Shown piece by piece: positions 1 through 64,000 of a DNA stretch of 64,000 bases. Within the stretch, counting starts at the first letter, position 1. Every line of letters begins with the position of its first letter. The notes beneath the pieces were generated by a model. It had not been told where the DNA came from and ran no database searches. It saw nothing but the letters and a program-made list of their open reading frames with translations. The position numbers and the translations under genes are program-made. Origin of the DNA: Thamnidium elegans. Taxonomy: Eukaryota; Mucoromycota; Mucoromycetes; Mucorales; Mucoraceae. The DNA lies in NCBI GenBank assembly GCA_025201345.1, contig JAIXMG010000038.1, positions 248,001 through 312,000 of the forward strand. The letters run 5' to 3'.

Positions 1-1021
1 TGTACTCACGTGGTGTTTCAACAAATACAAGGAATGCCATTTGAAGTGCATGTGCGAAAATACTAACAAACAATACTGTATAACTAGCACAAATAAGTGA
101 TATACCATAATAACCAATGTAACCCACAGAGTACATGGGGTGTGGGGCCATTTCAAATACACCATCAAATGTAAGTGATTGTTCAATCAAGAAGAAGAAA
201 TCACCCCAATCTATCCCGTTACTGTTAAATTTCTAATATATCAAAAAAATAATACTATACTATACTATACTATACTCACACCAGGCAAAATCTTTTACCA
301 CACGTTGTGCATCTAATTTAACCCAAATGTTGAATAAAATTAAAAATATACCACCAATCCATCTTAATTCATCATCCATAAAGAATGAAGATTGAGGACG
401 AGTATTAAACCAGGATAACGCAAAACATATATACGAAACAAAATCGTTCATTAACACTAAATCTACTAACTGTCGAAATAATAACCAAGTATTATATTCA
501 ATTGGCATTGTCTACACGTAAAAAACAAGTTTTAATAAAAAGATTATATAATGTCAGTTTTTTTTTTTACATGAAAGTTGTAATCGGAATTCATCTTTAT
601 ACTTAATTGAACATTTAACCATTTAGATAACTTTGGGTGTATCTTTTCATCCAATAACCTTTTCGTGAGTCTAACTATATTTCTCTTTTCGCTTTGATTC
701 TTTAGTAAAATGCCTAAACCTAAATTATAAGCCAATCTCCAGAATAAGAACAAAAAGAAGAAAAAGCATTGAGCCACTTGACGAGGTAAAGTAAAGAACA
801 AGATGATTTCAACCAAGATAGTAAACAGAGTTAGAATATCCAAAAAACTCTTCGGTTCTTTTGGATCAAGTAAAGATTGTACCATCTCTCTTGTTGCTGG
901 TACTTTGAAAACTAATAGTATAACGTTACATAAAAATAGCCTTGTAAATATTTACGCGTTTATTACCTTTTCCATCAGGTGTCTTTCCTTTCGAACAACC
1001 TTTTATTAGTCTATTATCCAT
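1..1021 (-). CDS. CHO2: Phosphatidylethanolamine N-methyltransferase, N-terminal part (runs off window)
   Basis: Cho2-type enzyme: adds the first methyl group to phosphatidylethanolamine on the way to phosphatidylcholine, as a multi-span ER membrane protein. I see four exons on the minus strand, 967-1021, 571-911, 280-511 and 1-210, with GT-AG introns of 55, 59 and 69 nt whose phases all agree. The ATG at 1021 opens the frame. Family blocks visible in translation include [44 protein letters not shown]...NIWVKLDA...VVKDFAW and, after the third intron, [11 protein letters not shown] and [13 protein letters not shown]. Several hydrophobic stretches fit membrane spans. About 280 residues are visible; fungal Cho2 proteins are usually 850-1000, so most of the gene lies outside the window. 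Identification is from remembered family blocks, not from a search. Confidence 0.9.
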
Positions 1022-1124
1022 TTTCTAATTAAAGAAAAAAAGAAAAAAAAGAATGTAAAACAATTATGCGAGGATCCACATCAAGCATTTCGTTTTTTTT
1101 AAAAAAAATGTCAAACTAGTTTTA

Positions 1125-1686
1125 TTAAAAGCCAGCCCAATCTATTGAATAATATGTCATCATATTATCTACTGTTCCAGCTAATACATGAGTCTTTTTT
1201 ACATTGGTCGCTAATCGACCAGCACGAATAATATCTACAAGGGAGATAATTTCGTCTGGTTTAAGTAACTTTACGATAAATTTACTGTGTGTACACATGG
1301 GATCATTTTCATAAAGTAAATAATTTCCCCCAAACTTGATGCCACTTGTAATGGAGTACCCTTTTGACCATAAATCGTTAAATAATGGGTTCTTGCATAA
1401 ACTTGATGTTGATTTCTTGGCAACAATTTGAGCCCAACCATGTCTTATGACCAGCTCCACTTCTTCGGGTAGTAAAAGTAAGGGTAAACCATAAAACGTG
1501 TTTTGTAAAGGAAACTGTGGTAAAGTGCCGCTCAAGGTACCTATTATCCTATACTCGCAACGTAATTTTTCCACGTCTTTAGTATTGTTAACGAAAACCC
1601 ATACTGACAACATAGTTTAAGATAAAATGAGTACCTTTGGCATCAAATACGAAATATTTTGATCCATATTGATGAATGGTAATCAT
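1125..1686 (-). CDS. SEN34: tRNA-splicing endonuclease subunit Sen34
   Basis: Catalytic subunit of the tRNA-intron endonuclease, which cuts the 3' splice site of nuclear pre-tRNAs. Two exons: 1635-1686 and 1125-1576, with a 58-nt intron. A closer AG at 1604 also keeps the frame, but the AG before 1576 is preferred because it joins FDAK directly to DVEKLRCEYRIIG, as in the family. The protein is 167 aa. The fold shows YGLPLLLLPEEV, then LWSKGYSITSGIKFGGNYLLYENDP. The catalytic Tyr-His-Lys triad is visible as Y106 (LLYEN), H114 (CTHSKF) and K145 (NVKKTH). It is much shorter than the yeast or human proteins (about 275-310 aa), lacking the central linker, so it is nearly a bare nuclease core. It is divergent to the NAXD gene, sharing a 158-bp upstream region. 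Confidence 0.92.
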
Positions 1687-1844
1687 GACGTTTTTTTTTT
1701 TTTATTTTAAAAAAAAAAAAAAAAAAAAAGAGAGGGAAAAACTTCTGCACGTGAGCTTATTATGAGCGAACATTGACGTGCTTGCTTTTGAAACTTAAAT
1801 AAGGAAAATAAAAAATATTCCTATTTTTTTACTTTTTAAACAAG
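1687..1844. promoter_or_regulatory. Shared divergent promoter region of SEN34 and NAXD
   Basis: This 158-bp segment separates the ATG of SEN34 (minus) from the ATG of the hydrate dehydratase (plus), so it must hold both promoters. It contains facing homopolymer T and A tracts (about 1690-1730), often nucleosome-excluding in fungi, and a CACGTG E-box at 1748-1753. No clear TATA box was assigned. The regulatory role is inferred from position. Confidence 0.5.
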
Positions 1845-3295
1845 ATGCCACCAAGAATTCCAGACATTACTAAAGTAAGACAACTTATTCCTCCTCTTTC
1901 TCAAGAGTTACATAAAGGACAAGCAGGTAAAAAAAAAAAGAAGGAGATTGTTTGAAGGTATTCCTAAAAGCTAGTATAATTTTAGGAAGAGTTGGTATTG
2001 TGGGTGGCTCAGAAGAGTAAGCAAAGAGTGACCTATTGCATATCAAACAGTTTGAATCCCAAAAAATCTAAACTAAAGAAATTTATAGTTATACTGGAGC
2101 ACCATATTTTAGTGGTATTGCCGCCATGCGAGTTGTAAGATAAATGATTCAATTTATATATTACATTTATATTAACAATTATAATAATTAAGGGAGTAGA
2201 CCTTTGCCACGTATTTTGTGAACCAGGAGCAGGAACAGTGATTAAGGTAGTATATATATATACATATATATAGTGATGAACAAATATAAATAAATCAAGA
2301 TTAATGAACAAAAATAGGCATATTCACCAGGTATATAAATTATGATAATGATATACATATATATTAAATTATATAATCCAAACTAGATTTAATTGTACAC
2401 CCGTACTTGAGAACCAAGGAAAAGTTGGATAGTTCTATCGGAGAGATAGTGGATAGGGTCACGGGTATATTTAATAGACTTCATGTATTAGTGATTGGAC
2501 CTGGATTATCTCGAGATGAATGTATGATTGATACTGCAAAAGAGTTAATTATGAAAGCTAGAGAACAAAATATGGCTATTGTAATTGATGCAGATGGTTT
2601 ATTTCTTGTTCAAAAATACCCTGAAACTATTCAAGGATATAAAAAAGCTGTGCTTACGCCTAATGTTGTCGAGTTTCAACGTTTATGTGAAAGAATGGTA
2701 AAATAAAAAAAATAATATGACTAAAATAATAAATATTTACCCTATTTAGGATATTGAATCGAAAGATCATTCTAAAGATCAAATTGCCAAACAGTTAAGC
2801 AAAGCTCTCGGAGGAGTTACCGTTGTTCAAAAAGGAACGATTGATTATATCACAAATGGTGATAAAGGTATGCTTTTTGTTTGTTTTATTTTTTAACTTT
2901 TATTTATTTATTTATATATAAATATATATTATTATTCTAGTTTTACAATGTGATGTACAAGGCGGCCTAAAACGAATGGGCGGTCAGGGGGATATCCTTT
3001 CGGGTGCTATTGCGGCATTTTTAGCTTGGGGGAAAGCATACGAAGAGAATGTTTGGAAGTAATTATTTTATTATTTAAAATGGCAAGATATCTTATTTAT
3101 TTTTTTTAATACATATATAATAGTCATTCAAGTGAAATCCATATTAATGATATTTCAATCTTTGCTTCTTGGTCAGCTTGTACTCTATCGAGAACAAGTT
3201 CAAATTTAGCTTTCAAAAAACATGGTAGATCCGTCTTAACATCTCACATGTTGGAAGAAATTGGTGCAAGTTATGATCAATTTATGAAACATTAA
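1845..3295 (+). CDS. NAXD: ATP/ADP-dependent (S)-NAD(P)H-hydrate dehydratase
   Basis: Metabolite-repair enzyme (CARKD/YjeF C-terminal type, ribokinase-like fold) that dehydrates damaged NAD(P)H hydrates. Nine exons, all GT-AG: 1845-1926, 1986-2016, 2089-2134, 2193-2246, 2318-2330, 2387-2697, 2750-2867, 2941-3058, 3124-3295. Joined lengths total 945 nt, giving 314 aa with no frame conflict. Family signatures: [20 protein letters not shown] near the N terminus, [33 protein letters not shown] and [19 protein letters not shown], the nucleotide-binding and catalytic Gly-Gln-Gly-Asp block. Exon 5 is only 13 nt. The length fits the family. Very high confidence in the identity; exon limits were hand-made but mutually consistent. 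Confidence 0.93.
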
Positions 3296-3408
3296 ATAAA
3301 TAAATAATAATAATAAAAAAAGTATTTAAATCCCTTTATTTTATTTTTTTTCCTTTTTTCTTCTTTACTTTATATTCATAAACACAAACAAATAAACTGT
3401 TTCATATA

Positions 3409-3638
3409 ATGAAAGTATCAACATATAGACAAGAAGCTATTGAAGAAAGAAAGGGTATTCCTGACTCATACTTGGAAATTGAAGTCAGAGCACCGCAAAC
3501 TCACGGTAAGATTTTATGTACATATTATAGTTTGACATGTACTAGATTTAACCATGAATATATATATATATATATGTACATGTAGGTACAGGATTTAGCA
3601 TGTATACAGATTATGAAATTGTGTGCAAGGTAATACTA

Positions 3639-3671
<33 letters not shown>

Positions 3672-3973
3672 CTCATTCTTATTATCCATAGACCAATATG
3701 CCACTGTTTAAGTTTAAACAATCTACAGTAAGAAGAAGATATAGTCGATTTGAATCACTTAAATTTAAATTGGAAGAAAATGACTATGAAATTAAAGTAC
3801 CCAATTTACCAGGCAAAGTATTCAAGAATAGATTTTCACATCAAGTAATTGAAGAAAGAAGAAATGGATTAGAGCGATTTTTACAAATATTGTGTAGCAA
3901 TATTACATTAATACAAGATTATGAAGAAACAAAAGCTACCATGATTATTAATTTTATTCAAGGAAAATATTAA
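3409..3973 (+). CDS. SNX3: Sorting nexin-3 (PX-domain protein, Snx3/Grd19)
   Basis: Small PX-domain sorting nexin that binds PtdIns3P on endosomes and works with retromer in cargo recycling. Exons 3409-3505, 3586-3629 and 3692-3973 give 140 aa. The PX domain fills most of the protein: YLEIEVRAPQTHG, FSMYTDYEIVCKTN, then VRRRYSRFESLKFKLE (the RRYS/F lipid-binding motif), VPNLPGKVF (Pro-rich loop) and IEERRNGLERFLQIL. It is slightly shorter than the roughly 160-aa fungal and animal homologues. Its TAA (3971-3973) overlaps the stop codon of the convergent minus-strand gene. Confidence 0.93.
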
Positions 3974-4848
3974 TTATTCTTTATTCTGTCTATATCATCC
4001 TTTGTGGCCTGAATCTTGTATATTAAACTTTTATATGCTTCTCTTAAAGTTTCGAATTCAGGGCCAATGTCATTATATTCCTTCAACTGCTTATTGATAT
4101 CACTCAAATTTGTTTCGGCCTCCATGTATCTTGCTTTTAACAAGTGACTACATGTTTTAAAATAAATAAATAAGTTTTACATATATAAAAAAAAAAAGAC
4201 TTACTGTAATGATTCTAGTGCTTGAATAAATAAGTCATCATCATACGTGGCAATTAAAACGGATAAATGGATAATTCTACTAATAATTAAATATCTAATG
4301 CCAAGAGGGGGTTCTTATTTATAAAAAATACTTGCTTCACTTTTAACAACAATGTATTAACCGTACTTGTATAGTATGCATCTAGCTTAGCGTTTTTTTC
4401 TTGTTCCATAGTATACTTAAACTCATTTATAATTAACCATGTCACATCCAATACACTCAATATAATCTTTACAATATCGGCTACTTTCTTTCCTAGTATC
4501 ATTCTATCTTTCGGTAAGTTCATTTTCATATCATTTAGTGTTATAGATGATTTCACCATATACTCGGATACTTGATTGAATTTTAAGACCAGTGATTCTC
4601 CCTAATAATAATCTCTTTTTTTTAATAAAGCAAGTTCTATTTAAAATAGTCGTATTTACTTTTACTAAATCCTTTAACAGCTGACTCTTCAAGTTGTTTA
4701 ATATAGCCTTTTCATTTTGTCATTCAAAAGTATATATATTTTTTTACTAATCTAATCTATTTCTTACCTCATCTAATTCTAGCTGAAGGTCATGACAAAT
4801 AAGATTCTCTGAAAGTACCTCTTGTCTAACTTGATCCCCAATATCCAT
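3970..4848 (-). CDS. Probable augmin-complex coiled-coil protein (HAUS4-like)
   Basis: Exons 4768-4848, 4660-4707 and 4601 down to about 4340 are clear and in phase from the ATG at 4848 (MDIGDQVRQEVLSENLICHD). They include LVLKFNQVSEYMVKSS and a long helical stretch, KKVADIVKIILSVLDVTWLI. The 3' end codes for ARYMEAETNLSDINKQL, then EYNDIGPEFETLREAY, before TAA at 3970-3972. The Y..IG.EF..L...Y pattern resembles the C terminus of HAUS4, a subunit of augmin that recruits gamma-tubulin to microtubules; this is a recognition from memory. The two junctions between about 4340 and 4135 cannot be put in one frame with canonical splice sites: the middle open segment (IHLSVLIATYDDDLFIQALES) is out of phase on both sides. 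An indel, a non-canonical intron or decay is possible. Confidence 0.5.
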
Positions 4849-4876
4849 GTTACAGCAAATAAAAATAAGTATATAT

Positions 4877-4880
<4 letters not shown>

Positions 4881-4908
<28 letters not shown>
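4881..4908. repeat. (GA)14 microsatellite
   Basis: A perfect dinucleotide GA run lies just upstream of the HAUS4-like gene start, preceded by a short TA run. It produces a meaningless Arg/Glu open frame on the plus strand. Confidence 0.95.
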
Positions 4909-4911
<3 letters not shown>

Positions 4912-5733
4912 TTAGAAAAGTTTGAAAAAAAAAATGCTGTCACCTACTTAAAAAATGACAAAAAATTTAAGTGTGCTCGTAGGGGACGATTTTGGCTTTT
5001 ATGAACTAAAAAAAATAGCTCTTTAACATTTAATAAGTTGTGGTCGAACTCCCTGCTTGGAAAATCGCCTTTTTTTTAGATTTGTGATACCCAAAAGGGG
5101 TACAAGGCGTTTTTGTGCATTGTATACCTTCCATCTATGTCGAGTAAATTTAATGAAAAATAAAAAGTTCAAATAAAAGACCAATATTTACAGGATTCAT
5201 CTGAAACTCAAACCACAGCTTGTTGATAATGTAATGTTGGCCGGGAATTGACAGTCTCTGCTCGAAGATTATTGAAGAGAGATAAAAATAAATAAATACA
5301 GGACAAGGTTATCCTGACTGTTGAAAATACTGTTGTATCTATGAAACAAGTTTAAACAGAAAAGGGAAGTTTTCTAGGGTTAGCAGCTATACAATCCTCT
5401 TTCTATAAAAATGGTTTATTCTGCTTTTATACTTCAAAAGCTTATAATCTCCAAAATTATTAAGACGGAAAGAACTAGTGTAAATGTTTTAAAGGTTATA
5501 TACTACAGAATTACACCAGTTCTTTTCTCATTCAGACTCAAATTCACCACAATAACATGATATGCAATGGTACTTACACTATTTTCAGAAATTATTTGCG
5601 CACTTATAGAAAAAAAAATTGCGTAGAAATAAATTATTTTTTTGCGCTGATTTAAGAAAAAAAAATTGCGTGAAAACCAAAAAAAAAATTAAAAAAGTTC
5701 GCATTTCTCAGTGCAAAAAAAAAAGTTTTATTT
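4909..5733. other. Gene-free stretch, 5' flank of the HAUS4-like gene and decayed repeat DNA
   Basis: I see no coding exon in this interval. The part from about 5585 to 5720 has recurring AAAAAATTGCGT and TTTTTTTGCG blocks, in both orientations, that look like worn subterminal sequence of the transposase relic that follows. The segment near 5060 holds AAAATCGCCTTTT, which is also found at about 9515 and 48985. Confidence 0.4.
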
Positions 5734-6012
5734 CTATATGGGATTACGATCTAAGCAGTCTTGGAACTTTGCTACTGAATATCTACTAAAACCTTCTAGA
5801 TCACTATAAAGAATCTGGTTGCAGGCATCTCCAATTCTTGTAGTCAATGTTTCCTCATCAAGAAGCTGTACTCTTTTCAGTTTGCTTTTGCAGACAGACC
5901 AGAATTGCTCGATAGGATTGAGCTCGGGCGAGTAAGGAGGGAGATAGATACAGCCATAACCTCTACTTTCAACGTATTTTTGGATATTATCATTGGTAGT
6001 ATTCACATTCAA
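5734..6012 (-). pseudogene. 3' fragment of a Tc1/IS630-type DDE transposase
   Basis: The last 92 codons of a DDE_3-type transposase. The diagnostic block is CIYLPPYSPELNPIEQFWSV at residues 21-40 of the fragment, followed by CKSKLKR; the Glu of NPIEQ is the third catalytic acid. The DNA-binding part and the first two catalytic aspartates are missing: homology stops at about 6005, where an unrelated TCGATTTT-rich sequence begins. It is therefore a 5'-truncated, inactive copy. The family is widespread in Mucoromycota genomes. Confidence 0.85.
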
Positions 6013-6641
6013 TTCGATTTTCAGTCGATTTTTATCGGAAAACTGTATTCAATTCCAGGTATAAAACGGACCGTTTTTTTTGCCAAACAGAGCAAAAATC
6101 GAATGCTCATTCAATTTTTCAACCGTTTTTTCTTACTCCGAAGGAAAAAACGGAAACCTTCATTCGAGTTTCATTGTTTGTAAATAAAAACGGAATTACT
6201 GTTCCATACAAAAAAAAAAAAAAAAAAAATCATTTTTGGATGTAACACATTTATCGATTTCGCTTCAATTAAATCTGAATTAATTTATTTATAAAATGGA
6301 TTATGAATAATGATAACAATAGAATTGATAATTAGACCTGAAGAACAAAATAGGAAATGTTATTATGCTAGAATCTTCTTGAGGTTTATTTAAATAGCGA
6401 TTTTTTAAAGTATATAAAGAAAATAAATCTATAGTAATATCATTAATCGAATTTTAAGCTCGGTCAAAATGAATAAAGAAGGGTGGGATAAATAAAGTAA
6501 AGTAGAGAATTTTGAATTTGAAGGGTGGGGATAATAACATTTCCTATTTTGTTCTTCAGGTCTAATTATCAATTCTAGGTCGAGAACATTCTCTTAAGAA
6601 TTGTTTGAGACCGTCAGAACAAAATAGGAAATGTTATTATG
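6013..6641. other. Non-coding repeat DNA between two transposon relics
   Basis: No gene is visible. It contains a 19-nt A run (about 6211-6229), repeated CGTTTTTT/AAAAAACGG blocks at 6060-6190, and the inverted-repeat pair described separately. Confidence 0.5.
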
Positions 6642-6646
6642 CTAAT
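6320..6646. repeat. 46-bp inverted repeat pair plus a third direct copy of its core
   Basis: The arm at about 6320-6366 is the exact reverse complement of 6531-6577. It includes GAACAAAATAGGAAATGTTA. The same core returns in direct orientation at about 6618-6646, directly against the 3' end of the tyrosine recombinase ORF. This arrangement resembles the split or inverted termini of DIRS-like elements or the ends of a MITE inserted at the edge of one; I cannot tell which. Confidence 0.75.
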
Positions 6647-7862
6647 CCAGAGTGTCAGAAGCATCAAAAAATTCATCTTCAAAAGAGCCAGAAAGGGCAG
6701 TAGATGTAAAATCTACAGTAGCCATTTGGTTGCGTCTATAGTGGTCCTGAAACGTACTAGAGGAGGCCCAATTACCAAGAGAAACGATGTTGTCGATAGA
6801 AACACCTTTATCTAGAGCCCGGGAAGAAGCTAAAGAGCGCATAGTGACCCGGGAAGAAGCTAAAGAGCGCATAGTGACCCGAGATTCACTTGTGGACAGG
6901 GAAATGAATTCTCGATGTAGCCAGGTGGACAAAGTGCTGGAAGATAACGGTTGTGAAGGAATATGTGATTTAACAAAGAGATGCGAATCGTCGGAGCGAG
7001 AAGCTAAAGAGGAATGATCTCTTAAGGCCTTAAAGCAACGTACCGGACATAGTTCGATATCAGTATTATGAGGATGTACCGTAAAAGACTTGATGATGCG
7101 ACGTTTCTTGCGGGTTTCTTTGGGTGCGACAACCTGAAAAGTAAGAGAACCTTCAGGTCTTATGTTGCAGGAAGAGAATGGGATACGCGCCAAGTCGGAA
7201 GGTCGAAGGAAGGCAGCCATGGATAATAAGAAAGCCAATTTCTGCTGTAATGGCTTGAGCGACGTGGTTGAGCACGAAAGAATAGTGCGGGCGTAAGCCA
7301 GAGAGGGAGTCATGTCAACGGGTTCTCGATGAATCGATACCGGAGGTGCTTGCTTAATAATAGAATCCAGGTAGTTGTTAACTAAATCGTTTGTACTAAT
7401 ACTGGAGGAATCGGTATGTAGATGAGTAGCTGCGGCTCGAAGAGTTTTTAGCGTAGATACTTGGAGCGTATGTTCTTGTCGCATTGATGCTAAGAAATTA
7501 ACCATATCGGCACCTGAGAAGTCAGTGAAGGAAACTTGGTTCTTGTAAGCCCAGTCGATGAAGCGAAGTTGGTTCTTACGATACATCTTATTGGTAATTG
7601 TTGGTGCAAATTTATGGTCCAGAATATCTTGAGTTGCTTGTTCATTGAGATTTGCATTTACCAGTTTAGCCCGGATAATTTCCATACGGAGAGTGTCCAG
7701 TTCTGATGTTGTAAGGGATGAACTGTTTTCGGAGAAGTCGTCCGGATTGCCAGGGGAGAACATAATGCTAGGCGTTGAAGTAAGGGAAACCAGATTGGAC
7801 TGGGCCAGTGGGGTACCACCAAGGCGAGAAATAGCGCTAAATTTAGCGCTGTTGCTAAGCAC
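6642..7862 (-). CDS. Tyrosine recombinase of a DIRS/Crypton-like mobile element (probably damaged)
   Basis: A phage-integrase-fold recombinase of about 406 aa. The N-terminal SAM-like, core-binding part is followed by the catalytic domain: LAFLLSMAAFLRPSDLARI carries the first catalytic Arg, KETRKKRRIIKSF the beta-hairpin region, MRSLASSRALDKGVS the second Arg region, and WASSSTFQDHYRR the nucleophile Tyr. A 30-bp exact tandem duplication (6821-6850 and 6851-6880) repeats RVTMRSLASS inside the HxxR-equivalent region. No ATG opens the frame: the listed first codon is GTG, and the frame stays open upstream through the AGCGCT repeats. No reverse transcriptase of DIRS type was found nearby, so a Crypton or a DIRS remnant remain alternatives. 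Confidence 0.75.
   Translation of the reverse strand: MLSNSAKFSAISRLGGTPLAQSNLVSLTSTPSIMFSPGNPDDFSENSSSLTTSELDTLRMEIIRAKLVNANLNEQATQDILDHKFAPTITNKMYRKNQLRFIDWAYKNQVSFTDFSGADMVNFLASMRQEHTLQVSTLKTLRAAATHLHTDSSSISTNDLVNNYLDSIIKQAPPVSIHREPVDMTPSLAYARTILSCSTTSLKPLQQKLAFLLSMAAFLRPSDLARIPFSSCNIRPEGSLTFQVVAPKETRKKRRIIKSFTVHPHNTDIELCPVRCFKALRDHSSLASRSDDSHLFVKSHIPSQPLSSSTLSTWLHREFISLSTSESRVTMRSLASSRVTMRSLASSRALDKGVSIDNIVSLGNWASSSTFQDHYRRNQMATVDFTSTALSGSFEDEFFDASDTLD
6821..6880. repeat. 30-bp perfect tandem duplication inside the recombinase gene
   Basis: The unit starting GGGAAGAAGCTAAAGAGCGC occurs twice head to tail with no mismatch, adding exactly ten residues in frame within the second catalytic-arginine block of the tyrosine recombinase. 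Confidence 0.95.
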
Positions 7863-7950
7863 TGGTGCTTGGTTTAGCGCTAGCGCTTCAGTTACGACTG
7901 ATGCTTGGTCTAGCGCTAGCGCTAGATTAAACGTTGGTGCACATTTAAAA
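7811..7950. repeat. AGCGCTAGCGCT-rich palindromic repeat, copy 1
   Basis: Contains several AGCGCTAGCGC palindromes and the pairs GTGCTTGG/CTGGTGCTTGG. The same string of motifs occurs in inverted order at 9319-9410 and in part at 9141-9180, always near CGGCGAGAAATAGCGCTAAA or its reverse complement. It probably marks the ends of the element carrying the tyrosine recombinase. Confidence 0.7.
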
Positions 7951-7995
7951 AAAACAGCATTACGACGGTATGGAATTAATCAGGTCATGGTATAA

Positions 7996-8592
7996 AATAT
8001 TTATTCAATAATATAATAATTATAGCACATTTTGTAATAAATATTTATATATTCAGGTATATATATAAAAAAAAAGAGATTATGAAAAAAAAAGCGAGCA
8101 TTTTTATTATTTATTTATATATGAATGTATATATTAAGAAATGGAAGAGTATATGTGTATATTATAGTTTGTTATTATATTTTGATACGGACAATAATAA
8201 AAAAAAGAAAAAAAAAAAGGGAATGGACACTTGTGGAATAAGACAATACCTATATATATATAAAAAAAGAGTCAGAATAAGCTATTATTAAGTTTGAATC
8301 AAATGAAATAATTTCCTTTTAGCAAAATTTATTAAAGTAAATACCCTTTAAGCAAGCAGTAATAGAAATAATAGAATATTAGATATATGTAGTTGTCTTC
8401 ATAATTTATACTTAATAGCATTACCTGATTTCAAAGAATGAGATGAGTTACAACATGGCGAAAACCTATATAAGTAAAGTTCAAAAGAACTCTTATTTTA
8501 TTTTATTAAGAAAAATTGATAAAAGAAAAAAAAAATAAAAGGAAAGGAAAAGCAATTAAAAAAAAACGAAATATTTATACTAAAAAAAAAAC
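7996..8592. other. Gene-free AT-rich stretch
   Basis: Only A/T-rich low-complexity sequence is seen; the short plus-strand ORF at 8082-8291 is Lys/Ile/Tyr-rich and has no recognisable domain. Confidence 0.4.
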
Positions 8593-8784
8593 GAATCCCC
8601 AGTATTATTAATCTCGGGATTCGCCGACATTATTTCAACTGTTGGTTTAATTCAAAAGACTGACTTGATAGATAAACAAATTGGGTCGTCTAATTGGTAC
8701 TATGTCATTTTGTCTTCGACAGCTTTCGATCAAGACATGTTCAAAAAATGCCAGCAAGATAAACAACTTGTAATAGTAGTGTAA
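8593..8784 (+). other. Unassigned 63-codon open frame without ATG
   Basis: The frame reads ESPVLLISGFADIISTVGLI and ends QQDKQLVIVV, then TAA at 8782. Composition is protein-like (balanced, with Trp, Tyr and Cys), unlike the surrounding A/T-rich DNA, but no start codon or splice acceptor is evident and I do not recognise the family. It could be a leftover exon of a host gene or of a mobile element. Confidence 0.25.
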
Positions 8785-9483
8785 ATTATTTCGTTTGTCT
8801 TAAAAAAAAAAAAAGATGTATTTTTGACTTTTAAAAAAAAGGAGCTTCTACTTCGATAGTGATTTGCAAATTATTACGAGATAGGCTTATTATAAAAAAT
8901 TCTGTATATGTACAATAAATTAGAATTACATCTTTATTATTTACCATATTTTATGGAGTTAGCAGTAAGGTCTTTTTTTATTGTTGTAACTAACGGTCGT
9001 AATATTCATTTAAAAAAGTAAAATAGTTATAAAGTAGTTGAATAGAGTGAAGCTTGAAAAAAAAACGCATAGTTTATAAAGTCTTTTATTAAGTGGAAGA
9101 TAAAATAACAATATGTCAAACGGTACATAAAAAAAAAATTCAGTGCTAAATTTAGCGCTAGCGCTTCACCAAGCGTTGAAATGGTTTTTTTTTCAAAAAC
9201 ATAATTTTTACTAGTATTTCTTTTTTATTTTATTTTATTTTTTTTGTGAAAAAAAGCTAACCCTGAGCTTGAAAAGATGGGGTTCCAATTTCCAGTGATT
9301 ATTTTTTTTTTTCACCTGCTTAAAATTAGCGCTAGTGCTTCCCCAAGCATTCCAGTGCTTGTACAAGCACCAGTGCTTAAGATTTAGCGCTATTTCTCGC
9401 CGTGGTGTAGTTACAAGATTTTGAAGTAAGCACAAAAAAAATGGGAAGAAAAGCAAGTAATTTCCCAATTGGATGGTACCATT
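8785..9483. other. Gene-free stretch with inverted AGCGCT-rich repeat copies
   Basis: No exon is recognised. It holds AGCGCT-rich repeats at 9141-9180 and 9319-9410, which are inverted relative to 7811-7950. Together with that copy they bracket about 1.5 kb (7811-9410) and may be termini of one element or of two abutting ones. Confidence 0.5.
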
Positions 9484-9582
9484 TTTCCCCTCACAGTATG
9501 TTACACAAGAAAAATCGCCTTTTATAGTAATCTTTTAACCTTCTCAATTATTCCAGATCCAGCGGTGGCCATATATGACCTA
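9484..9582. repeat. Dispersed repeat shared with the upstream region of Merlin-like element D
   Basis: The stretch ATGTTACACAAGAAAAATCG ... CCAGATCCAGCGGTGGCCAT is present as reverse complement at about 48945-49030, upstream of the transposase gene at 47169-48874. It is likely a terminus or promoter fragment of a family-D-like element that was left here. Confidence 0.6.
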
Positions 9583-9589
9583 AGATCCA

Positions 9590-9880
9590 AATTTCTCTAT
9601 TCATCACTTGGAAGCGCTTAGTGTGGTTTGCGGTGTGAAGTATTTCAAGCATTGGCTGAAGGGGAAGAAATTTTTGTTGGTTACTGACCATAGTTCCTTG
9701 GTATATGTGTTTGCTAATCCGAAAGGTACTCCGAAGTTATCGCGTTGGGCTGCTTGTCTCATGGAATATCAGTTTGAAATCCGCTTCCGACCTGGCAAGA
9801 CCAACCCGGCTGATCCTTTGTCACGGAAGTTGATTGATCTTGAGGTTGGAAAATTAGATGACATTAGGAAGATTGTTTAA
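9590..9880 (+). pseudogene. Ty3-type retrotransposon fragment: end of reverse transcriptase/RNase H
   Basis: Residues such as KHWLKGKKFLLVTDHSSLVY, SRWAACLMEYQFEIRF and RPGKTNPADPLSR match the RNase H region and the connection to integrase of Ty3/Gypsy polyproteins. RT is missing upstream. G+C is higher than in the two complete Ty3 elements in this window, so it belongs to another lineage. Confidence 0.85.
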
Positions 9881-10088
9881 ATTTTTTGGATCGTTTATAG
9901 AGATCTGAAGAACTCCTTCTAGTATAAATATAACTCATGTACTCCCTTTTTCAATAAAAAAATCTTATTTACGTTTTTAAAATATTTGTATCCTTCATTT
10001 TATTTTACTTCTTGACGCTTATATTTACTTTATTTAATTTTCCCTTTATTTAAATTTTGACGTTTATATAATTGTATTTATTCACAAG
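9881..10088. other. AT-rich interruption within the Ty3 relic
   Basis: About 200 bp of TTTATTT-rich sequence between the RNase H and integrase pieces, with repeated TTTGACG/CTTGACG...TTATAT blocks. No coding sense; probably deletion scar plus inserted low-complexity DNA. Confidence 0.4.
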
Positions 10089-10523
10089 ATGGCAGTAATC
10101 TCTTTCCCTTGGTATCTTACCTTATTTAATTTCTTATCAAATGGTTCCTTACCTCTGGACGTTACGAAGGATTTCGCAAGAAGAATACGTTACCGCGCTA
10201 AATTAATGGTGTTATCCGAAGATGGTCGTGTTTTGGAGAAGAAGACTGGTCGGGAGTTGTTACATGAAGGTAACGCTCTGTCCAAGATTCAAGAAATTCA
10301 TGAAGAAGACCATATGGGTATCAATAATACACTTAACAAGGTCTCTCAATACTTCTTGGTCCATGGTGGTCGTGATTTGGTAGAAGCTGTTGTGAAATCT
10401 TGTGATACTTGTCAATTCCGTGCTCGTGCTAAGCACATAAGAAATAACCCAGGTGTTGTTTTCAAGACTCCCCGAGATCCTTTCGTGTTGCTTGGCGTTG
10501 ATGCTATTGGTCCCCTCAGATGA
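10089..10523 (+). pseudogene. Ty3-type integrase fragment (zinc-binding N-terminal domain)
   Basis: Encodes the integrase HHCC domain: IHEEDHMGINNTLNKVSQYF gives the two His and KSCDTCQFRARA the two Cys. The frame then enters the catalytic core at LLGVDAIGPL, where the first catalytic Asp lies. It stops at about 10520, where the DDE-chromodomain element begins, so the relic was broken by that insertion. Confidence 0.85.
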
Positions 10524-10608
10524 CTAATCAATATCAATAGATAAAATATTATATATAAAATAAAACACTATATTAGTGATTGAATATCATTTAAGTTACG
10601 TATATATT

Positions 10609-10791
10609 TTAGTAATTAGGAAATAATATATTGTTTTTCTGAAAATAGCCTCTTATAATATCTCTTTCTATAAAGTCATTTTCTTTGACCCAGCTATTCT
10701 CCTTGTTGTCATAATTTTTCCATTTAACAAGAAAGGTATATTGTTTATCTATTATTTTATGAGTTACAATATATTCTATTTCATATATACG
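10609..10791 (-). pseudogene. Detached C-terminal chromodomain of the DDE transposase
   Basis: About 60 codons: YEIEYIVTHKIIDKQYTFLV, then KWKNYDNKENSWVKENDF. The V..I...R/K...YLVKWK.Y....NSW....D pattern with aromatic residues is a chromodomain, which in other proteins reads methylated histone tails. It lies on the other side of the CACTA insertion from the rest of its gene. If the CACTA element is removed together with the extra G at 10791, and one copy of the 3-bp duplication (GTA on the minus strand) is kept, the frame runs directly from the DDE part (VNKDEG) into this domain. Confidence 0.8.
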
Positions 10792-11030
10792 CACTGTGGC
10801 CAGATAAAGTTGTTTTTTATACTAATAACAGTAGAATTGTTTCTAAATATGCACACTGTAAATTCGGAAACTATGAGATAGTATGGTTACTGAATTTAGT
10901 ATCCATGTATACTGGATTTATTATGCAGTATATTTTCCACTGAACGCAGTAAGTTGGATACTGAAATTGAAATGGTATCTTATATACCCTATCTAGTAGA
11001 AATTCCACTAAAAAATACGTCATGAGTCTG

Positions 11031-11369
11031 TTTATTCAGTAACCATTGCTCTTTATTCAGTAGCCATTGCTCTTTATTCAGTAGCCATTATTTTTTATTC
11101 AGTAACCATTATTTTTTATTTAGTAAATTCTCTGTTTATTCAGTAACCATTGCTCTTTATTCAGTAGCCATTGCTCTTTATTCAGTAGCCATTATTTTTT
11201 ATTCAGTAACCATTATTTTTTATTTAGTAAATTCTCTGTTTATTCAGTAACCATTGCTCTTTATTCAGTAGCCATTGCTCTTTATTCAGTAGCCATTGCT
11301 CTTTATTTAGTAGCCATTGTTTTTTATTTAGTAGCCGTTGTTCTTTATTCAGTAGCCATTTATAACAAC
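11031..11369. repeat. CACTA subterminal repeat array
   Basis: About fourteen direct units of roughly 22 bp with the core TTTATTCAGTAGCCATT (variants with AACC, TTTAGT). Such arrays near CACTA ends are transposase-binding sites in known family members; binding here is inferred. A shorter array of the same units is at 54781-54967 in the deleted copy. Confidence 0.85.
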
Positions 11370-11818
11370 TTACTTCTACATAATATATATGGTTAAAATC
11401 TGTTTTACATAAATAGTGTTATTATCAAACTTACAAGTAAATAAAAAACCAAGACATATGGTTAAACGGTTTCTTCTCTGTAAATATATAAACGTTTGTA
11501 GATATTAATAAGTGGTAAATAAAAATAACTAAAAGATGTGTACCTTAAGGTGAACCATAATAGTATTTAATGGTTAAATATCTAAAAGCAAACGAACAAA
11601 AAAAAAATTGCTTTAGCAGTGGAACAAAATAAAAAAAAAATACTTTACTTAGCGTTTAGGGATACAATAGAGGCGAATGAACTATAGAAGAAGAAAAACA
11701 GTTATGTTCCATTTCAGGAGATTCAGTTTATTGTTACCATTGAGATTAGTCTTTTGTGTATAAAGTGAAGTAAAAGTTCATATAAAAAAGGAAAAGGAAA
11801 AAAGATAGTAAAAGAAAA

Positions 11819-11852
<34 letters not shown>

Positions 11853-11914
11853 AAGAGCTTAGAATTTATAAGCGTACGAAAAAAAAAGTCACGTATTTTA
11901 TTTTTTACTTTTTA
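11370..11914. other. CACTA internal non-coding region
   Basis: No exon. It matches 54968-55390 of the deleted CACTA copy closely and ends in a long A run (about 11821-11850), the point where the two copies part. Confidence 0.6.
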
Positions 11915-12787
11915 TCAAGCAATATTACTAGTTGTACTTTCATTGTCAAGAATACTAAATTCCGAATATTCCAAGGAGGGTGCAGTACTCTCCTCCTGTC
12001 GAATAGTCTCTGCCTGCTCTTCAAGATAGCGCTAAAATAATAAGAATAAAAAATTAGCCTTAATTTATTAATTATGACTTCAATACTATACATCAAATTG
12101 TCTTTTTGACTTCTTTTTGTGGGATTGCTTTTTTGCTTTAAATCCTTCTTGTAGCAACAGTCTCGCACACCAACTGGATTTGCAACGAGAGATAAACATC
12201 CCAGCAGTATCAGCCCTTTGTTCAAGTAACAGACTGTAGTATTTCTTGTCGATATCCTTGACATCATCTTTCCAACTTGACACAAGTGAAAATCCGTCTT
12301 GTTGCATACTCGACAAAACACTTCTAGCAATTCCTTTTAGTTGGCTTCGTTGCTCCTTTAATTGGAATTTTGACAAAGGAGCGGCTTCCTCTCCATGTTG
12401 AATAGTGTGAAGAAGTCTAAACATGTCATCTATTCTTCTAGTGGAACTATAAGGTTTTTCCCCCTTTCTAAGTCCATAGGGATTTGGTTGTATTACACGA
12501 GTTCTATTTGCACTATCAGTAGTGTTGACAGATTGAACATAAATGGCACGGTTAACATAGTCGATATCTAATTTTTTTTTTTTTTAGTCACCCAATCTGA
12601 CGAAAGGAAAAAAAAAGATATAATGTATATATATATTACCTGTCAGTGATCTTTCAGTAAAAGAATTTAAATCGCTTCCAGTTAAAGTAGGACCAAATAC
12701 GGTATCTAAACGAGACGATATGGAATCTACCTTGCTACCTAAAGCCTCAATAGCATTGATCATTTGTTGTTCAGAGTTGGTGTTCAT
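11915..12787 (-). CDS. CACTA accessory protein of unknown function
   Basis: Three exons, 12640-12787, 12092-12567 and 11915-12031, join in phase to 246 aa from the ATG at 12787. The N terminus (EQQMINAIEALGSKVDSISS) looks like a short coiled coil. The middle holds NPYGLRKGEKPYSSTRRIDD and a basic, helical part, SWCARLLLQEGFKAKKQSHK; the tail is acidic/Ser-rich. I know no family for it. It is divergent to the transposase within one CACTA element, the position where other CACTA elements carry a second, DNA-binding protein (TnpA-like), so a role in binding subterminal repeats is a reasonable guess only. Confidence 0.7.
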
Positions 12788-13221
12788 TTTAATATGTAAG
12801 AAAAATTATTTGAATAAAAAAAAAAAAATGTCTTTATATAAATTTACCTTTTAGACCAGTTTTTTTTCATTCTTTTTACCAACCAGAAGAGTCTAAACAT
12901 TGTCTAAAAGAGTAACTGCATAAATATCAAATGATCTTCTAACAAACTTACATTTTATTGGTTAAGGTATTGAGCACCAATAACATTTGAATCTACCACT
13001 CCAAAATTGCAGTACGCAATATTTAACGTTAAACAAACTGCAATCATTCAAAGAACCATTCAAATCGATCACCTTTCTTTTTTTTTTTCTGAAGAACCAA
13101 TTGTAATTGTTTTAATAATTCTTTCTCGATTTGTTAAACTATATAAAAGGAGATCATTAAAAAGAGTTTTTTTTTTCTTTATCATACCAAGCACATTATT
13201 GTTTTTTTATATCCTTTTGAC

Positions 13222-16200
13222 ATGTCCAGCTCCTCTTTACCTTATACCCTTAACAGTAACAAAAGAATCCGACTGATGGATGGTACTTGTAAACATACAT
13301 GTGATATTTGTAAAAGTCAATTCTCAAAACTGAAAGAACTGTATAATCATAAAAGAATTCATGCCCAAAATACAATGCCATCTGAAAAAGAAACTGTTGA
13401 AATTGATGATATTTTCAACGCTGACGATATGGATGTTGAAGACCACTTAGACTATAGCAGCGATCCAATGGAAGAAAATGAATCATTTGAAGAGTGTACG
13501 TTGTCAATATAAATGTTTTAATTTCTTTATCTTAATAACTACTTACTTTATATATCTATATATAGTTTCGTACTCTGACATTTACAGTGTTCCCTATAAA
13601 ACCGGTTGTACTTTTGAAGAAAATGAAGGCCAATCTCACATATACCATCAAAGTAACGTTGATCAACATACTTTCACCATAACTGAACTCTTAAGTATCC
13701 ATCTGTTTGATATCGTTTCAGATAATAATGTTCCTCGCGAGTGCTACCGTCAGTTAGTTAGGTTTGCAAACACTATAATAAGAGATATACAAAAAATACA
13801 TGAAGGTTAGCTTTTTTTTTAAAACGAAAATATATAGACACGTATATTAACCATTTTTTTTTTTTTTTTTTTTTTTTTACAGAGTCTCCCAATCCTAAGA
13901 TAATGCATGGTCCTGCGGTTGACAATCTTCTGAAACGTCATTCTAATGTAAAGGCTCATATATATGATGCTTGTATTCAAGGGTGTCGATTGTTTAATGA
14001 TGATTCCATGGAATGTAATTACTGCAAATCAGAAAGGTTTAGAATAACTGAATCTGGATTGAAAGTACCAGAAGCAACACTGAAAGTTATTTCGATTGGT
14101 GATGTTATTGCACAACTCTTGTCAAATAATAAGACACGTGAACTTCTTCGGTACCGTGCAGATCGTCATATGTGATTATTTCGATGGAAACGCATACAAA
14201 AACTTCAAAAGCAAATACAGAGCCTTTGATAATCCTGACGATATAGCTATAGCGTTGTATACAGATGGTTTTATAAACGATAACAAAGGAAAGACTAGTT
14301 TTACTATGATACACGCCATCATATTAAATTATGATCCATTTTTAAGGTAAGCTATTTATGTATATGGCTATTAGTAGTTATATTACGATAGGGATTTTTT
14401 TTTATTATTAATAGTTACTTACTTTTTTTTTTTTATCAAAAAAGATACACAGACGAATATGTTCTACAGCTAGCTGTTGTTTCCGGCCGTCGTAAGCCAG
14501 CCGACTTGGATTCTTTTCTGGCACCTATAATATCAGAATTAAAGGACCTATCAGAGCATGGCTTGGTGGTCAAAAAGTATAATCACGAAATTATATGTAG
14601 ATCCAAGGTACATCTTATGATCGTTACAGGGGATATGCCTGCCGTGTCTCAGATGTCACATACAAGTACATCAGCGGGAAAATATGGCTGCCGCATATGT
14701 GAGGTAAAAGGACACCACCCAGATAACATGAGCTCGGGAATGTACTTTTGTGATAATCAAGCTTCTCTTCGTTCCAAGGTTGATTATTTAAAAGGAAACG
14801 CTGTAAGTAAAAACATAAAATAAATTCAGTATGATATTTAACTTACTCTTTTACACATTATCTAGGAAACAATGATTTATAAACCATCCATTTTTTCCAT
14901 CCTTCCGTCTTTCTCTGGATCACTTTACTTTGCTTTAGATGAGCTTCACCTTATTTCTCATGGTATTGGAAAACATATCTATCAATTGATAACCGTTGAT
15001 CTATATCCCAACAAGAATCAACACTTTTTCTATACCAAGAAAGATAAAACCATTTCAAAAGATAGATATCCATTTAGAATCAAACGCGCAGATCTTAAGC
15101 GAATTGGACAAAATATTACACTGTCAAGAAAAAATATACCGGTATCGTTTGAAGGTTCCTTTGATAATTTTATTGGAAATACAGAAGGAGTAAGGGCTGT
15201 AGACTACCAGGACTTCTTGGTGAATATTGTACCTGTTCTCGTTGTTCCTTTGATTACAAGTAGATCTTGTAAAAAAGCAATTCTGGCTCTCGTACGCGGC
15301 TGTGCCTTATCTCTACAATGGAACTTGACCGAAGATCTATTAACTGAAATTGACGTGTAAGTGATTTTTACTCTTTATACTTGGATTATACTGATTTTTT
15401 TTTTCATAGAAATTTTGGTATCTGGCATAATTACCTAACGCAGCAAGTGGATCAACGTAATATCTCGCGAAGCGTGTTCAGATCTGTCCAGCATTACTTA
15501 AATCATATCACATTGGTCATCCGTGAAATGGGCCCCCTTAGAACTTATAGTACAAGGTCGTTGGAAAGATCGATTGGTAAATATTCATCGGCCATAAAAT
15601 CAAAAGTTGCAAGCGGTGCAAATGCAGGTAACGTCGTGGAGAGCTTTGGTGTAAGAAGCTATATAAAAAGCGTATTAGATATAAATGATATAATCAATCC
15701 TATTATACCTGCACCTTACTCCTCAAACACATATATGAATAACCCAGATGAATCCAGCACAAGCCAATTATGGGAGCCCTTTATTTCGTCTTGCTTGAAT
15801 TCACTCGATAGTATTATTGAAGGTGTTCCTGTCAAAGGCATAGTTAAATCTCTCAAAAAATACTATAGCCGCGTAACATCAATGCCTTTTGGCCGTATAG
15901 TCCTAACAGATCTTGATATAACGTTGGCTGCACGATGTTGGATTGACAACAGAATTTACTCGTCTCTTTTTGATAGAAGAAAAAAAAAAGAAAGTCGTAG
16001 AGGGAACCATTTTGTAATGTTTCATTCCTCATTTGTAGAGTAAGGTTTAAAACAATGTAAATATAACTATTTATCACTAACTTGCTTTTAATAGTTCAAG
16101 GAATATTGTGAAGCAAGCATGGTTTGTAGGCTCCGTTGTATTCTTTTTTCAACATAAAAATCGAGAGAATAGTTCAAGTAGTGAATGTATATCGTTTCTT

Positions 16201-16476
16201 GCACTTGTAGAAGTTATGAAGGAGCATACCGTAAGCGAGTACGATAGAAATATTCCCGTCGTAAAAATGAATAAATTCAAAAAACAGCAGTTATTGGAAA
16301 ATCCAAATTGTACTTTGATCGATCCAAAATACGCGGTAATCAACATTAACGATATTGTGAGACAAGTTGGGCTCGTTCAATCTATCATTAGCTCTGTATA
16401 TCATAGTGTTATCTCTCCTTATTTTGTCTTTAACAACAATCTCGCTGAAACTGCTGGAAATATTGTAAACTTGTAA
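13222..16476 (+). CDS. CACTA-type transposase (Tnp2/Plavaka-like), one frame break
   Basis: Seven exons: 13222-13495, 13566-13805, 13883-14346, 14445-14802, 14866-15356, 15410-16039, 16095-16476; about 945 aa. The N terminus carries a C2H2 zinc finger (CDICKSQFSKLKELYNHKRIH, C-x2-C-x12-H-x3-H). The core has DYFDGNAYKNF, ALYTDGFINDNKG (catalytic Asp region), VSGRRKPADLDSFLAPII and VTGDMPAVSQMSHTSTSAGK, with GCRICEVKGH, as in the Tnp2 family. All splice junctions are in phase, but exon 3 changes frame at about 14160-14175: summed exon length is 3n+1. So either one base is extra, a frameshift is used, or the copy is just inactivated. Confidence 0.8.
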
Positions 16477-17274
16477 TTCCACTTTTGCCTGTAGAATATA
16501 TTTTTTTTAAAAAACTTTAGTATGATATATTTTATAGTAATAAAAAACCCCCTTTTTTTTTGTACCTTTAATATACCTCATTATATTTGTGTTTTTTTTA
16601 AACGTTTTAAAAATCCTTAACAGAGATGTTACCAATTAGGAACTGATTCCAATGTAGAGATGGTAGTGTTGTCAATAGCTAATATAGTGGTCATCTCTTT
16701 TTATGTTTTCTACTCTCATTGTGTTCAATGTGAATTGCAAGATCGTTTTGTAAAGGTACAAAAAAAAAGGGGGGGGGAAGGCAAGGTCGCTTACGTCTGT
16801 GGTTGAAAAAAAAAGTCACCTTCTGCTTGGCTAAACGGCCCCTTTTTTTATACGTGATTCTGAAATTTATATAGTAAGTCCTAAGTATACTGAAAAAAAG
16901 AAAGCACAAATATATGCAGTAAATCAATTTTTTTTATTATCGTAGCGTCTCTATTTTTTTTTTTTTTTTTTTTTTTTTTTTGGATAACGTGGCAGTGTCT
17001 TTTTTTCTTTTTTTTTTCTTTAAATAAATTTATATATTTGTTTATGTTATTTGTACTTTGATAATTAACTTATTCCTCTATACATGTAAGTACTAAGATC
17101 TAAACGACCATGACGCTGTAATATACATTGATATGCACCTTTTTAATATTTTAATTCCCGGGTAAAAAAAAATCTAAATTTAGAATAAAAAAAAGGGGAA
17201 GAGTATTTTCTACTGAAAATAGCGGAATATATTCCGTATTTAGTAACTATGTCCACTAATAACAGTATCATTTA
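16477..17274. other. CACTA right-hand non-coding region
   Basis: Contains homopolymer tracts (G9 near 16770, T28 near 16953) and no exon. Positions 16750-17294 match 55405-55930 in the deleted copy. Confidence 0.6.
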
Positions 17275-18729
17275 CTAAATATCTGGCCATAGTGTACCTT
17301 CGTCTTTATTAACATTTCTAATATTATGTATATCTAATTTATCTTTATTTTTTGATTTTTTCTTTCTTTTTTTAGTTGGATTTTTATATTCAGGAAAATC
17401 TACATCACTTTCGTTTTTATCACTTTCGTTTAAAATTTCATTCTCATCATCTATTATCATACTATCTTGATTATTTTCTATAGATAAATTTAATAAATCT
17501 TTTTGTATTTTACTCAATTCGTTTAATTTTTTAACTTGTTCCATTTGATTTGTATAAACTATATCTATTAATCTCAGTTCATTTGGAAATTCAAAATTTT
17601 CATTAATCCATAGCTTATGATGTTCTTGAGTTATAATGTTAAATTTATCTGAAAACAACTGTATATTCTTCAATAAAAATACAACTTTTAATTGTAAATT
17701 TATGTATTTAATATCATCAGTTTTTATTATAGAGTTATTATTACTAAAACGTTTAAATTTATTATATAATTCTTTAAATTGATTTTCCACTACAGATCTA
17801 AAACTTCCAAATACTTTATTATAATGTTCTTCTTGTGCATTTAATGCAATACCATTTTCCTTTCTTATTGGATAGAAAAAGTTTTTATCATCTAAATTAA
17901 TATTTTTATCTTTACATAAGTTCTCAAACTGTTTTATAAATAGAGTATAACCTCCATCCAATGCTACACAATCTTGTTCTTTAATTTTATTATACAATTT
18001 CATATTTAAAAACATACCACCATCAGAGCTATTACCACAAAGTTGACTATCTGATAAACTTAATACCATTTCATTAATATCTATTAAAACTTGTGTTCTA
18101 ATTCCTGATGATTTTAATTTGTAAGACCATTTTTTTTGCGTAGATATATCAGGTCTATCATATTCAATTGTAGTATCGTGCCCATCGAGCATAGTGGTAA
18201 TGTTTTTATAATTTTTAGGATTTTTAATTAATGCAGATAATATTCTTATTTTTATATTACTAAACATATTATATAGACAATAATTTACATATTTATTTAA
18301 AGATTCATAATTAGTTATCCAAAATTTTTTATAGACAGCATAAAATGATGAATGTGGCATATATTTCTTAATATTCTTGGATGTAAAACCAGAGGTTAAC
18401 TGATATAATAATAGTAAACCTTTTTCTATTTCCAAGTAAGGACCAGGATATTCTCTATGTGTATATAACATGGTTAGAAAAAAGAATACTGAAATATATC
18501 CTAATTTATTTGTTAATTCTTTTTTTACCTCTTCTATATTTTTTACATTTTTTAGTTCAGTACGATGTTTATATTTGTTTGTAATCTTTTTCCAGTCATA
18601 ACTTAAGAATTTCCATTCATTTAAAACTAATTTATTGATTTCAATTTTTAAATCTTTTTTATATTGTTTTATTTCTTCATTGTTTTTATTTATATATTCA
18701 TCCATAATTTCTACATCATCACCTATCAT
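17275..18729 (-). CDS. DDE transposase (PIF/IS5-like), C terminus replaced by CACTA end
   Basis: 484 aa as read. DDE_4-type catalytic blocks: TMLDGHDTTIEY near residue 180 (first Asp), QDCVALDGGYTLFIKQF near 255 (second Asp) and FGSFRSVVENQFKELYNKF near 315 (Glu). Upstream there is a helical DNA-binding-like region with GYISVFFFL and PGPYLEIEKGLLLLYQLTSG. The tail is acidic then very Lys-rich (PTKKRKKKSKNKDK), a likely nuclear-localisation signal. The last codons (TLWPDI) are in fact the CACTA terminus, and the native chromodomain lies at 10609-10791. It is a distant paralogue of the gene at 59975-61402. Confidence 0.8.
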   Translation of the reverse strand: MIGDDVEIMDEYINKNNEEIKQYKKDLKIEINKLVLNEWKFLSYDWKKITNKYKHRTELKNVKNIEEVKKELTNKLGYISVFFFLTMLYTHREYPGPYLEIEKGLLLLYQLTSGFTSKNIKKYMPHSSFYAVYKKFWITNYESLNKYVNYCLYNMFSNIKIRILSALIKNPKNYKNITTMLDGHDTTIEYDRPDISTQKKWSYKLKSSGIRTQVLIDINEMVLSLSDSQLCGNSSDGGMFLNMKLYNKIKEQDCVALDGGYTLFIKQFENLCKDKNINLDDKNFFYPIRKENGIALNAQEEHYNKVFGSFRSVVENQFKELYNKFKRFSNNNSIIKTDDIKYINLQLKVVFLLKNIQLFSDKFNIITQEHHKLWINENFEFPNELRLIDIVYTNQMEQVKKLNELSKIQKDLLNLSIENNQDSMIIDDENEILNESDKNESDVDFPEYKNPTKKRKKKSKNKDKLDIHNIRNVNKDEGTLWPDI

Positions 18730-18778
18730 TCTGTTTTTTTATTTATCTCTTAATTCAATTTTGATATATTAATAATAT

Positions 18779-19682
18779 GGCTGAAGTACAAGATAGGTTC
18801 CAGCGTGAAATACTAGATGGTAAATGAAGTAGTCAAAAATATGTAAGTGACAAAGTTGTAGCCGCTATTTTTATGCATCTTTTTGAGTTAATGCATAAAT
18901 CGCTAAAAATAAAATCCGGGCCGGAAATTAATTTAAACGCCGAATTAAATACTAAATAAACTCCGAACCGGACAAAAAATATATCGTTGGAAAGCCACAA
19001 AAATTCTGCATTGGATAGCAAAATTAAATTTCTTTATAATTAAGTACAATCATCGTGGGAGAGATCAATAGGTCTCAGGTATTTAATAGCGGCATGTGTA
19101 TGACGTCTAGGTAAATATGAAGTTCAATGACTCTCCTAGGGCGTAGAAATACCTGATTCTATAATGTTAAAGCGCATTACTATATCTTAGATAGATAAAT
19201 GTAAGGATGAATTAAAGAACGGTATATCACGAGAGATATAGAGGACCTAAAAATAAAAATAGAAATAAATATTTATCTATCTATTGAAGGGCAATAAGTT
19301 AAATGATATAACTGTACGCAAGATATTGTATACTTATGCTAGACTGATAGTACCACAGTATCGCAGAGTCTCTTGAATCATTCATGCAAATCTTTCATGC
19401 AGATCGCTCATGCAAATTGTTCATGCAGACGATTTATGCAAATCGTTCATGTATAATGAACTATGTGTAATGTAAATATCGGAAGCTAGATAAGAAATGG
19501 CTTGTAAAACAATTTATAAAGCCCAGTAAAGCGAATAATAGTACAACTGTTTAATGATACAAAAATATAGTTAATGTTTTAAAAAGATTGGTTTATTTGA
19601 AAAGAATAAAGAGTATATAATATAAAAAGTTGTCAATAAAAAAAGCGAGTGAAAAAAAGACAAACAAAAAAAGATTAGATCT
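18779..19682. other. Family A right end and 3' non-coding region, copy 1
   Basis: Matches the reverse complement of 39066-39975. It contains the terminal region with AATATATCGTTGGAAAGCC, also found in all other family A ends, and the CATGCA iteron cluster at 19381-19455. No genes. Confidence 0.7.
19381..19455. repeat. CATGCA iterons of family A (copy 1)
   Basis: Six to seven spaced repeats of the form TTCATGCAAATC/TTCATGCAGATC in about 75 bp. The same cluster is at 39298-39370 and 51556-51630. Being conserved in all three copies and close to the element end, they are candidate transposase-binding sites. Confidence 0.75.
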
Positions 19683-20130
19683 TTATGGTCTACGTGATGA
19701 AGAAGATCGTCCTCGTCCTCTATTAACTCTTGGTCTTCCACGTTGACGAGGTGGGGTGGTTGATGGAGCCTCTGAGATATGTCGATCTGCTTGATTACTA
19801 TTTCTAGTAACTGGTACTGTTCGTCTTTCGGTACCCAATTCACTAACTCTTGATGTGGAAAAAGATGGGCAGCTAAAACTATAGTCAAAATACAGCGATA
19901 ATATAACAAATTGAAATATAAACTTAAAACCAAGTTCTGTCAGGATCAGATAAAATCACGGCTTCGACATTTTTATCACCAGTACGAGGTACTCTAGAGC
20001 CATAATTGGACCGAGCAATAATAGTAGGAAAAGAAGGGACTTCTGAAATAATGCTAGTATTAAGAGAGTTTTGTCTTCTACCACTACCGGCATAAGGTGT
20101 AACTGATCTGCTAGAATTACGAGTTGACAT
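19683..20130 (-). pseudogene. Deleted Merlin-like transposase gene, family A copy 1
   Basis: Exon 1 is present (MSTRNSSRSVTPYAGSGRRQ...), then the intron start. The sequence then jumps from the intron's 3' part (near 37578 in copy 2) to codons near 38880 of copy 2 and ends with RGRPRVNRGRGR. The whole catalytic domain is gone. This is a simple internal deletion, like those that make non-autonomous elements. Confidence 0.85.
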
Positions 20131-20668
20131 TGTCTAAGATCTTAATTGTAATCGAGTAATGTAAGTAGATTTGAGTTAAATTAGACGAATGAGTGAAATG
20201 AATGTCGAATAGTTGTTTAAAAGTAGTTGCAAAGGTGAAATAGTAAAGCGAAAGTGTTGTTTAGTTATTATAGAAACAAGGAATTATGTTAGATACTACG
20301 TTTACGAGTAAACATAGTAGAAAAAAAACTTACATGAAAGAAAAGAGGGTTTTTATCTTTTTAGATAAAAAAACCTTTTTTATGAGTAGCTTTCGAAGTC
20401 ACAAAAAAAACCACTCATTAAATTTAACAAAATAGCTTTAGTAAACGTACTTATATCCCCAAAGTCCTCGGCCAAAAGAGAAATTACATGATATTAATAT
20501 CATATTTCACGAAAAATATATAAAGAGTAGCCTTATTGAAGCTACATGGACGGATATCCTTTTATATTATAAATTAAAACATTATTTAAAATACATCATA
20601 AATAAAATGTTGATCTTTATCCAAAACTAAAAGGTTTGCTCTTGTGATAAAATAATTTATTTTATATA
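20131..20668. other. Family A 5' non-coding region, copy 1, up to the Tc1 insertion
   Basis: Reverse complement of about 36905-37321 of copy 2. No genes. Includes a TTTTTATCTTTTTAGATAAAAA hairpin-like palindrome near 20350-20373. Confidence 0.6.
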
Positions 20669-22297
20669 CAGTGGGCGGCAAAATTGTCCGCATGTTTGGA
20701 CTTTCTGAGTATTTCAGCTTTAATATGCGCTAATTTACGTAGTCACGCAACATATTTTATATCATTTAAAAGCCACACATCTGGTAAGTCGAATGATACT
20801 AATTATATTATAGAGTGACATAGTTCAACCTCCGAAAAACTACTATGAATGTGAGCACTACATGCGGACAATTTCGCCGGTTTATAAAAAAATTAAATTT
20901 TTTAAATTCAAAAACCACAATTTGGTAGAAGATAAAAATTTGCTTATAACAACTACAGAGCAAGCCTTTATTACAGCTCTAATTTCTTTTCATTTTAGTA
21001 TTTTACAAATTCATTAAGGTAAATTGACATGCGCAACCTCTCGCGATCTAAAAAGGAAAACGTGTTACAATGTTTGGAGAGTGGTTTCAGTATACGTGAA
21101 ACATCGTCCAGAACTGGTGTAAGTAAGTCTACTGTTTCCAAAATAGGAAAAAATGAATTATCGGAGAGAGAAACGCAAAAAGCAGGTAGAAAAAAAAAGT
21201 TACTAGTACAACAATTGATTATATGGTGAGAAAGGTAACTGTAAATGGAGTAGAATCAGCCAATGAAATTTCAAGAATGCTTAAAAGTGAGCTGGGAGTA
21301 TTATTGAGCGATCGAAGTATCCGTAGGTATCTCTCATCGCGAGGTATTGAGCGATATAAGAAGCCTGAAAAACCACTATTAAGTGTAAAGAGCAGAAAAA
21401 ATCGCCTAGTGTTCGGCAAAATGCACGTTGATTGGACGGATATGGACTGGAAAGATGTAGTGTGGTCCGACGAGACCAAAATCAATCGCTTTGGCTCCGA
21501 CGGTGCTCACTGGTGCTATAAAAGGGTCACTGAAAATGTCCGCCCATCCCAAATCCAGCAAACAGTAAAGCATAATGGTGGATCTTTTAAAATTTGGAGT
21601 TGTATCACCTGGTCCGGCGTGGGTTATTTAGTGTTTATAGATGATACTCTCGATAAGGAGCTCTATAAACAAATTTTAGAGGAAGATTTGATGAAAACAT
21701 TGCATGACTATAGTATTAATCCAAAGGATATAACATTTATGCATGATAATGATCCGAAGCATACCTCCAAATTAGTAACTCAGTGGCTTGAAGAGCAGCC
21801 ATTTGATACGATGACTTGGCCCGCACAGTCACCTGACCTTAACCCAATTGAAAACATCTGGGGAATGTTGAAAAAACGTTTGTACTCACGTTATGATAAG
21901 CCTCCAGCATCAATGAAAGAGCATAAGCAACGAATCATCGATATTTGGTATAGAATAACGGCTGAAGAGATTAGACCATTCATGCTAAGTATGAACAAGC
22001 GTTGTACAGAAGTTCTAAAAGCCAAAGGATATTGGATTAATCATTAATCTCATTTTAAACGAATAAAAAATAAAGTTCATATTAAACGGCAAAATTGTCC
22101 GCATGTAGTGCTCACATTCGTAGTAGTTTTTCGGAGGTTGAACTATGTCACTCTATAATATAATTAGTATCATTCGACTTACCAGATGTGTGGCTTTTAA
22201 ATGATATAAAATATGTTGCGTGACTACGTAAATTAGCGCATATTAAAGCTGAAATACTCAGAAAGTCCAAACATGCGGACAATTTTGCCGCCCACTG
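20669..22297 (+). mobile_element. Tc1-type transposon with ~213-bp terminal inverted repeats
   Basis: Starts CAGTGGGCGGCAAAATTGTC and ends with the reverse complement, flanked by TA on both sides (20667-20668 and 22298-22299), the standard Tc1/mariner target duplication. The two arms, about 20669-20881 and 22087-22297, are near-perfect inverted repeats. It lies in family A copy 1. Confidence 0.95.
21029..22047 (+). pseudogene. Tc1 transposase (DD34E) with one frameshift
   Basis: The N-terminal helix-turn-helix part (ENVLQCLESGFSIRETSSRT) runs in one frame to 21229; the catalytic part runs in another from about 21190. The shift falls in an A9 run at about 21190; one more A would join the frames. 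Catalytic residues: Asp in WSDETKINRFGSDG, Asp in MHDNDPKHTS and Glu in DLNPIENIWG, with 34 residues between the last two. About 340 aa when read through. Recently inactivated, or using slippage. Confidence 0.85.
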
Positions 22298-23233
22298 TAT
22301 ATAATTCTGATTTATTTATATCTATAGAATATAAAGACGATATGTTAATTTTAAAAATGTAGTATATCCGATAATATAAAAAGATATATTTATTGAAAAT
22401 AATTGATTAAGGGATCATAGATATCCTTCATGGATACAATAATGTGTTGAACATAATAATTGCTAAAGACGATGTCTATACCAGCATTTTAAATCATTAA
22501 AGTACACTTTAAATCGCCCAAAATGCCTAGAATCAAGTAAAAATCGAATAAATTCAAAATGCACTAAAAGCTACCAGAATCAATTTAAAATGGTAAGGCT
22601 TTTACTCTAATATACCTGTGCATAAAGTACGTATATTTCTAAAAGAAAATATAGTTGTATCATCTATAGTTTTAAAGATATCGAATAAAGTAATTTACTT
22701 TGACACATTTTAGACGTCAACTGTGAGCTCCGATCATAAGATATAGACATATAAACTGCAGTTTATTAGTGCTATTTTTTATTCCCTTTTCAATGATAGT
22801 ATTTTGGAAACATTATCGGCATATTTGACGAAGTTATGGTTTTTTCGGAGAGCGAAAAAACAAACAAAATTATCGATATCAAGGTTAATAATTCATATAA
22901 ATGTAAAATATTTATATCATATAAAAGACAAAAACTAGCCGCTTAATATATATCTATTGTATGCTTATTAAAAGCTATTTACGAAATTATACTTTAATTT
23001 ATCGTAATAATAAACAAAATTAGATATATACCTCTTCGTTGTAATTTTTATTTTGTAATTATAAAATTATTTTTCTACTAAGTAAAAACGTTTAAAATTT
23101 ATTTCAATAGAATATACTACGTTTCTCTTTTAAAATATATAAAATATATACCTCTAGTGCATTTAGATTGAAAGTTATAAGCAAAAAACAAAATAAAAAA
23201 TGCGAAAAAAAAGCAAATTTTTTAAAAATAAAA
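22298..23233. other. Family A 5' non-coding region, copy 1, between Tc1 and Ty3 insertions
   Basis: Reverse complement of about 36118-36900 of copy 2; no coding sense. Shows the same AT-rich text as the second copy with scattered point changes. Confidence 0.6.
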
Positions 23234-23411
23234 TGTCAGCGTCTGAAGTGCGTATAGCTTTTAATGTATAATAAGGATTATAAAAGTAGAAGATAATATT
23301 TTTGTGTGAAAGAGATCATTCCTATTTATTTAATGACAATAGAATATTATTTATATCAAACTAAAGTAGTACAAAATTGATAACCAATTTTTGGTTAAAA
23401 GAATAGTGACA
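23234..23411 (-). repeat. 3' LTR of Ty3 element 1
   Basis: 178 bp, starting TGTCAGCGTCTGAAGTGCG and ending AGTGACA; a direct copy of 28484-28661 with one seen difference (ACTAAAG against ATTAAAG). Confidence 0.95.
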
Positions 23412-23445
23412 ATACTCCCCTCCCAACTTGTAGTGTGATGTCTAT

Positions 23446-23473
<28 letters not shown>

Positions 23474-23478
<5 letters not shown>

Positions 23479-26400
23479 CTTTTGCTCTAGCTGTTCGAGG
23501 TATATACCACGATTTATCTATCTTTGAACCATCATATTTTACTGGAATCAATCTATCTGTATGAACCCATGAAGAATAAATTTTTCCATCCACCTCTTTC
23601 ACTTGGTATGTATTATATTCTAAATTTCTTTTCAACACCTGGTAAGGGCCCATCCAATTAAACTCAAGACCTTTTTTTGATTCATGTCTTAGTAATACAT
23701 AATCATTAATTTGAAACGTTTGTGTTGGATTCCCTTTCATGGCAGCGTCCCATCTTTCTTTATCTTTTGTCGATTGTATTCTCATTTTATCTTCAGCAAT
23801 GTGTCTTTGTTCCCGAAGTTTTCTTAAATGAGTAAGGGCGTCTTCGGCTATAAGCTCAGGGTCTTCTTCCGTATAGGGATCCAAAAAGGGACGAAGAATA
23901 TCGCCTGGGATAACAGGGTCAACACCATAGACCATATAGAAAGGACTGAGACCTGTAGTGTGATGTTTTCTTACGCGACAAGCAAAAAGAGCAGTTTCGA
24001 TAAATTCATCCCAACTATGGGTATCACCTTTAACATATTTAGTAATAATATGTTTGAATGTTTGATTGAGTCTTTCGCACTTAGAGTTAGTTCTTGGATG
24101 GAAAGCACTCGTGAAGATATGTTTTGCTTTGATTTTCGTCATATATTGTTTTAAAATTTTTGACATGAAATTAGCGCCTCGATCAGAGACAAGTTCTACT
24201 GGACATCCAAAGCGCATGACTATTTCTTCATATAAAAATTTTACAATTTCAGGAGCAGTGGCATCAGTTAAAGCACGAGCTACGGGCCAATTTGTATTAT
24301 AATCAACAGCCATGATAATCCATTTCTTTCCAACATCAGTAGTTGGTAAAATACCAATAAAATCAATATGCCATCTAGAGAACGGAGGAGGAATTTCAAG
24401 TGGTTTCATAGGAGCATGATGTATATTTTTTTCTTTTCTAGCGTGTAATTGACATTCGGGACATTGAACTAACCAGTTTTTAATATCTTGATTCATTTGT
24501 GGCCACCAGAATCTGGATTTCATTAAATGTTCTATTGTAGTTGTGCCTTGGTGACCGAAACCACGATGAAAATTTTCAACTAAATCTGCGCGTCGTTTAA
24601 AAGGTATAAATTTAGTCCATATATCAGAAGTGTTATTTAACTTTCTCCAGACATGATCATCTTTAGTCTTGAAATTTTTTTGTTGTTGTGTAAGCTTCTT
24701 CTTCCATTTTTCAGGCCATTGTTCCATAGGTTTAAAATAAAAAAGAGGCCAGTCTTTGATGACATCGAACGACTCTGTTTCGGGCTTATTTGTTAATAAA
24801 GCGGCAGCACAATTTTCATAAGATTCATACAAATATTTAGGTTCGATAGATTTGACAGCAGGATTACAATTTGGACCATCACGTCTACTAAGAAGATCTG
24901 GAATAATATTGTCAGTACCTTTTTTGTAAATAATTTTAGGACTATATAGACTAAGTTCAGACATCCATCTTATTAATCTTGGAGATATCTTTGAAGTATC
25001 ATTATAAAATTTCAATGGGAGATGATCAGTATACACTTCATATTTGTTACCATCAATAAAACACCTCCAAATACGTAATGCATTCAAAATACTTAAAAGT
25101 TCTCTTTCTTGAGCAGGGTAATTCTTTTCTTCTTTACTCAATTTGCGAGATTCATAAGCAACAGGCTTCCAATTATCGTTACCCTTAATTTCTTCTTGCA
25201 GAAGCACGGCACCAAGACCTGTCTCGGATGCATCACATTCGATTCGAAAGTCTTTTGACATGTCAGGAGTAAGTAGTACAGGAGCAGTCGTAATTAGAGA
25301 TTTCAGTTTTAAGAAGGCTTTGTCACACTCTAATGTCCAAAGGATGCCACGTTTTTTATAACCAGTGCCTTTAGTTAAATCTGTAATAGGAGCAGCGATT
25401 GTAGAAAATCCAGGTACAAATTGTTTGTAATATTGGCACAACCCGATAAATTTTCTAACTTCTTGAACATTTGTAGGTTGCGGCCAATCAGTAATAGCAC
25501 GTACTTTCTTTTCAGATGGGAGTATACCCTGTCCAGCAATAAGACCATATCCTAAGAATGTTAGACGTTTCTGATTGAATATACATTTCTTTTTATTTAC
25601 GATTAAATTTGCTTTTTCCAGTTTTTGTAACACCATGTGTACATGTTTCTTGTGTAATTCTACATCATTACCTTTTGTGAATATGAGAATATCATCGATG
25701 TATACGATACATATCTTATCAATGAGCTCGCGCAATTCATTATTAACCATGTTCATAAATTGTCTACCGCTATTTTTTAAGCCAAAAGGAATGACCCGCC
25801 ACTTGTACTGACCGTACCTAGTGTTAATTGTAGTTTTTTCAGAATCGGTATCAGTTAATCGTTGTTGGTGAAATCCACTTTTTAGATCTAAAGAACTGTA
25901 AAAATTAGCTCCATGCAATTGCTCTAAGCATTCGTCAATGCGAGGTACTGGAATTCCTTGAGAAATTGTTGCTTTATTGACAGCTCTGTAGTCACAAACC
26001 ATTCTTAATTTGAATGAATTACCATCCTTTTGTTTAACAAAAAGTACAGGAGATCCATAAGGTGATGCTGTAGGTTCAATTAATCCCTGTTTCAGTAATT
26101 CATCTAATTGTCGTCTAAGCTCTTTCAATTCAAGAGGGCTCATTTTATATGGTGCAATTGATATGGGAACATGGTCCGGTTTAAATAAAATCATATCTTG
26201 TGTTGTGCTGCGTATGGGTGGTAATTTATCAATATTACCTTTGAAAACTTCAGGATATTCTTTTTCAAATTCTTTACACCATTTTTGATTCATTTTTTCG
26301 TTTTCTGTCATACTTATATTTGATTTATTTTGGTCAACACTATTTAAAGTATTAGTTTCTAAAATTTGTTTTATATCTATAAAATAACATTTATCAATTT

Positions 26401-28423
26401 TCTTTTTCTTTAGTAAATTTTCTAACTGTTTTGCAGTTAATAAGAATTCGAGATTGTTTATCTCATCTTCGATTTTTACATTATCCTTGAGTTGATAATT
26501 TTTGATCTGTTTATTATATTGATTTGTATCGATCGGTTTGATTAAGGCGTAATTATTTGAATGTCTACGTATTGGTATTTTCCATTCACCAGTGAACCAG
26601 TTGGGTATAGGCTGTACTTGTGCTAACCATGATCTGCCCAAAATGATATCGAATTTTGTGTCGAAAACATACGCTTCAATTTCGTCGTGATAGTTATCCA
26701 TCCTAATATTAAATCGTGCTTTTCTTGTAATCTCACTTCTTTGACCATTAGCTGTTTCTACTGATTGTTTTTGAATTTGCGTAATATCAGAAATATTTTG
26801 TAGCACATTTGAGTTAATATAATTAGCCGAAGCGCCCGAGTCAATTAATACACTATATTTATATCCATCATTTCCATTTATGTTACTATTATACAATGGT
26901 AGTTTATGCTGTGTAATGGATGCATTTAAAATAAAATCAATGTCGTCTTGTAAAAGATCTTTAGTAACAGTAAGTGGTTGCACAAAAGAAGATGAAGAAG
27001 GTAAAACGCTATATAATAAAAAGGAAGGCTTATTAGAATAATGTTCATAATGGTTATTAGTTTTATTGTCATTAGAGTTATCTATCTCTTTATCATTATA
27101 TTCGTTATGGTCAATATCTTTGTTATCATTATCTTTATATTCTTCCATATAATAAAACTTTTGTTGATTTTTATAATTTGGACATTGGGCTTGAATATGA
27201 CCATATCCTTTACATGCGTAACATTGTTTGTTTCGGCTTTGATTACCGCCGCGAAAACCACCACGAAAACCGCCACGGGAAGAACCTCGAAAACCTCCAC
27301 GAGTACTATCACCACGAGAAGAGTTATTACTGCGATAATTACTGCGATAATTATTTCCTTGATATCCACCATGATATCTATTATTAGAATTACCATTAGA
27401 GGAAATCATAGCATACAATTGCTGCACAATTGCAGAAAGGTCCATAGGGTCATCTATTGGTATGTTGTTTTTGTTTTGATGTTCATTAAATGTAGAAGAT
27501 GCATTCGTAGTAGATGATTCATGAAGGTAAGCTTCACTAATTGCTTCGTTCATTGGGGGACAAATGTCACCTCGATACAGTCGGTGTATTTTTAATCTTA
27601 ATTCCGCATCTTTCAGTCCTCTGATAAATTGAGATACAGCTTCATCATTGCTAATATTCTTGATACTCAATTTGATCTGTAAGAATTCTCTAATATACTC
27701 GGAAATGTTACCTTTTTGTTGTAATTGATGTAGTTTGTCACGCAAAATAATAGTAGAATTGGCAGGTTTGAATGTTTGGATTAATAATCTTTTTAATTTA
27801 GCCCAATCATTTAAAGGACCTGATTGATCTTGTTCCACAATGTATAACCACGTTCTAGCATCTTGATCTAATAATGCTTTTCCTAATGTGTACATTTTTT
27901 CATTGTTGTATCCTTTAAAAGTACTGTAGTCTTCAATACTACTAATCCATAAATCAATTATTTGGGCATCACGTTCACCATTATATACTTTAGGTTTTTT
28001 GATAAAATCATTATTGTCGGTTAACTTTTGTTTTTCTAATAACATAGTCATAGCAGCAGTCATGGCAGATGCTATATCGTTGGCCATGGTATTGTTGTTT
28101 TCGGCCATGTTGTAATTTGGTGTTGACAGTTGTTCAGTTTCTAGGTTGTTATTATTAAAATAATTATTTAATGTATCGATATCTTTGTTGTTATACGGTT
28201 TGTTTTCTAGTAATTGTTGTAATATATTTTTTAAAAGCTTATCACTTAATTGTTCCCAATGTTCAATTCGTTTCTTTGTCCTTGTTAATCGATGTTCTTC
28301 TTTTATTTCAGCTTTAGAAGTAACTCTTATTTGTCGATATCTTTCTTGTAGTTTGACTGGTAATTTTTCTTCTATTCTTTCTTCAATTTCAAAACGATTT
28401 AAATAATTTGTTGTATGAGACAT
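23474..28423 (-). CDS. Gag-Pol polyprotein of Ty3 element 1
   Basis: A single uninterrupted 1649-aa frame from the ATG at 28423. Order: Gag capsid region (residues ~140-300, with WLYIVEQDQSG and YIREFLQIKLSI), RG-rich stretch and CCHC knuckle (CYACKGYGHIQAQC, ~398), protease (LIDSGASANYI, ~526), reverse transcriptase (YIDDILIF, ~908), RNase H (YTDHLPLKFY, ~1130), integrase HHCC (HRGFGHQG...CPEC, ~1286-1323) and integrase core (Asp ~1353, Asp in VSDRGANF ~1413, Glu in KCERLNQ ~1450). No C-terminal chromodomain was found. Gag and Pol are fused in frame, unlike Ty3 element 2. All catalytic residues seen are present, so it may be active. Confidence 0.95.
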
Positions 28424-28483
28424 TAATGTCTTTATTTAAAACAAATATACTCCACGTATAAACTTGACGGGAGTGCTACCAAT

Positions 28484-28661
28484 TGTCAGCGTCTGAAGTG
28501 CGTATAGCTTTTAATGTATAATAAGGATTATAAAAGTAGAAGATAATATTTTTGTGTGAAAGAGATCATTCCTATTTATTTAATGACAATAGAATATTAT
28601 TTATATCAAATTAAAGTAGTACAAAATTGATAACCAATTTTTGGTTAAAAGAATAGTGACA
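28484..28661 (-). repeat. 5' LTR of Ty3 element 1
   Basis: Direct repeat of 23234-23411. The reading strand is minus, so transcription should start here and run toward lower coordinates. Confidence 0.95.
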
Positions 28662-28758
28662 AAAAAATTGATAAAACGTTTTCCGGGAATTGAACCGGGA
28701 CCATCATAATGCTGAGCTAATGCTCTACAGGTTGGACTAGGAAGACGAGTTGTTATTA
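28662..28758 (-). other. tRNA-derived pseudo-sequence inside family A, copy 1
   Basis: On the minus strand it has a perfect polymerase III B box (GGTTCAATTCC) within TCCCGGTTCAATTCCCGG, an A-box-like TTAGCTCAGC, and partly pairing ends (GTCTTCC with GGAAAAC). The T stem has a mismatch and the anticodon arm is malformed, so this is not a working tRNA. The same sequence, 11 nt shorter, is at 36040-36113 in copy 2, so it belongs to the transposon. It separates the two Ty3 insertions. Confidence 0.5.
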
Positions 28759-29268
28759 TGTAAGTTTTGTAATAGTATTTATAGTAATTTAAGTGTAATT
28801 GATTCAACTCTCAGTGGTTAATCAATTAAGTAAGTAGTTATGTCAAATAGAAGATAATGTTTTATTAATCATTCAAGAGGGGTATTTATAGTTAAGTGGG
28901 ATAATGGTATTAGTAATAAAGAATATATAAATAGTAAAGTAATATGATAATCATAAGTAGCATGATTATCATAATGAGTATTTGTAATGTGTGCATCTGT
29001 TAAATATTCGGGAAAGAGGAATTAGGAATAACATTGAATACTTGAAGAGGTGACATTTATTCGTTACTGTTTAGCCTTTTTCCTTTTTAGATTATTCTTG
29101 ATAGATGGTACAAACTTCCTTTTTTGGACCTTAGTCTTCTTAAGCCTAAGCTCGATTTCAACCGGGATATCCATGAGGTCTTCATCTTGATCCGGACAAA
29201 CCGGACTGTTGCGGTCCGGACTATTAACTTCCGGGGCATCCAACCCATCTGCCTTTTTCAGATTGACA
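28759..29268 (-). repeat. 3' LTR of Ty3 element 2
   Basis: 510 bp. The segment 29064-29268 is also the end of the pol coding frame, so coding sequence extends into the LTR. One seen difference from the 5' LTR (TTATTCTTG against TTATTATTG). Confidence 0.93.
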
Positions 29269-32200
29269 TTACCCCCTTTCAAGCCTTGTGTTCGACCCTG
29301 AACACTCACAGTAGCGACGGGACTAGTTGGGCGGAAAAAAAAATCTTGATCACCGGGCGGGGACACGGAAGTAGACATTTCAACGTCCTCGGATAAGGAT
29401 AACTCGGGAAGTAAAGGGGATACGATAATAGGGTTATTACTAATAGACTTATCAAGAGGTTCTTTAAATGGATGGTCTATTACTTGGTTATCATTAACGG
29501 TGTCAACAGGTTGCATAACAAGGTCTTCTTCAATACTAGGATTATCATTTAGTGTGACATCAACAAGGTCAGAGTGCACAGTATCATCAATCTTTTCGGA
29601 TAGTGAAGGTAGTACAGGATCGACATAATCACCACATAAAGGAACAGGGACATTCTTCATAGCTTCATTATACTCTCGACGGGCCGCTGTAGGGTCATAC
29701 CAGGGTTTAGAAGGGCGTTCACCATGAGCAGGACGAAGTCTATCGACGTGAACAAGTGACTTCAAAGGTTCACCAGCTAAAGTTTGTAACTTGTAAGTAC
29801 CATAATCAGGGAAAACTTCAACAACAATAAAAGGACCCTTAAACTGAGGTTCAAGACCATAACGACCTTCATGCGTTAGCATAACCATATCACCTAGTTC
29901 AAATGTAAGCTTCTTGATAGTTGCATCCCAACGTATTTTATCTTTTTCGGCCATTGCCTTTAGCCTAAATTCGGCTGCCGCACGATGTTGACCTAACTTA
30001 GTTAATTCACGAGAAGTAATATCCGCAATAGTACGAGGGTCTTCAAACGTAGCCGCATCAATATAAGGATGTAAAGTATCACCTGGTAATTTGGGTTCAC
30101 GACCATAAGTAAGGTAAAACGGACTAAAACCTGTAGTAGAATGAATACGAACGCGACAAGCCCAAAGAGCAGCATGGACAAAATCGTCCCAACGATGAAG
30201 AGCACCATTTGTATACTTGCGAAGCATTTGTTTTATGACACCATTGAAGCGTTCTGCTTTTGAATTCGTTCTTGGATGGTACGCTGACGTAAGCTTAAAT
30301 TTTGAACCAATACGTTTAACATATTCTTGAACTAAAGCACTAGTGAAGTTGGCACCTCGATCAGTTACAATTTCAGACATAACACCAAAATTCATAACGA
30401 TTTCTTCATAAATAAAATCAGCAACTACTTCTTTTGAGGCGCTAGGAACCGCTCTGGCAACACACCAATTCGTAGCATAATCTACACCAATTAGTAACCA
30501 GCGATTACCTTTTAGGGTCATAGGTAAATCAAGGAAATCTAAATGCCATCTATCAAAGGCTGTAGGAACTTTTAAAGGGTGCATTTCATCTCTGTGAGCA
30601 TTTCCGCGACGACTATTAATTTGACATTGAGGACAAGTGTTCAACCACTGTTGAATATCTAACCTAAGAGACGGCCACCAAAATCGAGAAAGTAATATAT
30701 TTAACATTGTCTTGTAACCAGCATGACCAAAAGATTCATGATATTGACTAACAGTTTCAGCTCGTTTTGCAAAAGGTAAAAAAGGAACATTTTTTACACC
30801 AGAGTTAGCATCTATAGCAACCTTGCGATAAACTTGATTAGCAGTAACATGAAAGTGTTTTTCTTCTCTATTTAAAATCGATTTTATTTCAGCTGATTTT
30901 ACCTTAATTCTATTTTCTGGAATTAATAAGAGAGGCCAATCGCTGCGTAATGTAGCAGGTAAGTGATTCCAAGTTGCATACAGATATTCAGGCTCCATTG
31001 GTTTAACATCGGGATTTGGCTTAGCTGCATTAAAGTCCATTCTTGATAAGATATCAGGTATTATGTTTTCTTTGCCAGGTTTATAACAAATATTTGGTGC
31101 ATATAATTCTAATTCATTAATCCACCTTATTAATCTACTTGGCGGGTTTTCTTTTGATCTAAAATACTCCAAAGGAAGGTGGTCAGAGAATACAGTATAA
31201 CCTTTAGGACATCCATCAACATAACACCGCCAGGTACGTAGTGCATGTAGAATCCCAAGCAATTCTCTCTCTTGTGCAGGCAATTTAGTCTCTGAGTCAG
31301 CATATTTTTTTGATTCAAAGCAAAGTGGGTGCCATGGTAGTGTAGGATCATCGTCAGGTTGTAGGAGGACCGCCCCGCAGCCTCGATCAGAAGCATCAAC
31401 TTCAATTCTAAAAGGCTTATCCATACGAACTACTTGAAGTACAGGACTTGATGATAACAATTTCTTTAATCTATCAAAACTATTTTGGCAGTCACTGGTC
31501 CAAACAATTGGTCTCGTTTTTATACCTGTCCCCCTTGTTAAATCTGTTAAAGGCGCAGCTATCGACGCAAAGTTTTTTATAAACCTTTTATAAAATTGAG
31601 CAAACCCAATAAATTGGCGAACTTCTTGTACATTCCTCATTTGTGGCCAATGTTGAACAACTTTCACCTTTTCAGGACTTGGAGAGATACCATGAGCAGT
31701 TATTTTGAAACCCACAAAAGTTAATTCACTCTTGCTAAATTCGCACTTCTTTAAGTTAGCAATCAGTTTTTCTTTTTTTAGTACATTCAGAATCTGTCGA
31801 ACGTGGATCTTGTGTTCTTCAAGCGTTTTACTAAAAATGAGAATATCGTCAAGGTATACAATAGTTGTTTTATCAATATATTCACCAAGAATCTTGTTCA
31901 TTAACGATTGGAATACAGGTGGAGCATTGCAAAGCCCAAAAGGCAATACCAGCCATGAGTACTGACCGTACCGAGTGTTGAAAGCAGTTTTTGGAACATC
32001 ATCAGGATGGATTCTGATTTGATGGTAACCACTTCGTAAATCCAAACTTGTAAAATAACGTGCACCACTCATTTTGTCTAAGCATTCATCAATTCTAGGT
32101 ATACTTGAACTATTTCGGATGGAAAGTTTATTCAAAGATCGGTAATCAATACACATTCGAAGGCTTCCAGGTTTTGTTGATCCAGGATCAGGCTTCTTAC

Positions 32201-33272
32201 GAACAAAAAGAACACCAGCACCCCACGGGGAAGAACTAGGTTTAATTAAGCCTAAACGAAGTAATTCAGTTAGTTGTTTTTTTAGTTCGTCTAATTCCAA
32301 TGGACTCATTTTGTAGGGAGGACGGGAAACAGGATCAGCATCGCCAGTGTCAATTAAATGGTGTATACCACGATCAGGTGGAAGACCAGGCAGTTCATCT
32401 TTAAAGACAGTAGAGAATTCTTGTACTAATTGGTCCCAGTAGTCAGCAGTTTGGAGTTTTGGATTTGTGTACTTGTCATTTTCATCATTGGATTTAATAA
32501 AAAATAGAAAGCTTTCACCACCTTTTTTTATGAGGCGATCAGCTTGTTTATGGCTAATGAGATAACTAAGTTTAGGAAGAGAATGTGAATGTTTCTTTAT
32601 ATTCGTACACGGTTGTAGTTTGACACGTCCATTATTTAAATACCAAGTATCATTTTCCCAATCTGGAGAAGGTTGAGCTTGCTTTAACCAAGAACGTCCA
32701 AGGATGAGATCAAATTTGGTAGGGAAGACAAAAGCGGTAATCTTGTTGCAAACACCATTCAAAGTTATATCCATTTCAACTTTATATTCAATTTGTGAGA
32801 TATTCCCACTAGCAGTTTCGACTTGTCGATTATTCACAGGAATAAGTCTTTTTTTATTTACGGACTGGATTACGTGAGGAGAGACATAGTTTTCGCTAGC
32901 ACCTGAGTCAATAAGTACTTGGAGTTGTTGAGCACGATAGGAAGCAGGATAAAGAGGTAGAGTTGTGGCAATAGCATTCAGTTCAGTTAGGTATTGTAAT
33001 TCATCATTTAGTGATTTTGGATACAAAATAGGCAGTGTTTCAACAACTATATTTTGAGTTTGGAATTCATCTTCAACTATAGTTTGAGTAGTATAAGGTT
33101 TTGGGTTAAGTATAGGGAATTGAGCGCTATCTAGTGAAATAGCATTAGAATAAAGGTCAAAATCAATTAAATTTTTATTGTTATCAGGAAAATTATCATC
33201 GTTATCTGATTCAAGTAGTTGAACTTCCTGTTCTTCAACTACGTGGAGTGAAAATCCTTCTTGTAATGTTGA
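29064..33272 (-). CDS. Pol polyprotein of Ty3 element 2
   Basis: The frame is open from 33272 to the stop at 29064, with no ATG; it overlaps the end of gag in the -1 frame, so translation presumably needs ribosomal frameshifting. Counting from residue 1 at 33026 (a TTG codon): protease LIDSGASENYV (~40), reverse transcriptase YLDDILIF (~389), RNase H FSDHLPLEYF (~615), integrase zinc domain HESFGHAG...CPQC (~762-798), core with Asp in HLDFLD (~829), Asp in VTDRGANF (~890) and Glu in KAERFNG (~925). After the integrase there is a long acidic, Ser/Pro-rich extension. Its last ~67 residues (from LKKADGLDAPEVNSPD to KRKKAKQ) are encoded inside the 3' LTR and end in a basic, nuclear-localisation-like tail. 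Confidence 0.92.
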   Translation of the reverse strand, partial: STLQEGFSLHVVEEQEVQLLESDNDDNFPDNNKNLIDFDLYSNAISLDSAQFPILNPKPYTTQTIVEDEFQTQNIVVETLPILYPKSLNDELQYLTELNAIATTLPLYPASYRAQQLQVLIDSGASENYVSPHVIQSVNKKRLIPVNNRQVETASGNISQIEYKVEMDITLNGVCNKITAFVFPTKFDLILGRSWLKQAQPSPDWENDTWYLNNGRVKLQPCTNIKKHSHSLPKLSYLISHKQADRLIKKGGESFLFFIKSNDENDKYTNPKLQTADYWDQLVQEFSTVFKDELPGLPPDRGIHHLIDTGDADPVSRPPYKMSPLELDELKKQLTELLRLGLIKPSSSPWGAGVLFVRKKPDPGSTKPGSLRMCIDYRSLNKLSIRNSSSIPRIDECLDKMSGARYFTSLDLRSGYHQIRIHPDDVPKTAFNTRYGQYSWLVLPFGLCNAPPVFQSLMNKILGEYIDKTTIVYLDDILIFSKTLEEHKIHVRQILNVLKKEKLIANLKKCEFSKSELTFVGFKITAHGISPSPEKVKVVQHWPQMRNVQEVRQFIGFAQFYKRFIKNFASIAAPLTDLTRGTGIKTRPIVWTSDCQNSFDRLKKLLSSSPVLQVVRMDKPFRIEVDASDRGCGAVLLQPDDDPTLPWHPLCFESKKYADSETKLPAQERELLGILHALRTWRCYVDGCPKGYTVFSDHLPLEYFRSKENPPSRLIRWINELELYAPNICYKPGKENIIPDILSRMDFNAAKPNPDVKPMEPEYLYATWNHLPATLRSDWPLLLIPENRIKVKSAEIKSILNREEKHFHVTANQVYRKVAIDANSGVKNVPFLPFAKRAETVSQYHESFGHAGYKTMLNILLSRFWWPSLRLDIQQWLNTCPQCQINSRRGNAHRDEMHPLKVPTAFDRWHLDFLDLPMTLKGNRWLLIGVDYATNWCVARAVPSASKEVVADFIYEEIVMNFGVMSEIVTDRGANFTSALVQEYVKRIGSKFKLTSAYHPRTNSKAERFNGVIKQMLRKYTNGALHRWDDFVHAALWACRVRIHSTTGFSPFYLTYGREPKLPGDTLHPYIDAATFEDPRTIADITSRELTKLGQHRAAAEFRLKAMAEKDKIRWDATIKKLTFELGDMVMLTHEGRYGLEPQFKGPFIVVEVFPDYGTYKLQTLAGEPLKSLVHVDRLRPAHGERPSKPWYDPTAARREYNEAMKNVPVPLCGDYVDPVLPSLSEKIDDTVHSDLVDVTLNDNPSIEEDLVMQPVDTVNDNQVIDHPFKEPLDKSISNNPIIVSPLLPELSLSEDVEMSTSVSPPGDQDFFFRPTSPVATVSVQGRTQGLKGGNVNLKKADGLDAPEVNSPDRNSPVCPDQDEDLMDIPVEIELRLKKTKVQKRKFVPSIKNNLKRKKAKQ

Positions 33273-34147
33273 TCATCCAATCTCTTGATGTCAGACAACC
33301 TAGTACGACAATTTCGTTTCAAATGACCAGTTTTGTGGCAGTAATAGCAAGAAGCAGCAGACCCACCAGAATTATTACGAGAATAATTGTTAGTACGATA
33401 GTTTTTTTCACGAGAATAACCAGAAGAGTAATTTTGACTGCGAGAGTAGTTGTTGTTAGGTCTTGAACTTGACCTTTGATAATTTCTATTATCAATAGCA
33501 TCCAATTCCATGGGATCATCAACCACTTGTTGTTTAGGGCGTGCCCTAAAAGTAGAACTAGTAGATGAATCTTCTTCATGTTGAGCACTATCAAAAGCTA
33601 AAGCTGCATGAATAGCTTCTTTCAAAGTATTTGCTTCATATTGACGAATGTGAGAACGCATTTGTTTGTTGACCAAACCTCTAACAAACTTGTCACAACC
33701 TTCATCGTCAGTCATACCAGGAATAGCTAATTTAATATCCATAAAATTGTTAATATAAGTCACCAAGTCACTTGTTTGTTTTAATATAGCTAAACGATCA
33801 CGAGCAATTCTGACAGAATTATCAGGTCTAAAAAATTCCGTAATTAACCTTTTTAATTCCAACCAAGTAGTAGGGGCTTCATCAGTTAATTCAATGGTTC
33901 TAAACCATGCATCAGCCCTATCACGCAATAAAGTAGTACCAAATAAATAACTTCTTTCAGCATTCCAGCCTTGAAAGTTTACATATCTTTCAACCGATCT
34001 AATCCAACCATCAATTAGAAGTGCGTCTCTTGTACCATCATAAGTATTAGGTTCTTTCACCCTAATTTGTTTGTTATCACCCAAAGCCGTAGTGAACCTC
34101 TTTATAAGTTCAGCCATTTCATTATTGTAATCTTCTTTTCCTGTCAT
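33239..34147 (-). CDS. Gag protein of Ty3 element 2
   Basis: 302 aa from the ATG at 34147, just after the primer-binding site. The capsid (Retrotrans_gag) region includes PNTYDGTRDALLIDGWIRSV, DAWFRTIEL, WLELKRLITEFFRPDNS and VTYINNFMDIKLAI. A Ser/Asn/Arg/Tyr-rich linker leads to a CCHC knuckle, CYYCHKTGHLKRNC. The stop TAG (33239-33241) falls within the -1 frame overlap with pol. The sequence GGATTTTCAC shortly before the stop is a candidate slip site. Confidence 0.93.
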   Translation of the reverse strand: MTGKEDYNNEMAELIKRFTTALGDNKQIRVKEPNTYDGTRDALLIDGWIRSVERYVNFQGWNAERSYLFGTTLLRDRADAWFRTIELTDEAPTTWLELKRLITEFFRPDNSVRIARDRLAILKQTSDLVTYINNFMDIKLAIPGMTDDEGCDKFVRGLVNKQMRSHIRQYEANTLKEAIHAALAFDSAQHEEDSSTSSTFRARPKQQVVDDPMELDAIDNRNYQRSSSRPNNNYSRSQNYSSGYSREKNYRTNNYSRNNSGGSAASCYYCHKTGHLKRNCRTRLSDIKRLDDQHYKKDFHST

Positions 34148-34170
34148 CTTGAGAAACTGGTGCTACCAAA

Positions 34171-34680
34171 TGTAAGTTTTGTAATAGTATTTATAGTAAT
34201 TTAAGTGTAATTGATTCAACTCTCAGTGGTTAATCAATTAAGTAAGTAGTTATGTCAAATAGAAGATAATGTTTTATTAATCATTCAAGAGGGGTATTTA
34301 TAGTTAAGTGGGATAATGGTATTAGTAATAAAGAATATATAAATAGTAAAGTAATATGATAATCATAAGTAGCATGATTATCATAATGAGTATTTGTAAT
34401 GTGTGCATCTGTTAAATATTCGGGAAAGAGGAATTAGGAATAACATTGAATACTTGAAGAGGTGACATTTATTCGTTACTGTTTAGCCTTTTTCCTTTTT
34501 AGATTATTATTGATAGATGGTACAAACTTCCTTTTTTGGACCTTAGTCTTCTTAAGCCTAAGCTCGATTTCAACCGGGATATCCATGAGGTCTTCATCTT
34601 GATCCGGACAAACCGGACTGTTGCGGTCCGGACTATTAACTTCCGGGGCATCCAACCCATCTGCCTTTTTCAGATTGACA
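34171..34680 (-). repeat. 5' LTR of Ty3 element 2
   Basis: Direct repeat of 28759-29268. Reading through from the flank creates a spurious ORF (34476-34793) that mimics the Pol tail. Confidence 0.93.
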
Positions 34681-35178
34681 ATTATTACGTATTTTCCATT
34701 AACCAGATTATGTACAATATTTTTACAATCTTTTGGGTTTTTGGTTAACTGTGGTCTAAGTAATCCGAAAAATTTATTTTTATTATTACGCACATTAGTG
34801 AGAATTAAATGTCTTTCAAATGAAGTATTAACTATGTCCTATGTGTATATATTCGAGAAGTAGAAGCCGGATGAAAACACAGAATTTTAATACTCATATA
34901 GTTATTGCTGTAGCTTGTTGAAAAAAGTAACAAAACTATCATTCGATGCAGATTTTTTGTGGCTTTCTAATGATATATTTTTTGTCCGGGTCGGAGTCCA
35001 TTTAATATTTAATTCGGTGTTTAAACGCTTTTCCGGGCCGGATTTTAATTATAGGGATTTTTGCATTAAGTAAAAAAGACGCGTAAAAATAGCGGCTGCA
35101 ACTTTGTCACTTACATATTTTTAATTATTTCATTTCCTATCTAGTATTTCACGCTGGAACCTATTTTGTACCAGACCC
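34681..35178. repeat. Left-end arm of family A copy 1 (inverted against 35542-36040)
   Basis: About 500 bp forming an imperfect inverted repeat with 35542-36040. No genes. Ends at the terminal sequence TTGTACCAGACCC. Confidence 0.8.
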
Positions 35179-35541
35179 TAACAGAATTATTAGAAAACAT
35201 GTTTTCATCCACTACTTTAAGAATTATAAATGCTAAAAAAATAAATCCAATAGGTTTTAAAAATATCACATTATTTTTAGATGGTCATGATAGTAGAATA
35301 GATTACAAAGAAAAAGATATAAAGAAAAGAAATTTTTATTCTTATAAGTTCAAGAACTCAGGTTTAAGGACGCAAGTCATATATGATGTAAATGAGTTTG
35401 CAATTTATGTTTCCGATAGCAAACCATGCAAAAATTATAACGATGGACAAATGTTTTTAGATATGAAATTAGAGAATAAACTAAGTCAAAATGATTGTAT
35501 AGCATTTGATGGCGGCTATTATTATTATATTGAAAAATTTA
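35179..35541 (+). pseudogene. 363-bp fragment of a DDE-chromodomain transposase gene trapped between two inverted transposon ends
   Basis: Nearly identical to 60354-60716 within the gene at 59975-61402 (one seen difference, AATCCAATAGG against AACCCAATAGG). It codes for the first catalytic block (LFLDGHDSRIDY) up to the second (IAFDGGYYYYIEKF). Both ends are cut sharply where family A termini begin. Confidence 0.88.
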
Positions 35542-36039
35542 GGGTCTGGTACAAGATAGGTTCCAGCATTAAATGCTAGATGGGAAATGAAATAATTAAA
35601 AATATGTTAGTGACAAGGTTGTAGCCGCTATTTTTACGCGTCTTTTTTACTTAATTCATAAATCCCTATAATTAAAATCCGGCCCGGAAAAGCGTTTAAA
35701 CTCCGAATTAAATATTAAAAGGACTTCGACCCGGACAAAAAATATATCATTAGAAAGCCACAAAAAATCTGCATCGAATGATAGTTTTGTTACTTTTTTC
35801 GACAAGCCACAGCAATAACTATATGATTATTAATATTCTGAGTTTTCATCTGGCTTCTACTTCTCGAATATATACACATAGGACATAGTTAATACTTCAT
35901 TTGAAAGACATTTAATTCTTACTAATGTGCGTAATAGTAGAAATAAATTTTTCCGATTAATTAGGACACAGTTAAACAAAAACCCAAAAGATTGTAACAA
36001 TATCGTACACAATCTAATTGATGGTAAATTCTTAATAAT

Positions 36040-36113
36040 AACAACTCGTCTCCCTAGTCCAACCTGTAGAGCATTATGATGGTCCCGGTTCAATTCCCGG
36101 AAAACGTTTTATC
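36040..36113 (+). other. tRNA-derived pseudo-sequence inside family A, copy 2
   Basis: Same B-box-bearing sequence as 28662-28758 but on the plus strand and lacking 11 nt between two CATT direct repeats, consistent with slippage deletion. Confidence 0.5.
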
Positions 36114-37321
36114 AATTTTTTATTTTTAAAAAATTTGCTTTTTTTTCGCATTTTTTATTTTGGTTTTTTGCTTATAACTTTCAATCTAAATGTACTAGAG
36201 GTATATATTTTATATATTTTAAAAGAGAAACGTAGTATATTCTATTGAAATAAATTTTAAACGTTTTTACTTAGTAGAAAAATAATTTTATAATTACAAA
36301 ATAAAAATTACAACGAAGAGGTATATATCTAATTTTGTTTATTATTACGATAAATTAAAGTATAATTTCGTAAATAGCTTTTAATAAGCATACAATAAAT
36401 ATATATTAAGCGGCTAGTTTTTGTCTTTTATATGATATAAATATTTTACATTTATATGAATTATTAACCTTGATATCGATAATTTTGTTTGTTTTTTCGC
36501 TCTCCGAAAAAATCATAACTTCGTCAAATATGCCGATAATGTTTCCAAATTACTATCATTGAAAAGGGAATAAAAAACAGCACTAATAAACTACAGTTTA
36601 TATATCTATATCGTATGATCGGAGCTCACAGTTGACGTCTAAAATGTGTCAAAATAAATTACTTTATTCGATATCTCTAAAACTATAGATGATACAACTA
36701 TATTTTCTTTTAGAAATATATGTACGTTATGCACAGGTATAATATAATAGAAGCCTTACCATTTTAGATTGATTCTGGTAGCTTTTAGAGCAACTTGAAA
36801 TTATTCGATTTTTACTTGATTCTAGGCATTTTGGGCGATTTAAAATGTTAGTATAGACATCGTTTTTAGCAATTATAATGTTCAACATACTATTGTAACT
36901 ATATAGCTTCAATACGGCTACTATTTATATATTTTTCGCGAAATATCATATAAATATCATGTAATATCTCTTTTGGCCGAGGACTTTGGGGATATAAATG
37001 CGTTTACTAAAGCTATTTTGCTAAATTTAATGAGTGGCTTTTTTTGTGACTTCGAAAGCTCTTCGTGAAAAAGGTTTTTTTATCTAAAAAGATAAAAACC
37101 CTCTTTTCTTTCATGTAAGTTTTTTTTTCTACTATTATGTTTACTCGTAAAAGTAATATCTAACGTAATTCCTTGTTTCTATAATAACCAAACAACACTT
37201 TCGTCATACTATTTCACTTTTGCAACTACTTTTAAACAATTATTCGACATTCATTTCACTCATTCGTTTAATTTAACTCAAATCTACTTACATTACTCGA
37301 TTACAATTAAGATCTTAGACA
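36114..37321. other. Family A 5' non-coding region, copy 2
   Basis: About 1.2 kb of AT-rich DNA upstream of the transposase ATG, without coding sense. Its length is notable for a promoter region. Confidence 0.6.
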
Positions 37322-39065
37322 ATGTCAACTCGTAATTCTAGCAGATCAGTTACACCTTATGCCCGTAGTGGTAGAAGACAAAACTCTCTTAATACTAGCA
37401 TTATTTCAGAAGTCCCTTCTGTTCCTACTATTATTGCTCGGTCCAATTATGGCTCTAGAGTACCTCGTACTGGTGATAAAAATGTAGAAGCCGTGATTTT
37501 ATCTGATCCTGACAGAACTTGGACGTAAGTTTATATTACAATCTTTTATATTATCGCTGTATTTTGACTATAGTTTTAGCTACCTAATCGAAGAACTGAA
37601 AGTGTTTGAAAGAAGTGACATGACTTGCGAATTTAATGGCTGTCAAATCCAAATGGAACTTTACTATCGTAGCGATCGCGACCAGTACTACTACAAGTGT
37701 TCAGGAAACTCCCACGTAAGCAGCATTCCCGGTTTGGATGAAGGTCATCGTTATAAGAAACTTACCACCATCACTAAGAGCTCTTTCTGGTACAAAAGAA
37801 AAGCAGCTGCACACAAGATTTTAGGTGCTATGATGGACTATATGCGTAAGGAGTCTCTTCAACAAATCTTCGATAGTAGAAGTTTAAGCAAGGGAGCTCT
37901 TCTTCAAATCATTCGGGATATTCAAGTCATGATGCTTTCAGACTATAAGAAGCATGCTTTGACTCCTGAAAACCGTCTTGGTGTAAACCCTCGTTGTCAC
38001 CATATTCAAATCGACGAATCTAAAATTGGAAAAAGAAAAAACAATGTTGGTAGTCGTGTCGAAGGTGTTTGGGTGTTCCGAATGGTTGAAGCCTTGATAC
38101 CAGAATCTGGTCCTATGACGTATCAATACATTGATAACCGTAATAACATCGATGAGACTCGTCATAGATATGTTGCTGGCAGAAGATTTTTTTGCACTGT
38201 TCCCAATCGTGTTGCTGCTACACTTCTTCCTATTATTTACAAGTATTGTGCACGAGGTTCTGTTATTCGTTCAGATGGTTGGAGAGCTTATAGAGGTCTT
38301 CATAATCAAGAAACACAAGACCAGTTTGAAGCAAATGGACTGACCTTTGGAGGTGTCGGTACTGGTCTTTATTTTCGTGCGCATCAGGTTGTAAATCATT
38401 CTCAAGGTTTTGCCACGCGTGATCAAGTAAGCGAAAATCCGGTAGTGTCTCACGTCCCTGAATCAGGTCTGATCCATACGAATATAATTGAATCATTGTG
38501 GAGAGATATGAAGGTGTTCATTAAGCCTAGACATCGTACAGTTCGATCTGCTCCAGGTAAACTATTGGAGTACTTATGGTTCATTGATAATAAAGAAGAT
38601 GTGATGGGTGATATGGCTCGTTTTCTTCGTGAGGTAAAATTTTCTGACAACACCGGCATTATTGAAACAGGCGATAACAACCAGGGGTCATTCGAACCTG
38701 ATATGTTCACGGAGGCTAGAAGTGGAGAGACACCAGAGCAGCAAGAGAGAAGAGAGGATCGCGATCAAAGTAACTTTGAAGCTTGGGTGAATCGTCGTCG
38801 TGCTAGGGATGAAGAGGAACTCGATGAGGACTCTACTACAGACGAAGAAAGTGATGATGATGACCCCTCTTTCATCATCCCATCTTTTTCCACACCAAGA
38901 GTTAGTGAATTGGGTATCGAAAGACAAACAGTACCAGTTACTAGAAATAATCATCAAGCGGATCAGCATATTTCAGAGGCTCCATCAACCACCCCACCTC
39001 GTCAACGTGGAAGACCAAGAGTTAATAGAGGACGAGGACGACCTTCTTCATCACGTAGGTCATAA
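37322..39065 (+). CDS. Merlin/ISXO2-like transposase, family A (intact)
   Basis: Two exons, 37322-37524 and 37580-39065, give 562 aa. The N terminus is basic and Ser/Arg-rich. A zinc-ribbon-like part follows (CEFNGCQIQ...YYYKCSG). ISXO2-type DDE blocks: HHIQIDESKIGKRKNNVGS (first Asp ~212), VEGVWVFRMVEAL, SVIRSDGWRAYRGLH (second Asp ~299), HQVVNHSQGF and GLIHTNIIESLWRDMKVFI (Glu ~371). Between the second Asp and the Glu there are 71 residues, more than the ~36 I recall for animal Merlin elements. The tail is acidic, then AT-hook-like (RQRGRPRVNRGRGRPSS). It is the best candidate source of transposase for the family A copies here. Confidence 0.9.
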
Positions 39066-39975
39066 AGATCTAACCTTTTTTTGCTTGTCTTTTTTTCACT
39101 CGCTTTTTTTATTGACAACTTTCTATATTATATACTCTTTATTCTTTTCAAATAAACCAACCTTTTTAAAACATTAACTATATTTTTGTATCATTTAACA
39201 GTTATACTATTATACATTTTACTGGGCTTTATTAATTGTTTTACAAGCCATTTCTTATCTAGCTTCCGATATTTACATTACACATCGTATACTTCATTAT
39301 ACATGAACGATTTGCATAAATCGTCTGCATGAACAATTTGCATGAGCGATCTGCATGAATGATTTGCATGAAAGATTCAAGAGACTCTGCGATACTGTGG
39401 TACTATCAGTCTAGCACAAATATACAATATCTTGCGTACAGTTATATCATTTAACTTATTGCCCTTCAATAGATAAATAAATATTTATTTCTATTTTTAA
39501 TTTTTGGGTCTTCTATATCTCTCGTGATATACCGTTCTTTAATTCATCCTTACATTTATCTATCTAAGATATAGTAATGCGCTTTAACATTATAGAATCA
39601 GGTATTTCTACGCCCTAGGAGAGTCATTGAACTTCATATTTACCTAGACGTCATACACATGCCGCTATTAAATACCTGAGACCTATTGATCTCTCCCACG
39701 ATGATTGTACTTAATTATAAAGAAATTTAATTTTGCTATCCAATGCAGAATTTTTGTGGCTTTCCAACGATATATTTTTTGTCCGGTTCGGAGTTTATTT
39801 AGTATTTAATTCGGTGTTTAAATTAATTTCCGGCCCGGATTTTATTTTTAGCGATTTATGCACTAACTCAAAAAGATGCATAAAAATAGCGGCTACAACT
39901 TTGTCACTTACATATTTTTGACTACTTCATTTCCCATCTAGTATTTCACGCTGGAACCTATCTTGTACTTCAGCC
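39066..39975. other. Family A 3' region and right end, copy 2
   Basis: No genes. Contains the CATGCA iterons (39298-39370) and the ~250-bp right end, with ACGATATATTTTTTGTCCGG. Confidence 0.65.
39298..39370. repeat. CATGCA iterons of family A (copy 2)
   Basis: Alternating CATGAACGATTTGCAT / CATGAGCGATCTGCAT units in about 73 bp; reverse complement of 19381-19455. Confidence 0.75.
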
Positions 39976-41094
39976 GCTGAATATATCAATGTGGCAATGG
40001 TCAGTTTCCCAATGTACGAACTGTTACCATAAGTTCTGCCGTAGTGATATCCTACAAGATATCTCGACCTACCACAGGACCAATATTACTAGTGTATTTA
40101 CTCAACCTGCGTATTTCATGAGCCTACGCGTAGAGGTATAACATAACAATTGTATATGAATATATCACAAAAATAGTTTAGGTTTCATTTTGATTTACAA
40201 AATTATTTATATAGTAACACACCAGTTAAAATAAACAAAACGGACTGCCCATTTGGCCTCAACAACAGTTTTTAAAACTCCGTCAATAGATGCTTCCATA
40301 AAAATTCTCTCCTATCAAAATAAGGTTAGTATTTTTGAATCTGATCTCGGGCTACGCTAAGATTTTAATACTTAAACCCCGAAATTGAACTGGAAACTAG
40401 CACAAACTTGAGAACCGTTGACTACTAATTAAGATAGGGACACTTGCTGCTTGGTGGCGATTGGGCAATAGTAGAGGTTTGAAATTTGGTAAAATGATAG
40501 ATTGTAATTTCCCGCAACTTTTTGTAGAGTGCTACATTGAAGTCCGAATACTTACAAGTAATATTATTGGTTTACTGTGTCTGGTTCGCTCATTGGATAT
40601 TATCTGCTGAACACATTAACTATTATTACATTACATTGTTTCCTTTTATATTATCTATCCGTATTCCTTTTATATTATTACTTCCAGTTTCTTTATTCAT
40701 TACGTATCTTTTATTCCTATTATATCTTATTATCCGTATTATCAAAAGAGTATAGATACTCCCCTATATTTTATATCAATAAAGATTATTCTATTTTATC
40801 TATAACTTCTTATTCTTATTACCCAATCAGGATCTTTCTCTTTTAAGACTCAACCTCAGAACATTACATTTTTAGTATATTTTTTGTGACTGTCGAATAA
40901 TTATTGCGTGATATACGGGGTCAGAAGTATCAATTAAGTAGGTTTAAATTCAATCGCGGGCGCGATTTTAATAAATTGTAGCCCATATTTATATAGCTGT
41001 TAGAGAAAATACTTAAAATATTATCTTAAAATTTCGAAAGTTTTCATAAGCTAGATTTTGCGTAACAGAGCTTCAAGCTTTCAAAATACACCTA
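39976..41094. other. Gene-free DNA with a relic of another Merlin-like end
   Basis: No coding exon; the two overlapping ORFs near 40537-40846 are Tyr/Ile/Leu low-complexity. From about 40430 (TTAAGATAGGGACAC) to 41060 it resembles 46236-46560, so both are probably ends of one Merlin-like family. A GTTACCATAAGTTC motif at 40023 is inverted at about 41416. Confidence 0.5.
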
Positions 41095-41400
41095 GGCTGA
41101 AGTACAAGATAGGTTCCAGCGTAAAATACTAGATAGGAAATGAAGTAATCAAAAATATGTAAGTGACAAAGTTGTAGCCGCTATTTGTATGCATCTTTTT
41201 GTGTTAATGCATTAATCGCCAAAAATAAAATCCGGTCCGGAAATTAATTTAAACACCGAATTAAATACTAAATAAACTCCGACCCGGTCAAAAAATATAT
41301 CGTTGGAAAGCTACAAAAATTCTACATTGGATAGCAAAATTAAACTTCTTTATAATTATGTACAACCATCGTGGGAGAGAACAATAGGTCTCAGGTATTT
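41095..41400 (-). mobile_element. Solo right end of family A
   Basis: GGCTGAAGTACAAGATAGG opens a 306-bp segment that matches the last ~310 bp of copy 2 in inverted orientation, then stops at TTTAATAGCC. No internal part is present. Confidence 0.8.
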
Positions 41401-42640
41401 AATAGCCACTATGACGGAACTTATGGTAACAATGCCCAATATGGTACAGTAGTGCTACTAACTCACTCACAAAAATAGAAAACAATATAGTGATAGCTTA
41501 AATCAAGCTAATCAGATCAAATTAAAATTGAAATATGCGTAATTGTTTACTTTTTCTATTTATGTAAAAAAGTAGAGGAAATGATGACGTCGTTAAGATA
41601 AACAAAAAAAAAATATTAATTTTTGGTTTTTTGTAAGAATGACGGAATATTTTATATCTGTTATTTTGAAGGGCCACCATTTAAGATAGGTCCCAGCTAA
41701 TAACTATTGGAATAATGGTAGTAGGAGCCTGAAATTTTGCAGAGAGATGCGTAAAAATTCTACGCAACCACCTAAATTGGTTTGGAAGCCCGATGTAAAT
41801 TTTTGATGGAGAACAGTCACAAAAACTAGATATAGCCTACAATATGGCACTTTTCGGTTAATAACTTTCACAAAGGTAAATATTAGAGCGTGAAAGCTTG
41901 GTAACATTTTCATAACAATTTACTCTACATGTTTTCACAATTTAAAGTGGTTTAAGCGAGAATTGAGCTTGTGATATCTCATATACTGCACAGTATAGTC
42001 TACTACGTATATAGTATAGATGTGCCGTACATATATCGATCTAAAAAATGTTTCTAGCTTCTATCTATCTGATATTATCTAATCTAAAAAGCTCAAATGT
42101 GCCAATAATAACAAGAGTCATTATTTATTACAAGTATAAAAGTGTGGGTTTTATAAAAAAGTTTATTAATGTAAGAAAAAAAGTGAAACCAATATTAAAG
42201 TAGTTTATATTAGCGATTGTTTCTACTAGGTCTACTATTATAACGAATCTGAGTAGGAGTGGTAGTAGTACTACTGGTACTAGTATTAGTAACATTTTCT
42301 CTAACTACGGAAGGCTGAAATGAAGGTGAAAGGGGTCATTATCATTTTAGGTCTCAGGTTTTTATATTATCCGTCTCATGCAATTGTTTTGATTATATTT
42401 TTGATTATATTTTATTTTCTTAATATAATTATTGTTTATTCTCTTATGTTAATATCAAAAAACTATCTTCCTTGATTATATTTTTGAATCTACAATATTA
42501 TCCATCTCAAACGCATATACTTCTTGGTTATATAACATTATAATTGACAGAAAATCTTAAAATCATAAAACATTATTCATAGATATACATTATAATATCA
42601 TACACTTATTATAATATTTTAATCATTTTAGTACAAAGTT
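41401..42640. other. Gene-free stretch: family B 3' end and start of an inserted element
   Basis: TTAAGATAGGTCCCAGC at about 41683 looks like a family B terminus. Minus-strand coding-like text at about 42200-42320 (SPSFQPSVVREN, then a Thr/Ser-rich run) probably is the last part of the family B transposase, separated from the main gene by an insertion between about 42330 and 43480. Confidence 0.45.
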
Positions 42641-43396
42641 TTATATATTGAAATTATCTATAAGTTCTATAAGTTCATCATTAATTTTGGTTGCTTTTGA
42701 AGGTATTTCCAGAACATGTTTATAGTTATTGTTATATTTATTTAACTTTTTAATAGCCATTTTAGGATTATTATTGTTTACTATACTAAAAACTTCAATT
42801 ATTAAATCATTACTGTATTTCATCAACTCTAGTAATTCTTGTATTTTATTAATTATATTTCTTTTTATGTTAATTTTATTATTACTTTTTGTCATGATTT
42901 TAGAAGTGTTAGTATTTGAGTTTGATAAATCATTGAAACTGACATCCTCACTATTATTATTTAAATTAGTAGCAACAGAACCTGTAATTTTAGAATAATC
43001 TATAGGTATATCGGATATAGTGTTAATAGGTTCATTGCCTATACCATCACAATTATTAATATCATTAATTAAATTGTTTTCTAAAGTTTCATTATTTATA
43101 TTTTTAGTATTTTCATTAATTTCACTAATTTCTTGACTATTTTTTTTATTATTTTGTAATGTTTTTGATTTCTTATTTTGTTTTGTTAACGATTTATTTC
43201 TTCTTCTTTTAACTTTATACTTAAAAAAATACGGATTATTGTCTTTCTCAAATTTTATCTCAAAAGATTTAATATCATTATTATATATTATATTTAACTT
43301 TTCTATATTATAATTCTCAATTATTTTAATGATATAACATCTCTTTATATTTTTTAAAAAGTATTCTTGTTCTATTAAATCCCCAAAGTTTTCCAT
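42641..43396 (-). CDS. Asn/Lys-rich protein of unknown function in an insertion
   Basis: 251 aa from the ATG at 43396. The first ~75 residues look folded (FGDLIEQEYFLKNIKRCYII, FEIKFEKDNNPYFFKYKVK); then follow a basic KRRRNKS part, an Asn/Glu/Ile-rich low-complexity middle and a helical C terminus (IINKIQELLELMKYSNDLII). I do not recognise a family. It lies in a ~1.15-kb AT-rich insertion within the family B transposase gene, with RTGAGAYGGATAA repeated in the same orientation at both edges and once inside. It may be an accessory gene of a small mobile element. Confidence 0.55.
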   Translation of the reverse strand: MENFGDLIEQEYFLKNIKRCYIIKIIENYNIEKLNIIYNNDIKSFEIKFEKDNNPYFFKYKVKRRRNKSLTKQNKKSKTLQNNKKNSQEISEINENTKNINNETLENNLINDINNCDGIGNEPINTISDIPIDYSKITGSVATNLNNNSEDVSFNDLSNSNTNTSKIMTKSNNKINIKRNIINKIQELLELMKYSNDLIIEVFSIVNNNNPKMAIKKLNKYNNNYKHVLEIPSKATKINDELIELIDNFNI

Positions 43397-43486
43397 TATG
43401 CTAATATTTTAAAATTATGTTTTTATTTGTTTACAAATTAATCCACCTAATATTTATTTTAATAATAAAATTCAATTTTATCCATC

Positions 43487-44490
43487 TCATACATTTTTAT
43501 AAATCTGAGAGTTATATTGGGATACATCCGGTGAAAGAGTGAGTCCCTCATTTGGATTTGAGCTACCTTCTTCGGGAACCCAATCTTCATCGTCGGTATC
43601 ATAGTCACTTTCTTCTTCAGAATTATAATTATCTTCAAATTCATATGGTTGAGCTTCCACCTCTACTTCTTGCTCCTCATCCCATGCTTCAGCTCGCGTA
43701 ATAAAACTATCAAAACTACCTAAAGTGCTAGATGAACTTTCCAATTGGACCTCGCGGATACACCTTTCCATTCCTGTAATAAGACCAAGGCCTTGATTCT
43801 CTCTTCTCCACAAAAATTCCAAAAGTTTTCCAGGACAATCCTTAATAGTACGGTTACGAGGATGAATAAACCGTTTCATGGGTGTCCACAAACCTTCAAT
43901 CACATTTGTATGGATTAACCCATCCGTTTGGTTACCTCGAACCTGATCTTCTGTAGCAAAATTGATTGAATGATTAACTACTTGATGTCTACTGAAGTAG
44001 AACCCAGAATAATCAGCCGGAACGACAGTACCATCTTCTCTTATCAAGTCACTTGGATGAAGACGAGAGTAGGCAGACCAACCATCAGATCGAATTACAG
44101 AACCTCTCGCACAATATGCTTGAATAATTGGAAGTAAAGTAGCAGCAGAACGATTAGGTACAGTGCATACAAATGCTTTACCTGCCTTGTACTTGGGTCT
44201 AATTTCATATTGGCCATCTGAGATATATGCCAAATAAGTCTCATCTGTTTTTATAGCCTCGACCATACCGAAGACCCATACACCTTCAATATGAGAACCA
44301 CGATTATGCTTGCGCTTACCAAATTTGGACTCATCGATTTGGATGTGATCACACAATTCATTTGTACCAAGAAGATAGGTGCCATGATACCGGACATAAT
44401 CTGAATTCATCATTGCTTGACAATCTTTTGAAATTTGGGAAATCGTAACACCATGAGCTTTAATCGTACTATAGATATCATGGCTAATAT
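43487..44490 (-). pseudogene. Merlin/ISXO2-like transposase, family B (both ends interrupted)
   Basis: The DDE domain is intact: HIQIDESKFGKRKHNRGSH, VEAIKTDETYLAYI, VPNRSAATLLPII, SVIRSDGWSAYSRLHPS, HQVVNHSINFATEDQ and HTNVIEGLWTPMKRFI, with 62 residues between the second Asp and the Glu. The frame is cut at the 5' side near 44490 by a sequence with AGATAGGTCCCAGGAGCC, and at the 3' side near 43490 by the insertion holding the unknown ORF. The N-terminal exon and zinc ribbon are missing. Confidence 0.82.
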
Positions 44491-45004
44491 ATGAGATAGG
44501 TCCCAGGAGCCTAGAGGTCGTAATAATAAACCTAACGGAGTATAAATAATAGATTTATAGGTCAAAAAATTTATGCGGATGCAATGATAGTATTTATATC
44601 TTGCTATCTTTAAAACTCCGCCCGTGACGGCGGAATTATGTGTAGTTGGTATACATATAGCATCATAACTCATCTATTATAATTTCAATTTGGATGGGAC
44701 TAGCACCATTCGAAAGAAAAAATGTTTTTATATTTATAACTAATCTTATTAAATCAATGTGTAGTAAAATAAATTTGAAAACTGTCACACTAGTAAAACC
44801 CAATGCGAAAGACGTATGCGAGGTTATAAGCTTTCGGTAACGAGTCATCAGCTGCAATTAATTTATTAGGTAAGAAGACTATAGCTAAATTGGTTTAAAG
44901 TGATTCTATTTAAAGTATAAAAGAAGTAGGAAAATTGGGAAATGATGTTTTTAGGTAGTTATTACAGTATATATAAAAAAAAAAGTAATTACATAGTTGT
45001 TTTA
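44491..45004. other. Non-coding 3' part of family C and its end
   Basis: No exon. From the terminus-like GAGATAGGTCCCAGG near 44495 to the stop of the family C transposase, so it probably is that element's 3' untranslated region and end, inserted into family B. Confidence 0.5.
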
Positions 45005-46222
45005 CTATTGTAAGTTACGGTTATTTGGTCTACGACGATGAGGTATTTCAACATAAGTAACATCATTAGTTTCGTCGTCTTCATCTTCTTCATTAATATC
45101 AAAGTTACGACGACGATCATTCCACACTTGAAAACTTCTCAATTCTCTTTGCTCACGTAATAGCTGTTCATCTGGTGTTTCATCTGTTTCTGCTTCTGTA
45201 AACATATACGGATCCAATTGGTCACTATTATTATTATCTGATGAGAATGATACCTCCTTCATCATACGAAACATTCCTCCTATCAAATCATTTCTGTTTT
45301 CTACTGTCCATAAATGCTCCAATAATTTTCCTGGGGCATCTTTTTTATTACGATGACGAGGTGCAATGTTCGATTTCAAGTCTCTCCAAATACTTTCAAT
45401 AACATTCGTATGTAGTCTTCCTGATGCTGGAACTTGGGTAATTCTACTACTAGTTGTATTTTGATCCAAAGTAGCAAATCCTTCCGAATGATTAACAACT
45501 TGATGACCACGAAAAAATAACTCATTACTGTCAATGCTTTCTTGTTCGAAATTAAATCCATTTAAAGACATTCTAGAAACAACCCTGTTTTGAATATCAA
45601 GACTATGAAGACCATTGTAAGCTCTCCATCCATCTGATCTAATAATTGATCCAGGTTTACAATACTTATAGATAAGTGGCAAAAGGGTAACAGCAGTACG
45701 GTCGGGAACAGTAATAAATATTCTTCTACCAGCCTTGTAACGGTACCTTTGTTCATTAATACCAAGAGTGTTGTCAACATAGGTATATGTTTGAGGTTGA
45801 CCTACGGGGTAGTTCAAACACTCTACCATACCAAAAATCCAGACACCTACGAATTAAAACACGTGTTAATTTATTTTTATTTTTATTTTACATGTTAAAA
45901 TGTTACCTTCTACGCGACTTCCAGTTTCATTTTTTCTTTTACCAAGTTTAGATTCATCTATCTGAATATGATGACAGTCAGGGGTACTACCAAGAAGATT
46001 ATCACTGGTTAAAACATATTTGTTATAGTCTGAAAGCATGAGAACTTGAATATCCTTAAATATTTGACCTAGTGTAGTTGCAGCTAATGTTCTAGTATTG
46101 AATATTTTTTGCATATTTTCACCACGAATATAATCCATTGCTGCACCAAGAATTTTATGCGAGTCTGCCTTTCTTCTATACCAGAATGAATTTTTTGTAA
46201 TAGTTGTTCTAATAGCATTAAC
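45005..46222 (-). pseudogene. Merlin/ISXO2-like transposase, family C (5'-truncated)
   Basis: Exon parts 45907-46222 and 45005-45846 with a 60-nt intron. It starts abruptly within SFWYRRKADSHKILGAAMDY, so the first exon and zinc ribbon are lost where TTAAGATAGGGATTA begins. DDE blocks are complete: HHIQIDESKLGKRKNETGS, VPDRTAVTLLPLIYKYCKPG, SIIRSDGWRAYNGLHS, HQVVNHSEGFATLDQ and RLHTNVIESIWRDLKSNI. An intron inside the DDE domain distinguishes it from families A and D. Confidence 0.85.
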
Positions 46223-47168
46223 GGGCTAATAATTAAGATAGGGATTAATTGTAGCCGTTTGGGATATAAAAATAGTAGGAGCCTGAAACTAAAAGAGATA
46301 ATACATTGTAATTTTCCGCATCTTTTAAAATAGTTTTTGTGACTGTCTGATTATTATTGCGTGTGCTACAGACCGAAATGTTTCAGTTAAATAGGTTTAA
46401 ATTCAGTGGCGGTTTCAATTTAGCTCCGATCAATACGAAATTTTAATGAACGTTAGTTCAATAATTTTAAAAACTAACTTCCAAATTTGAACAGTTTTCA
46501 TAAGCTAGTTTTTGAGTAATCGTTCGTCAAAATGTCGAAATACCCCTATTTTGAGGTATAATATGACTGTGTATAATAAGGCCCCTGACAAAATTTTTGG
46601 GTTCCGCAAAAATATCTTTTCATCTAAAAGTAGATGCTTTGAAACTAAAAATAACGTAAGAACGGCCTTTTTATGATAATTATTGGTGGAGATATGGGCC
46701 GTTAAAAGCAGCACATAACTTAAAAACGGCCGAAAAACACGTGATATAGAAGTTTGACGGTGTAAAAAATTCTAATATCAGAATATAAATTAATTGTTTG
46801 AAAAGCTACACATCTTTAAATTATTTTAGAGCAATCTAAAATTAGTTTTGCTTAAAAACTCGTTAGTTAAATGGTAGATAAATCACCGTACCTAGTATGT
46901 TAAACTAGCGTACATACAGTAAACCCCAATATGTCCTCAGCTTGGCCTGCTATATTGACCCTTTTTAGGTTGTACTATAGGTAGTATACGTAGCAGTACA
47001 GGCCCTAATACAGCTAGCATTATAACTGGAAAAATAGGTTGCGGTATTGATCGCCGTATAAAGTTACTCGACTAACATGTAAAAATATATAAAGTTTTAT
47101 TGATCCAAAAATAATATAATGTTGTTTTAGCATTGTTTTATCAGAAAAAAAAAGAAAAAAAAAGTAGA
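46223..47168. other. Gene-free DNA between families C and D
   Basis: Begins with an end-like AAGATAGGGATTA; 46236-46560 resembles 40430-41060. It includes the 3' non-coding part of family D. No coding sense seen. Confidence 0.45.
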
Positions 47169-48874
47169 TTAAGAACGAGTATTACAGGAAGCACTGCCTC
47201 TAGGACGGCCCCTATCTCGGGAGCCTCTGGAAGGTCTTCCACGACTAGCTACACTGGCAGGATTAGTTGCTTGACGAGCTGGTCTTCCTACTCGACCACG
47301 ACCACGACCAGCAACAGGAACACGGCTTGAACGACGAACATTTTGGTCTTCTACCTGCTGGTTTGCATCTCCAGTGGGCTCCTCCAAATTGGTAGGTCTT
47401 GGCACCCTTCCTCTTGCTGGGATATAATCCTCATCATTATCACCATCAGATTCTGATAGAACTGCTTCGTCTTCATCACGTTCTCTTCTTCTAGAAACCC
47501 ACTGATCGAACATACGTTCCTCTCGTCTTAACCTTCTCTCTTGAGCCTCAAGGTCTTCGCCATCTTGACCTGCTGTAAAAGGTACCGAACCTTCGCCACC
47601 AACAGTACCGCCATGTACTACCTGCACCTCACGAATACACCTCTTCATGCCATTGATGAAGCTACCCCTATTGGCATAGTGCCACAGATACTCTACAAGC
47701 TTACCAGGACAATCCTTAGAGTTACGGTATCTTGGCCCAATAAAGACCTTCAAGTCTCTCCAAAGACACTCAATTATGTTTGTGTGTAAATGACCTGAAA
47801 CAGGAGTTAATGATACGTCCGGATTGGTAGTTACTTGATCAACTGTAGTAAATCCCTGACTGTGATTAACGACTTGATGAGCTCTAAAAAAAAGCTGGTT
47901 GTTCTCGCCATTAAAGTCCAATTGACCATTGTCTACATGAGAAGGACGATGAAGATTACGATAAGCGCGCCAACCATCGGAACGGATAACAGTTCCGGAC
48001 TTACAGAATTTGTAAATAATTGGCAAGAGGGTGGCAGCAGTACGGTTAGGTACAGTTAAAAAGATGCGGTTACCAGCTTCAAAATGGTAGCGAGTCTCAG
48101 TAGCACCAGTGCGAAAATCCGTATACTCATACGTACGTCCGTTGGGATTCTCCGAAATAAGAGCTTCGACCGTTCCAAACACCCAGATACCTTCGACGGG
48201 GCGACCACGACCATGTTTACGCTTACCAAGTTTTGACTCATCGATCTGGATATGATGACACCTGGGGTTGTTTCCGAGAAGATGATCCTCACCAAGATTA
48301 TGGCTCTCATAATCAGATAACATCAAAAGCTGGCAATCAAGCAATAGCTGAGACAACGTGTTAGGAGAGATACTATGGCCTCTAAGAACATCAGTGATAC
48401 GCCCACCTTGGAAGAATTGGTACATAGCAGATATCATGTACTGCAAGATCATTTTCTTACGATAAAACATTGAACCGTTCGTAATAGTACGGCGTAAAGG
48501 TCCGTTATGACCAACGGTTGAACCATCATCGCCGATAGAGTAACCTCCGCCACAATACAAGTACCATTGCTCTCTTTCCTCTCGCCACCATAAGGTAGGG
48601 TAGTGAATACAGCCTTGAATACCACAGCGAGCGTCAGGTTGTCTATCAAATGCCCTAAAATGGTCCTTAAGAACACTAAATACGGAAAATTTTAATGTTA
48701 GTTGTTAAAGTAGGTATAATAGTAGCTTAAAATAACTTACGTCCAGATGTCACCTCTTTCGAGAGTAATCATTCTTGCTAATTCCAAGACATCACCATCT
48801 AAAACGCGACTACGATAAGTGGAAACTACTTGACCAGTAACACGACCACGAGAGCGAGGAATAATTGAAGACAT
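47169..48874 (-). CDS. Merlin/ISXO2-like transposase, family D (intact)
   Basis: Exons 48741-48874 and 47169-48675, 65-nt intron, 546 aa from the ATG at 48874 (MSSIIPRSRGRVTGQ). A zinc-ribbon-like segment (CGIQGCIHYP...YLYCGGG) precedes the DDE domain: HHIQIDESKLGKRKHGRGR (first Asp ~188), GTVEALISENPNGRTYEY, VPNRTAATLLPIIYKFCKSG, RSDGWRAYRNLHRPS (~279) and HLHTNIIECLWRDLKVFI (Glu ~347), 68 residues after the second Asp. The C-terminal tail is acidic, then rich in RGR/GRP AT-hook-like repeats. G+C is clearly higher than in its surroundings. No frame damage is seen, so it may still be functional. Confidence 0.9.
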
Positions 48875-49399
48875 TTAAAATAAGATGCTTAAGATTAACG
48901 ACAAAAAACTAATGTATAGTAAATGAATGGTTAAAAGCTAATATATGGCCACCGCTGGATCTGGAATAATTGAGAGGGTTAAAAAATTACTATAAAAGGC
49001 GATTTTTCTTGTGTAACATAGTTTGTGTAACCTTCGTGTAACATACTGCCAAAATCATTTTTGAGAGTTTTTGGTTGATTTCAATTTTTTCGTTTATAGT
49101 CTTACTATTTATAATCAACAAGCCTCTATCGTACGTCGTTTGTTAAGAAGTCAATTAGAAACATAATACGCATCACTGTTATTGTAATTGACTTTCTGAA
49201 AAGTATATTTATTATTCCAAATTGCTCATTCATTAATGTCTTGTTGAAACTGTCTAAGTTTCACATTATGATAAGCGCTTATTCAGCCCATAATATGTAT
49301 ATAAGACACACACTTTTTCATTAATAAAAGTAACAATCTATTCTTAGTCTGATAATTATCTAGTAATTTTACTTTTATTTTATTTTTTGATATAACTTT
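48875..49399. other. Upstream region of family D
   Basis: No gene. The part 48945-49030 is the inverted match of 9484-9582. It includes GTGTAACATA, repeated with variation three times at 49012-49046. Confidence 0.5.
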
Positions 49400-49663
49400 T
49401 GAGAAACGATCTAATATTATAGTATCATTCTTTTCATTTTCTATTTCAATTTCGCAACGGAACGAAACCCCAATTTGCGATAATTTTTTTCTTTCAAAAT
49501 TAAATAAAAAGCACGTAGTAAGTTCAAACTTACGACTTTGTTCAAGAATATTAATTATAATATATTATTTAAATGTAACAAAACAATTGAATATAAGAAT
49601 TAAGTTTAATAACAAGTAATTAAAATTATATATTATATTAAATATAAATAGAAACGTTTCTCA
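49400..49663. mobile_element. 264-bp MITE, copy 1
   Basis: Starts TGAGAAACGATCTAATATTA and ends GAAACGTTTCTCA, giving terminal inverted repeats of about 9 bp. A near-identical copy in opposite orientation is at 53394-53657. It has no coding capacity. It abuts the truncated family A copy 3 directly. Confidence 0.8.
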
Positions 49664-51319
49664 CTAGCATTATTTCAGAAGTCCCTTCTGTTCCTACTAT
49701 TATTGCTCGGTCCAATTATGGCTCTAGAGTACCTCGTACTGGTGATAAAAATGTAGAAGCCGTGATTTTATCTGATCCTGACAGAACTTGGACGTAAGTT
49801 TATATTATCGCTGTATTTTGACTATAGTTTTAGCTACCTAATCGAAGAACTGAAAGTGTTTGAAAGAAGTGACATGACTTGCGAATTTAATGGCTGTCAA
49901 ATCCAAATGGAACTTTACTATCGTAGCGATCGCGACCAGTACTACTACAAGTGTTCAGGAAACTCCCACGTAAGCAGCATTCCCGGTTTGGATGAAGATC
50001 ATCGTTATAAGAAACTTACCACCATCACTAAGAGCTCTTTCTGGTACAAAAGAAAAGCAGCTGCACACAAGATTTTAGGTGCTATGATGGACTATATGCG
50101 TAAGGAGTCTCTTCAACAAATCTTCGATAGTAGAAGTTTAAGCAAGGGAGCTCTTCTTCAAATCATTCGGGATATTCAAGTCATGATGCTTTCAGACTAT
50201 AAGAAGCATGCTTTGACTCCTGAAAACCGTCTTGGTGTAAACCCTCGTTGTCACCATATTCAAATCGACGAATCTAAAATTGGAAAAAGAAAAAACAATG
50301 TTGGTAGTCGTGTCGAAGGTGTTTGGGTGTTCCGAATGGTTGAAGCCTTGATACCAGAATCTGGTCCTATGACGTATCAATACATTGATAACCGTAATAA
50401 CATCGATGAGACTCGTCATAGATATGTTGCTGGCAGAAGATTTTTTTGCACTGTTCCCAATCGTGTTGCTGCTACACTTCTTCCTATTATTTACAAGTAT
50501 TGTGCACGAGGTTCTGTTATTCGTTCAGATGGTTGGAGAGCTTATAGAGGTCTTCATAATCAAGAAACACAAGACCAGTTTGAAGCAAATGGACTGACCT
50601 TTGGAGGTGTCGGTACTGGTCTTTATTTTCGTGCGCATCAGGTTGTAAATCATTCTCAAGGTTTTGCCACGCGTGATCAAGTAAGCGAAAATCCGGTAGT
50701 GTCTCACGTCCCTGAATCAGGTCTGATCCATACGAATATAATTGAATCATTGTGGAGAGATATGAAGGTGTTCATTAAGCCTAGACATCGTACAGTTCGA
50801 TCTGCTCCAGGTAAACTATTGGAGTACTTATGGTTCATTGATAATAAAGAAGATGTGATGGGTGATATGGCTCGTTTTCTTCGTGAGGTAAAATTTTCTG
50901 ACAACACCGGCATTATTGAAACAGGCGATAACAACCAGGGGTCATTCGAACCTGATATGTTCACGGAGGCTAGAAGTGGAGAGACACCAGAGCAGCAAGA
51001 GAGAAGAGAGGATCGCGATCAAAGTAACTTTGAAGCTTGGGTGAATCGTCGTCGTGCTAGGGATGAAGAGGAACTCGATGAGGACTCTACTACAGACGAA
51101 GAAAGTGATGATGATGACCCCTCTTTCATCATCCCATCTTTTTCCACACCAAGAGTTAGTGAATTGGGTATCGAAAGACAAACAGTACCAGTTACTAGAA
51201 ATAATCATCAAGCGGATCAGCATATTTCAGAGGCTCCATCAACCACCCCACCTCGTCAACGTGGAAGACCAAGAGTTAATAGAGGACGAGGACGACCTTC
51301 TTCATCACGTAGGTCATAA
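49664..51319 (+). pseudogene. Merlin-like transposase, family A copy 3 (N terminus lost)
   Basis: Partial exon 1 (49664-49793), a shortened intron (16 bp less than in copy 2) and exon 2 (49834-51319). The exon 2 protein differs from copy 2 by one residue that I can see (Asp for Gly in GLDEDHRY). The catalytic domain is whole; the start codon and the first ~25 residues are missing. The near-identity points to very recent duplication. Confidence 0.9.
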
Positions 51320-52229
51320 AGATCTAACCTTTTTTTGCTTGTCTTTTTTTCACTCGCTTTTTTTATTGACAACTTTCTATATTATATACTCTTTATTCTT
51401 TTCAAATAAACCAACCTTTTTAAAACATTAACTATATTTTTGTATCATTTAACAGTTATACTATTATACATTTTACTGGGCTTTATTAATTGTTTTACAA
51501 GCCATTTCTTATCTAGCTTCCGATATTTACATTACACATCGTATACTTCATTATACATGAACGATTTGCATAAATCGTCTGCATGAACAATTTGCATGAG
51601 CGATCTGCATGAATGATTTGCATGAAAGATTCAAGAGACTCTGCGATACTGTGGTACTATCAGTCTAGCACAAATATACAATATCTTGCGTACAGTTATA
51701 TCATTTAACTTATTGCCCTTCAATAGATAAATAAATATTTATTTCTATTTTTAATTTTTGGGTCTTCTATATCTCTCGTGATATACCGTTCTTTAATTCA
51801 TCCTTACATTTATCTATCTAAGATATAGTAATGCGCTTTAACATTATAGAATCAGGTATTTCTACGCCCTAGGAGAGTCATTGAACTTCATATTTACCTA
51901 GACGTCATACACATGCCGCTATTAAATACCTGAGACCTATTGATCTCTCCCACGATGATTGTACTTAATTATAAAGAAATTTAATTTTGCTATCCAATGC
52001 AGAATTTTTGTGGCTTTCCAACGATATATTTTTTGTCCGGTTCGGAGTTTATTTAGTATTTAATTCGGTGTTTAAATTAATTTCCGGCCCGGATTTTATT
52101 TTTAGCGATTTATGCATTAACTCAAAAAGATGCATAAAAATAGCGGCTACAACTTTGTCATTAACATATTTTTGACTACTTCATTTCCCATCTAGTATTT
52201 CACGCTGGAACCTATCTTGTACTTCAGCC
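51320..52229. other. Family A 3' region and right end, copy 3
   Basis: Gene-free; duplicates 39066-39975, including the iterons at 51556-51630. Confidence 0.7.
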
Positions 52230-52264
52230 ATACAAATAAAAAGAAGAATTAAGAAAACAAAACT

Positions 52265-53393
52265 TTACTTTTCCACGAAAACTTCTTTCTGCCAACAAGC
52301 AAGCAAAACTATCTTTTCTGCAGTTTCTGGTTTCAATCGAGCCCTTTTGTTATTTATGGTATGTTTTGCTTGTGAAAATAGTCTTTCAGATGGTACGCTT
52401 GTGGCGGGTATAGACAAATACTTTCTAGCAAATAAAGACAACGTTGGATAAAGTTTTTCGTGCTGTTTCCAAAACTTCAGCGGCTTAGTTGCATACAACT
52501 TCCCTAGTTTAATGTTTGCATCATCATCATCATAATCATGTTCATTACTGTCACTGTCTACTAAAAAAATCCATTAGTCAATATTATCAATATTTAAAAT
52601 AAACAAACTTTTTACCTTCTTGCTGTCGATTAATCTCTAGTCCCTCTCTGCCGAACATTTGTGTATGGTCAGTTTGAATATAACTTAATAATTCTACATT
52701 TGATTCAACATAATTTTTGATTATGGGACTTCGACTATTATCATATCCAGCCAAAAACACTTTTCTCTGTCTTCTCTGGTTTTGTCTTAGTCTTTTTTTA
52801 GATATGCCAATGATATTATCGTCATCCTCGTCCTCATCTTCATCATTGTTGCTATCATCTACATTGTAGTTCTCAATGCCATCATTACTACCAAATGTAC
52901 CAGTTGTTGGAATAGCTTTTGTTACGGAATATCCCGTAATAAAAATATTTAGTATTCATGTTGAATAACAACTAATGATGAACTAACTGTTGGCTTACCT
53001 GTTCCGACTCTGAACGCTAATGCTTCTGAACTATGGCTTGTACTTAGTTCATGAGCGTAGTAATCGGTCAAAAATAAACTAAAAGACCTCTTACATTGTG
53101 ATATTTGTGCTTCTATTATATTAGTCTCCCAATCTTGCTCTTCCCTGAAAAAAAAAAAAAAAAAAAGTCGCCAATAGGTACATTTAGCAATCAAAGTAAT
53201 AATCGCACGGGAAAATATATCAACATACCAATAACTAAATTTCAGGCTTGGGTCAACCATAGTTGCACAAGCATAAACATCTGTTAGATCAGTTCGACTA
53301 TAGTACTTTGAAAGTTTAGTCATAGTGAGATCAATAGCAGCCGAAAGTGAAGGATTTTCTGTTGGAATTTTTCCAACCTGGTGAAGAGATCAT
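52265..53393 (-). pseudogene. hAT transposase, C-terminal exons
   Basis: Exons with GT-AG borders. The most 3' encodes the hATC dimerisation domain (LFARKYLSIPATSVPSERLF, then TINNKRARLKPE) after an acidic linker. Upstream are an exon ending MFGREGLEINRQQE (about 52613-52920) and one with YYSRTDLTDVYACATMVDPS and a short intron at 53145-53240. This part of the gene looks undamaged. The exon reading upstream ends at an acceptor beside MITE copy 2. Confidence 0.85.
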
Positions 53394-53657
53394 TGAGAAA
53401 CGTTTCTATTTATATTTAATATAATATATAATTTTAATTACTTGTTATTAAATTTAATTCTTATATTCAATTGTTTTGTTACATTTAAATAATATATTAT
53501 AATTAATATTCTAAAACAAAGTCGTAAGTTTGAACTTACTACGTGCTTTTTATTTAATTTTGAAAGAAAAAAATTATCGCAAATTGGGGTTTCGTTCCGT
53601 TGCGAAATTGAAATAGAAAATGAAAAGAATGATACTATAATATTAGATCGTTTCTCA
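53394..53657. mobile_element. 264-bp MITE, copy 2
   Basis: Inverted near-identical copy of 49400-49663, inserted between hAT exons. No obvious target duplication: flanks are GATCAT and TTATAT. Confidence 0.8.
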
Positions 53658-54194
53658 TTATATAGAACAATAGTCTTATTGATTGTTGTGTATCTATGAA
53701 AATAAATTTAGCAAAATGTGCAAATAACCGTTAAGAATGCGAGGCTGTAAATCTAGAACTTACTGTTGACTTGACAACCAAGATGTAATGTTTTCAAATT
53801 TAGTAAATATCTTTTGTATATTCATAATATATTCTATCTGAGCATTATTTAGACTACAATCCTGTCTTAGATCATCTTCAGAGTTTATTGTTAAACGGTA
53901 CGCCTCTTTCATAATCAAAAATCTATCGATCATTACTTTGGTGCTATTCCATCTTGTTTGACAATCAACTAGTATTGAGAGATCTGGTAGCTTCAGCATC
54001 TTTTTGTTTGTTTCAAATAGGCTATTCAACTGGGAGGATAAGCGTATTTTTCCACATCCTTTTCTTAATCTTACGATAGGGTTGTCTTTTTTAGAAGAGT
54101 CACTCTCTACCTAATAATTAAAAGCTATGTCAGTTCGATTTAATCAGAGGCGTTCTTAAAAACCTACATCTTTTATAAACTTTTCCATATTAAC
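53658..54194 (-). pseudogene. hAT transposase, central exons
   Basis: The exon from about 54110 to 53763 holds the conserved hAT segment KLPDLSILVDCQTRWNSTKV and NIQKIFTKFENITSWLSSQQ, ending at a GTAAGT donor. A short further exon piece (NMEKFIKDV) lies at about 54169-54194 and is cut by the solo LTR. Confidence 0.8.
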
Positions 54195-54420
54195 TGTCAC
54201 GGACGTGGCAAGGGGACAGGAAACAAGGGAGTTGATTATCTGATACAGGACAAAATTATAACTATAATAATATATAATTATTATTATAATATAAAGAGGA
54301 AGAGAGAGAGAGAAGTAATGGTAGGAATGGTTTATTAGATAAGATCTTGAATACAGAAAAGAAGTAATAAAAATGTTGTCTATTTATATTAAATGACAAC
54401 CACTAAAGTTAAGTATAAAG

Positions 54421-54544
54421 ACAGGGAACTGGGTACAAGATGTTGAGTACAGAGAAGCATGAGAATAGATGCTGAGCAGGGGAACGGGATACAAGGTGCT
54501 GAGTACAAAGAAGCATAGGAATAGATGCTGAGCAGGGGAACTGG
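54421..54544. repeat. ~58-bp tandem repeats in the solo LTR (continues at 55931-56010)
   Basis: Units of the kind GGGTACAAGATGTTGAGTAC ... GATGCTGAGCAGGGGAAC occur twice before the CACTA derivative and once more, diverged, after it. The insertion fell within this minisatellite. Confidence 0.75.
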
Positions 54545-55930
54545 CACTGTGGCCAGATAAAGTTGTTTTTTATACTAATAACAGTAGAATTGTTTCTAAA
54601 TATGCACACTGTAAATTCGGAAACTATGAGATAGTATGGTTACTGAATTTAGTATCCATGTATACTGGATTTATTATGCAGTATATTTTCCACTGAACGC
54701 AGTAAGTTGGATACTGAAATTGAAATGGTATCTTATATACCCTATTTAGTAGAAATTCCACTAAAAAATACGTCATGAGTCTGTTTATTCAGTAACCATT
54801 GCTCTTTATTTAGTAGCCATTATTTTTTATTCAGTAACCATTATTTTTTATTTAGTAAATTCTCTGTTTATTCAGTAACCATTGCTCTTTATTCAGTAGC
54901 CATTGCTCTTTATTTAGTAGCCATTGTTTTTTATTTAGTAGCCGTTGTTCTTTATTCAGTAGCCATTTATAACAACTTACTTCTACATAATATATATGGT
55001 TAAAATCTGTTTTACATAAATAGTGTTATTATCAAACTTACAAGTAAATAAAAAGCCAAGACATATGGTTAAACGGTTTCTTCTCTGTAAATATATAAAC
55101 GTTTGTAGATATTAATAGGTGGTAAATAAAAATAACTAAAAGATGTGTACCTTAAGGTGAACCATAATAGTATTCAATGGTTAAATATCTAAAAGCAAAC
55201 GAACAAAAAAAAAATTGTTTTAGCAGTGGAACAAAATAAAAAAAAATACTTTACTTAGCGTTTAGGGATACAATAGAGGCGAATGAACTAGAGAAGAAGA
55301 AAAACAGTTATGTTCCATTTCAAGAGATTCAGTTTATTGTTACCATTGAGATTAGTCTTTTGTGTATAAAGTGAAGTAAAAGTATATATAAAAAAGGAAA
55401 AGAAAAAAGGGGGGGGGGGAAAGGCAAGGTCGCTTACGTCTGCGGTTGAAAAAAAAAGTCACCTTCTGCTTGGCTAAACGACCTCTTTTTTTATACGTGA
55501 TTCTGAAATTTATATGGTAAGTCTTACGTATACTGAAAAAAAGAAAGCACGAATATATGTAGTAAATCAATTTTTTTTATTATCGTAGCGTCTCTATTTT
55601 TTTTTTTTTTTTTTGGATAACGTGGCAGTGTCTTTTTTCTTTTTTTTTCTTTTATATTTGTCTATATTATTTGTACTTTGATAATTAACTTATTCCTCTA
55701 TACATGTAAGCACTAAGATCTAAACGACTATGACGCTGTAATATACGTATTTGTTATAGAACATTGGTATGCACCTTTTTAATATTTTAATTCCCTGGTA
55801 AAGAAAAAATCTAAATTTAGAATAAAAAAAAGGGAAGAGTATTTTCTACTGAAAATAGCGGAATATATTCCGTATTTAGTAACTATGTCCACTAATAACA
55901 GTATCATTTACTAAATATCTGGCCATAGTG
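54545..55930. mobile_element. Non-autonomous CACTA derivative, 1386 bp
   Basis: Same termini as the complete CACTA element (CACTGTGGCCAGATA and CACTATGGCCAGATA inward) with a perfect 3-bp duplication TGG. The left ~850 bp match 10792-11820 (with fewer subterminal repeats) and the right ~530 bp match 16750-17294; both genes are deleted. It could be moved by the transposase of the full copy, if that is functional. Confidence 0.93.
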
Positions 55931-56138
55931 TGGGTACAAGATGTTGAGTACAAGGAAACATGGGAATATATGCTGAGCAGGGAACGGGACACAAGAGTAA
56001 GAGAGTACAAGAGTACAAGATACTGGATGCTGAGTACTTGGGACTAGGATATTAGATATTCCGACCTGTCATGCATATCATTACACAATCGATCCAGGAA
56101 ATCGGTATCTGACAGGAGTTACACTTCGGTTCATGACA

Positions 56139-56175
56139 TTAACATCTTCAGTGGAAGCTTTCACTAAGGCGGAAG
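56139..56175 (-). pseudogene. Small hAT exon piece between two insertions
   Basis: Minus-strand text SALVKASTEDV is continuous with NMEKFIKDV across the solo LTR when one TTAAC is removed, so the retrotransposon interrupted a hAT coding exon. Confidence 0.55.
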
Positions 56176-58627
56176 TTATGGTAAATTTTTTACCATATGA
56201 GACGATTCTGTGACCATAATTTATTAAGTCAGATATGGTAAATATGAGTTAGTATAGTGGTGTATACGGTAACATGAGACCATATTTTATATGGGCTCTT
56301 ATTTCCTATTATCGCCTATATGTTACTATAAGAAATTTGGTAACGTATAGCCTATTATGGTCTATTTGTTACTGATATATACAGACTATATATCCCTCTT
56401 CATCTTCGTTATTATTACGATATAGCACATCAAAACTAAACATTATTAAACATAGACGATTAATAATACAATATAGAATTATCCTAAGCAATCATCCATT
56501 ATTATTATCAATGACAGGGCAACTGCCATTTAATAATAAGAACTACCAATTAAACACAATGCGCATAAATGCTTAAACCAATCGGATTATCAATAAGGAT
56601 TAACCATAATCCTTATGATATTTAAAACTGACTTTTCTTACTCTACAATTAGAATGGCTAATTGTATAACCCCTTTAGTATAAATACATCCTTCTTTTTC
56701 ATCTAAAATAAAAACAATCACAACTAAGACTTTTATCAATACTCTAAAGGACTTATTTTCTATTGTATATTTCAGTTACGATATGATATATAAGGTATCA
56801 ATGTTATATTATGTCCTCTTTTTTCCCATATATAATTATTGTATTATGGTCAATTTGGTACCATATACGTTATAGGAACTAGTATTGTATTATGGTCTCA
56901 TTGTTACTTTCATCATTTATAATCATTCTTATGGCAAACCAAATAATTATCTCTTTATTTTGTATCAAATTATACATTTACGAAAAAAAAAAAAAAAAAA
57001 AGGTGCAGAAACGTTTATCAATGTAAAGTCAACTATATTAAGTAACAGTTTTAGAAAGAGACAATATAAATATGTAAATATATACCTTTATGTTTGGGGA
57101 AATTTTGAAGTCCCTTTATCCCACCAAAGAAAAAAAACAACCAAAGCTGACTATCTAAAAAGAATAATTTAGGCTAAATGAATGTAATTTAAACATTTTA
57201 AAACTTTAGCTCTGTACCTTTTTATACACAGTAATATAAATCGCGATTAATGTATCCTTAAAAAAAAACGAAACCCGTTAAGCCATTTAACAATTACATA
57301 GAACCCCATCAAGAACCAAAACTAAATATATAAAACGACGTTAAGGCTAGGAAAGTAAAAATAAATTATGACATACCTTTTTTTTTTTTATTCAGCCTAG
57401 CTTGATTAACGCCCTACATAGATAAAATGAAAATAAAAGAAGGAAGTTGTCAAGTCATTTAGTCATTCCGGTAATCTTTACTATAAAGAATAACAGTTAA
57501 GTTAACAGAGAGTAAAAAAGAAAGAAAAAAGAATATAAAAAAAGAAAAAAAAAAAGAAAAAAAAAGAAAAAAAAGAAAAAACTGTAACGATGTTATACCT
57601 TTCTGAAATGAGCGTTGTTTCTTAAGATATAAACTGAAAGAGGCAATGTAGTTGAATGAGCATCTTAAAATAAACTCTTCGTAATTAACCGAACATAGAG
57701 GCAAATATTATAAGCGTTGAAATTGTAAAACCTGTTTACTGAAAGTGAAAAAAAAAGAAAAAGAAAAATAAAGGGAGAAAAATAAAGGAAAAAAAAAAAA
57801 AAGACTATTTTCCGTAGTTATTACGCTAAAAACATAGCCTAACAGAGGAGTTGGCCAATCAAAAGCTCATCTGCTTATTAGGCTTTTCTTCTAGAATGTT
57901 TTGCTACTGGAGCAGACTCTACAGAGAACTCTTCAGTGTCAGCGAGAAAAGAAGTACTAAGGTAAAATAAAATAAAAGTAACATAAATTAGAATAAAAAA
58001 GTGTATAAACAATGAAATTAACTTACAACACGTCCTCATTTATAGGACTCCCTACTTCCAACTCCAAAATCTTTTTTTTAAAAAAAAAAAATGCGTATGT
58101 TGAGAAACTTTTATGTTTCGGATGTTAATAAATATATAAATAAAATTGAAAATAAAATGTATTTTTATTTTATTTTTTATTTGTGTATTTATGGTTTTTG
58201 ATGAAATGTAATTAAAATAAATAAAAATAGCGAAGCTTGTTTTTATAATTATTTTAATATACATTGAAATCAAAAAAAAAACATTTCTAACATAAATGTT
58301 TCTCAGTAAAAAAAAAAAAAAATTGTATAAACCAAAAAAGATATAGCAACATTTATTACATATATGGTGTTGGAGACCATATTTTCTTTTTAAAAAAAAC
58401 ATTTCAATTATAATAATAAAAAAAATTAAAAAGAATACAAAAAAATAAATATTCATGTATCTAAAGCCTTCCTTAAAAGGTTTTCGAGATTCTTTTGGCT
58501 AGCTTTTGCTTATGAGATGAGTATTTCTCATTCAAAGAACTTGTTACCATTGTTACCTTTATGGTAACAAGTCATTCTTAAATATGATTGGCTATACGTA
58601 AAAAAATTGGTATAATTGTTACCATAA
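56176..58627. mobile_element. 2.45-kb non-coding insertion with TTATGGTAA ends
   Basis: Begins TTATGGTAAAT and ends TTGTTACCATAA. GGTAAC/GTTACC motifs recur inside (for example near 56261, 56337 and 58537-58570), with a pair GTAACATGAGACCATA (56262) and TATGGTCTCATTGTTAC (56893) in inverted order. Only low-complexity ORFs are present (poly-A/T rich 57400-58460). It lies within the hAT gene. The boundaries are my best guess; no target duplication is clear. Confidence 0.5.
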
Positions 58628-59062
58628 TATTATTTTGAGTACAACGGTTCCGCCATAGTGTTTCGATTGTAATCCTTTATCAATCAGATCATGACATACA
58701 ATATTAATTACATGGGATAGACAAGAAATTAAATTTTTGTTTCTTTTAAACGTAAAAGAAGAATCTCTTTCGGCTGTTTCTTCGAGATAATCGGCTAATT
58801 TTCCATTATTTGAGGCATTGTCCGTTGTCAAACAGAATAAATTACTTTTAATTTCATAATCTTCAAGTATATCAATAAATAGTCTACCTAAATCACTGCC
58901 TTATGTTTCTGTAAATATGAGTGCAAGTGCTGTACCTGTATAGTTTAAAATCATGTATACCTGCATGCGAAGTATTTTTCATATGCTTAAGAGCAATGAT
59001 TATTTGTTGAGGTTCCCATTCTTGATCAATAAAATGAGCTGTAATTCCCATAAAATACTGAT
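58619..59062 (-). pseudogene. hAT transposase, catalytic exon with stop codon
   Basis: Minus strand: QYFMGITAHFIDQEWEPQQ, ALKHMKNTSHA, then ALALIFTET, stop (TAA), GSDLGRLFIDILEDYEIKS, and TTDNASNNGKLADYLEE with CLSHVINIVCHDLIDKGLQ. This matches the hAT core around the second catalytic Asp (TTDNASN). A 25-nt stretch bounded by GT and AG after HAG breaks the frame and would be an exceptionally short intron; the in-frame TAA (near 58905) makes the gene a pseudogene. Confidence 0.82.
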
Positions 59063-59128
59063 CTATATTATAACGTAAATAAGATCAATAAAAGTATAAA
59101 AAATAGTTATAGCTGTGCTTTTGCTTAC

Positions 59129-59542
59129 TTGTTTCGCTTTTCCACAGATCAGTGGTAAAATTAATATATTTTTGTTGTTTGAGTTTTTCTATAACCAATC
59201 TCTTTTGATTTTTGTGCTTTTCGATAATAAGCTCTTTCAATTTTGTATTACTTGGGGGGATGAGCATGGAGTTGTATGAGATTGTTTTTTCATTGTCGGC
59301 GTTGCTTCTATTAGAAAACTGTAGTAATCGCTCTAATGTTACATTTTTCGAAGAAAAAACCATGGGTAGATTATTAGCAATAACAAAATCAGTGAATAGA
59401 TCAAGAAATGATTGGCGAGAGATGGGTAACTTATTCATTTTGTTTATGCCATTTTGCTCTTGCTCGTATCTATCTAGATGAGGTTTGCTTTCTGTTGTTA
59501 GACAATTATGGAAGAAGCGTTCATTGTGCTCTTCCTCACCAC
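59129..59542 (-). pseudogene. hAT transposase, N-terminal exon 2
   Basis: Exon from acceptor CAG|GTGGTG at 59542 to donor at 59129. It encodes GEEEHNERFFHN, then LPISRQSFLDLFTDFVIANN, ERLLQFSNRS, MLIPPSNTKLKELII and KQQKYINFTTDLWKSETSKQ (the hAT region with the first catalytic Asp). It splices in phase to the BED-finger exon at 62065. Confidence 0.82.
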
Positions 59543-59609
59543 CTGGGTATTTTATTTTATAGGTAGGGAGAACATTTTGTATTGCTCTAAATTTTATTTT
59601 TTTCGCAGT

Positions 59610-59888
59610 TTATTGATTTTCCATGTTATGCATATAATCATCAATAAATGCTGTATCATTGAAATCTTCTTGCCAAATCCATTCATTATATGTATCATCA
59701 TATCCTTTCCATTTAACATAAAATTTAATTCTTTTTTTAAATTTTCTATGCTTTAAAATTCTTTCAACCTCAAAACTATCTTCATCTGTATAATTATTAT
59801 CTTCTATATCCATATTATTTATTGTTAAATTACCACCGTTATTATCATTAAAATAATTTCTAATAAATTCATCTTGTTGATTAGTCAT
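59610..59888 (-). other. Stand-alone chromodomain open frame in the left inverted repeat
   Basis: 92 codons beginning ATG (MTNQQDEFIRNYF), identical as printed to the last 92 residues of the transposase at 59975-61402. It is the mirror copy produced by the inverted repeat. If transcribed it would give a chromodomain without nuclease, but whether it is expressed cannot be seen. Confidence 0.6.
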
Positions 59889-59974
59889 ATCTGTAATCCT
59901 TAAAATATCAAATTCATATATAATGTTATTTATATTATTATTTTGAAAAACTGAAAAAGATTCAATATAATAAA

Positions 59975-61402
59975 ATGGATGTCATTATTAATAATGAGCT
60001 TACAAAGATTAATATCAAATATTGGCAATTTTTGGATAGAAACTACCCAATAAAAATATCTAATTACAAACATAGAGAAGAAATTAAGAATATTACAAAT
60101 ATACAGAGAATTAAAAAGGAATTAGTTGAAAAGTTAGGTTACACTGCTGTATTCTTTTTCTTAATTAATATTTTTGTTAAATATGATTATAAAGGTCCAT
60201 ATGTATTTATGGAAAAAGGTCTATGTATATTATATCATTTAGTTACAGGAAAATCTATTCGAGATATGAATGATTATATACCTTATACATCTTTTCATGC
60301 AATTTATAAGGAATTTTGGGACAATAACAAGAACGAATTAAATAGAAATATAACAGAATTATTAGAAAACATGTTTTCATCCACTACTTTAAGAATTATA
60401 AATGCTAAAAAAATAAACCCAATAGGTTTTAAAAATATCACATTATTTTTAGATGGTCATGATAGTAGAATAGATTACAAAGAAAAAGATATAAAGAAAA
60501 GAAATTTTTATTCTTATAAGTTCAAGAACTCAGGTTTAAGGACGCAAGTCATATATGATGTAAATGAGTTTGCAATTTATGTTTCCGATAGCAAACCATG
60601 CAAAAATTATAACGATGGACAAATGTTTTTAGATATGAAATTAGAGAATAAACTAAGTCAAAATGATTGTATAGCATTTGATGGCGGCTATTATTATTAT
60701 ATTGAAAAATTTATTGAGAATTGTGATAGAAAAGGAAATGATAAAATAAATATAAATAATTTTACTTTCCCAATAAGAAAAAATAGAAATGTTGATTTAA
60801 ATGATAGTGAAATACTATATAATGAGACATTTGGCAGCTTCAGAAGTAAAATCGAATCATGCTTTGGATATCTTGGTAATAAGTTTAAAAAATTTAATAA
60901 TAATGAGAGCTCAACCAAAGTGACTGATATAAAAATCTATAACTTACAGTTAAAATTATCGCTGCTATTACTAAATATTAGAAAGTTTTGTGAGTTATAT
61001 AATATACCTGCAAAACCTAACCATTTATTGTGGATTAATGATAACTTTGATTATCCTAATCCTAATAAAAATAATAATATAAATAACATTATATATGAAT
61101 TTGATATTTTAAGGATTACAGATATGACTAATCAACAAGATGAATTTATTAGAAATTATTTTAATGATAATAACGGTGGTAATTTAACAATAAATAATAT
61201 GGATATAGAAGATAATAATTATACAGATGAAGATAGTTTTGAGGTTGAAAGAATTTTAAAGCATAGAAAATTTAAAAAAAGAATTAAATTTTATGTTAAA
61301 TGGAAAGGATATGATGATACATATAATGAATGGATTTGGCAAGAAGATTTCAATGATACAGCATTTATTGATGATTATATGCATAACATGGAAAATCAAT
61401 AA
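59975..61402 (+). CDS. DDE transposase fused to a chromodomain
   Basis: 475 aa, no intron, ATG at 59975 just inside the left inverted repeat. The N-terminal helical region has LGYTAVFFFLINIF and KGPYVFMEKGLCILYHLVTG. DDE_4 (PIF/IS5-like) blocks: ITLFLDGHDSRIDY (Asp ~159), SGLRTQVIYDVNEFAIYVSD, NDCIAFDGGYYYYIEKF (Asp ~235) and FGSFRSKIESCFGYLGNKF (Glu ~294). A linker with HLLWINDNFDYPNP follows, then an acidic Asn-rich stretch and the chromodomain at ~420-468 (FEVERILKHRKFKKRIKFYV, KWKGYDDTYNEWIWQEDF) with the usual aromatic positions. The C-terminal chromodomain suggests targeting to marked chromatin, as in chromo-integrases of some Ty3 elements; that role is inferred. A paralogous gene is at 17275-18729 plus 10609-10791. 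Confidence 0.88.
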   Translation: MDVIINNELTKINIKYWQFLDRNYPIKISNYKHREEIKNITNIQRIKKELVEKLGYTAVFFFLINIFVKYDYKGPYVFMEKGLCILYHLVTGKSIRDMNDYIPYTSFHAIYKEFWDNNKNELNRNITELLENMFSSTTLRIINAKKINPIGFKNITLFLDGHDSRIDYKEKDIKKRNFYSYKFKNSGLRTQVIYDVNEFAIYVSDSKPCKNYNDGQMFLDMKLENKLSQNDCIAFDGGYYYYIEKFIENCDRKGNDKININNFTFPIRKNRNVDLNDSEILYNETFGSFRSKIESCFGYLGNKFKKFNNNESSTKVTDIKIYNLQLKLSLLLLNIRKFCELYNIPAKPNHLLWINDNFDYPNPNKNNNINNIIYEFDILRITDMTNQQDEFIRNYFNDNNGGNLTINNMDIEDNNYTDEDSFEVERILKHRKFKKRIKFYVKWKGYDDTYNEWIWQEDFNDTAFIDDYMHNMENQ

Positions 61403-61505
61403 ACTGCGAAAAAAATAAAATTTAGAGCAATACAAAATGTTCTCCTTCTTATTATATTTTGGTTTTAATGTTAATTTTGAATCGCTTTTATCAGAAAAAT
61501 AGGTA

Positions 61506-61957
61506 AGGTGAACAATTGCTTATAATGAAACGTATAACTTTAGCAAAATATATTCTGAATTCAAAAAGTAAAAGTTTATCAAAATAATATAATACAAACG
61601 AGAATATGTTTCTTAGAATTAACAATGCTTACTAATCAATTTTTGATGTAAAAAATAAATAATATTTGTTTCTAAGAATTATATTATCACATGACCATCA
61701 CATTTCAAATGGGTCTGATTTATAAATGTGACAAAAACGATTAGTTATTACAATAATCTTTTTTATGGTCATGTGATAATATAATTCTTAGAAACAAATA
61801 TTATTTATTTTTTACATCAAAAATTGATTAGTAAGCATTGTTAATTCTAAGAAACATATTCTCGTTTGTATTATATTATTTTGATAAACTTTTACTTTTT
61901 GAATTCAGAATATATTTTGCTAAAGTTATACGTTTCATTATAAGCAATTGTTCACCT
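61506..61957. mobile_element. Foldback/MITE-like palindrome with 193-bp arms
   Basis: Arms 61506-61698 and 61765-61957 are reverse complements as far as I compared (AGGTGAACAATTGCTTATAA at the outer ends, ATTATCACATGACCAT at the inner) around a 66-bp loop. It has no coding capacity and lies in the same hAT intron as the DDE-chromodomain element. Confidence 0.88.
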
Positions 61958-62064
61958 AGGATCTTGTTCTTGTTGATACAGCAACAGTTTCATAATAGTA
62001 TTATCTAATTTTTAAACATTTTTTTATTGATATAAAATAGGAGGTAAAATTATAGAAAGCTTAC

Positions 62065-62250
62065 GTCTGGATTGTGTTAGCCCGGAATGATCTGATATAA
62101 GATGGTTAATTAAACTGGTACTCTCCATTTTATTACTAGCATAATCTTGAAAACATTCCCCTTGTTTACGTTTGACGGTACAGTAGACACGATTGCCAAT
62201 GCGTAACCCATAACCAAATATGTTCCGCCATGCCCAAGTTCATTTTTTTT
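62065..62250 (-). pseudogene. hAT transposase, first visible exon with BED-like zinc finger
   Basis: Minus strand: AWRNIFGYGLRIGNRVYC, then CFQDYASNKMESTSLINHL and ISDHSGLTQSR before a GTAAGC donor at 62064. W...F, C, Y, SLINHL and DH match the BED finger pattern, although one Cys of the usual pair is not evident. An open minus-strand frame continues at 62260-62500 (Ser/Thr-rich) but a shift in a poly-A run separates it; a plus-strand ORF at 62230-62499 overlaps it and cannot be excluded. Confidence 0.6.
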
Positions 62251-62499
62251 TTTCTGTCAGCAGAAACATCGAATAGTCTCTTATCAGACCCACACCAGGG
62301 TATTATAACTTCTTCTCCTGTTAGTTCTGATTTTATGGTTTGTTTATTTGAGCGATTGTGTGATTTAATGGTGGCAAGCTCTTCGAGAGAAAATCGACCT
62401 GCAAATGATGCAGTAAGAGAGTTAGTAGTTGAAACTGTTCCAACAGATGTAGATGATGACGCTCGGCTTATGATGTTTTGTATAGAAAAAGATGACTAG

Positions 62500-62973
62500 A
62501 TCATGATCATTGGTTATTTTCTGAACTTGTATAAAACTTTTTGAGATATAATTGTGGTATTTAACCATAAAAACTAACGCAAGTTATCACTCCAAATATA
62601 TCTGAGGTGGTTACACAACAACCTCAGTTAGGTATCGCTTACTACCCTGGTTCTTAAACCTAAATTATTCTTACTATAAAAAGGATATTTTACGAGGCAA
62701 CCTTTTGTTCCCTCTCTTGTTTTTTAGAAGTCATTTTTTAATTAATAAAGATCCAAAAGAAGTTTCATCTTATTTTCTGCTGTCTCTTTTTATTTCATAA
62801 TTCGATACTAAATATCTCAATAATTGAAAAAGGGAGTACTAATTATTAATTAGCTTCGTAACCTTTAAATACGGAAGCACGTAAGCAATAAACATTACGC
62901 CAAAAAGCCAACTTTTATTATGGCGTACTAATTTTGTAAGAATAACATACAGGTTTAATACAATCGACTATTA
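62500..62973. other. Gene-free stretch
   Basis: No exon or repeat recognised; possibly the 5' flank of the hAT element. A CTATAAAAAGG TATA-like box lies at about 62675. Confidence 0.35.
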
Positions 62974-64000
62974 CAGTGTCAAGCAAAACTGTTACAATGT
63001 TTTATAATTTCCCACTAAATACGACCCTAAATCAAAACGAGCAATATAATATCCTACAATATATATACCATTTGAAAGCCTAGCTCATTGGCTACAAAAA
63101 CTATATTATAATTTTTTGTAGGTTACTTTAAATGGTAACTCTATCAGTCATCAAAGTTATGTAGTACATTGTAACAGTTTTGCGCGGTTAGAAAAAATAA
63201 AATATTTCATACCACAACTTGGCAATAAAACCAGGAATGGTCTTAATCGACACGAAAATGTGTTATTTTATTGGTCTTCATATTTTCTGTGGTTTCCAAT
63301 TAATTTTTAATACAACTTTATTGAAACTTTGTTAAAAAATTGCCTTATGCGTTCTATTCAAGAATATCAAAAGAATCAAATTATATCTATGTTGAATGAT
63401 GGTCAAACAATTAGACAGGTGGCTGAGAAAATCAGTGTAAGTACTGCGACTGTGTCACGTGTGGGTAAATTGTACTGTTCGGAGCGTGAAAAGGACAAGG
63501 GTGGTAGAAGAGAGGTATTATCGGCTGCTGACAAGCGTTACTGTGTACGTTTGGTGACTAAAGATCGTGTTGATAGTGCTTCAAAGGTCCGTAAACAGTT
63601 TGAAACGATCATAAGAAGGTTGTTAGTGTTGATACTATCAAGCGTGCTCTCAAAAGTAGTGGCTTAGGCTCTATTCCGAAACCTTCCAAACCTTTACTTA
63701 ATGCTCGAAATGTCAAGAAGAGATTAGAGTGGTGTCATGCTCATCGACATTGGACATTAGAGGACTGGAAACGCATTGTATGGTCTGACGAAACAAAGAT
63801 TAACCGCTTTAACTCCGACGGACGTGTTTGGGCCTGGATTAGAGAAGGTACTCATCTTCAACCTCAGCATGTCAAGATGAGCGTCAAGCATGGCGGTGGC
63901 AGCATTATGTTGTGGAGTGCAATTACGTATGTAGGAACTGGGTGGCTTTGCAAGATTGAAGGTAACATGGATAAGGACTTATACAAAAGCATCTTGGAAG
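62974..64000 (+). mobile_element. Second Tc1-type transposon (runs off window)
   Basis: Starts CAGTGTCAAGCAAAACTG after a TA. Subterminal AAAACTGTTACAATGT at 62986 is repeated inverted (ACATTGTAACAGTTTT) at 63167. The right end is outside the window. Confidence 0.75.
63329..64000 (+). pseudogene. Tc1 transposase, N-terminal two thirds, with one frameshift
   Basis: Helix-turn-helix part: YQKNQIISMLNDGQTIRQVA, VSTATVSRVGKLYCSE, then DKRYCVRLVTKDRVDSASKV to about 63605. The frame then shifts by one missing base (GAAACGAT) and continues as KKVVSVDTIKRALKSSGLGS, RLEWCHAHRHWTLEDWKRIV, WSDETKINRFNSDGRVW (first catalytic Asp) and VKHGGGSIMLWSAITYVG. Clearly related to, but distinct from, the Tc1 gene at 21029-22047. 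Confidence 0.85.

Follow-up and report, generated by a model that had tools for sequence, protein, structure and literature searches.

The window, a stretch of 64,000 nucleotides of Thamnidium elegans DNA (C32:248001-312000 of a 34.1 Mb assembly in 64 contigs), contains an asymmetric DDE_4 DNA transposon with two foldback modules, one that carries the gene and one that forms a terminal palindrome. The composite covers 2390 bp at 59567-61956, in which the gene foldback (arm, core, arm) is followed by a 61-nt spacer and then by a 450-nt palindrome. We consider it fairly probable that the two modules are moved together, that their arms recombine by a host pathway, that the coding arms keep the gene whole and that unlike ends are needed.

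Layout of the element and its mobile unit

An inverted-repeat search of the window found 59567-59944 and 61068-61445 to be complementary at 100% over 378 nt each, with 1123 nt between them. An earlier note on this DNA had described inverted repeats of ~375 bp that extend into the gene, which agrees with these measurements. It had also ended the element at 61445, which is too short, as the mobile unit reaches 61956 and has the TSD TAG on both sides. The features are as follows.

59564-59566: TSD TAG, left
59567-61956: mobile element, complete (2390 bp), with a 3-bp TSD at these ends in 6/6 testable copies
59567-59944, minus strand: left arm, 378 nt, identical to the right arm when reverse-complemented; holds the outer end GGAGAAC
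59610-59888, minus strand: mirror ORF, 92 aa, with its own ATG and a chromodomain at 59631-59774 (ORF list, Pfam); putative protein
59945-61067, plus strand: core, 1123 nt between the arms; both orientations occur among copies
59975-61402, plus strand: transposase, 475 aa, with a DDE_4 domain (D160, D236, E294), a linker and a chromodomain at residues 422-469
61068-61445, plus strand: right arm, 378 nt, encoding residues ~365 to 475; terminates in GTTCTCC
61446-61506: spacer, 61 nt, kept in the six family-1 copies that retain that side
61507-61698, plus strand: palindrome inner arm, 192 nt; begins with GGTGAAC
61699-61764: palindrome loop, 66 nt, inverted in copies C31 and C64
61765-61956, minus strand: palindrome outer arm; terminates in GTTCACC, the outer end of the element
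61957-61959: TSD TAG, right

Further copies, named here by contig, were obtained by a protein search of the whole assembly with the window transposase, which gave 74 matches. Flank alignment of the family that includes the window copy (family 1) placed the 61-nt spacer and then the ~450-nt palindrome beyond one arm in C32, C10, C5, C31, C64 and C23. Outside the other arm, and outside the palindrome, the flanks have no relation among copies. The outer ends of the family-1 composite are GGAGAAC and GTTCACC. TSDs of 3 bp were found at the composite ends in 6/6 testable copies (C32 TAG, C10 AAG, C5 TGA, C31 TAT, C64 TAA and C3 ATT). They were found in 0/6 copies at the ends of the gene module alone (C32, C10, C5, C31, C3, C17) and in 0/6 at the ends of the palindrome alone (C32, C10, C5, C31, C3, C23). 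Because TSDs surround the pair in 6/6 copies and surround neither half, the composite is the mobile unit. The four family-1 copies without an interruption measure 2390-2396 bp and the family-2 copy C3 measures 2496 bp; the C64 copy is interrupted by an insertion. A DNA search of this genome with the spacer plus half of the palindrome, which gives a lower bound, produced at least 12 matches and no solo halves; the matches fall in 6 places, each contiguous with an element copy, whether truncated or not.

Two other structures were seen in the window. At 34681-36039, inverted repeats with 501-nt arms (92.8% alike) lie around ~357 bp of family-1 transposase, and at 52298-52489 (minus strand) there is a hAT dimerisation domain, for which the genome search gave just two places.

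Transposase, families and genomic distribution

The earlier note proposed a DDE_4 nuclease fused to a C-terminal chromodomain, and Pfam found both domains in the 475-aa ORF: DDE_Tnp_4 at residues 160-310 (E 3.9e-6) and Chromo at residues 422-469 (E 4.2e-10). These were the only Pfam domains in the transposase, and neither a replication domain nor a reverse transcriptase was among them. The PF13359 score of 27 bits exceeds the cut-off of 24.8 and classes the enzyme as DDE_Tnp_4-type. In an alignment of 60 sequences, for which 59 of 120 listed homologues were used, D160 and D236 are invariant and E294 occurs in at least 90%. An AlphaFold2 model built from the 60 aligned sequences (mean pLDDT 89.4) predicts a compact catalytic part to about residue 360, followed by a linker that is poorly ordered, then a helix and finally the chromodomain. 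The repeat arm starts at residue ~365, just past the predicted catalytic fold, so the repeat boundary coincides with a domain boundary. F422, W443 and Y446 align with three aromatic positions of HP1 and, by the cage positions of HP1, we take them to be the aromatic cage of the chromodomain.

The DDE_4-chromodomain fusion (PF00385 + PF13359) was present in 66/120 of the homologues listed (137 were found), with hosts that include Mucor hiemalis, Apophysomyces sp., Circinella minor, Entomortierella lignicola and Dissophora ornata. The fusion itself is common among homologues. In this respect the earlier note, which knew the fusion from Ty3 integrases but not from PIF/IS5-like DNA transposons, is incomplete.

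Family 2 comprises copies on C3, C17 and C22 plus a near-identical segment on C6, and has 53% protein identity to the window transposase. Its layout is the same as that of family 1, with arms of 377-378 nt, a 40-nt spacer (in both C3 and C17) and a palindrome. C3 is the only complete family-2 copy; the C17 palindrome is truncated and the C22 and C6 copies carry insertions. The last two lie in a 3.2-kb segment (L067, C22:458700-461900; L068, C6:804800-809060) that occurs near two contig ends, 99.8% alike, and in which the left arm of the family-2 copy is interrupted by an insertion of ~1.3 kb. As coding arms occur in two families that are only 53% identical, the comparison of several copies proposed in the earlier note shows a family trait and not a local rearrangement.

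A tree of 106 transposases was made from 101 listed homologues (>380 aa) and five sequences from this genome. Families 1 and 2 fall into one six-row clade (SH-aLRT 100) with P0001, P0002, P0004 and P0006 of Mucor hiemalis, and families 3, 4 and 5 of this genome fall outside it. No arm-like inverted repeats bordering the gene were found in the examined loci of families 3, 4 and 5. Since the families with coding arms share one clade and those outside it are without arms, a single origin of the coding arms would be enough to account for this tree.

Some members of the other families have features of their own. Family 4 has a copy in the window at 17347-18645 (minus strand), a second chromodomain-type DDE_4 transposase with an open frame of 487 aa and without coding arms. 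Another family-4 locus (L014, C23:472924-477219) has 241-nt inverted repeats at a distance (96.7% alike), which are absent from its sister copies. Two family-5 elements (L019, C3:8.8 kb; L020, C20:458 kb) lie between direct repeats of ~250 bp, and a stretch next to the C9 copy of family 3 resembles these repeats at ~90%; the arrangement may be LTR-like or composite.

Chromodomain-type DDE_4 places are concentrated near contig ends, with 23/35 at most 50 kb from an end, zones that make up at most 18% of the genome. The 35 places were merged by hand from the 74 matches, and some are fragments without a chromodomain match. DDE_4 places without a chromodomain, merged by hand into 16 from 18/41 matches, had 1/16 in these zones (Fisher p 6.5e-5 versus chromodomain-type). 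Taken by itself, this contrast would speak for targeting. The near-full DDE_3 (Tc1-type) places, picked by hand among the matches listed (165 matches; 150 of 406 candidates scored), had 25/48 (p 0.26 versus chromodomain-type), or 25/46 (p 0.36) without two C34 places that are both far inside. Clustering at contig ends is thus common to DDE_3 places and is not evidence for chromodomain targeting, and the idea that the chromodomain directs the element to chromosome ends was dropped. Among 20 contig ends examined, two (L050 and L066, at the ends of C4 and C35) have GGGGTT runs and one TTAGGG apiece, so TTGGGG is a possible telomere repeat.

Paired arms, inverted cores and the mirror frame

Judging from comparison of the copies, the paired arms evolve in concert. 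Within family-1 copies the arms differ at 0 (C32), 1 (C10), 1 (C5), 0 (C31) and 0 (C64) of 378 positions, and within family-2 copies at 0 (C3) and 0 (C17) of 377, while 127-131 substitutions and 63 gap columns separate the two arm sets. C8, C23 and L009 are tabulated as single arms and were excluded from the pair comparison, and the fragment at C32:283166 is without arms. In C17 (L008) the chromodomain tryptophan equivalent to W443 is a glycine in both arms, a change absent from C3. This W-to-G change is probably damaging and seems to have spread from one arm into the other. The palindrome behaves in the same way. Among 5 variable sites in the first 156 nt of its arms, inner and outer arm agree in 6/6 copies, including at changes private to C10 and to C5. 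The two differences that gene-module arms do not share, one in C10 and one in C5, imply that homogenisation is not instant.

The core is found in both orientations. As assembled, the 3' end of the gene points towards the palindrome in C32, C64 and C3, and the 5' end does so in C10, C5, C31, C17 and C22 with its C6 duplicate; C23, with one truncated arm only, was left out of the count. C32 and C10 differ at 1/1123 core positions and have opposite orientations. C64 is closest to C31 (2/13 variable core sites differ, versus 6 for C5 and 6 or 7 for C10 and C32), and its core is opposite in orientation to those of C31 and C5. By a parsimony count on these sequences, at least three core inversions would be needed: family 1 requires at least two and family 2 requires one. 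The palindrome loop is likewise inverted in C31, and in the part retained in C64, relative to C32, C10, C5 and C23, and the loop of C17 is inverted relative to C3.

The chromodomain is present twice, as had been reported, and the inverted left-arm frame is open with its own ATG, encoding 92 aa with a Chromo match (Pfam, E 8.5e-11). C3 and C17 of family 2 have a mirror ORF of 87 aa, also with its own ATG. The start Met was considered as a sign that the ORF is used, and was rejected because its conservation is no better than a shared protein motif explains. At this position 68/115 aligned sequences have M, 46 have L, I or V, and 1 has R; the Met is also found in families 3 and 5, which lack coding arms. 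Within the clade of six rows to which the coding-arm families belong it is present in 6/6, a count that we discount because these relatives are not independent. The suggestion of two proteins by design is not sustained by this distribution. The companion proposal, that repeat identity keeps the mirror frame open, agrees with concerted evolution of the arms.

Short chromodomain ORFs elsewhere were compared with the mirror frame. Five of the eight start at the same Met (P0121, P0123, P0124 of Mucor hiemalis, P0126 and P0127), and these may be mirror arms. P0122 and P0125 extend further upstream and may be transposase pieces, and P0128 starts differently. Along its whole length the family-2 mirror ORF matches P0129, annotated as a partial Thamnidium elegans protein, at 100% identity, and the extra N-terminal residues of P0129 match the C3 mirror frame across the inner arm boundary. 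Ahead of the mirror frame in the window (59945-59974, minus strand) there is an acceptor-like sequence, CTTTTTCAG, with a family-2 counterpart, TTATTATAG, directly behind which P0129 begins. A spliced mirror transcript is conceivable.

Mechanism, alternatives and comparison with known elements

Arms that are close together and nearly identical could pair with each other. Recombination between them would invert the core if accompanied by a crossover, and would convert one arm to the other if not; the pathway would most likely be ordinary host homologous recombination and gene conversion. Inversion would swap one chromodomain tail for the other with the transposase intact. As the C-terminal tail lies entirely within the arms, the transposase would be whole after either a flip or a conversion. 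The mirror copy would serve as a spare cassette, in use after each flip and under intermittent selection, and since it would become the used tail after flips, its frame would stay open without a separate protein. The module ends can be written A...A and B...B, and only the outer A and B are seen used in movement. The transposase would therefore be expected to need two unlike ends, which would account for why neither half is seen moved alone despite its perfect inverted repeats. This unlike-ends rule is suggested by the lack of solo modules in one genome, for which the DNA search is a lower bound.

Each family-1 half ends in its own perfect inverted repeats, GGWGAAC, and the pair might be read as a gene element and a palindromic MITE inserted side by side by chance. 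We give this hardly any credence, in view of spacers that are constant (61 nt in the six family-1 copies keeping it, 40 nt in C3 and C17), TSDs around the pair only and solo halves that the DNA search did not find. It is very unlikely, if somewhat less so, that the apparent inversions are assembly artefacts. While assemblers can be misled by inverted repeats, the arms here are short at 378 nt, 64 contigs for 34 Mb suggests long reads, and the same inversions occur in two families and in the loops.

Two further readings deserve more weight, and we regard both as improbable. In one, hairpin-templated copying, each transposition would re-template the stems from their own other strand, leaving the modules homogenised and randomly flipped. 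Homogenisation and flipping do occur in both foldback modules and not in the coding one alone, the palindrome sits at a terminus as hairpin copying would want, and the pattern expected is the same as that from recombination. The transposase, however, has the sequence and fold of an ordinary DDE enzyme, with short TSDs and no replication domain in Pfam, and host recombination accounts for the same data. A complete hairpin-copying life cycle with a DDE transposase, its stems rewritten and its loops flipped or not in every round, is slightly less probable again. The other reading, of about equal standing with hairpin-templated copying, is that translation of the mirror ORF gives a separate chromodomain protein, which would act as a regulator of the complete transposase or as its competitor. 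It draws on the mirror ORF with ATG in family 2, on the start Met shared by five of the eight short ORFs, one of them from Mucor hiemalis, and on the match to P0129. Concerted evolution alone would nevertheless hold the frame open without use, the Met belongs to a motif common to families 3, 5 and many homologues, and the source names for these proteins are hypothetical or unnamed. We accordingly prefer recombination of the arms by the host, acting on two modules that move as one.

In the chloroplast inverted repeat, ycf1 crosses the repeat boundary and has a partial mirror copy, and both isomers coexist. The element likewise has a gene that crosses a boundary, a partial mirror copy of it and both isomers, and differs in being a transposon and not an organelle genome. 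With PIF/Harbinger and IS5-like DDE_4 transposons it shares the DDE_4 nuclease and a 3-bp TSD, and it differs from them in its C-terminal chromodomain, its coding 378-nt arms and its terminal palindrome. PIF/Harbinger elements encode a second, Myb-like protein; among unspliced ORFs of at least 50 aa, those inside the element are the transposase and the mirror ORF, and besides these only overlapping frames that are antisense or short. PIF/Harbinger TSDs are of the types TNA or ANT in an excerpt of PMC12477816, and the six triplets given above fit TNA in 2/6 and ANT in 1/6. As only 3/6 fit either type, the element was not filed as PIF/Harbinger proper.

Foldback elements (FB, Galileo and Tetris), as described in an excerpt of PMC4079207, also have very long inverted repeats and a middle segment. 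For Tetris and Galileo the same excerpt reports arms that contain internal repeats, tandem or direct, while no direct-repeat family with two copies inside one arm was found here (seed 9, minimum length 14). The arms of the present element differ in being coding and in lacking such internal direct repeats, and an intact transposase gene crosses one of the arm boundaries. Chromodomains are named in Mavericks and chromoviruses in the excerpted part of a fungal survey (PMC10799480). With chromoviruses (Ty3 type) and Mavericks the element shares a DDE-type recombinase that carries a C-terminal chromodomain. The element differs from chromoviruses as a small DNA transposon of 2390 bp, without reverse transcriptase or LTRs. 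A genome paper in which T. elegans is mentioned gives counts of PIF/Harbinger elements for Mucorales, and its main text, as excerpted, is without the term 'chromo' (PMC7928374). In the open-licence literature, a scope that mostly leaves aside subscription journals and preprints, we found no description of DDE_4-chromodomain DNA transposases or of coding arms of this kind.

The element offers a natural example of a gene placed relative to inverted repeats in such a way that inversion does it no harm, and as a transposon it moves as an asymmetric foldback pair. Arm recombination can be read directly from the copies within a single genome, which makes inversion and conversion rates measurable. 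The results also point to a broad group of chromodomain DNA transposases in Mucor-like and Mortierella-like fungi.
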